The position numbers were made by a program, and so were the translations under genes. DNA of 64,000 nucleotides from Devosia sp. (GTDB lineage Bacteria; Pseudomonadota; Alphaproteobacteria; Rhizobiales; Devosiaceae), in NCBI RefSeq assembly GCF_017744655.1, contig NZ_JAGIAW010000001.1:620001-684000 (forward strand). Reading direction: 5' to 3'. Below the pieces are notes generated by a model. The model saw only the letters and a program-made list of their open reading frames with translations, searched no databases and had not been told where the DNA came from. Positions 1 through 64,000 of this stretch are shown one piece after another (the first letter of the stretch is position 1; every line of letters starts with the position of its first letter).

Positions 1-717
1 AGTTTCGATGATGATCTTGTTAGCGTTGTCGCCGGTGCCGATGCTGACCGTGTACTTGCCAGCAGTGCTGGCGTGGCCAGCGAGAGCGCCTTCGATTGCA
101 GTCTTGATCGTGTTCTCATCCTGGGCGCCAGCGCCGAGGGTAACGGTACGGCCAGCAACGGTGAAGACGTCGTTGGCACCGAGGCCGCCGAGGCCGGAGA
201 TGACCGAACGAGCGCCTGCGCCGCTTGCAGTGCCAGTGCCAGACTGAGGACCGAGATAGGCGGTCGTGGCCTGGGTCGTGATCTGGGCCTTCTGGCCAGC
301 AACGGTAGCGGTTGCGAGGCTAACGTCAACGTTCAGATCGCCGAACTGACCGCCACCAAGGTTGATCTTGGTGTTGTCATTGACTTCGAACGACTTGGTC
401 TGGAAGGACTTGTCCTGGCGAGCCTGGCGCAGCGTGGACTGCATGGATTCCAGGTTCTTCGTCAGGGCGGTGATGCCGTTGTTGGCAGCTTCGATGACCT
501 TGATACCCGAGGCCATCGAGTCGAGCAGGTTGCTCATGTCAGCGGCGCGGCTGTTGAGAGCCGATGCCGTGAAGAAGTTCGACGGATTGTCGAGGGCAGA
601 ATTCACCTTGTTACCAGTGGCAAGACGGTTCTGCGTCTTGTCCATCATGGTGGCGGTATTCTGGAGGCTCAAAAGGTTCGCGCGAACGGCCTTTGAGAGA
701 GAAACATCGGAACCCAT
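1..717 (-). CDS. Flagellin, N-terminal part (runs off the left edge)
   Basis: Filament subunit secreted through the flagellar export apparatus. Reading leftward from the ATG at 717 there are 239 open codons to base 1, so the C-terminal D0 domain is outside the window. The N-terminus carries the flagellin D0/D1 pattern (QNRLATGNKVNSALDNPSNF, then a coiled stretch ending in QSTLRQARQD), followed by a variable Gly/Ala/Thr-rich part. An AAGGA ribosome site lies 9 bases before the start. It is clearly divergent from the two flagellins to its right and points away from them, so it is a separate paralogue rather than a third recent copy. Confidence 0.92.
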   Translation of the reverse strand, partial: MGSDVSLSKAVRANLLSLQNTATMMDKTQNRLATGNKVNSALDNPSNFFTASALNSRAADMSNLLDSMASGIKVIEAANNGITALTKNLESMQSTLRQARQDKSFQTKSFEVNDNTKINLGGGQFGDLNVDVSLATATVAGQKAQITTQATTAYLGPQSGTGTASGAGARSVISGLGGLGANDVFTVAGRTVTLGAGAQDENTIKTAIEGALAGHASTAGKYTVSIGTGDNANKIIIET

Positions 718-1229
718 ACTAGGTTTTCCTTCTGGACGTGTGGTGCTTACGCCTCAATCCTTGAGACCCGACCAGAATGGCCCTCACTTGCTAAAAACTT
801 CTTAAATTCGGAACATCTTTACGTTTCCCGTAAAGGCTTATTTCACCACGGTTTTTCCCGGTTTTGCTGGGCTTTTCGTGAATCTCGCCGTGGCGTGCCT
901 GACTAAATTTTCGGCATCGAAAGTCCGGGTTAACCGCGTCCATTAGGGAAGGGCGCCCGAGCAAAGCCCCCAAAATGAGCGACTCCACATGGAGTCGTCC
1001 CTGAGTCCCCAAAACCAGCTGCTAATGCGCGCTCACGCGTAGGCGCGCGATTCGCTTCATCACGATGGGAGGGCAAATACGGGCCAAATCTGGCCCCGCG
1101 GGAATTAGATAAAATTTGAAATAAATTGCGCGGTTTCCCGAGAGAGCCCCGCAGCTTTTGGACACTAAACCTGATTTCGCCGGCAAGAAACGCCGGAAGA
1201 AAACAAAATCTGGTACAGGAAGTCCAAAC
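718..1229. other. 512-bp divergent flagellin intergenic region
   Basis: No gene is supported here. The left part is the upstream region of the minus-strand flagellin and holds short inverted repeats: CTCAA-tcc-TTGAG (753-765) and CTTTACG-N5-CGTAAAG (817-835). The middle holds a perfect 7-bp hairpin, CGACTCC-acat-GGAGTCG (980-997). The right 149 bases (1081-1229) are a block that is repeated before the next flagellin gene and is listed separately. I find neither a CtrA-type box nor a convincing sigma-54 element. Confidence 0.6.
1081..1229 (+). promoter_or_regulatory. Conserved flagellin upstream/leader block, copy 1
   Basis: About 150 bases upstream of the ATG are near-identical to 2124-2273 before the second tandem flagellin. 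The block starts with a palindrome GGGCCA-aatc-TGGCCC, continues with an AT-rich stretch (GAATTAGATAAAA) likely to hold the promoter, and ends with a leader containing CCGGC-aagaaac-GCCGG (1180-1196) and a CAGGAAGT ribosome site. The sigma factor cannot be assigned from sequence: I see no GG-N10-GC and only a poor match to the FliA pattern. Confidence 0.65.
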
Positions 1230-2030
1230 ATGTCCGCAGTAAATCTTGCCTCCTCCACCCGCTTCGGTCTTACCGCTCTCCGTAACGTTGCAGAGCAGAT
1301 GGAAGTCTCTCAGAAGCGCCTGGCCACCGGCAAGGCCGTGAATACCGCTCTCGATAACGTTTCGAAGTTTTTTACTGCGTCCAAGATGGATGGCCGCGCC
1401 GCCTCGATCGACACTCTTCTTGACAGCGTCAACAATGCTCAGACCTCGCTGAAGGCCGCAAGCGAAGGCATCAAGGGCATCCAGGGCATCGTCAAGCAGG
1501 CCCGCGCCCTGACCGGCCAGGCTCTCGCCACGTCCGATACCGCCACCCGTGCATCGCTGGCCACGCAGTTTACGGCGCTGACCGACGAAATCGCCAAGGT
1601 TGTCACCGACTCCAAGATCAACGGCACGAACCTTCTCAACAACGAGAGCATCACCGTGACGCTGAATGAAGACGGTACCAGCAAGACCACGATCGCCGGT
1701 GTCACCGTCGGTACCATCGCTGCGCCGGCAGGCACCTGGGCGACGGAAGCGAATATCAAGACCTCGGTTGACGCCCTGAACACCTTCAGCACCGCTCTTG
1801 AAACTGCGGCGACCTCGTTCGGCACCAGCCAGGCCCTGATCAGCGTCCGCAAGGATTTCAACAGCGCGCTGTCGAACATTCTCAAGACGGGCGCATCGGA
1901 ACTGACCGCCGCCGACATGGATGCTGAAGCCGCCAACCTGATGGCGCTCCAGACCCGCCAGCAGATGGCGTCCACCGCCCTCTCGATCATGCAGACCAAC
2001 GAGTCGACCGCTCTGCGTCTGCTCCGCTAA
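1230..2030 (+). CDS. Flagellin, tandem copy 1
   Basis: Flagellar filament subunit of 266 residues, the short form usual in alphaproteobacteria, lacking a large D2/D3 domain. The N-terminal D0/D1 (SQKRLATGKAVNTALDN, FFTASKMDGRAA) and the C-terminal helix ending in ALRLLR are intact. The start chosen is the ATG with CAGGAAGT at the right distance; an in-frame start 24 codons earlier would translate the leader. I count 16 amino-acid differences from the next gene, in two central patches and near the C-terminus. A Rho-independent terminator follows, so each copy is likely its own transcription unit. Confidence 0.96.
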   Translation: MSAVNLASSTRFGLTALRNVAEQMEVSQKRLATGKAVNTALDNVSKFFTASKMDGRAASIDTLLDSVNNAQTSLKAASEGIKGIQGIVKQARALTGQALATSDTATRASLATQFTALTDEIAKVVTDSKINGTNLLNNESITVTLNEDGTSKTTIAGVTVGTIAAPAGTWATEANIKTSVDALNTFSTALETAATSFGTSQALISVRKDFNSALSNILKTGASELTAADMDAEAANLMALQTRQQMASTALSIMQTNESTALRLLR

Positions 2031-2057
2031 TCGCAAGCTTCACTGCGACGAACTTGG

Positions 2058-2080
2058 CCCGCCTCATGGCGGGTCTTTTT
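2058..2080 (+). terminator. Rho-independent terminator after flagellin copy 1
   Basis: CCCGCC-tcat-GGCGGG stem followed by TCTTTTT, starting 28 bases after the stop codon. Confidence 0.85.
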
Positions 2081-2123
2081 CGTTTTCAGCCCGAAGTCCT
2101 CGTCAGAAAGAGGTGCATGACGC

Positions 2124-2273
2124 GGGACAAATTCGGTCCCGCAGGAATTAGATAAAACTTGAACTAAATTGCACGTTTTGCCGAGAGAGGCCCGCAGCTT
2201 TTGGACACTAAACCTGATTTCGCCGGCAAGAAACGCCGGAAGAAAACAAAATCTGGTACAGGAAGTCCAAACA
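2124..2273 (+). promoter_or_regulatory. Conserved flagellin upstream/leader block, copy 2
   Basis: Homologous to 1081-1229. The upstream palindrome is here GCGGGAC-aaattcg-GTCCCGC (2122-2142); compared with copy 1 the stem differs by paired changes (GGGCC/GGCCC versus GGGAC/GTCCC), so symmetry has been kept while sequence changed. The downstream leader, including CCGGC-aagaaac-GCCGG (2223-2239) and the ribosome site, is identical over about 75 bases. It lies beyond the terminator of the preceding gene. Confidence 0.65.
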
Positions 2274-3074
2274 ATGTCCGCAGTAAATCTCGCCTCCTCC
2301 ACGCGCTTCGGTCTTACCGCTCTCCGTAACGTTGCAGAGCAGATGGAAGTCTCCCAGAAGCGTCTGGCCACCGGCAAGGCCGTGAATACCGCTCTGGATA
2401 ACGTTTCGAAGTTTTTTACTGCGTCCAAGATGGATGGCCGCGCCGCCTCTATCGACACTCTTCTTGACAGCGTCAACAATGCACAGACGTCGTTGAAGGC
2501 CGCAAGCGAAGGCATCAAGGGTATCCAGGGCATCGTCAAGCAGGCCCGCGCCCTGACTGGCCAGGCTCTTGCCACCTCCGATACCGCCAGCCGCCTGGCA
2601 CTGTCGACCCAGTTTGAAACGCTGACCGCGGAAATCGCCAAGGTCGTCACTGACTCCAAGATCAACGGCACGAACCTTCTCAACAACGAGAGCATCACCG
2701 TGACCCTCAACGAGGACGGCACCAGCAAGACCACGATCGCCGGTGTCACTGTCGGTACCATCGCTGCGACGGCAAACGACTGGGCGGCGGAAGCGGACAT
2801 CAAGGCATCGGTCGATGCTCTGAACACTTTCAGCACGTCTCTTGAAACGGCAGCGACCTCGTTTGGCACCAGCCAGGCCCTGATCAGCGTCCGCAAGGAT
2901 TTCAACAGCGCGCTGTCGAACATTCTGAAGACTGGCGCATCGGAGCTGACCGCCGCCGACATGGATGCTGAAGCTGCTAATCTCATGGCGCTCCAGACCC
3001 GTCAGCAGATGGCGTCCACCGCCCTCTCGATCATGCAGTCCACCGAGTCGACCGCTCTGCGTCTCCTCCGTTAA
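2274..3074 (+). CDS. Flagellin, tandem copy 2
   Basis: Filament subunit of 266 residues, about 94 percent identical to the preceding copy by direct count (16 differences). Differences cluster around residues 105-125, in the central patch near residues 180-210 and close to the C-terminus; the export and polymerisation helices are unchanged. The start ATG has the same CAGGAAGT ribosome site as copy 1. The duplication includes about 150 upstream bases, so gene and promoter were copied together. A terminator follows directly. Confidence 0.96.
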   Translation: MSAVNLASSTRFGLTALRNVAEQMEVSQKRLATGKAVNTALDNVSKFFTASKMDGRAASIDTLLDSVNNAQTSLKAASEGIKGIQGIVKQARALTGQALATSDTASRLALSTQFETLTAEIAKVVTDSKINGTNLLNNESITVTLNEDGTSKTTIAGVTVGTIAATANDWAAEADIKASVDALNTFSTSLETAATSFGTSQALISVRKDFNSALSNILKTGASELTAADMDAEAANLMALQTRQQMASTALSIMQSTESTALRLLR

Positions 3075-3097
3075 TCGCAAGCTTCACCGCGAATTTT

Positions 3098-3123
3098 GGC
3101 CCGCCCTTGTGGCGGGCCTTTTC
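3098..3123 (+). terminator. Terminator after flagellin copy 2
   Basis: GGCCCGCC-cttgt-GGCGGGCC stem followed by TTTT, 23 bases past the stop. Confidence 0.85.
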
Positions 3124-3143
3124 GTTTGGAACGTCAGCCGGCG

Positions 3144-3190
3144 CAAAGAAAGACCCGGGTCGAGAGGATCGGCCCGGGTCACGTTTTTCT
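3144..3190. terminator. Bidirectional terminator between flagellin and convergent small gene
   Basis: ACCCGGG and CCCGGGT arms (3152-3180) are flanked by an A-rich run on the left and TTTTTCTT on the right, so the hairpin can end transcription from both sides. It separates the plus-strand flagellin from the minus-strand gene ending at 3197. Confidence 0.65.
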
Positions 3191-3196
3191 TGGGGT

Positions 3197-3520
3197 TCAG
3201 ATAATCTTGTCAGTCAAATGAAAGCCATAGGTCGGCGGCGACCATTCGTTGCGCAGGCGCCGCGCCACTTCATGCAGGTTGGGTGGATCGATCGCCTGTT
3301 GATTGCCCAGAAGGGCCGCTTCGAAAATCGTCTGGGGAGGCAGACTGCCCCCTGCTACGCTGCCAGATCCTGCGGGCAGCGCCTGCGGTTCGGCTTCGCT
3401 TTTTCGGCCCTTGTTCGAGCCACTCTGGTCCTCGCGCTTGTCTTGGCGAAGGAACCTCGGAAGATGCGGCGAGAAGGCGATACCCATGGTATTCGCCCTC
3501 GGCGCGATTCTGGCGCTCAT
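3197..3520 (-). CDS. Uncharacterised 107-residue protein in flagellar cluster
   Basis: I do not recognise the family. The protein has a basic N-terminal half, a low-complexity middle rich in Gly/Ser/Pro, and a tail that looks conserved in style (LHEVARRLRNEW, then PPTYGFHLTDKII). No signal peptide or membrane segment is evident. The chosen start (ATG at 3520) has GGACAGGAAC before it; an alternative ATG at 3487 has GAGGG. It sits alone between the flagellins and the FlgN-like gene, on the same strand as flgI-flgJ, with a terminator on each side. The location suggests, but does not prove, a role linked to motility. Confidence 0.55.
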   Translation of the reverse strand: MSARIAPRANTMGIAFSPHLPRFLRQDKREDQSGSNKGRKSEAEPQALPAGSGSVAGGSLPPQTIFEAALLGNQQAIDPPNLHEVARRLRNEWSPPTYGFHLTDKII

Positions 3521-3652
3521 GTTCCTGTCCTGGAGCCACAATTGGCCAATGGCAGGCTATGAACCCTTTCCTATCTCTCCCTTTTCCCGGACGGGACGAT
3601 TTTAAGACACACGTCACCAATTCGGAGGGATTGGGTAACCATGCGCGATCGC

Positions 3653-3686
3653 AAACAAAAAGGGCCTCCGCTTCTGCGGAGACCCT
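3653..3686 (-). terminator. Terminator of the flgI-flgJ-flgN-like operon
   Basis: On the minus strand GGGTCTCCGC-agaa-GCGGAGGCCC is followed by TTTTTGTTT, about 80 bases beyond the last gene of the operon. Confidence 0.85.
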
Positions 3687-3767
3687 GTGGCCGGTAGCGA
3701 TGCCAGCGCCCCTTCTGGAGAGCTCGCCCTACTTTGGATCGGGCGGAGCGCTGCGGCGATTTTGCGG

Positions 3768-4238
3768 CTAAAGCGCGCGGTTGACCGTGATGCCACGGGC
3801 CGAGGCCGCGCGCGGCATCTTCACTTCGCCGCTGCGGTCATAGGTGCGCGTGTGGTCCTTGGCGCCAACCGTGTCGGCGACATCGCCGATCAGGTCTTCG
3901 GCAAGGTTCTTCGCCGTGGCGATGACGCGCAGGTTCTCGGCCATCTGGGTGGCAAGGGCGTCATGGTTCTTGTGCAGGCGGTCGAGCGAGGTCGACGCCT
4001 CGGCCACGAGGCGTTCGGTCTGGCGCTGCACCGCGCGCGCGAACACCACATAATCCTGCGCGAGCTGGGTCTTTTGGGCGGTCAGGCCTGCCGCGTCGCG
4101 GAAACGGCCGGCGCGGAGCAGGGTGGTTTCCTCGTTCATCATGGTGACGAGGGCCTGAAGGGCGGATTCTGCCTGGGCACAGAGCTCTTCAGCCGGCAGG
4201 CTGTCGAGCAACGCAATACGATCTGCTGCTGCGGACAT
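3768..4238 (-). CDS. flgN: FlgN-like flagellar export chaperone
   Basis: Predicted small cytoplasmic helical protein of 156 residues, probably a chaperone for late flagellar substrates (hook-associated proteins). It has no signal peptide or membrane segment and is largely alpha-helical with repeated Ala/Leu/Glu heptads, as FlgN proteins are, but I see no diagnostic motif. Its position supports the call: its ATG overlaps the TAA stop of flgJ by one base, in the flgI-flgJ operon. A GGGAG ribosome site lies within flgJ. Other small helical flagellar proteins in the same place cannot be excluded. Confidence 0.6.
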   Translation of the reverse strand: MSAAADRIALLDSLPAEELCAQAESALQALVTMMNEETTLLRAGRFRDAAGLTAQKTQLAQDYVVFARAVQRQTERLVAEASTSLDRLHKNHDALATQMAENLRVIATAKNLAEDLIGDVADTVGAKDHTRTYDRSGEVKMPRAASARGITVNRAL

Positions 4239-4564
4239 TAACGATACACTCCCGATATACGCGGACTATTGTTGTTTTGGTTGGCTTCCTGCAGGGCGAT
4301 CATGTCGCCCAGGATCTGGTCGGCGATGCCGAGGCCGCCGTTCTGCGCCATGGTATTGGCGAGCTGTTCGGCTTGCATGGATCGCCAGGTCTCTTCACCA
4401 AAGCCGCCACCAAAGCCGTTTTCCGATTTGGCCGTGGCGAACATTTCCTTGGTGAGCAGGTTGAGGAACACGCCTTCGAGGTCCTCCGCCTGCTTCTTGA
4501 GCTTGTCGAGCTGGTGGTTGTTGAGGCTGGTCTGGGTTTTGACGCCGTTGACGATGGTTTCCAT
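4238..4564 (-). CDS. flgJ: FlgJ-type rod-binding protein (no muramidase domain)
   Basis: A 108-residue protein equivalent to the N-terminal rod-binding domain of enterobacterial FlgJ, which helps cap and assemble the rod in the periplasm. Typical features are the LKKQAEDLEGVFLNLLTKEM segment and FGEETWRSM followed by QLANTMAQNGGLGIAD. The C-terminal peptidoglycan hydrolase domain of gamma- and betaproteobacterial FlgJ is absent, as is usual in alphaproteobacteria, so the lytic activity must come from another protein. Translationally coupled to flgI: its ATG shares a base with the flgI stop. A GTG one codon upstream is an alternative start. Confidence 0.88.
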   Translation of the reverse strand: METIVNGVKTQTSLNNHQLDKLKKQAEDLEGVFLNLLTKEMFATAKSENGFGGGFGEETWRSMQAEQLANTMAQNGGLGIADQILGDMIALQEANQNNNSPRISGVYR

Positions 4565-5688
4565 CACAGCACCTCGATCTCGGCCTGAAGGGCGCCAGTC
4601 GCCTTGATTGCCTGGAGGATGGCGATGAGATCGCGTGGCGAAATTCCTAGCGCATTGAGCCCGTCGACCAATTCCTGCAGCGTCACGGATTCCTTGATCA
4701 CCTGCAGCGCCGTGTCGGTCTGGGTCACGTTGAGATCGGTATTCGGTTCGACCGCGGTCTGGCCCTGGCTGAAGGGCAGGGGCTGCACGACTTCCGGGTT
4801 TTCGGCGATGCTGACCGTCAGGTTCGACTGGGCCACGGCCACGCTCGACACGCGCACATCCTTGCCCATGACGATGATGCCGCTGTTTTCGTCGATGACG
4901 ATCTTTGCCGACTGGTCGGTCTGGATGATGAGCTGTTCGATATCGGTGAGCAGATCGACGATATTGCCGTTGAAATTGACCGGCAGGGTCAGGCGCACGG
5001 TGGCTGGATCTTCCGGCACGGCGGTCGGGGCGCCGATGAAATCGTTAACCGCCATGGCAATGCGACGCGCCGTGGTCAGGTCGGCATTGCGCAGCGTCAG
5101 GCGCAGCGTGTGCTGGGAGCCGAGCTCAAAACCGATTTCACGTTCGATCAGCGCGCCCGAGGAAATGCGTCCGGTGGTCGGCACGCCCGAAACGATGCTC
5201 GCCGAATCCCCTTCGGCCCTGAAACCGTTGATGGCGACCGGGCCCTGGGCGATGGCATAGACTTCGCCATCGGCACCGAGCAGCGGGGTCACCAGCAGCG
5301 TGCCACCCTGCAGGCTCTTGGCATTGCCGAGCGAGGCGATGGAAACGTCCATGCGCGAACCCTGCGCGGCAAAGGGCGGCAGGCTTGCCGTCACCATCAC
5401 AGCCGCCACATTGGCCGTACGAACGTTCTCGCCCTGGGTGTTCACCCCGAGACGTTCGAGCATGGATTGCAGCGATTGCTTGGTGAAGGGCGAATTGTTG
5501 AGGCTATCGCCCGTACCGTTGAGACCGACGACGAGGCCGTAGCCCACAAGCTGATTCTCGCGCACGCCTTCGACATCGACGATGTCCTTGATGCGGGCAG
5601 GAGCGGCGGCAACCTGGGCCAGAGGCGCTAAAGACAGTGCTGCGCTGAGCGCTGCAGCAAGGCCTATGCGGAAGAATTTGTTCGGCAT
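4564..5688 (-). CDS. flgI: Flagellar P-ring protein FlgI
   Basis: Periplasmic ring protein that, with FlgH, forms the bushing around the rod. The 374-residue product has a Sec signal peptide (hydrophobic core near residues 8-22, cleavage after an Ala-rich stretch) and the family motifs RIKDIVDVEGVRENQLVGYG and VGLNGTGDS, with a C-terminal domain ending in LQAEIEVL. The start at 5688 has GGGGAT before it and gives a normal signal peptide; a more upstream ATG would add 27 residues before it. First gene of the flgI-flgJ-flgN-like operon and divergent from fliX, as in Caulobacter. A sigma-54 type element lies 58 bases upstream. Confidence 0.96.
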   Translation of the reverse strand: MPNKFFRIGLAAALSAALSLAPLAQVAAAPARIKDIVDVEGVRENQLVGYGLVVGLNGTGDSLNNSPFTKQSLQSMLERLGVNTQGENVRTANVAAVMVTASLPPFAAQGSRMDVSIASLGNAKSLQGGTLLVTPLLGADGEVYAIAQGPVAINGFRAEGDSASIVSGVPTTGRISSGALIEREIGFELGSQHTLRLTLRNADLTTARRIAMAVNDFIGAPTAVPEDPATVRLTLPVNFNGNIVDLLTDIEQLIIQTDQSAKIVIDENSGIIVMGKDVRVSSVAVAQSNLTVSIAENPEVVQPLPFSQGQTAVEPNTDLNVTQTDTALQVIKESVTLQELVDGLNALGISPRDLIAILQAIKATGALQAEIEVL

Positions 5689-5745
5689 GTCTATCCCCGG
5701 TACGAAGCTGCACCATCCCCATGGCGCCGCGGTCGCTTTCGGTAA

Positions 5746-5761
5746 TGCGAGAAGCGTGCCA
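5746..5761 (-). promoter_or_regulatory. Sigma-54 type -24/-12 promoter for flgI
   Basis: On the minus strand TGGCACGCTTCTCGCA fits the RpoN consensus TGGCACG-N4-TTGCA with one mismatch in the -12 element and the strict GG-N10-GC spacing. It ends 58 bases before the flgI start codon. Confidence 0.7.
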
Positions 5762-5847
5762 AATCGCAAAAATCTGCGTAAGTGTCTGATATGAAGAGAT
5801 AATATGCCTCGGCGCGGAGGCGGGACCGGCGGCTAAATGCGTCGGTA

Positions 5848-5860
5848 TGCAAATCTTGCC
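5848..5860 (-). promoter_or_regulatory. ftr-like candidate enhancer upstream of flgI
   Basis: On the minus strand CCCCGGCAAGATTTGC, very similar to CCCGGCAAGTTCTGCC upstream of flgF. It matches the 13-bp flagellar element at 11 of 13 positions on the plus strand (TGCAAATCTTGCC). It is centred about 100 bases upstream of the sigma-54 element, a normal distance for an RpoN activator such as FlbD. Confidence 0.5.
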
Positions 5861-5867
5861 GGGGTCA

Positions 5868-5883
5868 TTAAGTCGTCATTAAC
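5868..5883 (+). promoter_or_regulatory. CtrA box upstream of fliX
   Basis: TTAA-GTCGTCA-TTAAC, an exact match to TTAA-N7-TTAAC, the binding site of the alphaproteobacterial cell-cycle regulator CtrA. It lies 52 bases before the fliX start, where the -35 region of a class II promoter is expected. Confidence 0.75.
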
Positions 5884-5890
5884 CATGTAG

Positions 5891-5903
5891 GGCAGATTTT
5901 GCC
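5891..5903 (+). promoter_or_regulatory. 13-bp flagellar element (GGCAGATTTTGCC), fliX copy
   Basis: Member of the GGCAGRWYTTGCC set found in four flagellar intergenic regions. It begins 8 bases after the CtrA box, over the expected -10 region. That position resembles the Caulobacter fliF promoter, where FlbD binds as a repressor. Confidence 0.55.
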
Positions 5904-5934
5904 TGCAACAGGAATCTCGGGGGCGAGTCACTCA

Positions 5935-6354
5935 GTGCGTATAGAATCCGCCAATCGGACGAGCAGTGTAGCGTCGCGCGCTTCCGTCGGGAAATACGCG
6001 CCGGGCCAGTCCTTCACCATGGCCGACGTTTCCGCTCCGGCGCGGGTAGCGCGGGCGGCTCCCGTAGCCCAGGTCGCCCCGCTCGATGCCATCCTCGCCA
6101 TCCAGTCCGTGGGCGATGCCATGGGCGGCAAGCGCAAGGCGGTCAAGCGCGGCACGAACCTGCTCGACATTCTCGATGGCATCAAGGCCGATCTGCTGGT
6201 CGGTATCATCACGCCCGAGCGTATGGACGCCCTGATCGAAGAGCTCAGTGTCTATCGCGACCGCACCGAACCGGGGCTCGATGCCGTCCTCGATGACATC
6301 GAATTGCGCGTCCGTGTCGAGCTCGCAAAACAGGGGCGTTTCCCTGACTTTTGA
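5935..6354 (+). CDS. fliX: Flagellar assembly trans-acting factor FliX
   Basis: Regulatory protein that, in Caulobacter, couples completion of the early basal body to FlbD and so to sigma-54 dependent late flagellar genes. The C-terminal half carries the family pattern (LDILDGIKADLLVG, then GLDAVLDDIELRVRVELAKQG). The N-terminal part is variable. I chose the GTG at 5935 (RIESANRT), preceded by GGGGGCGAG, because family members begin with Met-Arg; a TTG 12 codons upstream is possible. The head-to-head arrangement with flgI is the same as in Caulobacter. A CtrA box and the 13-bp element lie immediately upstream. 139 residues. Confidence 0.9.
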   Translation: MRIESANRTSSVASRASVGKYAPGQSFTMADVSAPARVARAAPVAQVAPLDAILAIQSVGDAMGGKRKAVKRGTNLLDILDGIKADLLVGIITPERMDALIEELSVYRDRTEPGLDAVLDDIELRVRVELAKQGRFPDF

Positions 6355-6357
6355 GCT

Positions 6358-6404
6358 GAGGCACGATCCGGAAAATGCATGCTGGTTTTCCGAAAAGATC
6401 GCGC
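6358..6404 (+). repeat. Intergenic palindromic repeat, family D copy 1
   Basis: CCGGAAAATGCATGCTGG, then TTTTCCGAAAAGATCGCGC, directly after fliX. It shares the GGAAAA, GGTTTTCC and terminal GCGC layout with 11449-11500. Elements of this shape are widespread between genes in Hyphomicrobiales. The rest of the gap to dksA (6405-6584) shows nothing recognisable. Confidence 0.5.
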
Positions 6405-6584
6405 TTCCTCCCAAATTGTGGACAAAGACGGGCTCAAGCTTCATCAAAATGTTGTCAGACTCGCGCTATGCGGTTGATCCGCAGGGCCTTTTCATAGTTA
6501 AGGCTCTTTAAGAACTTCGCTTGCTCGGGGTTGACCTGCGGCATATATAGGCCGCCGTGGGGTGCATTGGAGTTGAGTCTGCTG

Positions 6585-7001
6585 ATGTCTTCGGTTGAAG
6601 TGATTGAATACCGGCCGAGTGAAAACGAGCCGTTCATGAACCCGCGGATGCGGGAGTACTTCCGAAACAAGCTTCTGGCCTGGAAGGACGAGATCCTGCG
6701 CGAAAGCCGCGGAACTCTGGAAAACCTCCAGGAGGAAAGCCAGAACCATCCTGATATGGCCGACCGGGCGAGCTCGGAAAGCGACAGGGCACTGGAGTTG
6801 AGGACGCGCGACCGCCAGCGCAAGTTGATCGGGAAGATCGACTCGGCACTCAAGCGCATCGATGACGGCACCTACGGCTATTGCGAGGAAACCGGCGATC
6901 CGATCGGCGTCGCCCGCCTTGATGCCCGCCCGACCGCCACGCTCAGCCTTGAGGCGCAGGAATTGCACGAGCGGCGCGAAAAGGTCTATCGCGACGAATA
7001 A
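6585..7001 (+). CDS. dksA: RNA polymerase-binding transcription factor DksA
   Basis: Binds the secondary channel of RNA polymerase and, with ppGpp, adjusts rRNA and amino-acid promoters. The 138-residue product has the coiled-coil with Asp/Ala tip region (HPDMADRASSESDRA) and a C-terminal globular domain (GYCEETGDPIGVARLDARPT). The usual four zinc-binding cysteines are reduced to one, as in many alphaproteobacterial DksA proteins, so zinc binding is unlikely. The start at 6585 (MSSVEVIEYRP) gives the normal family length; an ATG 18 codons upstream would add an unrelated stretch. Monocistronic, closed by a strong terminator. Confidence 0.93.
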   Translation: MSSVEVIEYRPSENEPFMNPRMREYFRNKLLAWKDEILRESRGTLENLQEESQNHPDMADRASSESDRALELRTRDRQRKLIGKIDSALKRIDDGTYGYCEETGDPIGVARLDARPTATLSLEAQELHERREKVYRDE

Positions 7002-7004
7002 ATA

Positions 7005-7031
7005 AAAGCCCGCTGCGAAGCGGGCTTTTTT
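7005..7031 (+). terminator. dksA terminator
   Basis: AAGCCCGC-tgcgaa-GCGGGCTT followed by TTTTTT, immediately after the stop codon. The A-rich left flank could also serve the convergent minus-strand gene only weakly, because that gene ends past it. Confidence 0.9.
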
Positions 7032-7044
7032 GTTGCCTCGGTGT

Positions 7045-7464
7045 TCAGCCCTCGAGCTTTTCCCGCGTCCGCTCATGGATTGCCTCGGCTTCGGGCGACA
7101 TCTGCTCGGCAAAATCTGCCATTTCGAAGACCGGACGAATTTCGATTTCGCTATCGCCCAACATGGGATTGGGGCAGCGCTTCACCCATTCGACCGCTTC
7201 GTCCATATCGCGTACTTCCCAGATCCAGTAGCCGGCGACCAGTTCCTTGGTTTCGGCAAAGGGTCCATCGATCACGGACCGCCCGGTGCCGCTGAAAGCG
7301 ACGCGCTTGCCGTATTTGCTGGGTTTCAGCCCGTCGCCCCCCAGCATGATGCCGGCATCCACCAGTTGTTCATTGTAGCGGCCCATTTCCTCCAGAAGCT
7401 GAGTTCCGGGCATGATTTCGGCTTCGCTATCGACAGTGGCTTTCACAAAAACGACGACACGCAT
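7045..7464 (-). CDS. YciI-like (DGPF domain) protein
   Basis: A 139-residue member of the YCII-related family, small alpha-beta barrel proteins of unclear enzymology, often encoded with extracytoplasmic sigma factors. The defining DGPFAETKE motif is at residues 66-74, after KYGKRVAFSG and before the GYWIWEV strand. The start is the ATG after GGAGAGACAA; upstream in-frame ATGs would add a poorly coded extension. No sigma factor gene lies next to it here. It appears to be a single-gene unit convergent with dksA. Confidence 0.85.
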   Translation of the reverse strand: MRVVVFVKATVDSEAEIMPGTQLLEEMGRYNEQLVDAGIMLGGDGLKPSKYGKRVAFSGTGRSVIDGPFAETKELVAGYWIWEVRDMDEAVEWVKRCPNPMLGDSEIEIRPVFEMADFAEQMSPEAEAIHERTREKLEG

Positions 7465-7564
7465 TTGTCTCTCCTTTTCGGCAGCGCTCAATTGCCTGCT
7501 TGTTCTGGCGACGATCCTAGCTTCAGCGCTTCGACAATTCAGAGACGAAAATGCGAAAATGACA

Positions 7565-7584
7565 ACGGGGCCTTTCGGCCCCGT
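7565..7584 (-). terminator. Terminator after curlin-repeat gene
   Basis: On the minus strand ACGGGGCC-gaaa-GGCCCCGT is followed by a T-rich stretch (TGTCATTTTCGCATTTTC), 27 bases after the stop of the 7611-8018 gene. Confidence 0.75.
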
Positions 7585-7610
7585 CAGCATAAGACGAACC
7601 TGTGCGGCGC

Positions 7611-8018
7611 TCAGAAGCCGAAGACGGTGGTTATGCCGCTCTGACCATCGCCGTTCTGCTGGCACTGGGCATTGGTCGCCTGCCCGAACTGGAAGAGGCC
7701 GCAGGTATTGTCGTTGCCGTTCTGGCTGATGGTACCGTTATGGCCATTGCCGTCCTGGAAAATCACGCCCGAATTGTTCGAGCCGTTCTGGTTGAAGCCG
7801 GCAGAGTTGAAATTGCCGTTCTGGAAGGCATTGCCGCCATTGGCCGACATGCCCTTGACGACGGAAAACATCCGGAGGCCAAGACCGAGCGCCTGGGCCT
7901 GGTCGGGATCGGTGGGCGAGAAACCGAGCGAAATCTGGCCGCCAGCCATGGCGGGCGAAATGCCGATGATGAGGGCGGCGACGGCGGCGGCGACAGTCTT
8001 GGTGAAGGTGGCGGTCAT
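7611..8018 (-). CDS. Curlin-repeat protein, CsgB/CsgA-like
   Basis: Secreted protein of 135 residues with a signal peptide (cleavage near SPAMA-GG) and curlin-type repeats rich in Asn/Gln/Gly (NGNFNSAGFNQNGSNNSG, FQDGNGHNGTISQNGNDN). Such repeats stack into amyloid fibres on the cell surface. The region before the repeats, with only one Met-Phe-rich linker, is not repeat-like, so it may be a minor subunit or nucleator. It is the last of three minus-strand genes with the CsgH-like and curlin genes, but has its own upstream region and terminator. No CsgE, CsgF or CsgG exporter gene is present in the window. Confidence 0.8.
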   Translation of the reverse strand: MTATFTKTVAAAVAALIIGISPAMAGGQISLGFSPTDPDQAQALGLGLRMFSVVKGMSANGGNAFQNGNFNSAGFNQNGSNNSGVIFQDGNGHNGTISQNGNDNTCGLFQFGQATNAQCQQNGDGQSGITTVFGF

Positions 8019-8116
8019 TTCAAAATTCTCCAAAGCGTTTGTGCGTTCCCGGTGCTGGTCTTCCAGCTCATGAAACGAGATTAGCCAGCCTCGACTGAAC
8101 CCATCCGGAGCGGCGC

Positions 8117-8135
8117 ATTCAGACTTCGTTCACGG
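8117..8135 (-). promoter_or_regulatory. Shared upstream motif, distal curlin gene
   Basis: On the minus strand CCGTGAACGAAGTCTGAAT, 99 bases before the start of the 8018 gene. Almost the same sequence lies 93 bases before the other curlin gene (9209-9228). Likely a binding site for a common regulator, identity unknown. Confidence 0.5.
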
Positions 8136-8148
8136 AATCCTTCGCGGC

Positions 8149-8177
8149 AAAAAAAGAGCCCCGGCCGAAGCCGGGGC
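8149..8177 (-). terminator. Terminator after csgH-like gene
   Basis: On the minus strand GCCCCGGC-ttcg-GCCGGGGC is followed by TCTTTTTTT. It separates the curlin/csgH pair from the distal curlin-repeat gene. Confidence 0.88.
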
Positions 8178-8245
8178 AGGTCTTGGGTCAGGGGAAGGTC
8201 ATCCCGACCGCTTCGTCGCGGGGCACGCAACGAACTGGAATGCGC

Positions 8246-8626
8246 TCACGTCCGCGTCGCAGTCTGCGAGCAGTCGAACGTCTTGCCATTGGCGGTCACG
8301 GTGAAATCCACGCTGACATTGGAGCCGGCATTGATCATGACCTGACCGAGCGAGACTTCTGCATTGGGTGCGGCGGAAAACTGGCCGCCCTGGCTGATAT
8401 TGGTCGAGCCACCGCCGCCGGCGCTCTTGAGCGCAAAGCGGTATTGGCCCGATAGGGCCGTGGGGCTCACCAGTGTTCCCTCAAGGGCGAGCATGCCGCC
8501 CTGGGTCTTACTGATAACGCCACAGGCAAAGTCGCCCCCCGCCGCCGCATTGGCATTGGCGGCAAAACCGATGGCAGTAATGGCCGCGGCGGCCGCGATC
8601 GTGGTTTGGATGAGTGGGTGAAGCAT
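8246..8626 (-). CDS. csgH: CsgH-like curli assembly chaperone
   Basis: Predicted periplasmic protein of 126 residues. CsgH proteins of alphaproteobacteria are small immunoglobulin-like chaperones that keep curli subunits from polymerising before export. Visible features are a signal peptide ending in ANANA, a small beta-rich body (GQYRFALKSAGGGGSTNISQ, then GGQFSAAPN), and two cysteines (FACG near the N-terminus, FDCSQ near the C-terminus) that could form a disulfide. AGGAGG precedes the ATG. It is 55 bases downstream of the curlin gene with a hairpin between, which fits one transcript with unequal yields. Confidence 0.75.
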   Translation of the reverse strand: MLHPLIQTTIAAAAAITAIGFAANANAAAGGDFACGVISKTQGGMLALEGTLVSPTALSGQYRFALKSAGGGGSTNISQGGQFSAAPNAEVSLGQVMINAGSNVSVDFTVTANGKTFDCSQTATRT

Positions 8627-8648
8627 GTCGTCCTCCTGATGAATGGAA

Positions 8649-8669
8649 GGGGCCGGCGGCGCCGGCCCC
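8649..8669 (-). other. Strong hairpin between curlin and csgH genes
   Basis: GGGGCCGGC-N3-GCCGGCCCC, a perfect 9-bp stem right after the curlin stop codon. There is no T-run on the minus strand, so it looks like a 3' stabiliser or attenuator rather than a full terminator. Confidence 0.6.
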
Positions 8670-8681
8670 GCTTCGCAGAGG

Positions 8682-9116
8682 TTACGGGCAGGCCTGCACG
8701 AAGGCGGTCACGTTGCCCGAGCCATGCTGGGTGACATTGGCGTTGCAATTGTTGCCGACCTGCACGCCGGCGGCGACATTGCCGTTGCCGTCCTGGGTCA
8801 CGACCGCGGTGTGGTTGTTGCCGAACTGGCCGACGCCACCCTGGTTGTTCCAGCCGTTCTGATAAACGTCGCCGTAGTTGTTGTTGCCCTGCTGGCCGAT
8901 GGCCGAGACATTGTTGCCGCCATACTGCTGGCTCACGGCGCTGTTCCACCAGCCGGTCTGCTTGGCGCCAAAAGTGTTGTTCCAGCCGGACTGGCCGCCG
9001 CCGACCGAGTTACCGAAGCCGGTCTGGTCGATAAAGATGCCGCCGGCCATGGCGGGAGCGGCGGAAGCCGCGATAACGGTGGCAGCGACGGCGGTGATGA
9101 TGAACTTGCGGATCAT
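8682..9116 (-). CDS. Curlin-like amyloid subunit, CsgA-type
   Basis: Secreted major-subunit candidate of 144 residues. A signal peptide (cleavage near APAMA-GG) is followed almost at once by Asn/Gln/Gly curlin repeats: QTGFGNSVGGGQSGWNN, QQGNNNYGDVYQNGWNN, QFGNNHTAVVTQDGNGN, QVGNNCNANVTQHGSGN. The regular Gln-X-Gly and Asn spacing is the curlin amyloid signature. Two cysteines (NNC and the penultimate Cys-Pro) are unusual for curlins and could be oxidised to cross-link the fibre end. AGGAGA precedes the start. First gene of the curlin-csgH pair. Confidence 0.85.
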   Translation of the reverse strand: MIRKFIITAVAATVIAASAAPAMAGGIFIDQTGFGNSVGGGQSGWNNTFGAKQTGWWNSAVSQQYGGNNVSAIGQQGNNNYGDVYQNGWNNQGGVGQFGNNHTAVVTQDGNGNVAAGVQVGNNCNANVTQHGSGNVTAFVQACP

Positions 9117-9208
9117 TTGAAGTCTCCTGGTTTGCTGCGGTCCCTCCGACCGCGTCGTTGATGGAGACTGTTTTAGGGCGCTGATCCGGAACGGCGTCTG
9201 AAGCGAGG

Positions 9209-9228
9209 ATTCAGAATTCGTTCATCGG
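9209..9228 (-). promoter_or_regulatory. Shared upstream motif, proximal curlin gene
   Basis: On the minus strand CCGATGAACGAATTCTGAAT, 93 bases before the curlin start, matching 8117-8135 with one inserted base and one difference. Confidence 0.5.
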
Positions 9229-9282
9229 CAGAAAAATGCGGAAATGATTCCGGGGTTGGGCGTAAGTGGTTGAACAAAAAGA

Positions 9283-9364
9283 GATTCCCGCTTTCGCGAG
9301 AATGACGATGTGGATTGGGTCGGTCTTGTCGCGCTACCGTGTCATTACCGCGAAAGCGGGAATC
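9283..9364. repeat. Intergenic inverted repeat, family A copy 1
   Basis: GATTCCCGCTTTCGCGAGAA plus TGAC and its near-reverse-complement GTCATTACCGCGAAAGCGGG plus AATC enclose 34 bases. The same arms occur at 54597-54665. It fills most of the gap between the curlin promoter and the carboxypeptidase stop. A REP-like mobile palindrome; no coding content. Confidence 0.75.
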
Positions 9365-9381
9365 TCAAGTCAGTTTGACCC

Positions 9382-10881
9382 TCAAACCCGCCCATACCGC
9401 CGCTTCAAATGCGCCTTGAAGAACTCCCCATTGAGCGGCTCACCCGTCGCCCGCGTAATCAGGTCCGGCGTCGAATAGCGCGAGGCCTGACACCAGATAT
9501 TGTCCGAACGCCACTGATTGATCGCCCCGAACTCGCCCTGGCGCATCTGCGCTCGCGCATCCGGCACGGCCTTTTCCATCGCCGCCCATTGCTGCGCCGC
9601 GATCATGGCGCCCAGCGTATAGCTCGGGAAATATCCAAAGGCGCCGCCCGGCCAGTGCACGTCCTGCATCGGTCCGTCCTTGGGATCGTTTATGGTCGAA
9701 ATTCCAAGATATTCCGTCATCTTAGCGTCCCAGGCCTCCGGAATCTGGCTCGCTTCCAGCTTACCCGCCACCAGCTCCTGTTCCAGCTCGTAGCGCAGGA
9801 TCACATGCAGCGGATAAGTGACCTCGTCCGCATCGACGCGGATATAGCCGCGCTCGACATGGTTCACTTCGTTGAGAATATCGGCGATCTCCCAGCCGGG
9901 AATCGCATCTTCGCCGAGATGCTGACCGACCAGCGGCAGCAGATATTCCCAGAATTCCGGACTGCGCGAGAGCTGCATTTCAACGAACAGGCTCTGGCTT
10001 TCATGCATGCCCATGCCGCGCGCCTTGCCCAGCGGCCAATGCGACCAGTTCTTGGGCAAGCCCTGCTCATAAAGCGCATGGCCGGTCTCGTGCAACACGC
10101 CCATCAGCGAGGACAAAAACTCATCCGTCCGATAGCGCGTGGTCATACGCACGTCGGTCGGCACGCCGCCACAGAAGGGGTGATGGGATACAGCCAGCGA
10201 GCCATGGGTGAAATCAAAGCCCACCGCCCGCATGGCAGCGAGCCCGAGTTCGCGCTGCTTTTCGATCGGGTAGGGGCCGTTCAACGCCTTGCGAGGGCGC
10301 TTCGCCAACCGCTCCTCCTGCACCGCCAAAGCCTCGGGCACGAAATCCCTGAGGAAGCTCTTGAGGTCGGCAAAAATCGGATCGATCCCAGTTACGCGAT
10401 TGCCCGGATCATATTGATCCATAAGGGCATCATAGGGTTCGAGCTTGAGCACATCGGCCCGCAATTGCGCTTCTTCGCGCACCAGCGCCACGACGCCCTC
10501 GAGCGCCGGCAAAAACGTGTCCCAATCGCCCTTGGCTCGCAGGTCGCGCCAGAGCTGTTCCGAACGCATGGTCGCCGCCGTGCGCCGCTCGACAAACTCG
10601 GTCGGCAGGCACGTCGCATTGATATAGCTGCGCTCGAACTCGCCCACGGCCAGCTTCTGGTCGGTATCGAGATCTTCGCTTTTGGCCTTGGCAATCCAGT
10701 CGCCGATTTCAGGCGCCGTCGCCTGGGCGTGATACATGCCGGCTAGGTTCGCCATGGCCTCGGCGCGCTTGTCGCCACCGCCCACGGCCATGTGAGTCGC
10801 CTCGTCGGCCCCGAGAATGGACAGCGCGTGTTCCAGCGCCTCCAGCTTGCGGCCGAGAGAATCGAGTTTCTGGAAGGACAT
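9382..10881 (-). CDS. M32 family metallocarboxypeptidase (carboxypeptidase Taq type)
   Basis: Cytoplasmic zinc carboxypeptidase that trims C-terminal residues from peptides with broad specificity. The 499-residue length is normal for M32. The zinc site HETGH is present in VLHETGHALYEQGLP, with the third ligand in HESQSLFVE about 30 residues later. The family motifs GVPTDVRMTTRY and GYFPSYTLGAM are also seen. The start at 10881 (MSFQKL) has AGGAGA upstream; an in-frame ATG 12 codons earlier lacks a good ribosome site. Single-gene unit. Confidence 0.94.
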   Translation of the reverse strand: MSFQKLDSLGRKLEALEHALSILGADEATHMAVGGGDKRAEAMANLAGMYHAQATAPEIGDWIAKAKSEDLDTDQKLAVGEFERSYINATCLPTEFVERRTAATMRSEQLWRDLRAKGDWDTFLPALEGVVALVREEAQLRADVLKLEPYDALMDQYDPGNRVTGIDPIFADLKSFLRDFVPEALAVQEERLAKRPRKALNGPYPIEKQRELGLAAMRAVGFDFTHGSLAVSHHPFCGGVPTDVRMTTRYRTDEFLSSLMGVLHETGHALYEQGLPKNWSHWPLGKARGMGMHESQSLFVEMQLSRSPEFWEYLLPLVGQHLGEDAIPGWEIADILNEVNHVERGYIRVDADEVTYPLHVILRYELEQELVAGKLEASQIPEAWDAKMTEYLGISTINDPKDGPMQDVHWPGGAFGYFPSYTLGAMIAAQQWAAMEKAVPDARAQMRQGEFGAINQWRSDNIWCQASRYSTPDLITRATGEPLNGEFFKAHLKRRYGRV

Positions 10882-10970
10882 GGATCGGTCTCCTAAAGGT
10901 CGAGAGATGTTTTCCATAGGCGGGGCAGGGGATCAAGGTTGCTGCGCTTACCAAGACCCTACTGCAGTAG

Positions 10971-11089
10971 ACCTCATCCTGAGGTGCGAAGCGTAGCGTA
11001 GCCTCGAAGGGCGAGGTCGTGCCCCGATACCTCCATGCCACGCCCTCGTGGTTCGAGGCTTTGCTCCGCAAAGCACCTCACCATGAGGG
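10971..11089. repeat. Intergenic repeat, family C (CCTCATCCTGAGG type)
   Basis: Opens with CCTCATCCTGAGGTGCGAAG, continues with GCCTCGAAGGGCGAGG, and closes with CCTCGTGGTTCGAGGC and CACCTCACCATGAGGG. The arms are inverted and imperfect. Elements of this kind are common between genes in Hyphomicrobiales. A short relic (CCTCATCATGAGG) is in the gap 22352-22442. Confidence 0.65.
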
Positions 11090-11109
11090 CTGCTGAGAGG
11101 CCTCAAATC

Positions 11110-11256
11110 TCAGTTATCGTCCCGCTTTCCAAAGGCCGCGCCAATCCCCGCACCAATCGCAATCCCGATTCCAACCCCCAGGGCGAGATTGTCGATTGCC
11201 GCGCCAATCGCGGCACCTATGCCCACGCCGATTGCAATGCCCATAGCCATGCTCAT
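11110..11256 (-). CDS. Small glycine-zipper protein (48 residues)
   Basis: Short gene with a good ribosome site (AAAGGACGGCGAC) and ATG at 11256. The product begins MSMAMGIAIGVGIGAAIG and repeats the Gly-Ile-Ala-Ile-Gly pattern twice around the central IDNLALG, ending in a charged tail GKRDDN. This gives two tight glycine-zipper membrane hairpins. Similar tiny Gly/Ala/Ile proteins occur in many bacteria without known function. No partner gene is evident; the neighbours are the M32 peptidase and the end of flgH. Confidence 0.75.
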   Translation of the reverse strand: MSMAMGIAIGVGIGAAIGAAIDNLALGVGIGIAIGAGIGAAFGKRDDN

Positions 11257-11321
11257 GTCGCCGTCCTTTCCGCCCCCTCAAACCGAACCCCTCGGATCAT
11301 GTGCGGTTCCCCAAAAGGGCA

Positions 11322-11347
11322 GAGGCGCAGCCGGGGAGCTGCGCCTC
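11322..11347 (-). terminator. Terminator of the flgF-G-A-H operon
   Basis: On the minus strand GAGGCGCAGC-tccccg-GCTGCGCCTC is followed by TGCCCTTTT. A perfect 10-bp stem about 160 bases past the flgH stop. Confidence 0.7.
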
Positions 11348-11448
11348 ATATAGGCCGTATGGCTTCTGCCGATCGGCCGGGCGACCCTTCTGGATCGGCC
11401 CGGGGAACGGCGGCACGCAATGGGGACGACGTGCCGCCGAGTTCTTTG

Positions 11449-11500
11449 AGCGCTTTCAGGAAAAGTGGTCGCCGGTTTTCCGGTTCGAAAGCGCGACCAC
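11449..11500. repeat. Intergenic palindromic repeat, family D copy 2
   Basis: GAGCGCTTTCAGGAAAAGTG, then GTCGCCGGTTTTCCGG and GCGCGACCAC; GTGGTCG and CGACCAC form the outer arms. Same layout as 6358-6404. It sits between the flgH stop and its terminator, so it is transcribed in the flgH mRNA. Confidence 0.5.
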
Positions 11501-11509
11501 TCAGATTCC

Positions 11510-12247
11510 TTAGAAGGGCAGGATCGCGTCGAGGACCTGCTGGCCGTAGCGCGGCTGCTGCACATCGGTGATCTGGCCACGGCCGCCGTAGGAGATGCGG
11601 GCTTCGGCGATCTTGGTCGAGGCGATGGTATTGTTTGCCTGGATGTCCGACGGACGCACGATGCCCGAGACGATCAGGTCGCGCACTTCGAAGTTCACGC
11701 GCACTTCCTGGCGGCCTTCGATCACGAGATTGCCGTTCGGCAACACCTGAGTAATCACCGCGGCAATCGAGGTTTCCAGCGCTTCTGAACGGTTGACCGA
11801 ACCATTGCCACTATCCTTTATGCCCGAGGTCAGGTCGATAGCGGCGGACGGATCGATGCTGCCGCCCGAGAGATTGTCCACGGCAGCGCCGAAGATGCCG
11901 CCCATGCCGGCCGAATTGGTCGAAGAGCGGTTACGGTTGGTCGTGTTGCTGATCTTGGCGCTGTCGTCGACCATGACCTTGACGGTCAGGATGTCGCCGA
12001 CGCGGTGAGCGCGCTCGTCCTTGAAGAAGCCCTTGGCGGAGGTGCGGTAAAGCGAGTTCGACTGATAGGTATCGGCGATTGGTTCGGGCATGGGCATGCG
12101 CACGGGCTGGTAGCCGGCCATGGTGGTCGGGTCCTGGATCTGCGTCAGCGGCGGGGCATTCCCGACATTGGCGAGACGGTCCATGGTGTTGCAGCCAGCC
12201 AGCGCGACGGTCAGGGTAAGCAGGGTGGCGATCTTGAAGGTGTTCAT
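11510..12247 (-). CDS. flgH: Flagellar L-ring lipoprotein FlgH
   Basis: Outer-membrane ring of the flagellar bushing. The 245-residue precursor has a lipoprotein signal with lipobox LAGC (Cys19), then the family segments NSLYRTSAKGFFKDERAHRVGD and LTVKVMVDDSA, and the conserved C-terminal part with GNLVIEGRQEVRVN, IVSGIVRPSDI and SYGGRGQI. Last gene of flgF-G-A-H, 15 bases after flgA, which matches the Caulobacter order. It needs FlgI, encoded about 6 kb away in another operon with the same kind of promoter. Confidence 0.96.
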   Translation of the reverse strand: MNTFKIATLLTLTVALAGCNTMDRLANVGNAPPLTQIQDPTTMAGYQPVRMPMPEPIADTYQSNSLYRTSAKGFFKDERAHRVGDILTVKVMVDDSAKISNTTNRNRSSTNSAGMGGIFGAAVDNLSGGSIDPSAAIDLTSGIKDSGNGSVNRSEALETSIAAVITQVLPNGNLVIEGRQEVRVNFEVRDLIVSGIVRPSDIQANNTIASTKIAEARISYGGRGQITDVQQPRYGQQVLDAILPF

Positions 12248-12262
12248 TTCTTTCGATCCCGA

Positions 12263-13210
12263 TTAGAGGCCGGCGAGCGTCACGGGCGCCCCGGTCACTT
12301 CGACCGTGCCCGGCGCAATGGCCGTCGCGCTGATCACGCGCTTGGACATGAGGTTGAGCACCTGCAGGCTGGAGCCGCGGCTGGCGCCGGTGATGGCCTG
12401 GCCCTTGACCGTCAGGGTCAGGGGGCCACGCCGATACATGATGGTCACGAGGTCGTTCTTGGCGACGGCGAGCGGCGCGCTGACATCGGAAAGACGCAGT
12501 AGCATGCCCTCACGGCTCTGGCGGTTGAGCGCCATGCCGACCAGCTGCTCGATGGGAGCGAAGGCATAGGCATTGGCCTGTCCTGCCGGCACCGGGCTCA
12601 TGACGATGTGCTCGGGCAAGAGGATCGTGCCGGCCGGCAGATTGGCCGTCAGGTGCGGCATTTCCACTGTCATGTCGATCGTGCCGGTCAGGTCGAGCAC
12701 GCGGCTGTTGTCGGCGAGCAGGAAGCGGGCCGAAAATTCCCGGCCCCCCGCGGTATAGCGCAGGCCATCGAGCCGCACGGCGACACCACCGGTCGAAACC
12801 TGGATGGGGTCGACGAAGCGCGAGAACTGCACAGTGGTGTTGACGCCGGGACCCAGCAGGCCGCGGGCCGAAAGGTCCGCCATCACCAGGTCCTTGAGCT
12901 GGGCCTCGTCCACGATCACGCCGGCACGCGTCACATTCACCGCCGAAAGGCCATTGGCCTCGAAGCTGTTGATGCCGATACGGGCGGCGGCGGCGCGGAT
13001 GGCTGCAATATCCACCTTGCCCGTCGTCCCTGGAGCGGGTGCGCTGAAGATGGCCGTCTCGGCCAGCGGGCCGGCATCATCGAACATGTCGGCCACGGTG
13101 ACGACCTGGGTGGTCACCGTGATATCGCCGCGCAGCGCGGGCGCAGCCTCGGCGGTGGCGGCAGTGAGCGAAAGCATGCTCACCAGGGCCAGTTTGGAAA
13201 AATGGCTCAA
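12263..13210 (-). CDS. flgA: P-ring assembly chaperone FlgA
   Basis: Periplasmic chaperone needed to polymerise FlgI around the rod. The 315-residue precursor has a signal peptide ending TAEA-AP and a C-terminal SAF-type domain (ANLPAGTILLPEHIVMSPV and the tail LVTIMYRRGPLTLTVKGQAI, MSKRVISA). It is longer than enteric FlgA because of an extra N-terminal domain, as in other alphaproteobacteria. Lies between flgG and flgH with 12 and 15 base gaps. Confidence 0.92.
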   Translation of the reverse strand: MSHFSKLALVSMLSLTAATAEAAPALRGDITVTTQVVTVADMFDDAGPLAETAIFSAPAPGTTGKVDIAAIRAAAARIGINSFEANGLSAVNVTRAGVIVDEAQLKDLVMADLSARGLLGPGVNTTVQFSRFVDPIQVSTGGVAVRLDGLRYTAGGREFSARFLLADNSRVLDLTGTIDMTVEMPHLTANLPAGTILLPEHIVMSPVPAGQANAYAFAPIEQLVGMALNRQSREGMLLRLSDVSAPLAVAKNDLVTIMYRRGPLTLTVKGQAITGASRGSSLQVLNLMSKRVISATAIAPGTVEVTGAPVTLAGL

Positions 13211-13222
13211 TCCTGCCTCCTA

Positions 13223-14008
13223 TTACCGGAGCTGGCTCGTGGCCTGCATCATCTGGTCAGCGCCGGAGATGACGCGAGCGTTCATCTCATAGGCGCGCTG
13301 GGCGGCGATCAGGTCGGCGATTTCGGTCACCGAGTTGACGTTGGCCATTTCCAGATAGTTCTGCAGCAGGCTGCCATTGCCATCGGCGTTCGGCAGCCCG
13401 ATCTGGGCCGGGCCGCTGGCGCCGGTTTCGAGGAACAGGTTGTCGCCCATCGATTCGAGACCCGACTTGTTCACGAAGCGGGCGACCTGAAGCTGGCCGA
13501 GCTGGACGGCATCGCCGCCGGTACCGATAAAGGCTTCCACGGTGCCGTCGGGCGAGATCGAAACGCCCGTCGCATCGCCCGGAATGGTGATGCCGCCCGA
13601 GATTTCGTAGCCGCTCGAATTGACCAGCGTACCGTCCTGGTTGCGCTCGAACGAGCCGTCACGGGTATAGGCCGTGCGGCCGTCGGGCAGGTTGACCATG
13701 AAGAAGCCTTCGCCGCGAACCGCGACGTCAAGCTCGCGCTCGGTCGGGTTGACGCTACCTTGGCTCATCACGCGCGGGGTCGCCACGGTGCGCACACCCG
13801 AACCGATTTCAAGGCCGGCCGGCACCAGCGTGCCCTGGTCCGAGGTCTGTGATCCGGCGCGGGAAATCTGCTGGTATAGCAGGTCTTCAAACTCGGCACG
13901 CTGGCGCTTGAAGCCCGGCGTGCGCATGTTGGCGATATTGTTGGAGATGACTTCGACATTGCGTTCCTGCGCGCTCATGCCGGTCGATGCGATGTAGAGA
14001 GCTTTCAT
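13223..14008 (-). CDS. flgG: Distal rod protein FlgG
   Basis: Forms the distal rod that crosses the P and L rings. The 261 residues include the N-terminal rod signature MKALYIASTGMSAQERNVEV with NNIANMRTPGFKR, the FlgG/FlgE core (GEGFFMVNLPDGRTAYTRDG), and the C-terminal coiled segment (MANVNSVTEIADLIAAQRAY). Length equals enteric FlgG. Second gene of the operon; the gap to flgF is 15 bases. Confidence 0.97.
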   Translation of the reverse strand: MKALYIASTGMSAQERNVEVISNNIANMRTPGFKRQRAEFEDLLYQQISRAGSQTSDQGTLVPAGLEIGSGVRTVATPRVMSQGSVNPTERELDVAVRGEGFFMVNLPDGRTAYTRDGSFERNQDGTLVNSSGYEISGGITIPGDATGVSISPDGTVEAFIGTGGDAVQLGQLQVARFVNKSGLESMGDNLFLETGASGPAQIGLPNADGNGSLLQNYLEMANVNSVTEIADLIAAQRAYEMNARVISGADQMMQATSQLR

Positions 14009-14023
14009 GGCGGGTCCTCAATG

Positions 14024-14764
14024 TCAGGCGGAAACGGAGCCGAGGCGCTTGATGGCATCGCGACGCATGTCGTCCTGCTTCTGGCCCAGCGAGGCGATGG
14101 ATTCGTAGGCGCGGGTCACGCGGATCATTTCCGCCATTTCCGCCACGCCCGAGACGTTGGACTTTTCGGTAAAGCCCTGCAGCACGCGCGAATTGGTGGC
14201 CGGGATCGGCGTGCCGCCGAACATCAGGTTGTTGCCCTCGCGGGTCAGCGCCTGGACTTCCTCGAATTCGACGATGCGCAGGCGCCCCTTGGCGCCGGCG
14301 CTGGAGGAGATGGAGCCGTCAGCGCCGATGCGGATGTCGGTCTCTTCAGGGCCGAACTGGATCTGGCCGCCATCGCCCATCACGGGATTGCCGGAAAGAT
14401 CGACCAGCGTGCCTTCATTGTTGATCTGGAAGGCGCCACCGCGCGTGTAGCGTTCTCCGGCTGCGGTTTGCACCGTGAAGAAGCCTTCGCCGCTGATGGC
14501 GAGGTCGAGGGGCGCGTCGGTCTGGACCATGGCGCCATCGGAGAAGTCCTGAATGGTCGCCCAGTCCTGGACATAGGAAAGAGTACGATCGTCGCCCGAG
14601 AAGTCGCCATGGGCTGCGACTGGCATCTTGTATTCTTCGAACAGTAGCTGTTCGGCCTTGAAGCCCGTCGTGTTAACGTTGGCGATATTGTTCGCCACCA
14701 TGTCCATGTGGCGCTGCAGCGCCATCTGGCGCGACAGGCTTATGAGTTGTGCGTTCTCGATCAT
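14024..14764 (-). CDS. flgF: Proximal rod protein FlgF
   Basis: Proximal rod subunit of 246 residues. The N-terminal rod motif is LSRQMALQRHMDMVANNIAN with VNTTGFK, the central part has GEGFFTVQTAAGERYTRGG, and the C-terminus has KSNVSGVAEMAEMIRVTRAY. The ATG at 14764 follows GGGGATCGAG and fits the family; an upstream ATG would add 27 basic residues. First gene of the flgF-G-A-H operon, preceded by a sigma-54 type element about 70 bases upstream and divergent from fliL. Confidence 0.95.
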   Translation of the reverse strand: MIENAQLISLSRQMALQRHMDMVANNIANVNTTGFKAEQLLFEEYKMPVAAHGDFSGDDRTLSYVQDWATIQDFSDGAMVQTDAPLDLAISGEGFFTVQTAAGERYTRGGAFQINNEGTLVDLSGNPVMGDGGQIQFGPEETDIRIGADGSISSSAGAKGRLRIVEFEEVQALTREGNNLMFGGTPIPATNSRVLQGFTEKSNVSGVAEMAEMIRVTRAYESIASLGQKQDDMRRDAIKRLGSVSA

Positions 14765-14833
14765 CTCGATCCCCGGTTTCGTAAGTCCCCGAGATGGCCT
14801 GCTTCCCCAAGCCTGCCGCCTCGCTTCTCGAAT

Positions 14834-14849
14834 TGCAGAAACCATGCCA
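14834..14849 (-). promoter_or_regulatory. Sigma-54 type -24/-12 promoter for flgF
   Basis: On the minus strand TGGCATGGTTTCTGCA: GG-N10-GC spacing is exact, and only the first base of the -12 TTGC differs. It ends 69 bases before the flgF start. The match is slightly weaker than that before flgI. Confidence 0.6.
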
Positions 14850-14939
14850 GATCAACAAGATGTGTAATTTCAACATCTTAGCTTGGCGTGTGGGTTAATT
14901 TTGCCGAGGGCGCATTAGGCCTGGCGGCAATAACTACTC

Positions 14940-14952
14940 GGCAGAACTTGCC
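14940..14952. promoter_or_regulatory. 13-bp flagellar element (GGCAGAACTTGCC), flgF/fliL copy
   Basis: Inside the perfect palindrome CGGCA-gaact-TGCCG (14939-14953). On the minus strand it reads CCCGGCAAGTTCTGCC and is centred about 105 bases upstream of the flgF sigma-54 element, suited to an RpoN activator site. Relative to fliL it lies just upstream of the CtrA-type box. Confidence 0.55.
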
Positions 14953-14967
14953 GGGTTGAGACTAAAA

Positions 14968-14983
14968 GTAACCAGTCATTAAC
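14968..14983 (+). promoter_or_regulatory. CtrA-type box upstream of fliL
   Basis: GTAA-CCAGTCA-TTAAC, one mismatch from TTAA-N7-TTAAC, 69 bases before the fliL start. In Caulobacter the fliL-fliM promoter is a CtrA-controlled class II promoter. Confidence 0.6.
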
Positions 14984-15051
14984 CAAGATGGCATTAGGTG
15001 GACATGCGGCCGGAATCGTCTGGTCTCACGACTATCTCTTGCGGGGGCATT

Positions 15052-15576
15052 ATGGCGACGGAAGCGGAAGTTGGCGGTGAAGCGCCAGCCAAGAAGGGCA
15101 TCAACAAGCTCTTCATCATCATTGGTGCTGCGGTTGTCGTAGTCCTGCTGGCGGGTGCCGGGCTCTTCTTCTTTATGTCCTCGGGCAGCTCTGCTCCTGC
15201 GGCTACGGACGGTCACGGCGCAGCTGCAGAGGCCGGCACTGGCGGCGAACATGGCGCGGCAGCTCCGGCTGATACCTTCATCTTCAATCTCGAACCGATG
15301 ATGGTGAACCTGCAAAGCGTCGATGGCGTGCAGAACTACATGAAGCTCACCGTCGCGCTCGAAGTAGCTGATGAGCACATGATGACTGAAATTCAGCCGC
15401 GGCTCGCCAAGGTCGTGGATGCCTTTCAGGTCTATATGCGCGAACTACGCAAGTCGGACCTCGAAGGCTCGGCCGGCGTCTATCGCCTCAAGGAAGAACT
15501 GCTGCGCCGCGTCAATCTCGCGGTTTACCCGGCGCGCATCGAAAGCATTCTCTTCAAGGAAATCCTGGTGCAGTGA
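15052..15576 (+). CDS. fliL: Flagellar basal body-associated protein FliL
   Basis: Single-pass inner-membrane protein that rings the stator units and supports torque. The 174 residues show a short cytoplasmic tail, one membrane helix (LFIIIGAAVVVVLLAGAGLF), a Gly/Ala/His linker and the stomatin-like periplasmic domain ending in NLAVYPARIESILFKEILVQ. The ATG at 15052 follows GCGGGGGC; an ATG 18 codons earlier has no ribosome site. First gene of fliL-fliM-DUF6468-motE. Confidence 0.93.
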   Translation: MATEAEVGGEAPAKKGINKLFIIIGAAVVVVLLAGAGLFFFMSSGSSAPAATDGHGAAAEAGTGGEHGAAAPADTFIFNLEPMMVNLQSVDGVQNYMKLTVALEVADEHMMTEIQPRLAKVVDAFQVYMRELRKSDLEGSAGVYRLKEELLRRVNLAVYPARIESILFKEILVQ

Positions 15577-16742
15577 TGGCTGGTCCTTCCGATCAAGACA
15601 AACTCTCGGAAGACTGGGGCCTCGATACGATCGATGCCGCGAGCTCTTCCTTCGATATCCCGGGTGAGGATGGCGGCGAAGAAGATTGGGCCGCCATGCT
15701 CAAGGCCAGCCAGGATGCGGCTGCCGATGGTGGCGTGGATCGTGTCCTCAATCAGGACGAAATCGACAATCTCCTCGGCTTCGACGCGGCAACATCAAGC
15801 AATGTCGAGTTGAGCGGCGTCCAGGCGCTGATCAACAATGCGCTCGTCAGCTACGAGCGTCTGCCGATGCTCGAAATCGTCTTCGACCGCCTCGTGCGTC
15901 TGGCGACGACTTCGCTGCGCAACTTTACCTCCGACAACGTGGAAGTCTCGCTCGACTCCATCTCGTCGGTCCGCTTTGGCGACTATCTCAATTCCATCCC
16001 GCTGCCGGCCATTCTTTCGGTCATCAAGGCTGAGGAATGGGAGAACTACGGCCTCCTCACCGTCGACTCCAGCCTCATCTATTCGATGATCGACGTGCTG
16101 CTCGGCGGCCGCCGCAGCGGCGTTACCGTGCGCATCGAGGGTCGTCCCTACACGACCATCGAGCAGGCGCTGGCCCAGCGTCTCATTGAGGTGATCCTCG
16201 AAGACACCAAGCGTGCCTTCGAGCCGGTCACCCAGATCAATTTCAAGCTCGAGCGCATGGAAACCAATCCGCGCTTCGCGGCCATCTCCCGGCCGAACAA
16301 TGCCGCCATCCTGATCGAACTCCGCATCGAAATGGATGATCGCGGCGGCAAGGTCGAAATTCTTCTGCCCTACGCCACCATCGAACCGATCCGCGAACAG
16401 CTCCTGCAGATGTTCATGGGTGAAAAGTTCGGCCGCGACCCGATCTGGGAAGGGCACTTGGCAACGGAAATCTACCAGGCCGACGTCGAAATCGACGCCG
16501 TCCTGCATGAACAGGAACTGCCGCTGTCGCGCCTTCTGGCGCTCAATGTCGGTGACACGGTGATGTTCGAGCGTTCGCCGAGCGATCCGGTGCTGCTGCG
16601 CTGCGGCGATGTCGAGCTGACCGAGGCCGTCATGGGCCATATCGGAAATTACGTTTCAGTGCGGGTTACCCGCCCCCTCAATCCGCCCAAGGTCACAATG
16701 GCGGCATTCGAGGCGATTGATGAATCTATGGAAGGTCGATGA
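15576..16742 (+). CDS. fliM: Flagellar motor switch protein FliM
   Basis: C-ring protein that receives CheY-P and sets rotation direction. The 388 residues have an N-terminal acidic extension of about 50 residues before the CheY-binding style motif NQDEIDNLLGF, then the CheC-like middle domain and the C-terminal SpoA domain (SRLLALNVGDTVMF). The ATG overlaps the fliL stop by one base. No fliN or fliG lies nearby, so the switch complex is encoded in more than one place. Confidence 0.95.
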   Translation: MAGPSDQDKLSEDWGLDTIDAASSSFDIPGEDGGEEDWAAMLKASQDAAADGGVDRVLNQDEIDNLLGFDAATSSNVELSGVQALINNALVSYERLPMLEIVFDRLVRLATTSLRNFTSDNVEVSLDSISSVRFGDYLNSIPLPAILSVIKAEEWENYGLLTVDSSLIYSMIDVLLGGRRSGVTVRIEGRPYTTIEQALAQRLIEVILEDTKRAFEPVTQINFKLERMETNPRFAAISRPNNAAILIELRIEMDDRGGKVEILLPYATIEPIREQLLQMFMGEKFGRDPIWEGHLATEIYQADVEIDAVLHEQELPLSRLLALNVGDTVMFERSPSDPVLLRCGDVELTEAVMGHIGNYVSVRVTRPLNPPKVTMAAFEAIDESMEGR

Positions 16743-17206
16743 TGTTGGGCTTGTCGATGGGATTGTTCATTGAAGCTGCGGTCGCGGTGCTCATGGCGCT
16801 TACCCTGGGCTATTGCGTTATTCTCAACCGCCGCCTGGCACACCTGCATGCCGACCGCGAGGCGCTCAAGCTGATGGTCGGCGATCTGGTGACGGCGACA
16901 AACCTTGCCAACCAGGCCATCAAGGAGCTCAAGGCCACCGCCGTCGAAGCGGACATGACCCTGAGCTCGCGCCTCGAAGAAGCCGAGCGTTTCGGCATCG
17001 AACTGGCAAACCACGTCAATGCAGGCGCTGCCATGATGCAGCGCATCGTGCGCCTCACCAATGTCGCTCGCCAGCATCCCGTGCTGGCGACGCCCAGCCA
17101 GGCCGCCGAACAGGCCGACCGCATGGATGGCAAGCAGCCCAACAAGGTCCGCGCCGCGCTCGAACAGCTTACGACGCGCGTCAGTAATCGTGGAGTTGCC
17201 GCGTGA
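16739..17206 (+). CDS. DUF6468-type membrane protein of the fliL-fliM operon
   Basis: A 155-residue protein with one N-terminal membrane helix (FIEAAVAVLMALTLGYCVIL) followed by a cytoplasmic or periplasmic helical, likely coiled-coil, domain (LMVGDLVTATNLANQAIKEL, LSSRLEEAERFGIELANHV). It starts inside the fliM stop (ATGATG). A protein of this kind directly follows fliM in many alphaproteobacteria; in Caulobacter the flagellar positioning gene pflI occupies about this position, but I cannot tell from sequence alone whether they are homologous. Confidence 0.75.
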   Translation: MMLGLSMGLFIEAAVAVLMALTLGYCVILNRRLAHLHADREALKLMVGDLVTATNLANQAIKELKATAVEADMTLSSRLEEAERFGIELANHVNAGAAMMQRIVRLTNVARQHPVLATPSQAAEQADRMDGKQPNKVRAALEQLTTRVSNRGVAA

Positions 17207-18222
17207 ACCGGATCCGCCTGCTTCCTGTCGTTATCCTGATGGTGGCAGCCCTGCTCGTCCTCAAGACGGTGGGCCTGGTCACCCAGGGACACTACGCTCT
17301 CTCGGGCGTCACGCCGGCCATGGCGGCCGGCGGTGGTGGCGAAGCTGCGGGCGGCCATGGTGGCGGCGCGGCAGCTCCCGCCGGAACCACAACCTTGCAG
17401 CAGCCGACCCTTTCGGATGCTGCTCCGACCTTGGGCGATACTTCGCCCACGCTCGGCCAGCAGGCCGATGCCGCCGCCGGCGGCCACGGCGCTCCTCCTG
17501 CCGCTGAAGGCGGGCACGGCACTGCGCCGGCTGCAGAAGGTGAAACCGTGCAGGTCGCCGAAGCCAATATCGACGCTGCCCAGTCCAGCGGCGAGCATGG
17601 TGGCAGCAATAGCGTAGCCGACTTCAATGCCTGCGCGCCGCGTCCCGTCGGTGAAGTCCAAGGTGGTCAGCTCACGGTCGTGCCGGGAGATTGCCCGCCG
17701 CAGGCCGACGCCGTGCCGCAATTGTCGACGCCCACCGGCAATGTCGATATCGGCGGTTCTGACCCGACGCTCACCGAACAGGTCCTGCTCGATCGTCTGG
17801 CCGCGCGCCGTACCGAGCTTGAAACCTACGAGCAGGAGCTGGCCATGCGCGCCTCGCTCATCGACGCTGCCGAAAAGCGCGCCAATGAACGGACGGCAAC
17901 GCTCCAGGCCCTCGAAGCGCAGATCGCGACCCTGGTCGAAGAGCGCAAGAAGCTCGAAGAAGAGCAGTTCACTGCCATCGTCTCCATGTACCAGACGATG
18001 AAGCCCAAGGACGCCGCCGGCATCTTCAACCAGCTTGAGATCGATATCCTGGTGCGCGTCGCCAAGATGATGTCGCCGCGCAAGATGGCGCCGATTCTCG
18101 CCGCCATGGACACGGTCCGGGCCCAGGAGCTGACGGTGCGACTCGCCTCCGAGACTTCGGAGAATCCCGAAGAGATGCAGGCGGCGGATATCGCGGCCTT
18201 GCCGCAGATCGTCGGCCAGTAA
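17203..18222 (+). CDS. motE: MotE-like flagellar protein (MgtE N-terminal type domain)
   Basis: Protein of 339 residues with an N-terminal membrane anchor (VVILMVAALLVLKTVGL), a long Gly/Ala/His/Pro-rich linker (residues about 40-180), a coiled coil (RRTELETYEQELAMR to ERKKLEEEQF) and a C-terminal MgtE-N-like helical domain (MYQTMKPKDAAGIFNQLEID, MMSPRKMAPILAAMD). MotE of rhizobia is a periplasmic chaperone for the stator protein MotC; no motC is present here, so the partner may differ. GTG start overlaps the previous stop. Last gene before a terminator. Confidence 0.8.
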   Translation: MNRIRLLPVVILMVAALLVLKTVGLVTQGHYALSGVTPAMAAGGGGEAAGGHGGGAAAPAGTTTLQQPTLSDAAPTLGDTSPTLGQQADAAAGGHGAPPAAEGGHGTAPAAEGETVQVAEANIDAAQSSGEHGGSNSVADFNACAPRPVGEVQGGQLTVVPGDCPPQADAVPQLSTPTGNVDIGGSDPTLTEQVLLDRLAARRTELETYEQELAMRASLIDAAEKRANERTATLQALEAQIATLVEERKKLEEEQFTAIVSMYQTMKPKDAAGIFNQLEIDILVRVAKMMSPRKMAPILAAMDTVRAQELTVRLASETSENPEEMQAADIAALPQIVGQ

Positions 18223-18231
18223 GCAGCCCCG

Positions 18232-18262
18232 AAGCCCGCAACCTTGAAATTGCGGGCTTTTT
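18232..18262 (+). terminator. Terminator of the fliL-fliM operon
   Basis: AAGCCCGCAA-ccttgaaa-TTGCGGGCTT followed by TTTCC, 9 bases after the motE stop. Confidence 0.85.
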
Positions 18263-18428
18263 CCTTGCCTGAGGCCAAATTTTCGTCGCTGCGGAGGCTC
18301 TTCCACCCCCTCCGCGTAATCGGACGTTAAGCATGCCCGATTAGGTTTGTGCCTAGTCTTTTTGTCGTTGGTGTTTTCCGCATGCGCGGGGTTCCCAGCA
18401 CTGCGTCGGGCAGGTGGAAGTCGTGAAA

Positions 18429-21400
18429 ATGACCAGCAAACCGGGTTGGCTGCGGCCACGCAATATTCTTGCTGCGGCCTTACTGTCGGTCAGCCTGATG
18501 TCTGTTTCGCTCGCTATGGCCCAGGAGCAGGCGCAGTTCTTCGCCACCCAGGAAGAAGGCTACGGCCGCCTCGTCGTCAGCTTCCCGGATCGCGACACTA
18601 TGCCTGCCTATGCCATGCGCATGAGCAATGGCGTTCTCTCGCTCGAATTCCAGGAGCCGATTTCACTCGTCCTGCCTGACGTCGCCTCGATCATGCCCGA
18701 ATATCTATCCGTGGCGCGGCTCGATCCGGCCGGCACGGGCCTCCGCATCGGCCTGCGTACCACGCTCAATTTCAACCGCACCGAAGCGGGTACAAAACTC
18801 TTCATCGACCTCCTGCCGCCCGATTGGCAGGGCTCGCCACCGCCGCTGCCGCAGGACGTGCTCGACGAAATGGCCGAGAAGGCCCAGCGCATCGCCCTGC
18901 GCGACGACCAGAAGCGCAAGGCGCAGGTCGTGGCCGAGCAGAACCCGATCGCCAGCCTCCGCATCGGCCGCAATCCGACCTTCATGCGCCTGCAGTTCGA
19001 TTGGACCATTCCCACCGGCGGCACTTTTGACTTCTCCGGCGAGCAAGGCCGCATCGATTTCGAATGGCCGGTCAATATCGACCTGCGCGAATTGCTGACC
19101 GATCTGCCCTCCGAAATCGTCTCGGCCAAAAATTCGGTCACTCTCGATGGCAGTGCCGTCGAAATGAAGTTCGGCCGCGGCGTCACTCCGCGGTTCTATT
19201 CGACCGGGCCCAACCAATATGTGCTCGATATCGACATAGCGGGCGAGGGGCTGCCAGAATTCTCCGCCGCCGCATTGGCCTCCGAACTGCCCGCCAGCGC
19301 CCCTGCCGCCGAGGGCCAGCAGCCGGGTGTCGTGGTCGCAGGCAGCGACCTGACCGCCACCGATCCCGAAAAGATCACCCCGTTCGTCACGACGCTGGGC
19401 AGCACCGTCCGCGTCGTCTTCCCCTTCGTTCAGGAAACGCCCTCGGCCATCTTCCGGCGCGGCGACTCGGTCTGGCTGGTCTTTGACACGCACAGCGCCA
19501 TCCAGCTTCCCGAAGAGCTCGAAAAGCTCTCTGACATCTCGAGCGAATTCGTCGTCACCACTATCGACGATGCGCAGGTGGTTCGCATCGATCTCTCGCA
19601 GGATCGGCTCGCCACCATCGGTTCGGAAGGCCAGGCCTGGGTTCTTTCGCTCGGCGATGTCATGATGGCGCCGACCGAGCCCATGGAACTGACCCGCCGC
19701 CGCGATATGCGCGGCGATTTCGAGATGACCGCCAATATGGTCCGCCCCGGCCGCGTTCATGATTTCCAGGATCCGCTGGTCGGCGATCATCTCAGCGTCA
19801 TCACCGCCTATCCACCGGCCCGCGGCATTACCCGCTCGCTCGACTATGTGGATTTCTCCGCGCTCCAGAGCGTTCATGGCCTCGTCATCCGTCCCAAGGC
19901 CGACAATCTCGAAGTCGCGCTCGAAAACGCCCTTGCCGTCATCACGGCGGACGAGGGGCTGGAAGTGTCGTCCACCGACACGCTCCGCCAGGACCTGCCG
20001 TCCTCGGCCCCCAGCCAGCGCGCCAGCTTCATCGATTTCGATCCCTTGCAGCAGCCCGATTTCGCGCTCTTTGCCAAGCAGCGCGACGAGCTGGAAGCAA
20101 CCGCCGCCGCCAGCGATGGCCGCGCCCGTGATACGGCCCGGCTCGACCTCGCCAATTTCTTCATCGCCAACGGTCTTTCCCACGAAGCGCTCGGCATTCT
20201 TCGGGTAATCGGGGAAACCCAGCGCAATGAGGAAGTGCTCAACAAGGTCCAGATGAGTGAGGCCGTCGCCAATATCATGGCCGGCCGCCCCAAAGACGCG
20301 CTGATGCGACTCAATGGCTCGAACATGGACCAGGACATCGACGCGATGTTCTGGCGCGCCATCGCCCGCTCGCAGAATGGCGACTATGCCGGCGCTCGTG
20401 CCGACGCCACCCAAGCCTATTCCATCATCGACAGCTACCCATCCTGGGCGCGCGAAAAATTCCTCCTGGCCGCCACGCGCGCGGCCGTTGAGGAGCACTA
20501 TGCCGATCAGGCCCAGGAGATGATCGGCGACGTCGTCTTCGCCGCGCTCAACCCCGATCAGGTCGGCGAGTTCAGCCTGCTCTCCGGCCGTATCGCCGAG
20601 GAGCAGGGGCGTCTTGATGCTGCCATCGACATGTACGGTCAGGCCATCGCCACCGAAATCCGGCCGGCCCGCGCCGAAGCGGTTTATCGCACCCTCGGCA
20701 TTCTCGACAAGCAGAAGCGCCTCGACGTGGTGCGCGGTGCGCAAACCCTTGCCGCCGAAGCGCTGCTCTGGCGCGGCGATGCCCTCGGCGCCGATATGCA
20801 GGGCATGCTGGCCGACCTCTATTTCCGCACCGGCGAATATCGCCAGGGTTTTGAATCGGTCATGGCCGCCGTCGCCAGCGACCCGGAAAGTCGCGACGTG
20901 CAGGCCCTGAGCGATCACGCCCAGCGCATGTTCAACGATCTCTTCCTCAATGGTCTCGCCGATTCCATCGATCCAATCGCGGCACTCGGCATCTATTACG
21001 ACTTCCGCCAGCTCACCCCGCCCGGCGCCCGTGGCGACGAAATGATCCGCAATCTGGCGCGGCGCCTCGTGCGCGTCGACCTGCTGCCGCAGGCCGCCGA
21101 ACTCCTGCAATACCAGCTCGACAACCGCCTGCGCGGCGTTGCCCGCACCGAAGTCGCCTCCGATCTCGCCGTCATCTACCTCGCCGAACACAAGCCGGCC
21201 GAAGCCATGCGCGTGCTCAATGACACGCGCCTTCCTGACCTCTCCGGCACGCTCGCCCGCCAGCGCCGGATTCTCGAAGCCCGCGCTCTGCTCGATGGCG
21301 GCCGCGACCAGCTCGCGCTCGATCTCGTGCGTGATCTCAGCGGCCAGGACGTCGAACTCATGCGTATCGACGCCCATTGGCAGGCCAAGCGCTACGCCCA

Positions 21401-21776
21401 GGCTGGCCAGTTCATCGAACAGCTTTATGGCGCAACGCCAGCCGGCGTGCCGCTCACCAAGGCCGCCCGCATGGGCATCCTGCAGGCCGGTGTCGGCTAT
21501 GCCCTTTCCAACGACGCTGCCGGCCTTGCGCGCCTGCGCTCCAAATATTCCGATGCCATGGTCAATTCGCCGGAATGGCCGATGTTCGACTATGTCACCG
21601 GCCCGATCGAAGTCACCAGCACCCAGTTCCGCCAGGTCGCCCAGCAGATCGCCGCCGTCGACGGCCTCGAAACCTTCCTCGCCGCCTATCGCGACGTCTA
21701 CGAAAGCCAGGGCGCGCTTACACCGATATCGGCGAGTGAAGAGGACGGCGGGTCGGTGGCGTCGCTCAGCGAGTAG
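18429..21776 (+). CDS. Large periplasmic TPR protein linked to flagellar operon
   Basis: Protein of 1,115 residues with a signal peptide (LLSVSLMSVSLAMA-QEQ). The first 500 residues look beta-rich with repeated modules (LRIGRNPTFMRLQFDW, FVTTLGSTVRVVFPF) followed by a long alpha-helical part with TPR-like units (about 560-1050). TPR superhelices act as protein docking platforms. Similar large proteins lie after the fliL-fliM-motE genes in related genomes, which suggests a role in motor or envelope assembly, but no function is proven. A GTG at 18414 or 18423 is an alternative start. It has its own upstream region behind a terminator. Confidence 0.8.
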   Translation: MTSKPGWLRPRNILAAALLSVSLMSVSLAMAQEQAQFFATQEEGYGRLVVSFPDRDTMPAYAMRMSNGVLSLEFQEPISLVLPDVASIMPEYLSVARLDPAGTGLRIGLRTTLNFNRTEAGTKLFIDLLPPDWQGSPPPLPQDVLDEMAEKAQRIALRDDQKRKAQVVAEQNPIASLRIGRNPTFMRLQFDWTIPTGGTFDFSGEQGRIDFEWPVNIDLRELLTDLPSEIVSAKNSVTLDGSAVEMKFGRGVTPRFYSTGPNQYVLDIDIAGEGLPEFSAAALASELPASAPAAEGQQPGVVVAGSDLTATDPEKITPFVTTLGSTVRVVFPFVQETPSAIFRRGDSVWLVFDTHSAIQLPEELEKLSDISSEFVVTTIDDAQVVRIDLSQDRLATIGSEGQAWVLSLGDVMMAPTEPMELTRRRDMRGDFEMTANMVRPGRVHDFQDPLVGDHLSVITAYPPARGITRSLDYVDFSALQSVHGLVIRPKADNLEVALENALAVITADEGLEVSSTDTLRQDLPSSAPSQRASFIDFDPLQQPDFALFAKQRDELEATAAASDGRARDTARLDLANFFIANGLSHEALGILRVIGETQRNEEVLNKVQMSEAVANIMAGRPKDALMRLNGSNMDQDIDAMFWRAIARSQNGDYAGARADATQAYSIIDSYPSWAREKFLLAATRAAVEEHYADQAQEMIGDVVFAALNPDQVGEFSLLSGRIAEEQGRLDAAIDMYGQAIATEIRPARAEAVYRTLGILDKQKRLDVVRGAQTLAAEALLWRGDALGADMQGMLADLYFRTGEYRQGFESVMAAVASDPESRDVQALSDHAQRMFNDLFLNGLADSIDPIAALGIYYDFRQLTPPGARGDEMIRNLARRLVRVDLLPQAAELLQYQLDNRLRGVARTEVASDLAVIYLAEHKPAEAMRVLNDTRLPDLSGTLARQRRILEARALLDGGRDQLALDLVRDLSGQDVELMRIDAHWQAKRYAQAGQFIEQLYGATPAGVPLTKAARMGILQAGVGYALSNDAAGLARLRSKYSDAMVNSPEWPMFDYVTGPIEVTSTQFRQVAQQIAAVDGLETFLAAYRDVYESQGALTPISASEEDGGSVASLSE

Positions 21777-21784
21777 GACACGCC

Positions 21785-22351
21785 GTGATCGAGCGCCCCG
21801 GCCTGGGCAATTCGGCCCACGCCGAACCGCTGCTTCGCCGCGCCGCGCTCTGGGCCGCCGACTGCGCCGATCTGGCGCTACCGGTATTCGAGGCCATCGC
21901 ACCTGCGGACAACAGAGCGCGTGACGCCATCGACGGCGCGCGCCAGTTCGGCCTCGGCGGCAAGCGGGACAAGGGCTTGCGGACGCTGGCATGGGCCGCC
22001 CATGCCGCCGCCAGCGAGAGCGATGCGCCATCGGCAAAATACGCGGCGCGCTCGGCAATGCTGGCCGCGGCAGTCGCCTATACGCATACCGACCTGACCA
22101 TTGGGAAACAGGGCATCAACCAGGCCAGACATCTGCTTGGCCCCGCCGTGTACGCGGCTCTTGCCTGCGAAGCCTCGTCCGATACGAAAGCCGGCATTGC
22201 AGAAAACATCCTGCAAACCACGGCCAGTAGCGCGCCAGTGGATGTCTTTACGCTCCTCAGGCAGTTCCCACTTCAGCCCCGCGGCGCCACGCGGCTAGGC
22301 CAGCTTTTTCACGACCTCGACTCTCGCCTGCGGCAGGCTTTCGGCGGCTAA
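21785..22351 (+). CDS. Imm5-like (SbcC-annotated) alpha-helical protein
   Basis: Helical protein of 188 residues resembling the family often named putative immunity protein or, wrongly, exonuclease SbcC: ALPVFEAIAPADNRARDAID, then ARQFGLGGKRDKGLRTLAWA and AHAAASES. No signal peptide. GTG start 8 bases after the TPR gene, so it is probably co-transcribed with it. No toxin gene is next to it, so an immunity role is not supported by context. The C-terminal 70 residues are less typical of the family. Confidence 0.6.
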   Translation: MIERPGLGNSAHAEPLLRRAALWAADCADLALPVFEAIAPADNRARDAIDGARQFGLGGKRDKGLRTLAWAAHAAASESDAPSAKYAARSAMLAAAVAYTHTDLTIGKQGINQARHLLGPAVYAALACEASSDTKAGIAENILQTTASSAPVDVFTLLRQFPLQPRGATRLGQLFHDLDSRLRQAFGG

Positions 22352-22442
22352 GCATCTCAGGCGTCGCGGACCGCGTTCATCTGCCATCACCACCGACCTC
22401 ATCATGAGGCGCCGCGGTCGAAGGTCCGATCTGCCGCCACCT

Positions 22443-22865
22443 CTACCAGCTATTAGGTCGGAGTTCCCGAATCTGGTGCGCCTTGTTCAGTAGCTCCTGG
22501 CACTGGTCCCAGACGCTTTCTGGATTGATGACGCTCACCCACCGCATCCTGCCGTAAACGGGATGCGGAAAGAGAACATCGAGCGCCTGATAGTCGATAT
22601 TTGCCTCGTCCAGCGCCGCTCTGGTTTGCAAATCCGGAAACAGGGCGGCAAAGGTCTCCTTGTCCGTGGCTAAGTTGAGCCGAAAGACCCCCGGCCGGTC
22701 TAAATTCGACAAAGCGTCATATGCATCATCATGGGTGACGACGGTTGCGAAGGGGAATTTTTGCTCGTCTCCCCGGAAAAAGAACAGATCGTCCGTGCTG
22801 TCATGCACGCTCACATCCGGCAGCGCGGTGAGAAACGATCGGATATCGACAAGCGAAACACCCAT
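22443..22865 (-). CDS. DUF6194 family protein
   Basis: Uncharacterised 140-residue protein, probably DUF6194: FFFRGDEQKFPFATVVTHDD, then GVFRLNLATDKETF and the C-terminal HPVYGRMRWVSVINPES. These proteins have a fold resembling luciferase/MmcQ-like domains and no known reaction. GGAG precedes the ATG at 22865; an upstream ATG would read through the operator region. Divergent from a PadR regulator gene, with paired palindromic repeats between them, so it is the likely target of that regulator. The 90-bp gap downstream holds only a relic of the family C repeat. Confidence 0.75.
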   Translation of the reverse strand: MGVSLVDIRSFLTALPDVSVHDSTDDLFFFRGDEQKFPFATVVTHDDAYDALSNLDRPGVFRLNLATDKETFAALFPDLQTRAALDEANIDYQALDVLFPHPVYGRMRWVSVINPESVWDQCQELLNKAHQIRELRPNSW

Positions 22866-22880
22866 GCTAAACTCCATTGA

Positions 22881-22928
22881 CCAAATTTGGCTAGTTGAAG
22901 CTAGGCTAAGTAACCAAATTTGGCTAGT
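22881..22928. promoter_or_regulatory. Candidate PadR operator: two copies of CCAAATTTGGCTAGT
   Basis: CCAAATTTGGCTAGT at 22881-22895 and again at 22914-22928, spaced 33 bases start to start (three helical turns). The core CCAAATTTGG is a perfect palindrome. It fills the gap between the DUF6194 gene and the PadR gene. Confidence 0.65.
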
Positions 22929-22952
22929 ACGCAATAGTGAGGGCGAAACGGC

Positions 22953-23471
22953 ATGAACGTTGTCAGGCTACTGGTGTTGGGAGCACTACGCGAGACCGGG
23001 CCAGCCCATGGCTACGCCATTGGTCAATTGCTTGACGACTGGCAGGTGCAGACATGGACCAATTTGCGCTCCGGCTCCGTCTACCACGCGCTTCAGCAGA
23101 TGGCGAAAGAGGGGCTGATTATGGCTGGTGAGCCGGAAACCGGCGATCGTGGTCCGGGAAAGACGCGGTTCGCGATCACCGATGCCGGCCGCGCCTCGTT
23201 CTTTGCCCTATTGCGCGAGGCCCTTTCGAGCTTCGACCTGATCGAGCTGAGTTCCGGCCTTGCCTTTCTCGACGCTCTGCCGGACGAGGGGCGTGAATTG
23301 CTCGCCGAGACCAAAGCCCTCCTGGAAGAGAACGCGCTTCGATTGCAGAAGATTGCGGCGACGACGTCAAACGAAAAGGGTGCGCCCCGTACACAGGATC
23401 TGCTCGGCCTGTGGAGCGCCAATCTGGCCGCCACGGCAGGCAGCCTCGAGAAAATTCTCGCCCGGAACTAG
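22953..23471 (+). CDS. PadR family transcriptional regulator
   Basis: Winged-helix repressor of 172 residues: the N-terminal domain has LLVLGALRETGPAHGYAIGQ, RSGSVYHALQQMAKEGLI and the wing GPGKTRFAITDAG, followed by a C-terminal helical dimerisation part. Targets of PadR proteins include phenolic acid and multidrug response genes. The divergent DUF6194 gene and the repeats between them point to local control and autoregulation. The ligand cannot be inferred. Confidence 0.9.
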   Translation: MNVVRLLVLGALRETGPAHGYAIGQLLDDWQVQTWTNLRSGSVYHALQQMAKEGLIMAGEPETGDRGPGKTRFAITDAGRASFFALLREALSSFDLIELSSGLAFLDALPDEGRELLAETKALLEENALRLQKIAATTSNEKGAPRTQDLLGLWSANLAATAGSLEKILARN

Positions 23472-23560
23472 CCTCCCGCTTGCGCCTCGCCAAAGAGCAA
23501 GATCGGTCGAGAGAAGCTGGATGGCATGGCGCATAGATCGCGTGCCACGAAGGAAATGCG

Positions 23561-24448
23561 ATGACCCCAGCACAGCAAAACTATCAGGCCCGCATGCAGC
23601 GCGTTCTTGCCCATGTCGATGCTCATCTCGACGATGAGCTCGATCTGGCGACGCTGAGTGAGGTCGCCGCCTTTTCCAAATTTCACTTCCACCGGCAGTT
23701 CTCGGCAACTTTTGGCTTGTCCGTGCACCGCTATGTCCAGCTCGCCCGCTTGAAGCGAGCGTCCCGTGCGCTTGCCTGGGACGATGCCCAAAGCATCACG
23801 GATATAGCGATGGATGCCGGCTATGACGCCCCTGATGCCTTCGCCCGCGCCTTTCGGCAACGGCTCGCGCAGGCGCCGTCCGAGTTTCGGAAGTCACCGG
23901 ACTGGTCTTCGTGGCTCTCGGCCTTCGGGCCTTTGGACAATGCGAGAGACAAAGTCATGCAGATCATCTTCGAAGAGAACGACGTTACCATCCGCGATGT
24001 GCCGGAGACCCCGGTAGCCCTTATCGAGCATCGCGGCGACCGCGCCCGCTTGGGCGAAACACTTGAGCGCTTCAGGGCGTGGTGCAAGGCGGCCGGCCTC
24101 ACACCCGAAACCGGGCGATCGAGCTACATGGTGTTCCGCTCCGAACGCGAGCCGGCAATACCGGAAGACTACAGCATGGACCTTTGCGTCGAAACGGATC
24201 GCCCCATTGGCGCCGACGATGCGCCGATGACCGCCGGCCTCATCCCCGCGGGGCGCTGTGCCGTGCTGCGTTATCCCGGCAATACCAACAACCTTGAACC
24301 GGCCGCCCTCTACCTCTACCGCGACTGGCTCCCGCAAAGCGGCGAAGAGGCGCGCGACTTCCCCCTCTATGCGCGAAGGCAATTCGTGCCGATGCAGAAC
24401 CTGCAGGCCCATGAAGTCATCGTGGAACTCTACCTGCCGCTCAAATAG
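23561..24448 (+). CDS. AraC family regulator with GyrI-like effector domain
   Basis: Regulator of 295 residues. The N-terminal AraC DNA-binding domain (two helix-turn-helix units, VAAFSKFHFHRQFSATFGLS and ITDIAMDAGYDAPDAFARAF) is followed by a C-terminal GyrI-like small-molecule binding domain (about 135-295, with VALIEHRGDRARLGETLERF and GRCAVLRYPG). This is the Rob/SoxS-like layout seen in drug-sensing regulators. AAGGAAATGCG precedes the ATG. It is 89 bases after the PadR gene and closed by a terminator. Confidence 0.92.
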   Translation: MTPAQQNYQARMQRVLAHVDAHLDDELDLATLSEVAAFSKFHFHRQFSATFGLSVHRYVQLARLKRASRALAWDDAQSITDIAMDAGYDAPDAFARAFRQRLAQAPSEFRKSPDWSSWLSAFGPLDNARDKVMQIIFEENDVTIRDVPETPVALIEHRGDRARLGETLERFRAWCKAAGLTPETGRSSYMVFRSEREPAIPEDYSMDLCVETDRPIGADDAPMTAGLIPAGRCAVLRYPGNTNNLEPAALYLYRDWLPQSGEEARDFPLYARRQFVPMQNLQAHEVIVELYLPLK

Positions 24449-24458
24449 CTGATCTCAC

Positions 24459-24494
24459 AGGCGGCTTTGCCCAAGGCAAGCCGCCTGTTCTTTC
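24459..24494 (+). terminator. Terminator after AraC/GyrI gene
   Basis: AGGCGGCTT and AAGCCGCCT arms around 10 bases, then TTCTTT. Confidence 0.7.
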
Positions 24495-24566
24495 TCCAAC
24501 TTGCGATCAACACACCGCGTTTGGTGTCCGTTGGTTCACTGACCTGGCAAAGCCATCTGGCCGTCG

Positions 24567-25361
24567 CTAACTCGTAAAACTTCGCACCAGCGAGCCAACG
24601 ACCAGATACCAGCCGTCCACGAGCACGAAGAAGATCAGCTTGAAGGGCAGGGAGATGACCACCGGCGGCAGCATCATCATACCCATGCTCATCAGCACCG
24701 AAGCGACGACCATGTCGATGATGACAAACGGCAAAAACAGCAAAAATCCGATTTCGAAGGCGCGGCGCAGTTCCGAGATCAGGAAGGCCGGAATCAGCAG
24801 CTGCAGCGGAATGGCTTCCGGCTCGGCCGGGATTTCCGCCTCGGTCAGGTCGTAGAACAGTGACAGATCCTGTTCGCGCACATTGGCGCGCATGAAGGCA
24901 TGGAGCGGCGCTACGGTCGGCTCAAAAGCCTCGGAAATCTCGATTTCGCCGGCCAGCAGCGGCGCGATGCCGTTATTGTAGCTTTGCTCCAGCGTCGGCT
25001 GCATGATGAAGAAGGTGAGGAACAGCGCCAGCGAGATCATCACCGAATTCGGCGGTGCGGTTTGCAGGCCAATGGCCGTGCGCAGCAGCGAAAGCACGAC
25101 GACGATGCGCGTAAAACTCGTCACCATCACGAGGATGGATGGCGCTAGCGACAGGATCGTAAGAAGGCCGATGAGCTGGATGGCGCGCTCGGCCAGAGCC
25201 GTGTCGTCGCCGAAGCCAATGGACAGTTCCTGCGCCTGGGCAATACCCATGCCGACAAGCGTCAGGCCGGCCGCGATGGCCAGGCCGATCAGGGCGCGCT
25301 TCTTGAGGCGCGCCCGCGCAGCACTAGTTTCGGTTGCTCTCGCCCTGCGCTTCGTGATCAC
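24567..25361 (-). CDS. fliP: Flagellar export gate protein FliP
   Basis: Core channel protein of the flagellar type III export gate (FliP5-FliQ4-FliR1). The 264 residues show a cleavable signal (GLAIAAGLTLVGMGIAQA), four membrane helices and the family motifs LSLAPSILVMVTSFTRIVVV, MISLALFLTFFIM and IDMVVASVLMSMGMMMLPP. The start is probably the GTG at 25361, inside fliO, giving a 38-base overlap; no other start precedes the signal peptide. In an operon with fliO, divergent from flgB. Confidence 0.93.
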   Translation of the reverse strand: MITKRRARATETSAARARLKKRALIGLAIAAGLTLVGMGIAQAQELSIGFGDDTALAERAIQLIGLLTILSLAPSILVMVTSFTRIVVVLSLLRTAIGLQTAPPNSVMISLALFLTFFIMQPTLEQSYNNGIAPLLAGEIEISEAFEPTVAPLHAFMRANVREQDLSLFYDLTEAEIPAEPEAIPLQLLIPAFLISELRRAFEIGFLLFLPFVIIDMVVASVLMSMGMMMLPPVVISLPFKLIFFVLVDGWYLVVGSLVRSFTS

Positions 25362-25977
25362 GCGTTACGCTTTCGTTAACCGCTCGTCCTGCGTCCTCTG
25401 TAGCTGAGTCGGTCGCGGTCGCGGGCGAAATGTCCGGCTTATACCCGGCTGGCAATGTGTCCTGCGTGGAAACGGGGCGCAGTAGGCCCGTGTGGCGCAG
25501 CGAGCGGCCCGGCGCCTGTTCGCGCGCCTTGTTGGCCTCGCGGGCCCGATCAATGGCGGCGCCGGGGCCGGCGACGGTGGTCACAACAGCCGCAGCGGCC
25601 TTTGGCTGGGCCGCCGGTGCGTCATTATTGGCCTTGCGGCCGATCATTGGCACGGGGCGGCGCGTGGTCTGGGCTGCCGGCGGTTCGGGCGGCACGATGC
25701 CGGCTTCCACCACCAGATCCTGGGCGCCGCCGGTCAAAATAAGGTGTTCGACATTGTCGCGCCGCACGATCAGCAATTGCCGCTTCTGGTCAACCACGAG
25801 GCTGTCCACAATGGCGAGACGCTTGTTGCGGCCGCGCACGCCATTGCTCGATACGCGAAACAGCAGTTTGAGCAGCCACACGCCCAGAAGGATCAGGACG
25901 ATGACGGCGCCGAGGGCGAAGAGTGCGGTCAGGTAGGTATTGCCGCTTCCGCCGAAGAGGCTGGTGATGAACTGCAC
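25324..25977 (-). CDS. fliO: Flagellar biosynthesis protein FliO
   Basis: Accessory membrane protein that stabilises FliP during gate assembly. The 217-residue product has one N-terminal membrane helix (ALFALGAVIVLILLGVWLLK) followed by the FliO domain (KRLAIVDSLVVDQKRQLLIV, DNVEHLILTGG) and a long Pro/Ala-rich cytoplasmic tail. The GTG at 25977 is 9 bases after AGGAG and is preferred to a TTG three codons upstream. Its 5' leader contains several hairpins. Confidence 0.88.
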   Translation of the reverse strand: MQFITSLFGGSGNTYLTALFALGAVIVLILLGVWLLKLLFRVSSNGVRGRNKRLAIVDSLVVDQKRQLLIVRRDNVEHLILTGGAQDLVVEAGIVPPEPPAAQTTRRPVPMIGRKANNDAPAAQPKAAAAVVTTVAGPGAAIDRAREANKAREQAPGRSLRHTGLLRPVSTQDTLPAGYKPDISPATATDSATEDAGRAVNESVTRDHEAQGESNRN

Positions 25978-25993
25978 TGATTCCAACTCCTAA

Positions 25994-26115
25994 GCATGCC
26001 CCCGGTTTCGGGGCGAGGCATGCGTAACAACAAAAGACTAAGGCGTGGAGAGCGAATCGAAGATCGCGACGCGCCTTAGAGTGGCCTCCCCGACTCTGTC
26101 GGGCATTTTCTGCCC
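25994..26115 (-). other. Three inverted repeats in the fliO leader
   Basis: GCATGCC/GGCATGC (25994-26023) enclosing CCCG-gttt-CGGG; CTAAGGCG/CGCCTTAG (26038-26079); GGGCA-ttttc-TGCCC (26101-26115). All lie between the CtrA box and the fliO start, so they are probably in the untranslated leader. No terminator-like T-run is evident on the minus strand. Confidence 0.45.
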
Positions 26116-26173
26116 AGTCAAATCAGGCAATCATGCAGAATGCGAGGCATTTTAGGACAGTGTGCGGTCACTA

Positions 26174-26189
26174 TTAACGCTTCTTTAAC
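26174..26189. promoter_or_regulatory. CtrA box between fliO and flgB
   Basis: TTAA-CGCTTCT-TTAAC, an exact match on the plus strand; on the minus strand the TTAA-N7-TTAA core is also kept, so one site can serve both directions. It lies 51 bases before the flgB start and about 200 before fliO. Confidence 0.75.
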
Positions 26190-26197
26190 CCTGATTA

Positions 26198-26210
26198 GGC
26201 AGGTTTTGCC
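26198..26210 (+). promoter_or_regulatory. 13-bp flagellar element (GGCAGGTTTTGCC), flgB copy
   Basis: Begins 9 bases after the CtrA box, the same arrangement as before fliX (8 bases). Differs from the fliX copy at one position. Confidence 0.55.
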
Positions 26211-26239
26211 CATCTGACTTGGACTCAGGAGTAGTCGCG

Positions 26240-26647
26240 ATGGGGTTGATGGACATGCCGGTGTTTTCGGCGCTGACGGACAAGATGCGCTGGCATCAGG
26301 CCCGTCAGGGTCTTCTGGCCGAGAACGTCGCCAACGCGGACAATCCTGGCTTCAAGGGGCGCGATCTGAAGCAGTACAATTTCGAGGACCGTTTCAGCGT
26401 CGTGCAGGCGCCGGTCGTCAGCACTGTTGCGACTCAGCCTAGGCACTTTTCGACCTCTATCGGCGGCGGCACAAGCTTCACCGACGACAAGATGGTCAAT
26501 TTCGAGATCACGCCGAAGGGAAACGGCATCACCCTCGAAGACGAGATGATGAAGGTCACGACCAATATGATGGACTATCAGGCCGCGACCTCCCTCTACC
26601 AGAAATCGGTCAAGATACTGAAGACCGCACTCGGCAAGACCGCTTAA
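26240..26647 (+). CDS. flgB: Proximal rod protein FlgB
   Basis: Rod subunit nearest to the MS-ring. The 135 residues include the rod motif MRWHQARQGLLAENVANADN with PGFKGRD and the C-terminal segment MMDYQAATSLYQKSVKIL. CAGGAG precedes the ATG at 26240; an upstream TTG would add seven residues without a ribosome site. First gene of flgB-flgC-fliE-fliQ-fliR-flhB. Confidence 0.95.
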   Translation: MGLMDMPVFSALTDKMRWHQARQGLLAENVANADNPGFKGRDLKQYNFEDRFSVVQAPVVSTVATQPRHFSTSIGGGTSFTDDKMVNFEITPKGNGITLEDEMMKVTTNMMDYQAATSLYQKSVKILKTALGKTA

Positions 26648-26662
26648 GAAAGGGCCTGATCC

Positions 26663-27073
26663 ATGGATTTCAATACTTCTATCGGCATCGCCGCCACGGG
26701 CCTGCACGCACAGTCGGCCCGCATGCGCGTCATCGCCGAAAATATCGCCAACGCCGACTCCACGGCGACCACGCCGGGCGGCGAACCCTATCGCCGCCGC
26801 GTTCCCACCTTTGAAACGGTGATGAACAACGAGCTTGGCGGCCGCGTCGTCACCATGGGCAAGCTGGCCTATGACCAGAGCGACTTCAACAACCGCTACG
26901 AGCCCGGCCACCCGGCCGCCGATGCGAACGGTTACGTTCAATACCCCAACGTCAACACACTGATCGAGACGATGGACATGCGCGAGGCCCAGCGCAGCTA
27001 TGAGGCCAATCTCAACGTGGTTTCCGTAACCCGCCAGATGCTCGGGCAAACGCTCGACATTCTCCGCGGCTGA
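26663..27073 (+). CDS. flgC: Proximal rod protein FlgC
   Basis: Rod subunit of 136 residues, partner of FlgB. N-terminal rod signature IAATGLHAQSARMRVIAENI with ANADST, and C-terminal EAQRSYEANLNVVSVTRQML. Located 15 bases after flgB with an AAAGGG ribosome site. Confidence 0.96.
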   Translation: MDFNTSIGIAATGLHAQSARMRVIAENIANADSTATTPGGEPYRRRVPTFETVMNNELGGRVVTMGKLAYDQSDFNNRYEPGHPAADANGYVQYPNVNTLIETMDMREAQRSYEANLNVVSVTRQMLGQTLDILRG

Positions 27074-27093
27074 CGGTTCTGGGGGCAATCATC

Positions 27094-27588
27094 ATGGCGT
27101 CAACACCCTTCAATATCGCAGCAGCGGCCTATGGCAATGCCAGCCGCCTCGCGTCGCAGATCAGCCGTCCCGAAGCGGAAGCCGCAATCGCCGGCGTTGC
27201 CGGTGGCCCCAACTTCGCGCAGATGCTGGCCCAGTCGGTCCAGTCCGTGACCGAAAGCGGTCGCGCCGCCGATCCGACGGCCATCGCCACCCTGAGCGAT
27301 GCCGCGACCCGCATGCTGACCCAGGCTTCTCAGCCCGGTGCACAGTTAGGCACCAATCCGGGTAATGGCGGCAATGACTTCGCCGCTATGCTGGCCCAGT
27401 CGGTCCAGGGCGTCGTCGATCAGGGCCGCCAGTCGGACCAGATGGCCATCGACATGGTCAATGGCAAGGCGAACGTGGTCGACATGGTCACCGCCATGTC
27501 CCAGACCGAATTTGCCATCGAAAGCATCGTGACGATCCGCGACCGCGTGATCCAGTCCTATGAATCGATCATGAGCATGCCGATCTAG
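27094..27588 (+). CDS. fliE: Hook-basal body protein FliE with an internal duplication
   Basis: Junction protein between MS-ring and rod. The C-terminal half is a normal FliE (VVDMVTAMSQTEFAIESIVT, then RDRVIQSYESIMSMPI). The protein is 164 residues, longer than the usual 100-115. The extra length comes from a repeated segment: residues 40-69 (NFAQMLAQSVQSV, then GRAADPTAI) resemble 95-124 (DFAAMLAQSVQGV, then GRQSDQMAI) with 15 of 30 positions identical. The copies are also similar at DNA level (both contain ATGCTGGCCCAGTCGGTCCA). The function of the second unit is unknown. Confidence 0.93.
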   Translation: MASTPFNIAAAAYGNASRLASQISRPEAEAAIAGVAGGPNFAQMLAQSVQSVTESGRAADPTAIATLSDAATRMLTQASQPGAQLGTNPGNGGNDFAAMLAQSVQGVVDQGRQSDQMAIDMVNGKANVVDMVTAMSQTEFAIESIVTIRDRVIQSYESIMSMPI

Positions 27589-27614
27589 TCTTCCACCGAA
27601 GTGTGAGTGGGGGC

Positions 27615-27627
27615 GGCAGGATTTGCC
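27615..27627 (+). promoter_or_regulatory. 13-bp flagellar element (GGCAGGATTTGCC), fliQ copy
   Basis: Fourth exact member of GGCAGRWYTTGCC, 59 bases before the fliQ start in the 97-bp fliE-fliQ gap. No CtrA box or sigma-54 element is next to it, so it may act on a weak internal promoter or as a downstream site. Confidence 0.5.
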
Positions 27628-27685
27628 ACCTCAGGCGTTCAGGAATCAGTTACCATTTGCGGGTGACCGCATGGGAAATTGAGTC

Positions 27686-27952
27686 GTGACCGGCGCTGAA
27701 GTCCTCGACATTGCCAATCAGGGTATCTGGACGCTGATCATCGTGTCCCTACCGATGATGCTGGTCGGCCTTGTCGTCGGCGTCGTCATTGCCCTCTTTC
27801 AGGCCCTGACGCAAATCCAGGAACAAACCCTGGTCTTCGTTCCCAAGATCATCGCCATCTTCGTCACCATGTTGCTGACGCTGCCGTTTCTCGGCGCCAC
27901 TATGTCGGCCTATATGACGCGGGTTGTCGATATGATCATCGTCGGCGGCTGA
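27686..27952 (+). CDS. fliQ: Flagellar export gate protein FliQ
   Basis: Small gate subunit with two membrane helices, 88 residues. Family pattern: LIIVSLPMMLVGLVVGVVIA, ALTQIQEQTLVFVPKI and the tail. GTG start. Its stop shares a base with the fliR start, so the two are translationally coupled. Confidence 0.94.
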   Translation: MTGAEVLDIANQGIWTLIIVSLPMMLVGLVVGVVIALFQALTQIQEQTLVFVPKIIAIFVTMLLTLPFLGATMSAYMTRVVDMIIVGG

Positions 27953-28722
27953 TGTTTACGCTCAACCTCGACTGGGGGCCTGCGGCAGCGTTCACCTATC
28001 TCATCCTCTTCGCCCGCATCGGCGCCATGCTGATGCTGATGCCTGCGCTCGGCGAAGACACGATCCCGATGCGGTTGCGTCTTGCCTTCGGGCTCACCTT
28101 TACCTTTGTGCTCTATCCTTTGCTCTCCAGCATCATGCCCCCCATGCCGCAGGATATTCCAGGCATGGTGGCGCTGCTTTTTCACGAGCTGGCCGTTGGC
28201 CTCATCATCGGCGGCATTGTGCGCATCACCACCATGGCGACGCAGATCGCCGGTGCCATCGTCGCTTTTCAGGCTGGCCTTTCCGGCGCCATGGCGGCCG
28301 ACCCGACCCAGCAGGGCATGCAGAGCGCGGTTTTTACGAGCTTCCTGTCCTTCCTCGGCATCACGCTGATCTTCGCCACCGATTTGCATCACATGGCGCT
28401 TGCGGCGATCTATGACAGTTATGACGTGTTTTCGCCGACCATGCCGATCATGTCGGAAGACGCCATGCAGCTGGCTCTTAAAACAGTCGCAGGCGCCTTT
28501 TCGGTGGGCGTGCAGATGTCCGCACCCTTCATCGTCTTCGGCCTCGTCTTCAACCTCGGCGCCGGCATCCTGTCGCGCCTGATGCCTCAATTGCAGGTCT
28601 ATTTCATCCTGATGCCCGCCAATATCCTGGCCGGGCTGGTTCTGTTTGCTCTTTTGCTCATGATGATGATGGGGTGGTATCTCTCCGCCTTCGAAAATCA
28701 TCTGGCTATGTGGCGGGGGTAG
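27952..28722 (+). CDS. fliR: Flagellar export gate protein FliR
   Basis: Single-copy gate subunit of 256 residues with six hydrophobic helices. Characteristic segments are ILFARIGAMLMLMPALGEDT, ELAVGLIIGGIVRITTMATQ with AGAIVAFQAGL, and the C-terminal ILAGLVLFALLLMMMMGWY. Starts on the fliQ stop (TGATG). Confidence 0.94.
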   Translation: MFTLNLDWGPAAAFTYLILFARIGAMLMLMPALGEDTIPMRLRLAFGLTFTFVLYPLLSSIMPPMPQDIPGMVALLFHELAVGLIIGGIVRITTMATQIAGAIVAFQAGLSGAMAADPTQQGMQSAVFTSFLSFLGITLIFATDLHHMALAAIYDSYDVFSPTMPIMSEDAMQLALKTVAGAFSVGVQMSAPFIVFGLVFNLGAGILSRLMPQLQVYFILMPANILAGLVLFALLLMMMMGWYLSAFENHLAMWRG

Positions 28723-28725
28723 TCG

Positions 28726-29811
28726 ATGGCCGACGAAGCCCCGGAGCAGGACAGCAAAACAGAAGACCCTTCCCAAAAGAAGCTTGAGGAAGCCCATAAG
28801 AAAGGCGACGTCGCCAAGAGCCAGGAGGTCACCACCTGGTTCATGCTGATCGGCACGACCATCGTCTTTGCCTCCATGGCGCCATGGGTGTCGACCCAGA
28901 TCAGCAATCCCTTGCAGATCATCATGATGAATGCCGATCGCTTCAACGTCGAAGGCTCGGGGTTTTCGGCCTTTTTTAATGGTCTGGCTTTCTCGATGAT
29001 CGGCGCCGTGCTGGCGCCGCTGGCCGTACTCTATGTTTGCGGCATCCTCGCCAATCTCGTGCAGCATCGGCCACTGTTCTCGGCCGAGCCCATCACTCCG
29101 AAATTCTCGAAAATATCTCCGCTCGCCGGGGCAAAGCGCCTGTTTTCAACCGACGCTTTGGTCAATTTCGGCAAGGGCCTCTTGAAGATCGCCGTGGTCG
29201 GCATCGTCGTCGTCATGGTGGTCTGGCCCGAGCGAGATCGCCTCGACACCATGATGACGGCTGACCCCATCATCATCCTGATGGATTTCCAGGAGCTTGG
29301 CGTAAAGATCCTGACCGCCGTGCTCATCGTGGTCACCTTCATCGCCGCCGCCGACTATTTTTACACCCGCCAGAAATGGTGGAAGCGGCAGATGATGACG
29401 GTCCAGGAAACGCGCGAAGAATACAAGCAGATGGAAGGCGACCCGCACGTCAAGGGCCGCATCCGCCAGTTGCGCCAGGAGCGCGCCCGCAAGCGCATGA
29501 TGCAGGCCGTGCCCGACGCCACCGTGGTCGTCACCAACCCGACCCACTACGCAGTCGCCCTCAAATACGACAAGGGCATGGGCGCGCCCAAATGCGTCGC
29601 CAAGGGCGCCGATGCCGTGGCCCTGCGCATCCGCACCGTGGCCAAAGAAAACGACGTCCCGATCATCGAGAATCCGCCTTTGGCCCGCGCGCTCTTTGCC
29701 TCGGTCGATGTCGACGACGACATTCCCGCCGATCACTACAAGGCCGTCGCCGAAATCATCGGCTTCGTCATGCGCCTCAAGCATGGCCAGAGCTGGAAGG
29801 CGCGGGGGTAG
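28726..29811 (+). CDS. flhB: Flagellar export switch protein FlhB
   Basis: Inner-membrane protein that controls substrate switching from rod/hook to filament export. The 361 residues have four membrane helices and a cytoplasmic domain with the self-cleaving NPTH motif (Asn271-Pro272) in VVTNPTHYAVALKYD. The N-terminus is the usual EDPSQKKLEEAHKKGDVAKS. Three bases after fliR. flhA, normally a partner, is not in the window. Confidence 0.96.
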   Translation: MADEAPEQDSKTEDPSQKKLEEAHKKGDVAKSQEVTTWFMLIGTTIVFASMAPWVSTQISNPLQIIMMNADRFNVEGSGFSAFFNGLAFSMIGAVLAPLAVLYVCGILANLVQHRPLFSAEPITPKFSKISPLAGAKRLFSTDALVNFGKGLLKIAVVGIVVVMVVWPERDRLDTMMTADPIIILMDFQELGVKILTAVLIVVTFIAAADYFYTRQKWWKRQMMTVQETREEYKQMEGDPHVKGRIRQLRQERARKRMMQAVPDATVVVTNPTHYAVALKYDKGMGAPKCVAKGADAVALRIRTVAKENDVPIIENPPLARALFASVDVDDDIPADHYKAVAEIIGFVMRLKHGQSWKARG

Positions 29812-29820
29812 GGCGGTTCC

Positions 29821-30495
29821 ATGGATTTCATGAAGCTCCTCAAGTCGCTTGAGGAATTGCTCTACGAGCTGATCAGCTGGTTTCTCTTCTATCCGCTGAC
29901 CCTGTGGCGCATCGTTCGCCGGCCGCTCCACATGCTCTCCTATGCCGAACGGCAATTGCTGGAGGAGGAGGACCGGCAGTTCGACGATGGCCTCAGCCCG
30001 CCCATCCTGCTGCTGATCTCGCTGGTGGTCCTGCACAGCCTGAGCCAGGCGGTGCAACCGGAGCAGGAGCATGTGCTTTCCGGACTGCTCGCCGACGACT
30101 GGAACCTGTTGATCTTCCGCGCAGTCATCTTCAGCCTGTTCCCGCTGCTGTTCGGTCTCTTGCAGCTAAAACTGAACCGGGCGCGATTGACGCGAACCAC
30201 GTTCAAGCCGGTCTTCTACAGCCAGTGCTACGCCACCGTGCCCTTCGTGGTACTGGCGAGCCTCGGCCTGCAATGCGTCACCGCCAACCAGGTCCTTCTG
30301 GGGTGGCTCATCGGCGGCGCCGGCCTTGTCTGGTACATCAGCGTCGAAACGCTCTGGCTTGCCCGCAGCGCTAAGCTGCGGCCAGCTATCTCGGCGTTTT
30401 TCGTGCTCGCGACGCTGGTCGTCGCCGTGCCGCTATTCCTGCTGTCGGCCCTGTTGATCGGCCTTGCCAGCGGTTCGGTGTCGCTGGCGGACTAG
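29821..30495 (+). CDS. Uncharacterised multi-pass membrane protein after flhB
   Basis: A 224-residue protein with an amphipathic N-terminus (LLKSLEELLYELISWFLFYP) and about five hydrophobic segments; I do not recognise the family with confidence, although the layout is similar to Yip1/permease-like proteins. Ten bases after flhB on the same strand, so it is likely co-transcribed with the gate genes. A linker of charged residues (LLEEEDRQFDDG) precedes the first clear helix pair. It overlaps the end of the convergent CPBP gene by 4 bases. Confidence 0.7.
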   Translation: MDFMKLLKSLEELLYELISWFLFYPLTLWRIVRRPLHMLSYAERQLLEEEDRQFDDGLSPPILLLISLVVLHSLSQAVQPEQEHVLSGLLADDWNLLIFRAVIFSLFPLLFGLLQLKLNRARLTRTTFKPVFYSQCYATVPFVVLASLGLQCVTANQVLLGWLIGGAGLVWYISVETLWLARSAKLRPAISAFFVLATLVVAVPLFLLSALLIGLASGSVSLAD

Positions 30496-31226
30496 GCTTC
30501 AACGCCAACCGGCAAGTGACCGAGCGTAAAGCTGGTCAGGAAGAGAACCCAGTCATTGAAGATGTGGGCGATAGACGACACCCAGAGATTGCGGGTGACC
30601 AGATAGGCGATGGTCAAGACAATCCGCGCCGTGCCGATGATGCCGATGCACTGGATAAAATTCCAGTTGTAGGTCGGCAGGTGCATGGCCGAGAACCATA
30701 GTGTCGACACCACCACGGCAATGATCAGCCCAAGGCGCCGCGATAGCCCGAATTTGGTCACGCAGAGCCACAGCACCGCCAGCAACGGCAAGATGGACAC
30801 GGCCTCCTCGCCGATCAGCTGGATGAACGTGCGCGCCAGAAACAGCAGCAGATCCACCGCGCCATAGGTCGCCAGGCCCTCCACCGCGGCATTGGGCGAG
30901 GCACCGAAAAGCTGGCTGATGGCAATGCCGAAAATACCAGACACGAGCACCGTCAACACGCCAAAGCCGATGCCAATACCGAACTGTTTTAGCCCCAGCG
31001 GCCGGAAGATCGCCGGTGGGCGCCAACCGGTCACGGCCATGATGGTCAGCAGCGGCAGCCCGGTAAAGACCACGGCGGGAATGAAGACGAGTGGCACCGT
31101 CTCGAAGGGTGCCAGAATGAGCTGGAAGAACGCGACAATCACGGAGGCGATCACCAGCAGCCAGCCCCGGCCGCCGATCGCCACCGGCTCGCCGGCATAA
31201 TAGGGAAGGTCGATCTTGATCGTCAT
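30492..31226 (-). CDS. CPBP family intramembrane metalloprotease
   Basis: Membrane protein of 244 residues with about seven helices and the Rce1/CPBP (Abi) motifs: GEEAVSILPL with the two glutamates, FSAMHLP with the histidine, and AHIFNDW with the second histidine and Asn. These residues form the zinc-like glutamate active site of intramembrane proteases. The typical Arg after EE (EExxxR) is not visible, so activity is uncertain. ATG at 31226 follows a GTG that could also serve. Substrate unknown. Confidence 0.8.
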   Translation of the reverse strand: MTIKIDLPYYAGEPVAIGGRGWLLVIASVIVAFFQLILAPFETVPLVFIPAVVFTGLPLLTIMAVTGWRPPAIFRPLGLKQFGIGIGFGVLTVLVSGIFGIAISQLFGASPNAAVEGLATYGAVDLLLFLARTFIQLIGEEAVSILPLLAVLWLCVTKFGLSRRLGLIIAVVVSTLWFSAMHLPTYNWNFIQCIGIIGTARIVLTIAYLVTRNLWVSSIAHIFNDWVLFLTSFTLGHLPVGVEA

Positions 31227-31285
31227 CACGCGTGCCCCAAAGCCCTGCCGCATCTAAGCGTGGTGCCGGAATATTGGCAAGCGGA

Positions 31286-31831
31286 TCAAGAGGTAAGGCC
31301 GTCTCGCTCCAATCGGTCCAGAACAAAATTCGCCCGCTCGCCGACCGGGATCTTGGGCAGTTCCACCACCTCATAGCCCAGCGCCGGATAGTCCCGCAGC
31401 AGCCGTTCATACTCTTCCATCGCGGCTTCGAGCCCATGCTGCCGCTCAGCGTCCTGCCGATAAATTTCGGGCCAGGGCGGCGTCAAAAATACCGTGTGGT
31501 TGAACCGCCACGCGTCCGCAAAGCTCTGCAATACTGGCTCTCCGGTCATCTCGCCCAGCCCCGAAGCGGCATCGAGGAGCCCCCGGTCGAAGAAAACCGG
31601 GCCGGGCAGCGCGCTCGCTCGCTCCAGGTCCTCCAGCGACAGCGCAATCGCCCTCCGCAGGAATGACTCTGCATCGACCCCGGGTAGCGCCTTGCCGTCC
31701 CCGGCCAGTTCTGCGGCGACGATGCGCCGCCCCGGTTCCTCGATCACGGAAAAGCCCCGGCGCGCCAGCTCTTCAAGCAGCGTTGATTTTCCCCCGCCCG
31801 AACAGCCTGAAATGATGATGAAGCGGTCCAT
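31286..31831 (-). CDS. AAA family P-loop ATPase/kinase-like protein
   Basis: A 181-residue P-loop protein (GCSGGGKST at residues 8-16) of the AAA_28 type, related to NadR-like and nucleotide kinases: SVIEEPGRRIV, FFDRGLLDAAS and a lid rich in Arg/Glu. CAAGGAGATC precedes the ATG at 31831, whereas an upstream ATG gives an implausible 51-residue extension. Substrate not known. It is divergent from cckA with about 200 bases between them. Confidence 0.85.
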   Translation of the reverse strand: MDRFIIISGCSGGGKSTLLEELARRGFSVIEEPGRRIVAAELAGDGKALPGVDAESFLRRAIALSLEDLERASALPGPVFFDRGLLDAASGLGEMTGEPVLQSFADAWRFNHTVFLTPPWPEIYRQDAERQHGLEAAMEEYERLLRDYPALGYEVVELPKIPVGERANFVLDRLERDGLTS

Positions 31832-32028
31832 TTTCGATCTCCTTGAGTAAAATTGTGGGGTGCAAGTCGCCTTTGGGCTGGTCTCGCCGTGTGAAAAACC
31901 GCCTTCGCACTCCCATGGCGGCGACCCATTTGATAGACCAGAGGGAGTGTCCCGAATCGGGGCAGGTTGGGGACCGGCCAGCATTCGCCTGAATGAGGAT
32001 TGGTCTCAGCGCTGGAGTTTTTCGACCC

Positions 32029-34599
32029 ATGGCAACGACCCCGCTCGGCGAGGACAATTATCCCGATCCGCTGGTTGCCTCGCCTCGGGGTGGCGCGGGC
32101 CTCTGGCGCGTGGCTGCGCTTGGCCTCGTCATCATCGGTGCCGCCGCCGCTTTTGCTCTCTTCGGCGATCGTCTGCCGCAGGAAGTGGTGATGGTTTTTG
32201 TCGGCCTCTTGGCCGTCGCCGGAGTGTTTTTCCTCTTCGGCCTCGCCGCCGGGCTCTTCCGCTTCGCCGCGTCCGAAGAACGCCGGACTATCACACGGGC
32301 CCTGGTCGATACGGTCGGCCGCGGCATCGTCGTTGCCGATCGCGATGGCAAGATCGCCTATGCCAATGCCCATTATGGCACGTTTGCCGGCGCACTCAAT
32401 AATGGCGTGCCCGTCAGCGTCCCCCGCCTCTTTTCTGGCCAGGCCGATGCGGGCGAGGCCATGTATCGCCTGACTCGCGCCGCCAAGGATGGCCGCAATG
32501 CCATCGAGGATATCCGCATCGTCGGCGGCCTCGGCGGCTCGCAGACCGAAACCAACCGCGCGTTCTGGTACCGTGTCTCCGTGCGGCCGCTGCCGCAGAC
32601 CGATGAAACCAGCAAGCCTGTCGTCGGCTGGACCGTCGAGGACATCACCCGCGACCGCGAAAGCAACGAGACCGCCTTCCTCGACCTGCAGCGCGCCATC
32701 GATTATCTCGACCATTCCCCGGCCGGCTTCTTCTCCGCCGATGCCCAGGGCCGCATTCAATATCTCAATTCGACCCTGGCCGATTGGCTGGGCTATGACC
32801 TCGCCGAATTCAATGCCGGCCAATTGAGCCTCGGCGACGTCGTCCGTGGCGATGGCGCGACCCTGCTCATGCGTGGCCGCCGCGATGGCGAAATTACCAC
32901 CGAGATCATCGATATCGACCTCGTGCGCCGCAATGGCACGGCTCTGCCGGTGCGCCTCCTGCACCGCGCCGCCCGCCTCGCCGATGGCGAATTGGGCGAA
33001 ACCCGCACCCTGGTCCTCGATCGTTCAAGCGCGCCCGAAAACGAAGAAGAGCTTCGCGCCGCCGAAGTGCGTTTCTCGCGCTTCTTCAACGACACGCCAT
33101 TCGCCATCGCCACGCTCGATGGCGAAGGCCGCATTGTGCGCACCAATGCCCCCTTCGGCCGCATCTTCCGCTGGTCCGGCGAGGAAAAGAGTCTGGAACT
33201 GCAGCCGCTGCACGATCTTATCGGCGAAGGCAGCCGCGACAAGCTCGCCAAAGCGCTGTCCGACGCCACGGCCCAGCGCACCGAGGTCGAACCGGTCGAC
33301 GCTCAGCTCAGCGTCGAAGGCGACAGCGCCGTTCGTCTCTATATATCCGCCTCCGAAGTCAGCGCCGGCTCGCCCGAGCAGGTCAATGTCTATGCCCTCG
33401 ACATGACCGACCAGCGAAAACTCGAAGCCCAGTTCGCCCAGAGCCAGAAGATGCAGGCCGTCGGCCAGCTCGCCGGCGGCGTGGCGCATGATTTCAACAA
33501 TCTGCTCACCGCCATCATCGGCTTCTCCGATCTCTTGCTGCTCAAGCACAAGCCTGGTGATCCGTCCTTCTCCGAGCTCATGCAGATCAAGCAGAACGCC
33601 AACCGCGCCGCGGGCCTCACCCGCCAGCTCCTGGCCTTCTCGCGCCGCCAGACCCTGCGCCCGCAGGTCCTTGAGCTGCCGCTCATCGTCGATGACCTCA
33701 CCGTGCTCCTCAAGCGCATGATCGGCGAAAAGAACCAACTCTCCGTCGAACACGGCCGCAACATCTGGCCCATCCGCGCCGACGTGGTGCAACTCGAACA
33801 GGTTGTCATCAACCTCGTCGTCAATGCCCGCGACGCTATGCCGGACGGCGGTTCGATCACCGTCCGCACCAGCAATGTGACCGAGGACGAAACCCGCGAA
33901 CTGAAGTTCGAAGGCATGGTCCCGGCCGACTATGTGCTGATCGACGTCCAGGACACTGGCACCGGCATGTCGCCCGAGATCATGGCCAAGATTTTCGAGC
34001 CCTTCTTTACTACCAAGGAACTGGGCAAGGGCACTGGCCTCGGCCTCTCCACGGTCTACGGCATCGTCAAACAGACCGAAGGCTTCATCTATCCGGTCTC
34101 GACCGTCGGCGTCGGCACCACCTTCAAGATCTTCCTGCCGCGCTACGTTCCTACTGCCGAGGAAGTCGCCGCCAAGACCGCTGCCGCCTCCGCCCCAGCA
34201 AAGGACCTTACCGGCCACGAACGCATCCTGCTCGTCGAGGACGAAGAAAGCGTGCGCGCATTCTCCGCCAGAGCCCTCCGCACCACTGGCTACGAAGTGT
34301 TTGAAGCCGATGGCGGCGAAGAGGCCCTGGAAGTGCTTGAGGACCTCGACTACGAAGTTGATCTCATCATTTCCGACGTGGTCATGCCCGAAATGGACGG
34401 CCCGACCATGCTTAGGGCTATTCGCGACAAGATGACGAATCTCAAAATCATCTTCGTCTCCGGCTATGCCGAAGAGAGTGTGCGCCGCGACATCGAAGAC
34501 GACCAGAGCGTCGACTTCCTGCCAAAGCCCTATTCGCTCGACCAGATCAATTCCAAGGTCAAGGAAGTACTCCAGCGCCAGGACAAGCTCGACGGCTAG
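32029..34599 (+). CDS. cckA: Cell-cycle hybrid histidine kinase CckA
   Basis: Membrane hybrid kinase/phosphatase which, through ChpT, phosphorylates CtrA and CpdR. The 856 residues show two membrane helices (about 25-80), three PAS-like regions (about 90-440), a HisKA domain with the phosphoacceptor His487 in GGVAHDFNN, an HATPase domain ([30 protein letters not shown]) and a C-terminal receiver with Asp783 in [12 protein letters not shown]. The ATG at 32029 is preferred; one 12 codons upstream is possible. Its presence fits the CtrA-type boxes before the flagellar operons in this window. Single gene. Confidence 0.94.
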
Positions 34600-34640
34600 G
34601 GCAGGGAGGCTTTGCGCAGTACGCCTCTCTCCTCTCCTTC

Positions 34641-34714
34641 GTCATTGCCGGGCTTGTCCCGGCAATCCATCCCACCTCCGCATGGACCACCGGGACAAGC
34701 CCGGTGGTGACGAC
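34641..34714. repeat. Intergenic inverted repeat, family B copy 1
   Basis: GTCATTGCCGGGCTTGTCCC and GGCAATCCA, followed by the inverted arm ACCACCGGGACAAGCCCGGT and GGTGACGAC. Related to 40350-40421. Lies after cckA and could end its transcript; no separate terminator is seen. Confidence 0.75.
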
Positions 34715-34849
34715 AACGAATGGGCCCCGTAATTCCGGCAGCCGTTACGTCCTCTTGTAGTCCGAGGCTCCGCAAATCACGTCGCCACGAGGCCTACTAT
34801 GCTATGGTACTGGTCGACCGCGGATTTCGTGACGCCCCAGGAGCCCCAC

Positions 34850-35245
34850 GTGACCACTCAGCCCAGTTTGGAAGGCTCTGACGAATACAACGTCCTCGGC
34901 GAGCTGCTGCAACCCTGTTCCGAGGACCCGCTGACTGGCTTCTTCCGCTCGGGCTATTGCGCCGCCGGCCCCGAAAACGCTGCGGTCCACATCATCTGCA
35001 TCGAAACCACGGTCGAGTTCCTTGAGTTCTCGAAATCAGTCGGCAATGACCTCTCGACGCCACGCCCCGAATTCGCCTTCCCCGGCCTCGTCCCCGGAAA
35101 CCGCTGGTGCCTCGTCGCCGTCCGCTGGCTACAAGCCCACGAAGCCGGCAAGGCCCCGCGCGTCTATCTCCACGCCACGAACCGCAAGGTTCTTGATCTG
35201 GTTCCGCTAGGAATTCTAAAAGGTTACGCGCTGGACTTGAACTGA
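34850..35245 (+). CDS. DUF2237 family protein
   Basis: A 131-residue protein of the DUF2237 family: NVLGELLQPCSEDPLTGFFR, SGYCAAGPEN, FLEFSKSVGNDLSTPRPEF and FPGLVPGNRWCLVAVRW. Three cysteines and several acidic residues are conserved in the family; the biochemical role is unknown. I chose the GTG at 34850 (AGGAGCCCCAC before it); an ATG at 34799 would add a non-conserved extension. Single gene. Confidence 0.88.
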   Translation: MTTQPSLEGSDEYNVLGELLQPCSEDPLTGFFRSGYCAAGPENAAVHIICIETTVEFLEFSKSVGNDLSTPRPEFAFPGLVPGNRWCLVAVRWLQAHEAGKAPRVYLHATNRKVLDLVPLGILKGYALDLN

Positions 35246-35249
35246 TGGT

Positions 35250-35894
35250 TCAATCCGTGACGCGCAATTCCTCGTACGACACCATGACATGCTCACGGAA
35301 CGCCGCCCGCTGCGTCAGCGCCTGATAGTAGCGCTCGATATTGGGCCAGGCCGGCCGCGCAATATCGATATCGAAATACCGATAGAGCACATGCCCAAAC
35401 TGGATATCGGCCAGCGTAAACGCCGCCCCCGCCAGAAAAGCCTGCCGCCCCAATTGCGCGTCTGCAATCGCCAAGACCCCATTGAGCTTCGTCAGCGCCG
35501 CCTCGATCGCCGAGGGATCGCGCTTTGACGGCGCCGTCCGCACCACCCGCCAGAATACCGGTCCGGTAAACGACAGCGTCACATTGATCTTGGCCCATTC
35601 GGCCCACTGATCAACCGGCGCCCGCGACGCCGGGTCGCTCGGCCAAAACCCCTCGCCCCCATAGCGCGCCGCGAGATAACGCAGGATCGCTCCAGTCTCC
35701 CAGATCGGCGCCCTAATCCCATCCTGCAGCACCGGCACCGTGCCATTGGGATTCATCGCCAGGAATTCCGGCGTGTCATTCCCACCATAGCGATGCCCGA
35801 CATCGTGCCGCTCGTAGTTCAACCCTAGTTCGCCAATGCACCACATCAGCGCCTGCACATTGGACGACGTTTTTCGCCCCCAGACCGTCAGCAT
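35250..35894 (-). CDS. Glutathione S-transferase family protein
   Basis: A 214-residue cytosolic GST: thioredoxin-like N-terminal domain (TVWGRKTSSNVQALMWCIGE, NPNGTVPVLQDG, IWETGAILRYLAARYG) and helical C-terminal domain (FTLADIQFGHVLYRYF). A Ser in the SSN motif is the likely catalytic residue. Two bases after an SRPBCC gene, in an ArsR-SRPBCC-GST operon. Confidence 0.93.
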   Translation of the reverse strand: MLTVWGRKTSSNVQALMWCIGELGLNYERHDVGHRYGGNDTPEFLAMNPNGTVPVLQDGIRAPIWETGAILRYLAARYGGEGFWPSDPASRAPVDQWAEWAKINVTLSFTGPVFWRVVRTAPSKRDPSAIEAALTKLNGVLAIADAQLGRQAFLAGAAFTLADIQFGHVLYRYFDIDIARPAWPNIERYYQALTQRAAFREHVMVSYEELRVTD

Positions 35895-35896
35895 GT

Positions 35897-36385
35897 TCAG
35901 GCCTGTTCCGCCGCGAGCAGCCGATCGAGACTTTTGAAGCTGAATTCCATGCCTTCGGCCATGCCCGTCGACACGACGAAATCGCGATGCGCCATCGACT
36001 CATAGGTAAAACTGTTGACCACCAGCGTGCCCTTGTCCTGCAGCCGGAATTCCAGTTCCGAGCGATAGGGCGGGCCCATCTCGCCGGCCTCGAACCGCTC
36101 CTGTGCATCGATATAGCGAATTGCGTCTATCTTTTTGATCGCGCCAGCGACCGCCAGAAAGCCATTGTCCGGCCCGTGCCACTCAAACCGATAGCCGCCG
36201 CCCTCGCGCGCGTCATAGGTGCAGACCGGCATGGTCCAGCCATCCGGGCCGGTCAGCCAACGCCGGATCAGGCTTGGTTGCGTATAGCAGGCATAGACGA
36301 GATGCGGCGGCGCGACGAAAGCGCGTGTGATCACCAATTGCGTGTCGCTCGGAGACGACACCGAAAGCGGATCGCCAAATTGCAT
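35897..36385 (-). CDS. SRPBCC (AHSA1-like) domain protein
   Basis: A 162-residue START-like fold protein: TRAFVAPPHLVYACYTQPSL, IRRWLTGPDGW, GGGYRFEWHG and SFKSLDRLL at the C-terminus. Such proteins bind small hydrophobic ligands and are commonly paired with ArsR regulators, as here. The start has GGGAGAGACAA. Ligand unknown. Confidence 0.88.
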   Translation of the reverse strand: MQFGDPLSVSSPSDTQLVITRAFVAPPHLVYACYTQPSLIRRWLTGPDGWTMPVCTYDAREGGGYRFEWHGPDNGFLAVAGAIKKIDAIRYIDAQERFEAGEMGPPYRSELEFRLQDKGTLVVNSFTYESMAHRDFVVSTGMAEGMEFSFKSLDRLLAAEQA

Positions 36386-36395
36386 TTGTCTCTCC

Positions 36396-36749
36396 CTAGT
36401 TTTTCCCGGCAAGCTTTTCGAGCTGCTGCAACTCCTCCAGCAGATCGTCGAGCCGCTCGAACTGCGCCTGCCAATATTTCCGGTATTCGATCAGCCAGCC
36501 GGTCACCTCGGCCAACGGCTGCGCTTCAAGATGCACCGGCCGCTTTTGCGCATCGCGCCCGCGCGAAACGAGCCCGGCCTTCTCCAACACCTTCAAGTGC
36601 TTGGAAATCGCCGGCTGGCTCATGGCAAACGGCTCGGCCAGATCCATGACCGTCACATCGCCCTCGCGTGCCAGCCGCGCCAGGATAGCCCGGCGCGTCG
36701 GGTCCGAAAGGGCATGAAAGGTCGCGTCCAGCCGCGCAGTATCGGCCAT
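36396..36749 (-). CDS. ArsR family regulator
   Basis: A 117-residue winged-helix repressor without metal-binding cysteines: HALSDPTRRAILARLAREGD, EPFAMSQPAISKHLKVLEKA and the wing GRDAQKRPVHLEA. First gene of an ArsR-SRPBCC-GST operon. The missing metal motif and the SRPBCC partner suggest it senses something other than metals. A palindrome AACTAATCAGTT sits just upstream. Confidence 0.9.
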   Translation of the reverse strand: MADTARLDATFHALSDPTRRAILARLAREGDVTVMDLAEPFAMSQPAISKHLKVLEKAGLVSRGRDAQKRPVHLEAQPLAEVTGWLIEYRKYWQAQFERLDDLLEELQQLEKLAGKN

Positions 36750-36767
36750 CCCAAAGCTCCAGTACAA

Positions 36768-36786
36768 AACTAATCAGTTATATATA
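36768..36786 (-). promoter_or_regulatory. Candidate operator/-10 of the ArsR operon
   Basis: Imperfect palindrome AACT-aatc-AGTT (36768-36779) adjoining TATATA (36781-36786), read on the minus strand as TATATATAACTGATTAGTT. It starts about 20 bases before the ArsR ATG. Confidence 0.45.
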
Positions 36787-36806
36787 CCGGAGGCCTTGTT
36801 GTCGCG

Positions 36807-37826
36807 TCAAGCGGTCCCGCCGGGAATGGGCGTCCCTTCGGCCAAGAGGCCCTTGGTCGCGAGCGTCGCCCACAACTCATTCGGAATCTCTGCGTCCCAC
36901 CAGGCGAGGATTCCGTCCAGCTCCTCAGGCGAACGCGGCCCGGGCAGCACATTGCACACGGCCGGATGGGTCAACGGAAACTGCAGCGCCGCCGCCGGCA
37001 GCGGCACGTCGAATTCCCGGCACACCGCCTCAATGGCGCGCACCTTGGCGACGATCTCATCCGGCGCCTTGGCATAGTTGAACTTGTCGCCACCGACCAG
37101 AATGCCGGAATTGAACGGCCCGCCAACCACAACCGAGGCCTTGCGCTCGATGCAGGTGGTCATGAATGGCGTCAGCGAGGTCTGCTCCAAGAGCGTATAG
37201 CGCCCGGCGAGCAAAAACACGTCCCAGTCGCCCAGCGCGAAGGCGTCCATCAGCACCTGCCACTCGTTGACGCCGAGCCCGATGGCCTTCACCACGCCGC
37301 CATCCCGCAGCTCGCGCAGCGCCTTGTAGCCGCCACCGGCCAACTGTGCCCAAAGCGGCTTGTTGCCCTCGACGCCATGCGTGCCGGCGCCGATATCGTG
37401 CACATAGAGAATATCGATCTTTTCGAGGCCCAGCCGCTGCCGGCTGTCCTCGAACGAGCGCATCACGCCGTCATAGCTGTAGTCATATTGCTGGTCGAAG
37501 GGCAGGGGATCGATCCAGTTACCTTTGTCCTGCCTCGTCGGATCAACCGGCCGGAGCAGGCGTCCTACCTTGGACGAGAGGATAGGCCGCACCGGCGCCT
37601 CGCGCAGCGCATCGCCCACCAGGTGTTCAGAGCGTCCAAGCCCATATTGCGGGGCCGTATCGACATAATTGATGCCGACATCGAGCGCATGCCGCACCGT
37701 CGCGCGAGCCTGTTCCGCTGGCACCCCGGTAAAAATCCCGGCCAGCGACGCGCATCCCAATCCTAGCGTCGTGACCTCAAGATCGGTCTGGGCAATGCGA
37801 CGCTTTTCGAAAGTGTGGGTAGTCAT
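36807..37826 (-). CDS. Aldo/keto reductase, aldose/fucose 1-dehydrogenase type
   Basis: An AKR of 339 residues. The N-terminal strand and catalytic Asp/Tyr motif (GINYVDTAPQYGLGRSEHLV) are intact, followed by SSKVGRLL, IDILYVHDIG and AQLQFP-like C-terminal segments. The closest types are L-fucose dehydrogenase and D-threo-aldose 1-dehydrogenase. GAGGAG precedes the ATG at 37826. It follows the AraD1 gene in the same direction, suggesting joint work in oxidation of a pentose or 6-deoxy sugar. Confidence 0.88.
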   Translation of the reverse strand: MTTHTFEKRRIAQTDLEVTTLGLGCASLAGIFTGVPAEQARATVRHALDVGINYVDTAPQYGLGRSEHLVGDALREAPVRPILSSKVGRLLRPVDPTRQDKGNWIDPLPFDQQYDYSYDGVMRSFEDSRQRLGLEKIDILYVHDIGAGTHGVEGNKPLWAQLAGGGYKALRELRDGGVVKAIGLGVNEWQVLMDAFALGDWDVFLLAGRYTLLEQTSLTPFMTTCIERKASVVVGGPFNSGILVGGDKFNYAKAPDEIVAKVRAIEAVCREFDVPLPAAALQFPLTHPAVCNVLPGPRSPEELDGILAWWDAEIPNELWATLATKGLLAEGTPIPGGTA

Positions 37827-37900
37827 GCGCGGGCTCCTCAATTCGCGGCAAACTAACTGACATGTTAGTTGCCGTGAGTAAAGGCACCCGCGCCGAGACC

Positions 37901-38893
37901 TTAGTAGAGGCCGCTGATCACGACCGGCTTTTCGGCCTCGATGTGGATCGGATTGCGCAGTGGCAGGCCGAACTGGCCCTCTTCGATCTCGAAGGCGTCG
38001 CCTTCTTTGGTCGAAATGCCGTCGGCAAAGCTCAGCGTCGCCGTACCGAAGCAATGCACATGCACATCGCCCGGCTGGCAGAAGAGGTCATACTTAAAAT
38101 GATGATATTCGAGGTTGGCGATGGTGTGGCTCATATTGTCCTCACCCGAGAGGAACGGCTTTTCCCAAAACACCTTGCCATCGCGAAGAATGCGCGACTT
38201 GCCTTCAATGTGGTTGGGCAGATCACCGACGCGCAGTTCCGGCCCGAACGAGCACGCGCGCAGCTTTGAATGCGCCAGGTACAAATAATTGATCCTCTCG
38301 GTCACGTGATCGGAAAACTCATTGGCCAGCGCAAAGCCCAGGCGGCGAGGCTGCCCATTGGCATCGATCAGGTAAATGCCAGCGATTTCAGGCTCTTCGC
38401 CCGCGTCAAGCGCGAATGACGGGGAGGGGATAGCCTGGCCCGGATTGGCGACGATATGGCCATTGCCCTTGTAGAACCACTCGGGCTGCACGCCCTTTTC
38501 GCCGTTCTTCGGCTTGCCGTTCTCAAGACCCATGCGGAACATTTTCATGCTGTCGGTCAGTTCGCCCGCCGGCTTTTCGCCATTGGCCTTGTGCATGGCG
38601 TCGCGCGTCGCGGCCGAACCGAGATGCGTCAGGCCGGTACCGGTCACATGCAAGTGCGTCGGATCGGGATGATCGATGGGAGACAGCAGTCGGCCCTCGG
38701 CCAGCAGCGCCGCTTTGTCGACAGCGCCACCAAGGCCGCGTGCCGCAACTGCAGCCGCGAGCCCGCCGCCGGCAAGCGCTGCCTGCGCAAGCTCATATAC
38801 GCTCTTGGCGCCCTGCACCTGGCGGGTTTCCCCGTTCTGCGTCACGGCCACGGCGCGCGCGCCATTGGCGTCGAAATACTGGATGAGGTGCAT
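37901..38893 (-). CDS. AraD1 (GguC) family, fumarylacetoacetase-like fold
   Basis: A 330-residue protein of the FAH superfamily AraD1/GguC group: HLHVTGTGLTHLGSAATRDA, the family middle WFYKGNGHIVANPG, GEEPEIAGIYLID and HVHCFGTATLS. AraD1 proteins take part in non-phosphorylating sugar acid breakdown, often as dehydratases or hydrolases. AAGGAAAGTC precedes the ATG at 38893. Divergent from recA and upstream of the aldo/keto reductase. Sugar specificity cannot be fixed. Confidence 0.88.
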   Translation of the reverse strand: MHLIQYFDANGARAVAVTQNGETRQVQGAKSVYELAQAALAGGGLAAAVAARGLGGAVDKAALLAEGRLLSPIDHPDPTHLHVTGTGLTHLGSAATRDAMHKANGEKPAGELTDSMKMFRMGLENGKPKNGEKGVQPEWFYKGNGHIVANPGQAIPSPSFALDAGEEPEIAGIYLIDANGQPRRLGFALANEFSDHVTERINYLYLAHSKLRACSFGPELRVGDLPNHIEGKSRILRDGKVFWEKPFLSGEDNMSHTIANLEYHHFKYDLFCQPGDVHVHCFGTATLSFADGISTKEGDAFEIEEGQFGLPLRNPIHIEAEKPVVISGLY

Positions 38894-39044
38894 GACTTTC
38901 CTTGCCTCCTGGGGCCTTCTCAGCGGCTTGGCGGCATAAAACGCAACCGGCCTCACCCTGTCCAGTCAAAAATCATACTTTTGGGAGTCGCAGTCTTCCT
39001 GTGCGTCAGAATCAGCATAAGAGAACGAAGTCGTCAAATAGAAT

Positions 39045-39087
39045 GTTCTCTTTTTGTCCCTTGACAGGGCGAAGACAAAATGAGAAC
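39045..39087 (+). promoter_or_regulatory. recA promoter with two LexA-type SOS boxes
   Basis: GTTC-TCTTTTT-GTCC (39045-39059) and, in the opposite orientation, GTTC-N7-GTCT (39073-39087) each differ by one base from the alphaproteobacterial SOS box GTTC-N7-GTTC. TTGACA (39061-39066) lies between them, so both boxes flank the -35. Confidence 0.6.
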
Positions 39088-39170
39088 AAAATAAGCACAA
39101 TGAATGGACATTGATCTCTCGACCCGGCGCGTTGCGTGGCCCTCGAGAGCGTGAAATAAGGAGAGAAATT

Positions 39171-40247
39171 ATGGCTAGCTCGCCGCTTCGCGTTGTTGAG
39201 GGTGGATCGATGGATAAGGACAAGGCTCTTGCTGCGGCGCTGAGCCAGATCGAACGAAATTTCGGCAAGGGCTCGATCATGCGCCTTGGCGAAAACGCCG
39301 CGATCGAAGTGGAATCGATCTCGACCGGCTCGCTCGGCCTCGACATCGCCCTCGGCATTGGCGGTCTGCCCAAGGGCCGTATCGTCGAAATTTTTGGACC
39401 GGAAAGCTCGGGTAAGACGACGCTGGCTCTCCACGTTATCGCCGAAGCGCAGCGCAAGGGCGGCATCTGCGCCTTTGTCGATGCCGAACACGCGCTTGAT
39501 CCGGTCTATGCCCGCAAGCTCGGTGTCAATGTCGACGACCTTCTCATCTCCCAGCCGGATGCTGGCGAGCAGGCTCTCGAAATCACCGACACGCTGGTCC
39601 GCTCCGGCGCCATCGACGTTCTCGTCGTCGACTCGGTTGCTGCGCTCACCCCGCGCGCCGAACTCGAAGGCGAAATGGGCGATGCTCTGCCTGGTCTTCA
39701 GGCTCGCTTGATGAGCCAGGCCATGCGCAAGCTGACCTCCTCGATTTCCAAGTCGAAGTGCCTCGTCATCTTCATCAACCAGATCCGCATGAAGATCGGC
39801 GTGATGTACGGCTCGCCGGAAACGACGACGGGCGGCAATGCGCTGAAGTTCTATGCCTCGGTCCGTCTCGACATCCGCCGCATCGGAGCGCTCAAGGATC
39901 GCGAAGAGATCGTGGGCAACCAGACCCGCGTGAAAGTGGTCAAGAACAAGCTGGCCCCGCCGTTCCGCCAGGTCGAATTCGACATCATGTATGGCGAAGG
40001 CATTTCCAAGACCGGCGAATTGCTCGATCTCGGCGTGAAATCCGGCATTGTCGACAAGTCAGGCGCCTGGTTCTCCTGGGATAGCCAGCGCCTCGGCCAA
40101 GGCCGCGAAAACGCCCGCCAGTTCCTCAAGGACAATCCCGAGATCGCCGCCACGATCGAACAGGGGGTACGCGAAAGCTCCGGCCTCCTCGGCGAAGTCC
40201 TCCTCGTTGCCGGCGGCGACGATGACGGTGCCGGCAGCGACGAATAA
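39171..40247 (+). CDS. recA: Recombinase RecA
   Basis: Strand-exchange ATPase that also triggers LexA cleavage. 358 residues; Walker [30 protein letters not shown], and the ATP cap and DNA-binding loops ([39 protein letters not shown]). AAGGAGAG lies before the ATG at 39171; the more upstream start is unlikely because it precedes the ribosome site. Upstream SOS boxes indicate LexA control. Monocistronic with its own terminator. Confidence 0.98.
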
Positions 40248-40273
40248 GCCTCTCCCGATCCCATGCAGTTTTC

Positions 40274-40304
40274 GACCCTCGCCAAAAGCGGGGGTCTTTT
40301 GTTT
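40274..40304 (+). terminator. recA terminator
   Basis: GACCCTCGC-caaaa-GCGGGGGTC followed by TTTTGTTTT. Confidence 0.8.
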
Positions 40305-40349
40305 TGACGATCTGTGTGCGGCTGGAACTGCCGAGATCTGCCCCGGGTC

Positions 40350-40421
40350 GTCACCGCTGGGCTTGTCTCGGTGGTCCATGGCGAGGCGAGATGGATTGCC
40401 AGGACAAGCCCGGCAATGACG
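40350..40421. repeat. Intergenic inverted repeat, family B copy 2
   Basis: GTCACCGCTGGGCTTGTCTC and GGTGGTCCA, then the inverted arm GGATTGCCAGGACAAGCCCG and GCAATGACGA. Compared with 34641-34714 the order of the two arms is exchanged (GGTGG arm first, GGCAATG arm last). Confidence 0.7.
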
Positions 40422-40620
40422 ATGGTTGGGGAGAGGGGGCGGCGCGTTGCTCGGGAAAGCTCTGGATGGGCTGTAGGGAATCCTCGGGACTACGGTGGAT
40501 GCCCGCCACTTTCTCCCACCTCAATATTGCCGCAAAGCTGGACATTTCCGCTGCTGCCACGATAGAAAGCCACGTTTCTATTGGACGCGCGCCGTGTCCG
40601 TTCCGCATGAAAGCTAGTTG

Positions 40621-43260
40621 ATGACCAGCGTAAACGATCTCCGTTCGAGCTTTGTCGATTACTTTGCCCGCAATGGCCATGAAGCCGTTGCGTCGAGCCC
40701 GCTCGTGCCGCGCAATGATCCGACGCTGATGTTCACCAATGCCGGCATGGTGCAGTTCAAGAACGTCTTTACCGGCGTCGAAAAACGTCCCTATTCGACC
40801 GCGACGACAGCCCAGAAGTGCGTCCGCGCCGGCGGCAAGCACAACGATCTTGACAATGTCGGCTTCACCGCGCGCCACCACACCTTCTTTGAAATGCTGG
40901 GCAATTTCTCGTTCGGCGACTATTTCAAGCCACAAGCGATCGAGCTGGCCTGGAACCTACTGACCAAGGATTGGGGCCTGCCGCGCGAAAAGCTGATGGT
41001 CACCGTCTATCAGGACGACGATGAGGCGCTTGAACTCTGGAAGAAAATTGCAGGCCTCTCCGAAGATCGCATTGTGCGGCTCGGTGCCAAGTCCAACTTC
41101 TGGCAGATGGGCGATACAGGTCCCTGCGGTCCGTGCTCGGAAATCTTCTATGACCACGGCGACAAGGTCTGGGGCGGTCCTCCGGGTTCGCCGGATGAAG
41201 ATGGCGATCGGTGGATCGAAATCTGGAACCTCGTCTTCATGCAGTTCGAACAGCATGCCGATGGTTCGCGCACCGGCTTACCGCGTCCGTCCATCGATAC
41301 CGGCATGGGTCTCGAACGCGTCGCTGCCGTCATGCAGGGGGTCCACGACAACTATGACATTGACCTCTTCAAGGCGCTGATCTCGGCCGCCGCCAACGCA
41401 ACTAATGCCGATATCAACGGCCCCGGCAATCGCAGCCTCCGCGTTATCGCCGATCACCTGCGTTCGATGAGCTTCCTCATCGCCGAAGGCGTGCTGCCGT
41501 CCAACGAAGGCCGCGGCTACGTGCTCCGCCGCATCATGCGCCGTGCCATGCGCCACGCGACCCTGCTCGGTGCCAGCGAGCCGACGATCTACAAGCTGGT
41601 GCCGACCCTCGTGCGGGAAATGGGCCAGGCCTATCCTGAACTGAGCCGTGGCGAAGCCATGATCGCCGAAACCGTTCGCCTCGAAGAAGGTCGGTTCCTC
41701 AAGACGCTCGGCCGTGGCCTCCAGATCCTCGAAGCTGAAACCGCAGGCCTCGGCGAAGGCGACGTGCTCAATGGCGCCGCTGCTTTCAAGCTCTATGACA
41801 CCTACGGCTTCCCGCTCGATCTGACGCAGGATGCCCTGCGTAACCGCAACATCACTGTCGACCAGGCCGGCTTCGACGCCGCCATGGCCCAGCAGAAGGC
41901 CGAAGCCCGCAAGAACTGGGCTGGTTCGGGTGAAGCTGCCACCGACACGGTGTGGTATGGCCTTGCTGATAAACTCGGCCCGACCGAATTCCTCGGTTAC
42001 GAAACCGAGACCGCTGAAGGCGAGATCAAGGCTCTGCTTATCGATGGCGCTGAAGTCGGCTCGATTCATGCCGGCCAGGAAGGCGTCGTCGTCGTCAACC
42101 AGACCCCGTTCTATGGCGAAAGCGGCGGCCAGGTCGGCGACTCCGGCCACATCAAGGGCGAAGGCTTTGCCGCCGATGTTCTAGACACCGGCAAGCACCA
42201 TGGCGTTTTCAGCCATAAGGTGAAGGTCACAGAAGGTACGCTTAGGGTTGGTCAGGCTGTCGAACTCATCGTCGACCACGAGCGCCGCTCCTCGATCCGC
42301 TCGAACCACTCGGCAACCCACCTGTTGCACGAAGCGCTGCGCCTCGTGCTCGGCGACCACGTCGCCCAGAAGGGCTCGATGGTGTCGTCTGATCGCCTGC
42401 GCTTCGACTTTGTGCATACCAAGCCGATGACCCCGCAGGAAATCGCCGAAGTCGAAGACATCGCCAACGAGATCATCCTGCAGAACACTTCCGTCGAGAC
42501 CCGCCTGATGGGTGTCGAGGAAGCCAAGGAATCAGGCGCCCGCGCGCTGTTCGGCGAAAAGTACGGCGATGAAGTCCGCGTCGTTTCCATGGGCTTGCCC
42601 ACCGGCAATGGCCTCGGCTGGTCCGTCGAACTCTGCGGCGGCACCCATGTGCGTCGCACTGGCGATATCGGCCTTGTCTCCATCGTCACCGAAACCGCCT
42701 CCGCTGCCGGCGTCCGCCGCATCGAAGCCCTGACAGGTAAGGCCGCACGTCATCGCGGCAATACCAACGTCAACATCGTTTCCTCGGCTGCGGGCCTCCT
42801 GCGCTCTGGCACTCATGAAGTGCTCGACCGTATCGAAGCGCTGCAGAACCAGCTCAAGAGCGCCGAAAAGGCCCTCAGCGACGCCCGACAGAAGCTCGCC
42901 CTCGGCGGCAGCGGGGAAGGCGGCAATGCCACCGAAACCGTCAACGGTGTCACTTTCGTCGGCCGCGTCGTCGAAGGTGTCGCTGCCAAGGACATCAAGA
43001 CCGTCGTCGATGCCGAAAAGAAGCGCATCGGTTCGGGCGTCGTCGTCATCGTTCTGAAGGGCGAAGACGGCAAGGGCACCGTGGCCATCGGCGTCACCGA
43101 CGATCTCACCGGCAAATATGCCGCCGGCACGCTGATCAAGTCGGCGACCGCCGCGCTTGGCGGTCAGGGCGGCGGCGGCCGTCCCGATATGGCCCAGGGT
43201 GGCGGGCCGGATGCCAGCAAGGCCGACGATGCTGTCGCGGCGATCCGCGCGCTGATCTAG
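40621..43260 (+). CDS. alaS: Alanine-tRNA ligase
   Basis: Charges tRNA-Ala. 879 residues with the full class II synthetase architecture: N-terminal [20 protein letters not shown] and [12 protein letters not shown], motif [14 protein letters not shown], the editing domain with [13 protein letters not shown] and the zinc motif [13 protein letters not shown], and the C-terminal DHHA1/C-Ala domain. ATG at 40621, right after a TTG that could be an alternative start. Single gene followed by a terminator. Confidence 0.98.
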
Positions 43261-43290
43261 TCGGCCAAAATCCATGTTCGGATAGTGCAA

Positions 43291-43320
43291 GCCGCGGCCC
43301 CGCCGCGGCTTTCGCTTTTT
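43291..43320 (+). terminator. alaS terminator
   Basis: GCCGCGG-ccccg-CCGCGGC followed by TTTCGCTTTTT, 30 bases after the stop. Confidence 0.8.
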
Positions 43321-43370
43321 GGGCTTAGCGTTATGCTCGATGCTAACAGTCTGCTAGCACGGACGCGACG

Positions 43371-44255
43371 CTACTCGCCGATACGGAAGAAGAAGACACG
43401 CGGCTTCCAGCGGATCGGCCGTTTCTCGCTGAGCACGTTCATGAGCCCCGCACCGACCACGACCAGCATGCCGACAATGGCCACCCAATCGGGATATTCG
43501 CCAAAGAACAGGGCGCCGAACAGGATCGCCCAGATCAACTGGCTATATTGCACCGGCGCGATGAGATTGGCCGGTGTCTGCTTGCTCGCCTGGATCAGCA
43601 ACAGGCCACCGACGCCGCCCAGAAGCCCGATGCTGAGCAGCACGACCAATTGTTCCAGCGAGGGGATGACGAAGGTCGGGATCATCAGTATCGCATTGAA
43701 AATGCCCGAATAAAGCACCTGCAAGCCGACGAGGCTTACCCTGCGCTCCTTCTGCGCCACATGGCGGAGCACGGTCGTCGTGACCGCGCCGAGGCAGGCG
43801 GCGACCATCATCACATAGTGCCCAAGCTCCAGCTCGCGCAGGCCGGGCCGGATCACCAGCACCACGCCCAAAAAGCTGATGAACAGCAACACCCAGCGAT
43901 GCACGGCCACGAATTCGCGCAGGAGCAGCACAGAGAGCAGCGTCACGAACAAAGGCGTCGTAAAACCAATGGCATAGACGTCGGCAAAGGGAATGTGGGT
44001 GAAGGCGAACATCACGCAGGCGGTGCCGGTGATTGCCGTCGCGCAGCGCAGATGTACCAGATAGGGATGATGCAACTTGTAGATGTCGCGCCAGCGCTCG
44101 CCGCGCTTGGTCAACATCGCCGGAATGATCGAAAAGCTCGTGGTGAAGAAGGCGATCTCGAAGACCGACATGGCCGGACCAGTCGCCTTGATGAGAGCAT
44201 CGGCTACGGAAAAGCTGGCATAGGCCAAAAAGGCCAGAATGACGCCGACGGGCAT
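43371..44255 (-). CDS. DMT (EamA/RhaT) superfamily transporter
   Basis: Ten-helix inner-membrane exporter of 294 residues, two EamA units (about 5-140 and 150-285). Seen: LAYASFSVADALIKATGPAM, HIPFADVYAIGFTTPLFV, and in the second half PVQYSQLIWAILFGALFFGE. Substrate unknown; relatives export amino acids or metabolites. The start is uncertain: ATGs at 44312 and 44333 would add 19 or 26 residues before the first helix. Confidence 0.88.
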   Translation of the reverse strand: MPVGVILAFLAYASFSVADALIKATGPAMSVFEIAFFTTSFSIIPAMLTKRGERWRDIYKLHHPYLVHLRCATAITGTACVMFAFTHIPFADVYAIGFTTPLFVTLLSVLLLREFVAVHRWVLLFISFLGVVLVIRPGLRELELGHYVMMVAACLGAVTTTVLRHVAQKERRVSLVGLQVLYSGIFNAILMIPTFVIPSLEQLVVLLSIGLLGGVGGLLLIQASKQTPANLIAPVQYSQLIWAILFGALFFGEYPDWVAIVGMLVVVGAGLMNVLSEKRPIRWKPRVFFFRIGE

Positions 44256-44346
44256 CGCGGTACCACGAAAGTCAGAAAGGGAGGATTCGGGCGGGAATGG
44301 CGCTAACATACAAGCCATTTCCCCCGCCGTCATGACAAAAGCTGCG

Positions 44347-45333
44347 CTAATCGACCCAGATGCCGCGCCCCAGCGCCGGGCCGATCACTTCGATGCGGTT
44401 GGTCCACACGTAGCCGGAGAAATCCCCGGGTACCTGTTCCAGTGTTACGATGTCATCGATGCCGGCCGTGCCGGGATCGCCGGCGCCATAAGGCCCGAGC
44501 AGGATGACTTCGCTGCCGGCATCCCCAAGCCGGGTGAGAAGGAGATTTGGCCAGCCCCAGAGGAAGGGGGCGACATTGATGGGAATCATCACCTGTGTGT
44601 TTCTGCACGCTTCCGGCATCACGCCGACCCAGCCGAGAAGTTCGTATTGTACCAGGCAATCGACGAGGCCGCGCCGCGACCAGACGTGGAGGCCGTTGAT
44701 CAGCGCGGCGGCGCGATAGGTGGGCTCGTCGCCGCCATAGGCGCCCCAGACGGCGCTGCGCCATTCGGGATTGTCCGTAAGTAAATCTGCGAGCATGTCG
44801 CCTTCGCGCGCCTCGCGGCTTTTGAAGTTGATGAGGAATTCCTTGCGTGGAAAAGCCGAAAAAACCTCTTTTAATTCAGGCATTTGGCCTGTCGCTTTGC
44901 CGCGAAATGGATAGGTGGCGCCACTGTCAGCGGTATAGCCATAGCCGATGTCGAGCGCCTTGAGTTCGGCCATGCTGTGGCTGCGGGTTTCGCCTGATCC
45001 TTCGGTGCGGCAATCGACCGTCCAGTCATGCATTACAGCGAACTGGCCGTCGGTTGTGGGGTGCACGTCGAGTTCGACGACATCGGCTCCGGCGGTGAAG
45101 GCCGATTCCATGGAAGCTATTGTATTTTCGAGGTAATCGTGGCGTGGCGGGTCGATAAGCTCGGCGGTACAGGTGTCATTTTCCAAGCCCAAGCGCTCGA
45201 AAGTCTGGTGCACGCCGCGATGGGCAATGAGCCGCAGGCCGTCCCCCTCCGGCATCGGCACGCGCCAACTGGCGTTGAACACATAGACCCCGGCGATCAG
45301 CACCACCGGCAGCAGCAGCCACCTTCTCTTCAC
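44347..45333 (-). CDS. Glycerophosphodiester phosphodiesterase family protein
   Basis: A 328-residue GDPD with an N-terminal membrane anchor or uncleaved signal (RRWLLLPVVLIAGVYVF). Catalytic motifs present: AHRGVHQ, ENTIASMESAFTAGADVVEL with DVHPTTDG, and VMHDWTVD. It likely hydrolyses glycerophosphodiesters at the periplasmic side to glycerol-3-phosphate and an alcohol. The GTG at 45333 follows GGGGGAGA; a longer reading is possible. Convergence with the DMT gene is absent: both run on minus. Confidence 0.88.
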   Translation of the reverse strand: MKRRWLLLPVVLIAGVYVFNASWRVPMPEGDGLRLIAHRGVHQTFERLGLENDTCTAELIDPPRHDYLENTIASMESAFTAGADVVELDVHPTTDGQFAVMHDWTVDCRTEGSGETRSHSMAELKALDIGYGYTADSGATYPFRGKATGQMPELKEVFSAFPRKEFLINFKSREAREGDMLADLLTDNPEWRSAVWGAYGGDEPTYRAAALINGLHVWSRRGLVDCLVQYELLGWVGVMPEACRNTQVMIPINVAPFLWGWPNLLLTRLGDAGSEVILLGPYGAGDPGTAGIDDIVTLEQVPGDFSGYVWTNRIEVIGPALGRGIWVD

Positions 45334-45503
45334 GAATCTGTCTCCCCCAAGATGCGGGATGCACGACACGGGCAAACTCTGGCAGGATTGCGTCCGAAGC
45401 TGCCGCCTGCGGCCATGAACGTCGCGTTCATTCCTGCTTCAGGCGCGAAGAGGCTAGCTAGGTTCGCGCGGCCCGAGGGCTGCAGTGTTGGAGGGCTATC
45501 ACT

Positions 45504-47192
45504 ATGCAGTTCTGGAAGAAATTTGCCTTGGGGGCGGTCGCGGCCGTCGGCCTCGCCATGCCGGCCGCGGCGGCGGAGCGCGCCGTCATTGTGCTCGATG
45601 GGTCAGGCTCGATGTGGGCGCAGATCGACGGCAAGGCGCGCATTACCATTGCGCGCGAAACCCTGTCCTCGGTTCTGGCCGATTTGCCGGAGGATCTCGA
45701 ACTCGGTTTCATGACCTATGGCCACCGGGAAAAAGGCAATTGCGGCGATATCGAAATGCTGGTCGAGCCGGCGGCCGGCACTGGTCCTGCCATTGCCGCA
45801 GCTGCCGACGGCATCAATCCCAAGGGCATGACGCCGATTTCCGACGCAGTGCGTCTTGCGGCGGAAGACCTGCGGTTTACCGAGGAAAAGGCGACCGTGA
45901 TCCTGATCACCGATGGCCTTGAAACCTGCGAGGTCGATCCGTGCCAATTGGCGACCGAGCTCGAAGGGCAGGGGATCGACTTCACCACCCACGTCCTTGG
46001 CTTTGGCCTTTCGGATGAAGAGGGCCAGCAGGTCGCGTGCCTCGCTGAAAATACCGGCGGGCAGTATCTCTCGGCTGCCGATGGCGCAGGCCTTGTCGAT
46101 GCGCTGACAAAGACCGTGGCACAGGTGGTGCAGGCGGAGCCGGTGCCGGAGCCGGCACCGGAACCTGAGCCGACACCGGTGCTAGAGCACAATTTCGCGC
46201 CGACGGCTTCGCTCTCCGAAGGCGGTCCGGATATCGGTGATGGCGGCCCGCTTAACCTGACTTGGCAGTGGTTCAAGGTGAATGCCGATGGCAGCAAGGG
46301 CGAATGGGTCGGTACGGACTATTATGCCCGCTTCAAAGGCACGCTCGAACCAGGCGACTACATCGTAACGGCCGAATACGATTATGCGATTGCCGAGCAG
46401 CCGGTGACCATCGTCGCTGATAAGGTCACCGAGACCCACTTCGTCCTCAACGCAGCTATCTTCAAGCTGCATCCGCGTTCGAGCGAAGGCGCCGACATCA
46501 ATTCGGAGGCTTCGATCGAAATCCGTCACGACGGGGAATATGTCACCACCCAGTATGGCGACAAGATTCTGGTTCTACCGGCCGGCAACCTCGAATTCGA
46601 CGTCAAGATCGGGGAGGCCATGGTGACCAAGGCTTATGCGGCCAAGGCGGGCGAAACCATCGAGGAAGATGTTATCGTCGGTACCGGTCTTGCCTTCTTC
46701 AAGACGGAGTATGCTCCGGGCGTGAAGGTCGAGGACGATATCTTCATGGAAATCTTCGAGGCCAAGGTCGCGCTCGATGGTACCCGCAAGTCGATCGCCT
46801 ATGGCTATAACGGCGAGCAGGATTTCGAGCTGCCGCCGGGCGACTATGTGATGGACTACAAGCTCGACGGCACGAACGGACAGATCCCGTTCAGCGTGAC
46901 CACGGGCGAACGCACCGACATCGCGGTCTTGCTCGATGCCGGCGTGCTCGCCGTCAACACGCCGACGGATGACTATGTCGAAATCCGCAGCCCGACTAAG
47001 GACATCGCGGGCAACGTCAAATCGTTCGATTATGGGTACGGCCCGAATGTGCAGACTACGCTGAAGGCTGGCGACTACATCGTCTTCACCTCTAAGGGCG
47101 AGACGGAGAGCGAAACGCCGGTGACCATCAAGGCAGGTGAACGCTTCGAGCTGACCATCGAAGCCGCAGCCGAGGGCGGCAAGAAGAAGTAA
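45504..47192 (+). CDS. Secreted von Willebrand factor A domain protein
   Basis: A 562-residue protein with a signal peptide (VAAVGLAMPAAA-AE). Residues about 25-205 form a vWA domain with an intact metal-dependent adhesion site: DGSGSMW, KGMTPIS and ITDGLETC. A Pro/Glu-rich linker (VPEPAPEPEPTPV) leads to a C-terminal half with repeated beta-type units (PGDYIVTAEYDYA, PPGDYVMDYKLDG, KAGDYIVFTSKG). Likely a periplasmic or surface adhesion/scaffold protein. No MoxR-type ATPase or other vWA partner is nearby. GGAGGG precedes the ATG. Confidence 0.88.
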   Translation: MQFWKKFALGAVAAVGLAMPAAAAERAVIVLDGSGSMWAQIDGKARITIARETLSSVLADLPEDLELGFMTYGHREKGNCGDIEMLVEPAAGTGPAIAAAADGINPKGMTPISDAVRLAAEDLRFTEEKATVILITDGLETCEVDPCQLATELEGQGIDFTTHVLGFGLSDEEGQQVACLAENTGGQYLSAADGAGLVDALTKTVAQVVQAEPVPEPAPEPEPTPVLEHNFAPTASLSEGGPDIGDGGPLNLTWQWFKVNADGSKGEWVGTDYYARFKGTLEPGDYIVTAEYDYAIAEQPVTIVADKVTETHFVLNAAIFKLHPRSSEGADINSEASIEIRHDGEYVTTQYGDKILVLPAGNLEFDVKIGEAMVTKAYAAKAGETIEEDVIVGTGLAFFKTEYAPGVKVEDDIFMEIFEAKVALDGTRKSIAYGYNGEQDFELPPGDYVMDYKLDGTNGQIPFSVTTGERTDIAVLLDAGVLAVNTPTDDYVEIRSPTKDIAGNVKSFDYGYGPNVQTTLKAGDYIVFTSKGETESETPVTIKAGERFELTIEAAAEGGKKK

Positions 47193-47210
47193 GCCATTCG
47201 CACGACAAAC

Positions 47211-47240
47211 AAAAAGGCCGGGTCGCAAGACCCGGCCTTC
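47211..47240. terminator. Shared terminator between vWA gene and icd
   Basis: AAGGCCGGGTC-gcaa-GACCCGGCCTT with an A-run on the left, giving TTTTTGTTTG on the minus strand. Best for icd; it can also serve the plus-strand gene. Confidence 0.8.
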
Positions 47241-47262
47241 ATCATTCGAGAAGCGATTTGGC

Positions 47263-48474
47263 TTACGCCATGGCCTTCTGCAGGTTCTGGTCGATGGCGT
47301 CGAGGAAGCCCAGGGTCGACAGCCACGGCTGATCCGGACCGACGAGCAGGGAAAGATCCTTGGTCATCTTGCCTTCTTCGATCGTATCGACGGTGACCTT
47401 TTCGAGCGTTGCGGCGAACTTGGCCAGTTCGGCATTGTCGTCGAGCTTGGCGCGGTGTGCGAGGCCACGGGTCCAGGCGAAGATCGAGGCGGTCGAGTTC
47501 GTCGAGGTTTCCTTGCCCTGCTGGTGCTGGCGGTAGTGACGGGTCACGGTGCCGTGGGCTGCTTCGGCTTCGACAATCTTGCCATCGGGCGTTGCCAGAA
47601 CCGAGGTCATGAGGCCAAGCGAGCCAAAGCCCTGAGCCACGATGTCGGACTGCACGTCGCCGTCATAGTTCTTGCAAGCCCAGACATAGCCGCCGGACCA
47701 TTTCAGGGCCGAGGCCACCATGTCGTCGATCAGGCGGTGTTCGTACCAAATCTTCTTGGCTTCGAACTGCTCCTTGAATTCCTTCTCGTAGATCTCCTGG
47801 AAGATATCCTTGAAGCGGCCGTCATAGGCCTTGAGAATGGTGTTCTTGGTCGAGAGATACACCGGCACGCCGCGGGCGAGGCCATAGTTGAAGCTCGAAT
47901 AGGCGAAATCGCGGATCGAGTCGTCGAGGTTGTACATGGCCATGGCAACACCGGCGCCCGGGGCCTGGAACACTTCGTGCTCGATGACCGTGCCGTCTTC
48001 GCCGGCAAACTTGATGGTCAGCTTGCCCTTGCCGGGGAAGGTAAAATCGGTCGCGCGGTACTGGTCACCAAAAGCGTGGCGGCCGACGATGATCGGCTGG
48101 GTCCAGCCGGGAACGAGCCGCGGCACGTTCTTGCAGATGATAGGTTCGCGGAAGATCACGCCGCCGAGAATGTTGCGGATGGTGCCGTTGGGCGACTTCC
48201 ACATCTTCTTGAGGCCGAATTCTTCGACGCGCTGCTCATCGGGCGTGATGGTGGCGCACTTGATGCCGACGCCGTATTCGCGAATGGCATTGGCCGAATC
48301 CACGGTCACCTGGTCATTGGTGGCGTCGCGGTTCTGGATCGACAGGTCGTAATACTTGATGTCGAGATCGAGGTAGGGATGGATCAGCTTGTCCTTGATC
48401 GCCTGCCAGATGATGCGGGTCATTTCATCGCCGTCGAGGTCCACCACCGGGTTGGCGACTTTGATCTTGCTCAT
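47263..48474 (-). CDS. icd: NADP-dependent isocitrate dehydrogenase
   Basis: TCA-cycle enzyme that oxidises isocitrate to 2-oxoglutarate with NADP. 403 residues of the homodimeric, eukaryote-like type: [16 protein letters not shown], the substrate loop [47 protein letters not shown], and the cofactor segment [19 protein letters not shown] lies before the start. Monocistronic. Confidence 0.97.
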
Positions 48475-48593
48475 CGGATAACTCCCTAAAATTCCTTCGT
48501 CTGGCCCCTCGGCCGGTTTCGGCTGCCCCTATAGCATCACCCACGAAAAGCGCAAAGACGGGTCGGGCAAGGGGGCATGCCCGCTCGGTGCCT

Positions 48594-48929
48594 CTATTTT
48601 TGCGGGAGAGTCTGGACGAAATGCAGGCAGCGCTGCAGCCATTCGCGGAGGTCATCGTCGTCCTCGAGCGCATCGCCCGCTACCACCACGAAACCGCCCA
48701 TGCTGCGCCCTCCCATATCCATGATACCGGCGCCGGGCAGGGCGAGTGCCTCTTCCATGCCGTCCTTGCCGACGCGGGCCAGCATGCTGCCATCCCTAAG
48801 GGGCGCCACCAGCATATTGCCCTGATACATGAAGGCGATACCGCCAAACATTTTCTTCTCCAGGCAATGCACGCGGGCCGGCAACACCGCCCGGATGCGT
48901 TCCGCCAGATCGTCCGTCGCCATGCTCAT
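48594..48929 (-). CDS. TfoX N-terminal domain protein
   Basis: A 111-residue protein with the TfoX/Sxy N-terminal fold: KKMFGGIAFMYQGNMLVAPL, then ARVGKDGMEEALALPG. The C-terminal TfoX domain of competence regulators is missing, as in most alphaproteobacterial members, so a competence role is not implied. Its start overlaps the stop of the GFA gene (ATGA), so the two are translationally coupled. Confidence 0.88.
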   Translation of the reverse strand: MSMATDDLAERIRAVLPARVHCLEKKMFGGIAFMYQGNMLVAPLRDGSMLARVGKDGMEEALALPGAGIMDMGGRSMGGFVVVAGDALEDDDDLREWLQRCLHFVQTLPQK

Positions 48930-49369
48930 GCTTGTCCGTCCTGTCGATAGGTCTCGTGCCAGGGCAGGTGGTCGGCCACCAGGTCCCAGTGCTGGTAGCT
49001 GCGCGAAAAGATCAATTGATTGGGTTTGAACCAGGCATTGTCGCCGGCAAAAACGCCCACGGGCACGATGCGCAGGGCAGGTGCCCGCGAGCTCTGCGCA
49101 AAGACTGTGGTGCCGCATTCGGGGCAGAAATGGCGCGTGAAGGTCGCGCCCGACTCGGCCGGCCGGGAAAAGGCCTTGGTCGCGCCGACAATCCGCAGCG
49201 ATTCCGCATGAAACAGGACGACCGACGAGTGGCCGGCGCCCGTGGCGCGCTGGCAGTTCTCGCAGGAGCAGTGGAACATGGATACGACGCGACCATGCAC
49301 GTGGAGTACGATGGCTCCGCAGTCGCAGCGGCCGCTCTGATTGAGTTCGTTCTTGGCTTGGCTGGTCAT
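48926..49369 (-). CDS. GFA family (CENP-V/formaldehyde-activating) protein
   Basis: A 147-residue zinc-binding protein: GRCDCGAI, the CSCENCQ motif, HFCPECGTTVF and FAGDNAWFKPNQLIFSRSYQ. GFA proteins bind glutathione or act in aldehyde detoxification, but most have no tested activity. Ribosome site before the ATG at 49369 is weak. Coupled to the downstream TfoX gene and divergent from a GNAT gene. Confidence 0.88.
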   Translation of the reverse strand: MTSQAKNELNQSGRCDCGAIVLHVHGRVVSMFHCSCENCQRATGAGHSSVVLFHAESLRIVGATKAFSRPAESGATFTRHFCPECGTTVFAQSSRAPALRIVPVGVFAGDNAWFKPNQLIFSRSYQHWDLVADHLPWHETYRQDGQA

Positions 49370-49459
49370 TTGTGGAGGCTCGCATGGGACCTCGAGCGCC
49401 GCAAGTCTTGCCAGAAGGCCCCTTGTCGAGGAAACTCCCGCGCCAAAACGGGGAGCCTC

Positions 49460-50023
49460 ATGGGATTTTATCCCGATCTGCCGATCACTACCAAACGCCT
49501 GACGCTTCGCCCGTTTACCCGCGGCGATGTCGATGCCGTCTTGGACTATCGCGGCCGCGAGGATGTGGCGCTTTATCTCTTCGATGCGCCCCTCAGCCGC
49601 GAAGAATGCGCGCTGGCCGTTCAACAACGCATCCTCCAGACCAGTTGGTCCGAGGAGGGCGACAAAATCGTCCTCGCAGTCGTCTTGAGTGAGTCTGATA
49701 CCCTGATCGGCGAATTGTCGTTGATCTGGCGCTCCGAGGACGCCAGGCAGGGCGAAATCGGCTGGATTTTTCATCCGGATCATCACGGACGGGGTTATGC
49801 GACGGAAGCCGCCGGCGCGCTCTTTGACCTAGGCTTTCAAGAGGCTGATCTGCATCGCATTTTTGCCCGTTGCGACGCCCGGAACGGCTCCTCGTGGCGG
49901 TTGATGGAGCGGTTGGGCATGCGGCGCGAGGCACATTTTCGCGAGCATGCGCTGTTCAAGGGTGGATGGGACGAGGAATTCGTCTATGCTGTGCTTAGTC
50001 GCGAATGGCGTAACGGCGGTTGA
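49460..50023 (+). CDS. GNAT acetyltransferase (RimJ-like), copy 1
   Basis: A 187-residue N-acetyltransferase: TTKRLTLRPFTRGDVDAVLD, the acetyl-CoA loop HHGRGYATEAAGALFDLGF and RIFARCDARN, with C-terminal LMERLGMRREAHFREHALFK. The start follows GGGGAGCCTC. Substrate unknown. It is related to the next gene; see that entry. Confidence 0.88.
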   Translation: MGFYPDLPITTKRLTLRPFTRGDVDAVLDYRGREDVALYLFDAPLSREECALAVQQRILQTSWSEEGDKIVLAVVLSESDTLIGELSLIWRSEDARQGEIGWIFHPDHHGRGYATEAAGALFDLGFQEADLHRIFARCDARNGSSWRLMERLGMRREAHFREHALFKGGWDEEFVYAVLSREWRNGG

Positions 50024-50213
50024 GCCACAGTCGATTTGTCGCGTTTTCCCTAGGTCAGTAGCGCCCGAGTCAGCCGATTGGCAGACCCGCGAAAGTCCTT
50101 GTTCCATCGCTTTTGAAGCGTAAATTTCATCAATGATGGCAGGAACTTCCGACCCGGCGTACCGTTGTCTGCGTAGAGCGTTCAATCAGCTTTACCGAGG
50201 GGCATTGGCCACC

Positions 50214-50810
50214 ATGACCGGACTCGAATTTCCACTAGCTACCGAACGTCTGCAATTGCGGCATTTTGAACGCGCCGATGTCGCGCTTGTCGGGCGCTAT
50301 CATATGCTGCCCGCGGTGCAGCGCTATCTCGTGCGGCCCACGCGCTATCAGGAAGATGTCGCCGCCGCCGTCGAAATCATGCGCGGCCAGGTCTGCCTGC
50401 AGCGTCCTGGCGATACGCTGACGCTTGCCATGCAGCGCAAGGGCGACAAGGCGGTGCTTGGTCACGTTTCCCTGCATTGGTCCGACGCCACGGCCGGGCA
50501 GGGCGAACTGCTGTTCGCCATCGACCCTGCCCATGCCGGCAATGGCTTTCTCACCGAGGCACTGACGGCGATGCTCGATCTCGCCTTCGGGCATTATCGT
50601 ATTCACCGCGTTTTCGTGCGGTGCGACGGGCGCAATCACCACTCGGCCAAGCTGATGCAGAAGCTTGGCATGCGGCTCGAGGCGCATTATCGCGAACATG
50701 CCCTGTTCCAGGGCGAATGGGATGAGGAATTGCATTTCGCCATCTTGGATCGCGAATGGCAGGCTTCGTCCAAGGTGCACCCGCTGCCGCTGCGCGAACG
50801 GGTCGCCTGA
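50214..50810 (+). CDS. GNAT acetyltransferase (RimJ-like), copy 2
   Basis: A 198-residue N-acetyltransferase with ATERLQLRHFERADVALVGR, HAGNGFLTEALTAMLDLAFG, RVFVRCDGRN and LMQKLGMRLEAHYREHALFQ. The C-terminal 50 residues closely parallel the preceding GNAT, so the pair arose by duplication and then diverged in the N-terminal half. Start ATG at 50214; the upstream in-frame ATG would add 27 residues. The 190 bases before it contain nothing recognisable. Confidence 0.85.
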   Translation: MTGLEFPLATERLQLRHFERADVALVGRYHMLPAVQRYLVRPTRYQEDVAAAVEIMRGQVCLQRPGDTLTLAMQRKGDKAVLGHVSLHWSDATAGQGELLFAIDPAHAGNGFLTEALTAMLDLAFGHYRIHRVFVRCDGRNHHSAKLMQKLGMRLEAHYREHALFQGEWDEELHFAILDREWQASSKVHPLPLRERVA

Positions 50811-50868
50811 GCTCACGCGCGCGTTATAATTATCGTGTTCTGACTTTCCCGCTATAGGGAGAAATCGC

Positions 50869-50903
50869 ATGGCTGGCCTGCATTTGTGCTGCAGGCCAGC
50901 CAT
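50869..50903 (+). terminator. Perfect 13-bp hairpin after GNAT copy 2
   Basis: ATGGCTGGCCTGC, 9-base loop, GCAGGCCAGCCAT, then TTTGG. The short T-run makes it an imperfect Rho-independent terminator. It is 58 bases after the GNAT stop and about 100 before the GGDEF gene. Confidence 0.5.
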
Positions 50904-51006
50904 TTGGTTGATCTATTGGCGCTGTGGCGCATTTTCGCAGGTGCCTGGTTCGAGGGGGCCGGGAACAGGCGGAGCGCCTCAGGTTAAGCGCGTCAATGGG
51001 CCCCTC

Positions 51007-52446
51007 ATGCTCTCTCTACCGACTACGCCCTCCATGGGCACTTCTTCCCAGACCACGCTCACCAATCGTGTGTGGCTGGTCGTTCTCGTTGCTATAGTCA
51101 TCTGCGCCGCTGCGCTTGCCGGCATCTATTCGCGTCCCATGGGTTTTTTGGCCACATTCTGGCCCGCCAATTCCATTCTGGCAGGGCTGCTTGTCCGCGC
51201 GCGGCAATCGAACCGGCTTCTGGTTCTGGCCGGAGCGCTGATCGGCTATGAGGCGACCGGTTTCATCGCGGGGGACCCGTTCTGGCTGGGGCTGCAAATG
51301 ACCGCAGCCAATATGATCGGCGCCGTGACCTTTGCTTTCGTCTTCTGTTCGCTGGAGACCAGGGATCGCGACCTGACGCGCGTGCGTGCGGTGCTCTCGT
51401 TTATCGGGAGTGCGATCATCGCTGCGGTCGTCGCCGGCGTGGCGGGCGGGCCCGCATGGGCCAGCATGGGCGACGGCAATTATTTCGACGGCTGGCGCAC
51501 CTGGTTTTCGTCGGAATTGATGAACTATCTCGTGCTGCTGCCGGGTATCCTCGCTTTGCCCTGGCCTCTGCCGCGCCCGCGATTTACCAGTTGGAACGCG
51601 CTTCTGCGCCATCCGGTGGTGCCACCGACCATTGCGCTGCTGGCGAGCGTCGGGTTTGGGATTTTGGTCGCCAATCCCGTCGCCATCGTGTTCCCGGTGG
51701 CAGCCCTGATTTGGTGCGCTCTTGTCGTGCCATTGCCGCTCACCTGCCTCCTGGTGCTCCTCTATTCCGGCGCAACGATGTTTGCGGTCAAGCTCGGGGG
51801 CTATGGGCTCGGCGCGACCGGACTGAGCGAAGAATTGATCGCGGTGGTTCACCTCGGCGTCGCCATGATCGCCCTGGGGCCGGTGCTGGTTGCCAGCGCC
51901 ACTGCTGACCGCCGCCGGCAATTTGCCGAAGTTGAGCGCGCCGCGACCTATGACAGCCTGACCGATGCCCTCAATCGCGGCGCTTTTCTCAGCCGGGCCG
52001 AAAATGTGCTTGCCGGGCTGAGGGATGCGCGGCAGCCGGTTTCCGTCATTCTGTTCGACGTCGATCACTTCAAGCAGGTGAATGACGCCTTTGGGCATGC
52101 TGCCGGCGATCTCGCGCTGATTTCGCTTTCGGCGGTGGTGCGCGCGTCGATCCGCAACGGCGATATGTTCGGCCGGCTCGGTGGCGAGGAGTTTGCTCTG
52201 CTGCTGCCCGGCGCCGGGGCGCCAGAGGCGCTGGCGGTGGCCAACAGGCTGCGCCGTCAGGTGGAGCGCCTGCGGACGGCATTGCCCAGCGGTGACGTGC
52301 TCGAAATGACAATTAGTGTCGGTGTGGCTACGTCACCCACGGCCCAGACAGCCATGTCCGAAATGCTTTCGTTCGCAGATCAGACCATGTATGAGGCCAA
52401 ACATGCGGGCCGCAATCGGGTGGAATTTGTCGAGATGCCCGCCTGA
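51007..52446 (+). CDS. Membrane diguanylate cyclase (MASE1-like sensor, GGDEF)
   Basis: A 479-residue protein with about eight membrane helices (residues 20-300, MASE1-like, including FWPANSILAGLLVRAR) and a C-terminal GGDEF domain. The active loop reads GGEEF, and an RxxD inhibitory site (RNGD) is five residues before it, so product-inhibited c-di-GMP synthesis is expected. No EAL domain. Start at 51007 is the first ATG after the upstream hairpin with a Leu/Ser-rich N-terminus; one at 51034 is also possible. Could link envelope state to motility or biofilm. Confidence 0.9.
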   Translation: MLSLPTTPSMGTSSQTTLTNRVWLVVLVAIVICAAALAGIYSRPMGFLATFWPANSILAGLLVRARQSNRLLVLAGALIGYEATGFIAGDPFWLGLQMTAANMIGAVTFAFVFCSLETRDRDLTRVRAVLSFIGSAIIAAVVAGVAGGPAWASMGDGNYFDGWRTWFSSELMNYLVLLPGILALPWPLPRPRFTSWNALLRHPVVPPTIALLASVGFGILVANPVAIVFPVAALIWCALVVPLPLTCLLVLLYSGATMFAVKLGGYGLGATGLSEELIAVVHLGVAMIALGPVLVASATADRRRQFAEVERAATYDSLTDALNRGAFLSRAENVLAGLRDARQPVSVILFDVDHFKQVNDAFGHAAGDLALISLSAVVRASIRNGDMFGRLGGEEFALLLPGAGAPEALAVANRLRRQVERLRTALPSGDVLEMTISVGVATSPTAQTAMSEMLSFADQTMYEAKHAGRNRVEFVEMPA

Positions 52447-52465
52447 CGCAAGAAGAGACGAGCAC

Positions 52466-53278
52466 ATGGCCGGTACGGATCGATCGCTGGAACCTACTCT
52501 CGGGGCATGCCCTGCGATCATTCTGTGCGAGCCGCAGCTCGGCGAAAATATCGGCACGACGGCGCGCGCCATGGCCAATTTCGGTCTCTGGGATTTGCGT
52601 CTCGTGCGTCCGCGCGATGGCTGGCCCAATGAGAAGGCCGTTGCCGCCGCCTCGCGCGCCGATCACGTCCTCGAACGCGTCCGTGTCTTCGAAACCCTCG
52701 AAGAGGCCATTGCCGATCTCAAGCTCGTCTATGCGACGACCGCCCGTTCGCGCGATATGCAGAAGGAAGTGCTTGGCCCCGAGGAAGCCTCCATCAAGAT
52801 GGCCCAGCACATTGCCGCAGGGCAGGGCGCTGGCCTCCTGTTCGGACGCGAGCGCTGGGGCCTGCTCAATGACGAAGTCGCCATGTCCGACGCCATCGTC
52901 ACCCTGCCGGTCGAGCCGGCCTTTGCCTCGCTCAATATCGCCCAGGCCGTGCTCCTGATGTCCTATGAATGGCGGCGGCATGGCGGGGCGGGCACGGCCT
53001 TGCCCTTCAGCGAAGGCCTCGACGATGCCGCGCCGCGCGAGGAACTCACCGGACTCTTCGAGCACCTCGAAGGCGTGCTGGATCAAACCGGCTTCTTCAC
53101 CACTCCCGACAAGCGCCCAAGCATGGTCAACAACCTGCGGACGGCCCTGACGCGCGGCCGCTTTACCAGCCAGGAAATCCGGACGCTGCGCGGGGTCATC
53201 TCGTCGATCGACCGGCGCCACCAGCGGCCGAATCCCAATCGGCAGAAGCCCGCAACGGACAAACCTGCAACAGAATAA
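52466..53278 (+). CDS. trmJ: tRNA/rRNA methyltransferase, TrmJ family
   Basis: SPOUT-class 2'-O-methyltransferase of 270 residues, probably tRNA Cm32/Um32. Motifs: ILCEPQLGENIGTTARAMAN with FGLWDLRLVRPRDGWPN, LLFGRERWGL and LPVEPAFASLNIAQAVLLMS. The C-terminal part has the TrmJ extension ending in a Lys/Pro-rich tail. The ATG follows AAGAAGAGACG. Confidence 0.88.
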   Translation: MAGTDRSLEPTLGACPAIILCEPQLGENIGTTARAMANFGLWDLRLVRPRDGWPNEKAVAAASRADHVLERVRVFETLEEAIADLKLVYATTARSRDMQKEVLGPEEASIKMAQHIAAGQGAGLLFGRERWGLLNDEVAMSDAIVTLPVEPAFASLNIAQAVLLMSYEWRRHGGAGTALPFSEGLDDAAPREELTGLFEHLEGVLDQTGFFTTPDKRPSMVNNLRTALTRGRFTSQEIRTLRGVISSIDRRHQRPNPNRQKPATDKPATE

Positions 53279-53346
53279 GCCAGGCGAACCGTTCGGCGCG
53301 ATTCCGCCTTTGACCTTGCGGCGGCAAAGTGTCATGCCGGGGCATC

Positions 53347-54585
53347 ATGAGCACGCCCCAGCCCACAGAGCCGTCAAAGCTCGCCTTCACTTATATCGGC
53401 TTCCGCTTTTTCTGGCTCACCACGCTGCTAGTGAGCTTTGCCGTGCAGATCATGTCGGTGTCCATCGCCTGGCAGATCTATGACGTCACCGGCAATGCCT
53501 TCCTCCTCGGACTGGTAGGGCTCTGCCTGTTCCTGCCGGCGCTGTTGCTCATTCTCGTGACTGGTCTGACCGCGGACCGCTTCAATCGCCGCGGCATCAT
53601 GGCGATCTGCCTCGGTGTGGAACTCATCTGCGCGCTGGCCTTCCTGACCCTGGTCAATGTGGAAGCGCACGAGGTCTGGCCGATCTTCGTCGTGCTGATC
53701 TTCCTCGGTACCGCCCGCGCTTTCTGGGGACCGGCCGCGCAATCCCTGGCGCCTAATCTGGTGCCGCCCGAGGCCCTGTCCAATGCCATCACCGTCAATG
53801 CCTCGGCCTGGCAGGTTGCCTCGATCACCGGTCCGGCTGCGGGCGGCCTGCTTTACGGCATCTCGCCGACCTTTGCCTTTGGCACCGGGGCGGTCCTGCT
53901 ACTCTGCGCCGTCGTCACGGTGCTGCTGATCCCCAAGCCCATGCAGCGCGAGTCGCACCAGGCCAAGAGCCTTGAAACCATTTTCGGCGGCTTCCGCTAT
54001 ATCTTCTCGAACAAGGTCGTTCTCGGCGCCATTTCGCTCGACATGTTCGCCGTGTTGATGGGCGGTGCGGTGGCTCTGCTGCCTGTCTATACCAAGGATA
54101 TCCTGCATGCCGGCCCGCTGGAGCTCGGGCTTTTGCGAGCGGCACCGGGCATCGGCGCAATCCTCATGGCGCTCTATCTGACGCGCTTCCCCGTGCGCGA
54201 TCACGCGGGCAAAATTCTGTTCCTGTTCGTCGGCCTTTTCGGCGCCTTCACCGTTGTCTTCGGTCTCTCGACCACGGTCTGGCTCTCCATTCCCGCTCTG
54301 GCGCTGGTTGGCGCCTCGGATATGGTCAGCGTCACTATTCGCGAAACCATCATGCAGCTCTGGACGCCCGAAGAGGTGCGTGGGCGCGTCAACGCCGTCA
54401 ATTCGGTGTTCATCGGCGCTTCCAACGAACTGGGCGAATTCCGCGCCGGCACGGTCGCCCATCTCCTCGGGCCTGTGCCTGCAGTCGTCATCGGCGGCTT
54501 CGGCGCCATGGCCGTGGCGGTCATCTGGAGCCGCATCTTCCCGCAGTTGCGCGAGCAACGGCATATCGACAAGCGAATGGCCTAG
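53347..54585 (+). CDS. MFS transporter (EntS/MFS_3 type)
   Basis: Twelve-helix major facilitator of 412 residues. Seen: SIAWQIYDVTGNAFLLGLVG, LTADRFNRRG, GPAAGGLLYG and the later ASDMVSVTIRETIMQLWTPE. The MFS_3 family contains enterobactin and macrolide exporters; no siderophore genes are nearby, so the substrate is open. ATG at 53347 with GGGG before it is preferred over a GTG six codons upstream. Confidence 0.88.
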   Translation: MSTPQPTEPSKLAFTYIGFRFFWLTTLLVSFAVQIMSVSIAWQIYDVTGNAFLLGLVGLCLFLPALLLILVTGLTADRFNRRGIMAICLGVELICALAFLTLVNVEAHEVWPIFVVLIFLGTARAFWGPAAQSLAPNLVPPEALSNAITVNASAWQVASITGPAAGGLLYGISPTFAFGTGAVLLLCAVVTVLLIPKPMQRESHQAKSLETIFGGFRYIFSNKVVLGAISLDMFAVLMGGAVALLPVYTKDILHAGPLELGLLRAAPGIGAILMALYLTRFPVRDHAGKILFLFVGLFGAFTVVFGLSTTVWLSIPALALVGASDMVSVTIRETIMQLWTPEEVRGRVNAVNSVFIGASNELGEFRAGTVAHLLGPVPAVVIGGFGAMAVAVIWSRIFPQLREQRHIDKRMA

Positions 54586-54596
54586 TTTTTCTCTGC

Positions 54597-54665
54597 GTCA
54601 TTCCCGCGAAAGCGGGAATCTCGTCCCGCGGACCAAGTTGGGATTCCCGCTTTCGCGGGAATGAC
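54597..54665. repeat. Intergenic inverted repeat, family A copy 2
   Basis: GTCATTCCCGCGAAAGCGGG plus AATC, 21 bases, then GATTCCCGCTTTCGCGGGAA plus TGAC: perfect inverted arms of 24 bases. Same element as 9283-9364. It lies 12 bases after the MFS stop. Confidence 0.8.
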
Positions 54666-54693
54666 GCTGCGAGAGTAAAAACCCCCGGAATGC

Positions 54694-54722
54694 TTGACAC
54701 ATTGGGCTGTCCCAACTATCAA
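54694..54722 (+). promoter_or_regulatory. rpsD promoter and leader
   Basis: TTGACA (54694-54699), a 17-base spacer and TATCAA (54717-54722) form a housekeeping promoter. It leaves a leader of about 120 bases with small stems (TCCT-gaattttt-AGGA). In other bacteria S4 represses its own operon through such a leader; whether this one does is not known. Confidence 0.65.
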
Positions 54723-54851
54723 GCGCCCACCTATCCGGCCTTCGGGTCTATAGGCGCACCCGGGATCTCCTGAATTTTTAGGAATCTGTCGGCCTCTCTC
54801 GTGAGGGGCAAAGGAGGGCGCGATCCATTCTAACTTAGAAAGGGATACGCG

Positions 54852-55469
54852 ATGTCGAAGCGTCATTCTGTAAAGTACAAGATTGACCGCCGTCTTGGCG
54901 AAAACATCTGGGGCCGTCCGAAGTCCCCTCTCAACGCACGTGCCTATGGCCCCGGCCAGCACGGTCAGCGTCGTAAGGGCAAGCTCTCGGACTACGGTCT
55001 GCAGCTGCGCGCCAAGCAGAAGCTGAAGGGCTATTATGGCTCGATCACCGAAAAGGGTTTCCGTCGTCTTTATGACGAAGCCAACCGCCGTAAGGGCGAC
55101 ACTGGCGAAAACCTGATCGGTCTGCTCGAAAGCCGCCTGGACGCCATCGTCTACCGTGCAAAGTTCGTTGCCACCGTCTTCGCCGCTCGTCAGTTCGTGT
55201 CCCATGGCCACGTTCTCGTCAACGGCAAGCGCGTGAACATTCCATCCTACCAGGTCAAGGTCGGCGACAAGATCGAAGTGCGTGAACGCTCCAAGCAGCT
55301 CACCGTCGTTCTCGAAGCCGTCCAGCTCGCCGAACGCGACGTGCCGGATTACGTGGAAGTCGACCACAACAAGATGGTCGCTACCTTCGCCCGCGTGCCC
55401 GCTCTGTCGGACGTGCCGTACCCGGTCCAGATGGAACCGAACCTCGTCGTCGAATTCTACTCGCGCTAA
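54852..55469 (+). CDS. rpsD: 30S ribosomal protein S4
   Basis: Primary 16S-binding ribosomal protein, 205 residues: [20 protein letters not shown], the [21 protein letters not shown]4 RNA-binding domain and the C-terminal NLVVEFYSR. Zinc cysteines are absent (C-minus form). AAAGGGAT precedes the start. Single gene with a strong terminator. Confidence 0.98.
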
Positions 55470-55490
55470 GCGAACCGAGTTTGAAACTGA

Positions 55491-55518
55491 AAGGCCGCCC
55501 CTCGGGGCGGCCTTTTTT
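55491..55518 (+). terminator. rpsD terminator
   Basis: AAAGGCCGCCCC-tcg-GGGGCGGCC followed by TTTTTTG. Confidence 0.9.
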
Positions 55519-55610
55519 GTTTTGGGATGGTTCGGAGTTTCATAAACGATGAGTAAAAACCGGCGAGCGCCCTCAATGGCGCCCAAAGTCATTGATCTAT
55601 CTATCCGATA

Positions 55611-55638
55611 CAAAAAGGCCGCTGCAAACAGCGGCCTC
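55611..55638 (-). terminator. sbmA/bacA terminator
   Basis: On the minus strand AGGCCGCTG-tttg-CAGCGGCCT followed by TTTTTG, 17 bases after the stop. Confidence 0.85.
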
Positions 55639-55654
55639 TTGTGGTCTTTACGCC

Positions 55655-56953
55655 TCAGAACTGCGCGGGTTGCTCAGGTGTCGCGTCACTAGTCTTCGGT
55701 TCGGAATAAAGCAGGAAGAGGGGGTCGTCATAGTCTACACCGGACGCTGCATCGTGCGGAATGTTGGACTCGAACGCCCGCAAACGCTTGTAGACAGAAA
55801 TAAGCGAGATGATCGTCGTCCAGGAGTTGGCGAGGAACCGGAACGAATCTTCCACTTGGCCAAAGGCATTGCTGACCTGCTGGAACAGCCCCAAGGTCAT
55901 AGTGCCGGCAACGATCGAGGGTGCCATGGCGATTAGAGGCACGAAATTAGCGCCCTGCACGTAAACATATCGCGCCACGTTGAAATATAGGTAGTGCCCG
56001 TAAAGACGGAAGTAGTTGTGTTGCACTCCCAGAAAAAGCTCCCGGATTGTTGGCGGTGCAGCGCGTTCCTTATCATCCTCACCGTAGACGAGCTCCTTGC
56101 GGAAGGCCGCCTCGACACGTTGATTCTGAAATTCCAGGCCCGGGAGGCGAACACCGACAAGACCAAGAAGCACCGTGCCGAAAATCGCCGACATCAGCGC
56201 CACCCACACTAGGCTACCGTTGACGGGACCAACCAATGGCAGTTCGGTGATGTGCTGCGACAAGTTCCACAATAGCGGTAGGAAAACGAGGAGCGTCATG
56301 ACGGAGCTTACGAGTGCGACTGCCAAACCCTCAACGATGTTGGAGAACCGTTGCGCGTCTTCCTGGATACGCTGAGATGCACCTTCGATGTGGCGGAGCC
56401 GTTGCCAATGCGTCTGGTAAAAGAACGTCATCGCCCGGCGCCAACGGAATAGGTAGTGCGCGATAAAGAAGGCGTTTAGCACAAGCACTGCGATGCGGGG
56501 GAGCAACACGTAAAGCACCGTGCTCAGCTCGCCCCAGAACCGCTCGATGGGCACAGATCCCGGTGTTTGCAGGGCGCCTTGGATCATATTGAAGAATTCG
56601 CCGTACCAGTCATTCATCCAAGCGCCGATTTGCACGTCGAAATAGACGACCTCGATGATGGTCACGCTCCCAACCACCGACCACCAATACCAGCGCTTGT
56701 TGGCGTTAAGGAAATACCAGGGTACGCAGAAAAGATACCCCGCCATGATTATGTATTGGTAGAGCCAGACCCGGTCCGTATTGAAGAAGGGCGCTTCATC
56801 GCCACCCGCCGGGGGTACGCCTAGAAGCGGAGCTACGCTGAGAACCCCCTGCAGCTGACTACCAAGGCCATACCAGAGGGCCATGGCGAGGATTGTCCAT
56901 GCAAGTGCGGAGGTGAAGAACATTCGGGGTTGCGGAAAGAAAGAGCGGAACAC
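55655..56953 (-). CDS. sbmA: SbmA/BacA family peptide transporter
   Basis: Inner-membrane peptide importer of 432 residues without an ATPase domain. Features: FFTSALAWTILAMALWYGLG, the loop WYWWSVVGSVTIIEVVYFDV with QIGAWMNDWYGEFFNMIQ, and the C-terminal ABC-like helix region GQVEDSFRFLANSWTTIISL. BacA of rhizobia is needed for chronic symbiosis because it takes up antimicrobial peptides and affects lipid A; SbmA imports microcins and Pro-rich peptides. GTG start with GGAG before it. Base composition appears somewhat lower in GC than its neighbours by eye. Confidence 0.9.
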   Translation of the reverse strand: MFRSFFPQPRMFFTSALAWTILAMALWYGLGSQLQGVLSVAPLLGVPPAGGDEAPFFNTDRVWLYQYIIMAGYLFCVPWYFLNANKRWYWWSVVGSVTIIEVVYFDVQIGAWMNDWYGEFFNMIQGALQTPGSVPIERFWGELSTVLYVLLPRIAVLVLNAFFIAHYLFRWRRAMTFFYQTHWQRLRHIEGASQRIQEDAQRFSNIVEGLAVALVSSVMTLLVFLPLLWNLSQHITELPLVGPVNGSLVWVALMSAIFGTVLLGLVGVRLPGLEFQNQRVEAAFRKELVYGEDDKERAAPPTIRELFLGVQHNYFRLYGHYLYFNVARYVYVQGANFVPLIAMAPSIVAGTMTLGLFQQVSNAFGQVEDSFRFLANSWTTIISLISVYKRLRAFESNIPHDAASGVDYDDPLFLLYSEPKTSDATPEQPAQF

Positions 56954-57119
56954 CGGGAGACTCCAAGGTGCCAGGAGGATGCGTCATCTAACTGTGGCAT
57001 TGGGCGTAAAACAAGGACACGAAGTTAAGCTTTGGTAAGGTTTGCCCCGCTCGCTTTCGCTTCCCCTCAGAGGCGCGAGGCGTTATCAGCTACGCAAAGA
57101 TGTTTATGAGAGTTTCGCC

Positions 57120-57986
57120 ATGACCGCGGTGATGGAAGCCCCCGCCACGCCCGCCGATGACAGCGAAGTCGGCGCCCATCCGATCTACGCCAATGCGCCG
57201 CGCTCGGTTGAATTCAACAAGCTACGCAAGCGCCTGATCCGCAATACTCGCGAGGCCCTCGAAAAGTTCGCCATGGTGAAGCCGGGCGAGAAGTGGCTGA
57301 TTGCCCTTTCCGGCGGCAAGGACAGCTATGGGCTGCTTGCCCTGCTGCTCGATCTGAAATGGCGCGGACTCTTGCCGGTCGAGCTGCTCGCCTGCAATCT
57401 CGATCAGGGCCAGCCGAATTTTCCCAAGCACATCCTGCCGCAGTTCCTCGAAGGGCTTGGGATCGAGCACCGCATCGAGTACCAGGACACCTATTCGATC
57501 GTCACCGACAAGCTGCCGGCCGGCGCGACGTATTGCTCGCTCTGCTCGCGCCTGCGCCGCGGCAATCTCTATCGCATCGCGCGCGAAGAGGGCTGCACTG
57601 CGCTGGTGCTCGGCCACCATCGTGATGACAGCCTCGAAACCTTCTTCATGAACATGTTCCATGGCGGCAAGCTCGCGGCCATGCCGGCCAAGCTCGTCAA
57701 CGACGAGGGCGATCTCGCCGTGCTGCGGCCGCTGATCTACTGCGCCGAGGAAGACCTGCAGAAATTCTCCGACTCGATGCAGTTCCCGATCATTCCCTGC
57801 GATCTCTGCGGCTCGCAGGACGGCCTTGAGCGCAATGCTATGAAAGCCATGCTGACCGACATCGAAAAGCGCATGCCCGGTCGTAAGGACGTCATGATCC
57901 GTGCGTTAGGCAACATCAATCCCAGCCATATGCTCGACCCGAAACTCTTCGATTTCGGGGGCCTGACCCTCAGCCAGAAGGAATAG
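57120..57986 (+). CDS. ttcA: tRNA 2-thiocytidine biosynthesis protein TtcA
   Basis: Iron-sulfur enzyme that thiolates C32 of tRNAs. 288 residues: PP-loop [16 protein letters not shown], the Fe-S ligands in [10 protein letters not shown] and CDLCGSQDG, and [20 protein letters not shown] at 57120 preceded by GAGAG. Seven bases upstream of the IMPase gene, so the two form an operon. Confidence 0.92.
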
Positions 57987-57992
57987 AGACGC

Positions 57993-58805
57993 ATGAATAT
58001 CGAACGCTTGGCCGCCATTCTCCGTCAGGCCGCCAAGGACGAAATCATGCCGCGCTTCCGGCGGCTCGATGATGGCATGGTGCGCTCCAAGGCCAATGCA
58101 TTCGATCTTGTGACCGAAGCCGACGAAAACGCCGAGCGCGCCATCACCGCTGCAATCAATGCTCACTCGCCCAATACGGTGGTTATCGGCGAGGAAGCTG
58201 TCTCTGCTAATCCCAACCTGCTCAATGGCCACTTTGAAGACCGTACCGTGATCTATGTTGATCCGGTCGACGGCACCTACAACTTCGCCTCCGGCCTGCC
58301 GCTCTTCGCGGTCATGGCGGCGGTGGTGGAAAATGGCGAGACCGTCGCGGGCGTCATCTATGACCCGATGGGCGACGACTTCCTGATGACCGAACGCGGC
58401 TGCGGCACCTGGCACGTATTCACGGATGGTCGCCGCGTGCGGCAGAAATTCGCCGAACCGACCGCGCTCTCGGAGATGGGCGGCCTTGCCTCGGTTTCCT
58501 ATTTGCCAACCGAAGTTCGCAGCCAGGTTCTTGGCAATCTGGCGAAAGTGAAAATGTTCGCCAATTACCGCTGCGCGGGCCACGAATACCGCATGGCCGC
58601 CGGCGGCCACGCGCATTTCCTCATGTACAATAAGCTCATGCCCTGGGACCACGTGGCCGGCGCGCTGATGATGCGCGAGGCCGGCGCTCATGTCGCCCGT
58701 TTCGACGGCTCCGAATATAAGGCCCGCCACACAGGTGGCGGCCTCCTGGTGGCCCCGAGCAAGGAAAATTGGAACGAGCTGCGCCGCGAAGTGTTCGCCG
58801 TCTAG
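57993..58805 (+). CDS. Inositol monophosphatase family phosphatase
   Basis: Mg-dependent phosphatase of 270 residues with the family motifs GEEAV, DPVDGT and WDHVAGALMMREAG. Relatives include inositol monophosphatase, histidinol phosphatase (HisN) and CysQ; the substrate is not decided by sequence. Downstream of ttcA and convergent with the aminotransferase gene (4-base overlap). Confidence 0.9.
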   Translation: MNIERLAAILRQAAKDEIMPRFRRLDDGMVRSKANAFDLVTEADENAERAITAAINAHSPNTVVIGEEAVSANPNLLNGHFEDRTVIYVDPVDGTYNFASGLPLFAVMAAVVENGETVAGVIYDPMGDDFLMTERGCGTWHVFTDGRRVRQKFAEPTALSEMGGLASVSYLPTEVRSQVLGNLAKVKMFANYRCAGHEYRMAAGGHAHFLMYNKLMPWDHVAGALMMREAGAHVARFDGSEYKARHTGGGLLVAPSKENWNELRREVFAV

Positions 58806-59995
58806 GCTTTCCCGAAGGCCTTGGCCGCGGCTTCGACTGCCCCGGCACCATGCGGAATGTCGAGCGCCGTCAGCCCGGCTTCCATCGTCGCGAGGACACC
58901 GAGGACCATATGGGCATTCACATGTCCCATATGGCCAATACGGAAGAAGTCGCCATAGGCCGGCTCGTCGTGCCGGGCCATGCCGAGGCCAACGCCCAGC
59001 GTTACCCCGGCCTCTGCCTCTAACCACGTCCGCAACCGTTTGGCCCCGCCATTGACGAGGCGCGCGGCAGTCACCGAATGCCCGCGGGCGTTGGGATCGG
59101 CAATGTTAAGGCCAATATCTTTACTACCGGCGCTCCACGCGTCCATGGCAGCCCAAACCGAGCGGGCAAGACGCGCGTGGCGCGCCCAGACGTTTTCGAG
59201 CCCTTCTTCGTCGAGAAGCATGGTTAAGGCTTCCCGCATACCGAACAGGTGCTGCGTCGGCGCCGTGCCGCCGAAATAGAGCCAGAATTCAGCGCCGACC
59301 GTACGCGGTTCCCAATCCCAATAGGGCGTCTTCAGATCGCTCGTGGCGCAAAGCTGCCGCGCCTTGTCGGAGAACCAGAGAAAGGCAAGCCCTGGCGGCA
59401 TCATCAGGCCTTTCTGGCTGGCGCCGACCAGCAGGTCGATTCCCCACTCATCCATCCTCAGCTCATCGCAGCCAAGGCTGGCCACGGCATCGACGGCGAG
59501 AAGGGCAGGATGCCCGGCCTCATCCAAAGCTTTCCGCATGGCCGGTACATTGTTCTTGGCCGATGAGGCGGTATCGACATGGGTGACCATCAGCACTTTG
59601 ATCTTGTGGTCTTTGTCGTCGCGCAGTCGTTGTGCAACCAGCGCTGTATCGGCCGCGCCCGATTTGCCGCAGTCGAGCACTTCGACATCGACGCCCATAC
59701 GCTGTGCGGAAGTGGCCCAACCCCATCCGAACGTTCCCGTCGCCACCTGCAGCGCCTTGTCTCCGCGCGAAAGGAGATTGGCATTGGCCGCCTCCCATGC
59801 GCCATGGCCATTGGCGATGTAGATCGCCGCGTTTTGCCGCGTCATCGCCACCCGCCGCAGGTCGGCCATCAACGTGTCCATCATCGCCACGACCTCACCC
59901 TCGTAAATATTGGGCGAGGCGCGGTGCATGGCATTGAGCACGCGTTCGGGAACGACCGAAGGGCCGGGAATGGCGAGATAGGTGCGACCAGTCAT
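58802..59995 (-). CDS. Class V aminotransferase, serine-glyoxylate/alanine-glyoxylate type
   Basis: PLP enzyme of 397 residues. The Schiff-base lysine is in GASQKGLMMPPG, and LLAVDAVASLGCDELRMDEW and TGTFGWGW with NGHGAWEAAN form the cofactor pocket. It probably transfers an amino group from serine or alanine to glyoxylate (serine cycle or photorespiratory-type salvage). Ribosome site GGATTC is modest. Single gene, divergent from the ArsR-SRPBCC pair. Confidence 0.9.
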   Translation of the reverse strand: MTGRTYLAIPGPSVVPERVLNAMHRASPNIYEGEVVAMMDTLMADLRRVAMTRQNAAIYIANGHGAWEAANANLLSRGDKALQVATGTFGWGWATSAQRMGVDVEVLDCGKSGAADTALVAQRLRDDKDHKIKVLMVTHVDTASSAKNNVPAMRKALDEAGHPALLAVDAVASLGCDELRMDEWGIDLLVGASQKGLMMPPGLAFLWFSDKARQLCATSDLKTPYWDWEPRTVGAEFWLYFGGTAPTQHLFGMREALTMLLDEEGLENVWARHARLARSVWAAMDAWSAGSKDIGLNIADPNARGHSVTAARLVNGGAKRLRTWLEAEAGVTLGVGLGMARHDEPAYGDFFRIGHMGHVNAHMVLGVLATMEAGLTALDIPHGAGAVEAAAKAFGKA

Positions 59996-60065
59996 GAGAG
60001 AATCCGGAGAGAGGAGGTCTCAGCCTAACGCCCGCTTCAACTCCCGCAACCCCCTTGTCACGACT

Positions 60066-60083
60066 CATAAGTCCGTGCTTATG
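60066..60083. promoter_or_regulatory. Palindromic operator upstream of second ArsR gene
   Basis: CATAAG-tccgtg-CTTATG, perfect 6-bp arms, ending 7 bases before the ArsR start codon, so bound protein would block transcription or translation of the pair. Confidence 0.55.
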
Positions 60084-60090
60084 TGTGTGC

Positions 60091-60405
60091 ATGAACGAAG
60101 CAGAGATTTTCAAAGTCCTGGCCGATCCGACGCGTCGCGCGATTCTCGAGCGGCTGTCCGGCGATGAGTTGACGGCAACCGACCTGCGCGAGGGCTTTGC
60201 CATTTCGCAGCCGGCAATGTCGCAGCACATCGCCGTGCTCAAGGGTGCTGGATTGATCAGCGAACGCCGGGAGGGGCGGTTTGCGCATTACCGCGTCGAC
60301 CCCGACGGCTTTGCGCCTCTGCACGGCTGGCTGGCCCGCTATCGCGATTTCTGGCCGAGCCGTATCGACAACCTCAAGGACCTGCTCAGGGAGATGGATC
60401 AATGA
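60091..60405 (+). CDS. ArsR family regulator, second
   Basis: A 104-residue winged helix without metal ligands: KVLADPTRRAILERLSGDEL, REGFAISQPAMSQHIAVLKG and the wing RREGRFAHYRVDPDG. The start ATG at 60091 (MNEAEIF) is chosen because the upstream in-frame ATG would run through the operator. Translationally coupled to the SRPBCC gene (ATGA). Not a close copy of the regulator at 36396-36749 although both belong to the same class. Confidence 0.9.
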   Translation: MNEAEIFKVLADPTRRAILERLSGDELTATDLREGFAISQPAMSQHIAVLKGAGLISERREGRFAHYRVDPDGFAPLHGWLARYRDFWPSRIDNLKDLLREMDQ

Positions 60406-60740
60406 AGGACGACGCCGACACGCTGGTGTTCGAAACCACGCTCGATGCTCCGCCCGAAAAGGTCTGGCGAGCGCTTTCAATCCCCGAATATCTCGAACGC
60501 TGGCTGCAGCCGCCGGCCGATGCCGAGATTTCTGTGGTCGCAGCCGACGAGAACAAGAGCCTCACCTATCGCTGGCGCGAGCCGGGCGAGGGCGCGGCGG
60601 CCGAGCCTGAGGAAAGTCTCGTCACCTTTGAGATTTCTCCGCGTGAGGACGGCGGCACCTGGTTTCGTCTGACGCATGCGCCGATGGCGCTGCCGCAGCC
60701 GGCCAATAGCAATGAACCGGTGATGATGCTGGCCGCCTGA
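60402..60740 (+). CDS. SRPBCC domain protein, short
   Basis: A 112-residue AHSA1-like protein: FETTLDAPPEKVWRALSIPE, YLERWLQPP, KSLTYRWRE and FEISPREDGGTWFRLTHAP. It is shorter than the usual 140-160 residues and lacks the last helix typical of the fold, so it may be a trimmed form. Overlaps the ArsR stop by 4 bases. Confidence 0.8.
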   Translation: MKDDADTLVFETTLDAPPEKVWRALSIPEYLERWLQPPADAEISVVAADENKSLTYRWREPGEGAAAEPEESLVTFEISPREDGGTWFRLTHAPMALPQPANSNEPVMMLAA

Positions 60741-60794
60741 GGCCCGCATACGCCGCCGAGTAATTTCAAATCTCCAACTGAACGGAGGTCGCCT

Positions 60795-61424
60795 ATGCGC
60801 GACATGATGCAACTCGTCCCTATGGTCGTGGAACAATCGAGCCGCGGCGAACGGGCTTTTGATATTTACTCGCGCCTGCTGCGCGAGCGGATCATTTTCG
60901 TGAATGGCGAGGTCGAGGACAATATGGCCTCGCTGGTCTGTGCCCAGTTGCTTTTCCTCGAGGCCGAAGCGCCGACCAAGCCGATCTATATGTATATCAA
61001 CTCGCCCGGGGGTGTCGTGACGGCGGCTCTCTCGATGTACGACACCATGCAATTCATCAAAGCGCCGGTCGGCACGCTCTGCATGGGCATGGCCGCTTCA
61101 GCCGCCACGCTGATCCTTGCGGCAGGCGAAGCCGGTCAGCGGGCGAGCTTGCCCAATACATCAATCATGATGCACCAGCCGTCAGGCGGCTATCAGGGCA
61201 AGGTTACGGATATCCTTATCCATGCCGAAGAGAGCCGGAGGCTCAAGCGGCTGACCAATGGCATCTATGCCAAGCATTGTGGCCGGACATATGAGGAGGT
61301 CGAAGCCGCACTGGAACGCGATCGTTACATGGCGCCCGAAGACGCCAAGGCCTGGGGGTTGGTCGATCACGTCTATTCCGACCGAACCCAATTGGCGCTG
61401 CCTAATACCGACCCGGCCAGCTAG
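60795..61424 (+). CDS. clpP: ATP-dependent Clp protease proteolytic subunit (orphan paralogue)
   Basis: Serine peptidase of 209 residues. The catalytic Ser ([14 protein letters not shown]), His ([11 protein letters not shown]) and Asp ([18 protein letters not shown]) are in place. The usual oxyanion-side sequence is GQAASMG; here it is GMAASAA, which suggests a divergent ClpP. No clpX, clpA or tig gene is next to it, unlike the main clpP locus of most bacteria, so it is likely a second copy. CGGAGG precedes the ATG. Confidence 0.9.
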
Positions 61425-61428
61425 ACCA

Positions 61429-61456
61429 GAAAAAGCCACCCGGCGAACCGGGTGGC
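61429..61456. terminator. Terminator between clpP and the Bcr/CflA gene
   Basis: GCCACCCGG-cgaa-CCGGGTGGC; on the minus strand followed by TTTTTCTGG, so best for the MFS gene, usable from both sides. Confidence 0.75.
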
Positions 61457-61463
61457 CTCGAAC

Positions 61464-62720
61464 TTAGTGGGCTTCCATCGCCGGTTCGCCCTTGGGGTGC
61501 GCATATTGCTCGCCGACGCCGAAGAGTTTTCCCTTTTCGGCAATGAGAATGCAGATCAGCGCCAGGATACCCATGGTGAAATAGCCCGTGGCTGCCGGCA
61601 CCGTGGTGCCGTCAAAGTGCTGCCCCGTATAGCTGCCGATGAGCGCGCCGCCGACAGTCTGGATAAATCCGAAAACCGAGGACGCGGTACCTGCCACGGC
61701 GCCAAGCGGTTCCATGGACAGAGAATTCATGTTCGACGAGGCCCAGCCGAAGCTGAACATGATGATGGCGAGCAGGGGGAAGAACAGCCACAGCGGCATG
61801 AATCCGGCCAGCGCCAGCGCCAGCCAGATGCCGCTGACGATGGTGAAGGACAGCATGGCGCCATGGGACAGGCGACGCATGCCGAAGCGGCGGACGATCC
61901 GCGAATTGGTAAAGGACGACACCGCCATCAGGCCGGCCATGGCCGCGAAGGCCACGGGGAAATAGACGCCGAGTCCATAGATATCGACATAGATCTGCTG
62001 GCTCGAGCTGATGAAGCCAAAGAGGGCGCCGAACAGGAACGTGCCCGCGAGGCCATAGGAGATGGCCGGGCGATTGGTGAAGACGATCTTGAAGCTCGTC
62101 GCAATGCCCGAAAAGGTCAGCGGACGACGCTTGTCGAGGGCCAGGGTTTCCGGCAGGCGCCTGTAGGTCCAGAACCAGAAAGCGGCGGCGAGCACACCCA
62201 TGAAGATGAAGATCGTCTGCCAGGGACCGGTCAGCAGCAAAATCTGGCCGACGCCAGGCGCGATGATGGGGATGGCCATGAACACCATGAAGGTGAGCGA
62301 CATGACTTCGGCCATTTCCCGGCCGGAATACCGGTCGCGTACCACGGACATGGTGATCACGCGGACACTGGCTGCACCCATGCCCTGAATGAAGCGCAGC
62401 AGCAGTAGTATGCCGAAGGTGGGCGCGAAGATCGCCGCGATCGCCGCAACGATATAGATGCCCATGCCGACAAGCAGGGGACCGCGGCGGCCGAAGCGGT
62501 CAGACAGGGGGCCGAAAGCGAGTACGGCAATGCCCATGCCCAGCATGTAGGAGGAGACGACGAACTGGCGCTCGTTCTCGTTGGTGACACCCAGAGCTTC
62601 GCCCATATAGGGTAGGGCTGGCAGCATGACGTCGATGGCAAGGGCATTGAGCGCCATCAGCGCGGCCATAAGGGCAATGAATTCGGGTCGCGAAAGCACC
62701 CGAGTAAAATGGTCGGACAT
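61464..62720 (-). CDS. Multidrug MFS transporter, Bcr/CflA type
   Basis: Twelve-helix drug/H+ antiporter of 418 residues: MALNALAIDVMLPALPYMGE, the motif A GPLSDRFGRRGPLLVGMGIY, the motif C-like MAIPIIAPGVGQ and RFIQGMGAASVRV. Possible substrates include bicyclomycin, chloramphenicol and sulfonamides; none is proven. Single gene. Confidence 0.92.
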   Translation of the reverse strand: MSDHFTRVLSRPEFIALMAALMALNALAIDVMLPALPYMGEALGVTNENERQFVVSSYMLGMGIAVLAFGPLSDRFGRRGPLLVGMGIYIVAAIAAIFAPTFGILLLLRFIQGMGAASVRVITMSVVRDRYSGREMAEVMSLTFMVFMAIPIIAPGVGQILLLTGPWQTIFIFMGVLAAAFWFWTYRRLPETLALDKRRPLTFSGIATSFKIVFTNRPAISYGLAGTFLFGALFGFISSSQQIYVDIYGLGVYFPVAFAAMAGLMAVSSFTNSRIVRRFGMRRLSHGAMLSFTIVSGIWLALALAGFMPLWLFFPLLAIIMFSFGWASSNMNSLSMEPLGAVAGTASSVFGFIQTVGGALIGSYTGQHFDGTTVPAATGYFTMGILALICILIAEKGKLFGVGEQYAHPKGEPAMEAH

Positions 62721-62842
62721 GATTATTGCTCAGTATGAGGGCGCCCAGGGGGAGGGGCGGCAGAATTACGGCCGGACCATGAACCTGTCCGGCCGCATTG
62801 GCAAGTCTGTATCGTCAAATGACGATAATTGAAAATTTGTCC

Positions 62843-64000
62843 TCAGGCGGGCTTCAGCGAGAAGTTTGGCACGCTGCGCTCGTTGATCGGAATGTGTAGC
62901 GCTGCCGAAGCGAGACCCAGTACGATGCCGAGATACCAGACGAGGGCATAAGAGCCGGTCATGTCGAAGGCGAAGCCGCCGAGCCAGACGCCGACGAAAG
63001 AACCGAGCTGGTGGCTGAAGAAGGCGACGCCATAGAGCATGCCCATATAACGCGCACCGAAGAACAGGGTCACGAGCCCCGCCGTTAACGGCACCGTCGA
63101 GAGCCAGAGCAGGCCCATGGCGGCTGCAAAGGCATAGGCCGTCACTTCGCTGACCGGAATCAGCAGGAAGAGACCGATGGCGAGGGCTCGCAAGAAGTAG
63201 ATCGATGCCAGCAGCAACTGCTTGGGCAGTTTGCCGCCGAGATAGCCGGCCAGCAGCGACCCGACGATGTTGAAGAGGCCGATGACCGCAATGGTCCAGC
63301 TACCGACCTCAGGCGATAGACCGCACTGCACCAGATAGGCCGGCATGTGCACGTTGATGAAGGCCAGGTGGAAGCCGCAGACGAAGAAGCCGATCACGAG
63401 GAGCCGATAGGAGCCATGGCCCCAGGCCTTTGCCAGTGCTTCCATGAAGGGCAGATCGGCGTGGCCGACCGGATTTTCGGTGCGGCCGCGCAGGGCGTAG
63501 CTCAATGGAATGATCAGCAGTAGCGCCATGCCAAGATAGATCAGGGCGGACTGCCAACCAAAGGCATTGATGAAGCCCTGGCTGATCGGCGCAAAGGCGA
63601 ACTGGCCGAAGGACGACGCCGCAGTGGCGACACCAAAGATCAGCGAGCGCTTTTCCATCGGCACCGAACGCCCGAAGGCAGCCATGACCACGGAGAAGGA
63701 ACAGATGGCAATACCGACGCCAGTGACAATGCCCGCCGTAACCGCAAGCAAGCCGGCCGAAGGCGAGAAGGCCATGCCGAAGACGCCCAGCGCATAAATG
63801 GCGGCGCCGACGGCAATGGTGCGACCTGTGCCAACGCGGTCGGCATAGGCGCCGGCAAAAGGCTGCGCGATACCCCAGGCGAGGTTCTGGATCGCCATGG
63901 CCATGCCCCAACCTTCGCGGCTGAGGCCGAGATCGCCGGTCATCGGCAGCGTGTAGAGGCCAAAACTGGTGCGGACACCATTGCCGATGGCCGCAACCAT
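62843..64000 (-). CDS. MFS transporter, truncated by the right edge
   Basis: Major facilitator protein; 385 residues are visible. An ATG falls exactly on the last bases, but the sequence there (VAAIGNGVRTSFGLYTLPMT) looks like the first membrane helix, so the true start is probably beyond the window. Motif FAGAYADRVGTGRTIAVG is the cytoplasmic loop 2-3. The C-terminus contains the remaining helices (GSFVGVWLGGFAFDMTGSYA). Similar to oxalate/formate or cyanate-type MFS proteins; substrate unknown. Confidence 0.85.
   Translation of the reverse strand: MVAAIGNGVRTSFGLYTLPMTGDLGLSREGWGMAMAIQNLAWGIAQPFAGAYADRVGTGRTIAVGAAIYALGVFGMAFSPSAGLLAVTAGIVTGVGIAICSFSVVMAAFGRSVPMEKRSLIFGVATAASSFGQFAFAPISQGFINAFGWQSALIYLGMALLLIIPLSYALRGRTENPVGHADLPFMEALAKAWGHGSYRLLVIGFFVCGFHLAFINVHMPAYLVQCGLSPEVGSWTIAVIGLFNIVGSLLAGYLGGKLPKQLLLASIYFLRALAIGLFLLIPVSEVTAYAFAAAMGLLWLSTVPLTAGLVTLFFGARYMGMLYGVAFFSHQLGSFVGVWLGGFAFDMTGSYALVWYLGIVLGLASAALHIPINERSVPNFSLKPA

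Follow-up and report, generated by a model that had tools for sequence, protein, structure and literature searches.

A conserved in-frame duplication lengthens the spacer of the flagellar protein FliE in one branch of Devosia

FliE is a small protein that connects the rod of the flagellum with the motor ring. The fliE gene of the genome analyzed here, from the soil bacterial genus Devosia, encodes a protein of 164 residues that carries a duplicated spacer unit, whereas the usual FliE has 100–120 residues and one spacer between helix 1 and helix 2. It is nearly certain that the long form stems from one real, conserved duplication of single origin. The protein most likely still works as a FliE, with its added helices lying between the rod and the ring wall, because both of its ends are kept, a carrier species is listed as motile, and the genome holds a single fliE match. 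The gene was found in a window of 64,000 nucleotides, which is the whole stretch of DNA that was analyzed. Its product lies above the cut-offs of PF02049 (73.8 bits, cut-off 22.4) and TIGR00205 (53.8 bits, cut-off 30); the usual length of the protein has no place in the formal definition of FliE. The gene and its repeat are laid out as follows.

27094..27588 (stop codon included), plus strand: fliE, long form, 164 amino acids, assigned by PF02049 and TIGR00205
27139..27303, plus strand: duplicated unit 1, residues 16–70, from the self-match and the unit tree
27304..27468, plus strand: duplicated unit 2, residues 71–125, directly abutting unit 1, from the self-match and the unit tree
27212..27289, plus strand: best-kept DNA of unit 1, 78 nucleotides
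27377..27454, plus strand: best-kept DNA of unit 2, 78 nucleotides, 71% identical to the unit 1 stretch at a spacing of 165 nucleotides

The initial annotation had proposed an internal tandem duplication in fliE, and the self-comparison of the protein bears this out. The best ungapped self-match scores 102 at an offset of 55, and none of 1000 residue shuffles was as good (mean 28.4, s.d. 4.9, maximum 52). The top self-match among the single-copy FliEs of the genus is 31. The similarity thus goes beyond a chance likeness of Ala/Gln-rich helices, which is ruled out by the score of 102 against the shuffle maximum of 52. The count of 15 identities over 30 positions between residues 40–69 and 95–124 was correct, as was the claim that the DNA of both units contains the same 20-mer, ATGCTGGCCCAGTCGGTCCA (27223–27242 and 27388–27407). 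The 30-residue repeat that had been described is real, but its extent was drawn too small: the true unit comprises 55 residues, with the copies arranged head-to-tail and in register without a gap between them (23 of 55 residues identical). Each unit runs from the end of helix 1 across the linker and into the first part of helix 2. In an alignment with short relatives, the long FliE shows a 55-residue insertion after residue 19, and it is the linker of copy 2, not that of copy 1, that resembles the usual linker of short FliEs.

Over their whole 165 nucleotides, the two units are 54% identical in DNA. The 20-mer occurs in both units in three of the 13 genomes with a long form, and the peptide LAQSVQ is kept in both units in all 13. 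A shared 20-mer hints at a recent duplication; we rejected a recent event because the units are only 54% identical and the event is older than the split of the 13 genomes. As a separate observation, each of the 13 genomes uses one codon type for the serine of LAQSVQ in its two units, namely TCN in nine genomes and AGC in four. This paired switch suggests possible local gene conversion between the units.

In Salmonella, helix 1 of FliE binds the MS ring and helices 2 and 3 form D0, whose hairpin places FliE in the rod; the N- and C-terminal parts are described as critical when properly spaced (PMC8546590). Also in Salmonella, six copies per motor are reported, and FliE is reported to dock on FliF and open FliPQR (PMC8546590, PMC12403130). 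In the long form, the N-terminal segment is present once, as is the C-terminal part corresponding to the D0 hairpin, and only the spacer between them grows, from approximately 20 to approximately 75 residues. Counted from Leu19, the first Phe of D0 comes 22 residues further on in the short form L005 (Phe41) and 77 in the long form (Phe96). The segments of the long protein are given below.

27094..27150, plus strand: conserved N-terminal segment, residues 1–19, most of helix 1 (dN/dS 0.03)
27208..27267, plus strand: predicted extra helix, residues 39–58, copying the beginning of helix 2 (AlphaFold, low confidence; holds GPNFAQMLAQSVQ)
27274..27330, plus strand: predicted extra helix, residues 61–79, spanning the junction of the units and holding the copied end of helix 1 (AlphaFold, low confidence)
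27376..27585, plus strand: C-terminal part, residues 95–164, whose Salmonella counterpart makes up the D0 hairpin of helices 2 and 3 (sequence conservation and low-confidence AlphaFold)

AlphaFold predicts helices at residues 7–24, 41–67, and 73–105 for the short form L092 (mean pLDDT 62.6, pTM 0.28). For the long form, helices are predicted at residues 6–23, 26–36, 39–58, 61–79, 95–122, and 128–160 (mean pLDDT 54.5, pTM 0.21). Both models are of low confidence, and that of the long form is usable for the helix pattern, not for the geometry or the placing of the helices. The predicted order is helix 1, a partial copy of helix 2, a helix with the copied end of helix 1, and the usual helices 2 and 3. 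This layout bears on the idea that the stoichiometry or symmetry of the ring–rod junction has changed, for example through a second rod-like domain in each FliE. The extra unit does retain the start of the helix-2 sequence, which is part of D0 in Salmonella. However, the final 50 residues are conserved and occur only once; helix 3 has no second copy, and therefore a second D0 hairpin cannot form. In addition, the matched lengths of FlgB, FlgC, FliQ, FliR, FliF, FliM, and FliP overlap between genomes with long and short FliE. A changed stoichiometry is thus very unlikely, and the altered junction between the MS ring and the rod envisaged by the initial annotation found no support.

The length of FliE was compared at three taxonomic levels. 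Our genus survey covered 75 species-level genomes, 73 of which have a fliE match; the two without one, G047 and G089, are both listed as 98–99% complete, and G089 has a size of only 2.0 Mb. The long form was found in 13 of the 73 (159–164 residues, apart from one truncated to 156 at the edge of its contig) and the short form in 60 (106–117 residues, apart from one truncated to 90 in the same way). The expectation that FliE normally has about 110 residues therefore holds within the genus. All 13 long forms share the same start position and an in-register repeat of 54–55 codons. These 13 species-level genomes, together with the shuffle test, refute the idea that the long form is due to misassembly, a misassigned start codon, or a chance helix likeness; the probability of that idea is practically nil. 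Among the best 80 of 479 loci from a named collection, 10 are long, all from Devosia, and the named species with a long FliE include D. riboflavina, D. soli, and D. crocina. Four of the named loci lie on the same contigs as genus genomes by their coordinates (L082 and G060, L084 and G023, L088 and G014, and L089 and G046). Because the named records are largely the same assemblies, what they contribute is names, not further independent cases.

In the order sample, PF02049 matched in 188 of 249 genomes. Among the 150 matches listed, 15 have an open frame of at least 150 codons, namely the window, G036, and 13 others. The likely starts of these 13 give proteins of 102–108 residues; two of them also have a far upstream GTG (249 residues in one, 253 and 393 in the other) without a ribosome-site motif. 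Thus, only the FliE of the window itself reached 150 residues among the 150 order matches listed. In the phylum sample, 194 of 249 genomes matched, and 16 of the 150 matches listed have a frame of at least 150 codons, four of these being common to the order set. For the other 12, the first ATG gives 96–126 residues and no product from a common start exceeds 147; none of the phylum matches listed proved to reach 150 residues. The length comparison that had been proposed at the outset accordingly ruled out a long form universal in the order, by the 13 of 73 in the genus and by the order sample; the start-codon lengths ruled out a long FliE elsewhere in the phylum among the matches listed.

The long form is a derived trait within the genus. 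On a tree of FlgB, FlgC, FliQ, and FliR, the 13 genomes with a long FliE form one clade with an SH-aLRT support of 100 (one change, quick search), and no short form lies inside it. The 12 long-form genomes used on an eight-gene tree of 30 genomes also form one clade (bootstrap 100). The first units of all 13 long forms group together as well (support 99/100), on a unit tree of 55 columns whose bootstrap had not settled. The 13 genomes and their 13 first units each group as a clade, and therefore a single duplication that predates the diversification of the group is most likely. The paired serine codons described above had suggested two independent duplications at one hot spot in the two subclades, an idea that we rejected on account of the clade of first units.

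In the ancestor of the Devosia branch that includes D. riboflavina, D. soli, and D. crocina, a 165-nucleotide stretch of fliE was duplicated in frame and head to tail, and the added copy has since been kept. Most single-copy genes have a 12-nucleotide near-repeat at both ends of this stretch. The codons for G-N-A-S (14–17) and G-K-A-N (69–72) are near-repeats in these genes, mostly GGCAATGCCAGC and GGCAAGGCCAAT, at a spacing of 55 codons in 22 of 58 genes and 56 codons in 19 of 58. Equally good matches are rare in many of these genes (in L005, 22 of the 19,965 12-mer pairs compared), but the near-repeat is weak in others, and the mean share of equally good 12-mer pairs across the 58 genes is 3.4%. 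Recombination or slippage between such short near-repeats (GGCAAnGCCA) flanking the stretch could have produced the duplication. The inferred ends of the units fall on the near-repeat pair, and therefore the evidence for this route is good, though indirect, and the pair is the likely recombination site.

Duplications in the same region are known from two other settings. Salmonella revertants of fliE deletions carry an in-frame tandem duplication there (Sasias et al., cited in PMC8546590), attributed in PMC8546590 to recombination between 5 bases; by analogy, they appear to have arisen as the Devosia duplication may have, between short shared bases. They differ from it in that their 30-base duplication restores a deleted protein to near-normal length, 100 residues (PMC8546590), whereas in Devosia 165 nucleotides were added to a protein of normal length and the duplication occurred in nature, is old, and has been conserved. 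In another family of the order, the FliE of L080 (G036) likewise contains an in-frame head-to-tail duplication between helix 1 and helix 2. That event is separate and shorter (25 codons), and the protein has 127 residues in all. This duplication of 75 nucleotides is located at positions 1744–1893 of L080, with the gene on the minus strand, and its copies are 71% identical.

We estimated dN/dS as pooled Nei-Gojobori values over the 12 complete long forms; the values are rough because the pooled pairs come from related genomes. Beyond the very low value of the N-terminal segment, in which TPFNIAA.AYGNASRL is invariant across the 12, dN/dS is 0.27 for residues 20–74 and 0.15 for residues 113–164. 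The helix of unit 1 (residues 40–57) has a value of 0.20, compared with 0.28 for the matching helix of unit 2 (residues 95–112). The linkers of both units evolve fast (approximately 0.35), as a passive spacer would. In unit 1, GPNFAQMLAQSVQ is invariant across the 12 complete long forms. Because of the low dN/dS and this invariant stretch, the substitution pattern indicates that the extra unit is under purifying selection and is not decaying.

These values also bear on a neutral expansion, in which the FliE spacer tolerates changes of length, and the longer version was fixed by chance and kept because loss is rare or because the protein adjusted to it. The fast linkers agree with such tolerance, as does the independent 25-codon duplication of L080 in the same region. 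Spacer deletions in Salmonella can be rescued by internal tandem duplications, and the account in PMC8546590 gives the middle of FliE as a part in which single-residue defects were not found. However, the invariance of GPNFAQMLAQSVQ and the dN/dS of the unit 1 helix were read as too strict for a dispensable spacer, and the clade of 13 contains no reversion to a short form. Moreover, no other FliE of at least 150 residues occurs among the matches listed (150 each in the order and the phylum), and therefore the spacer is usually held near one length. We regard neutral expansion as possible but not probable.

According to the reading that we prefer, the protein would still function as an ordinary FliE, and the added unit would lengthen its tether and supply two short helices, one similar to helix 2 and one ending similarly to helix 1. 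The added helices would lie in the gap between the rod and the ring wall and make further contacts, with FliF, a neighboring FliE, or FlgB/FlgC; the gain would be extra contacts rather than extra FliE subunits. Taken as a whole, this mechanism is moderately probable. One fliE match is present in the genome of the window and one in that of D. riboflavina (G060), whose fliE is a long form. The strain of L082, IFO 13584, is presumably the same type strain as DSM 7230. In Table 5 of PMC4838601, D. riboflavina DSM 7230 is listed as motile with several polar flagella; for D. soli, both traits have the entry ND. The open-licence literature searched yielded no expression, motility, or structural data for the long FliE itself. 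A stronger version, in which the added part of each FliE acts as another functional module facing the ring, is unlikely. If true, the helix-2-like and helix-1-like copies would attach to additional sites on the MS ring, which is 34-fold, or bridge neighboring FliE subunits; the ring contacts made by six FliE subunits would roughly double, FlgB and FlgC would be adjusted to the change, and the rod anchor would be rebuilt and stiffened with the subunit number unchanged.

The surroundings of the gene are those of an ordinary fliE. The order flgB-flgC-fliE-fliQ-fliR-flhB extends over 26240–29811, and fliP is close by on the other strand.

26240..26647, plus strand: flgB, proximal rod partner of FliE (NF004654, 140 bits against 142; TIGR01396, 50 against 59; its best profile matches are FlgB, yet just below both cut-offs)
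26663..27073, plus strand: flgC, proximal rod partner of FliE (TIGR01395, 152 bits, cut-off 102)
27686..27952, plus strand: fliQ (TIGR01402, over cut-off)
27952..28722, plus strand: fliR (TIGR01400, over cut-off)
28726..29811, plus strand: flhB (TIGR00328, over cut-off)
24567..25361, minus strand: fliP (TIGR01103, over cut-off)

The long protein resembles ordinary FliE in passing both model cut-offs, in its place between flgBC and fliQR-flhB, and in the conserved sequence of its N-terminal segment and of its C-terminal D0 region. It differs in length by approximately 55 extra residues, and the stretch between the end of helix 1 and the middle of helix 2 is present twice, the second copy being conserved. 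Three other features were observed in the window. Two adjacent flagellin genes with similar starts are located at 1158–2030 and 2169–3074. At 7611–9116, the flagellar cluster contains two curlin-repeat genes, a CsgH gene, and an adjacent peptidase M32 gene, bordered by genes that we take to be flgI and flgH. A protein of 1120 residues with weak tetratricopeptide matches is encoded at 18414–21776, in the flagellar cluster downstream of fliM and a DUF6468 gene.

The partner proteins were compared in 12 of the 13 long and 18 of the 60 short genomes, with regard to compensating changes in FlgB, FlgC, or FliF after the duplication. On the stem of the long-FliE clade, relative to the amount predicted from the other flagellar genes, FlgC changed 2.36 times as much, which ranks first of 29 branches, and FlgB 1.63 times as much (sixth of 35), compared with 0.54 for FliR and 0.1 for FliQ. 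A single rank-1 result is unsurprising because ten proteins were compared, and the housekeeping controls AlaRS and IDH are poor yardsticks because their stem lengths are near zero on the fixed tree. Fixed clade-specific residues number four in FlgC and three in FlgB, of 136 columns; per site, both proteins have more of them than FliF, FliM, FliP, FlgF, FlgG, FliQ, and FliR. In contrast, there is no stem excess in FliF (1.05), FliP (0.83), FlgF (0.92), or FlgG (0.75), and FliM, which is not known to contact FliE, has a value of 1.26. The last 70 residues of FliE itself show a stem change of 1.13 times expected. Clade-specific change in FliF affects 5 of 544 columns, too little to point strongly to a matching change of the ring. 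At residue 324 of FliF, all 12 long genomes have Lys, compared with 1 of the 18 short ones. This residue adjoins residues that align, by hand count, with R370 and I372 of Salmonella FliF, which we take to be structure chain 6scn_A. These two residues are reported to touch FliE (PMC11481574). A link between Lys324 and the long FliE is a hint only, and the excess change of FlgC and FlgB is likewise only a hint of co-evolution. Compensating changes in the rod partners or the ring after the duplication are, on balance, somewhat unlikely.

The long Devosia FliE is a natural variant of a well-known protein that was not reported before in the literature searched; in the portions of the open-licence literature consulted, we found no report of FliE lengthening by duplication in Devosia. 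The holding of a helical rod inside a 34-fold ring rests largely on FliE. Here, its spacer has been lengthened naturally and with a single origin, by half the usual length of the protein, and at least one carrier is reported to be motile. With the short-FliE relatives in the same genus serving as controls, the spacing rule of FliE and the contents of the gap between the rod and the ring wall become directly testable.
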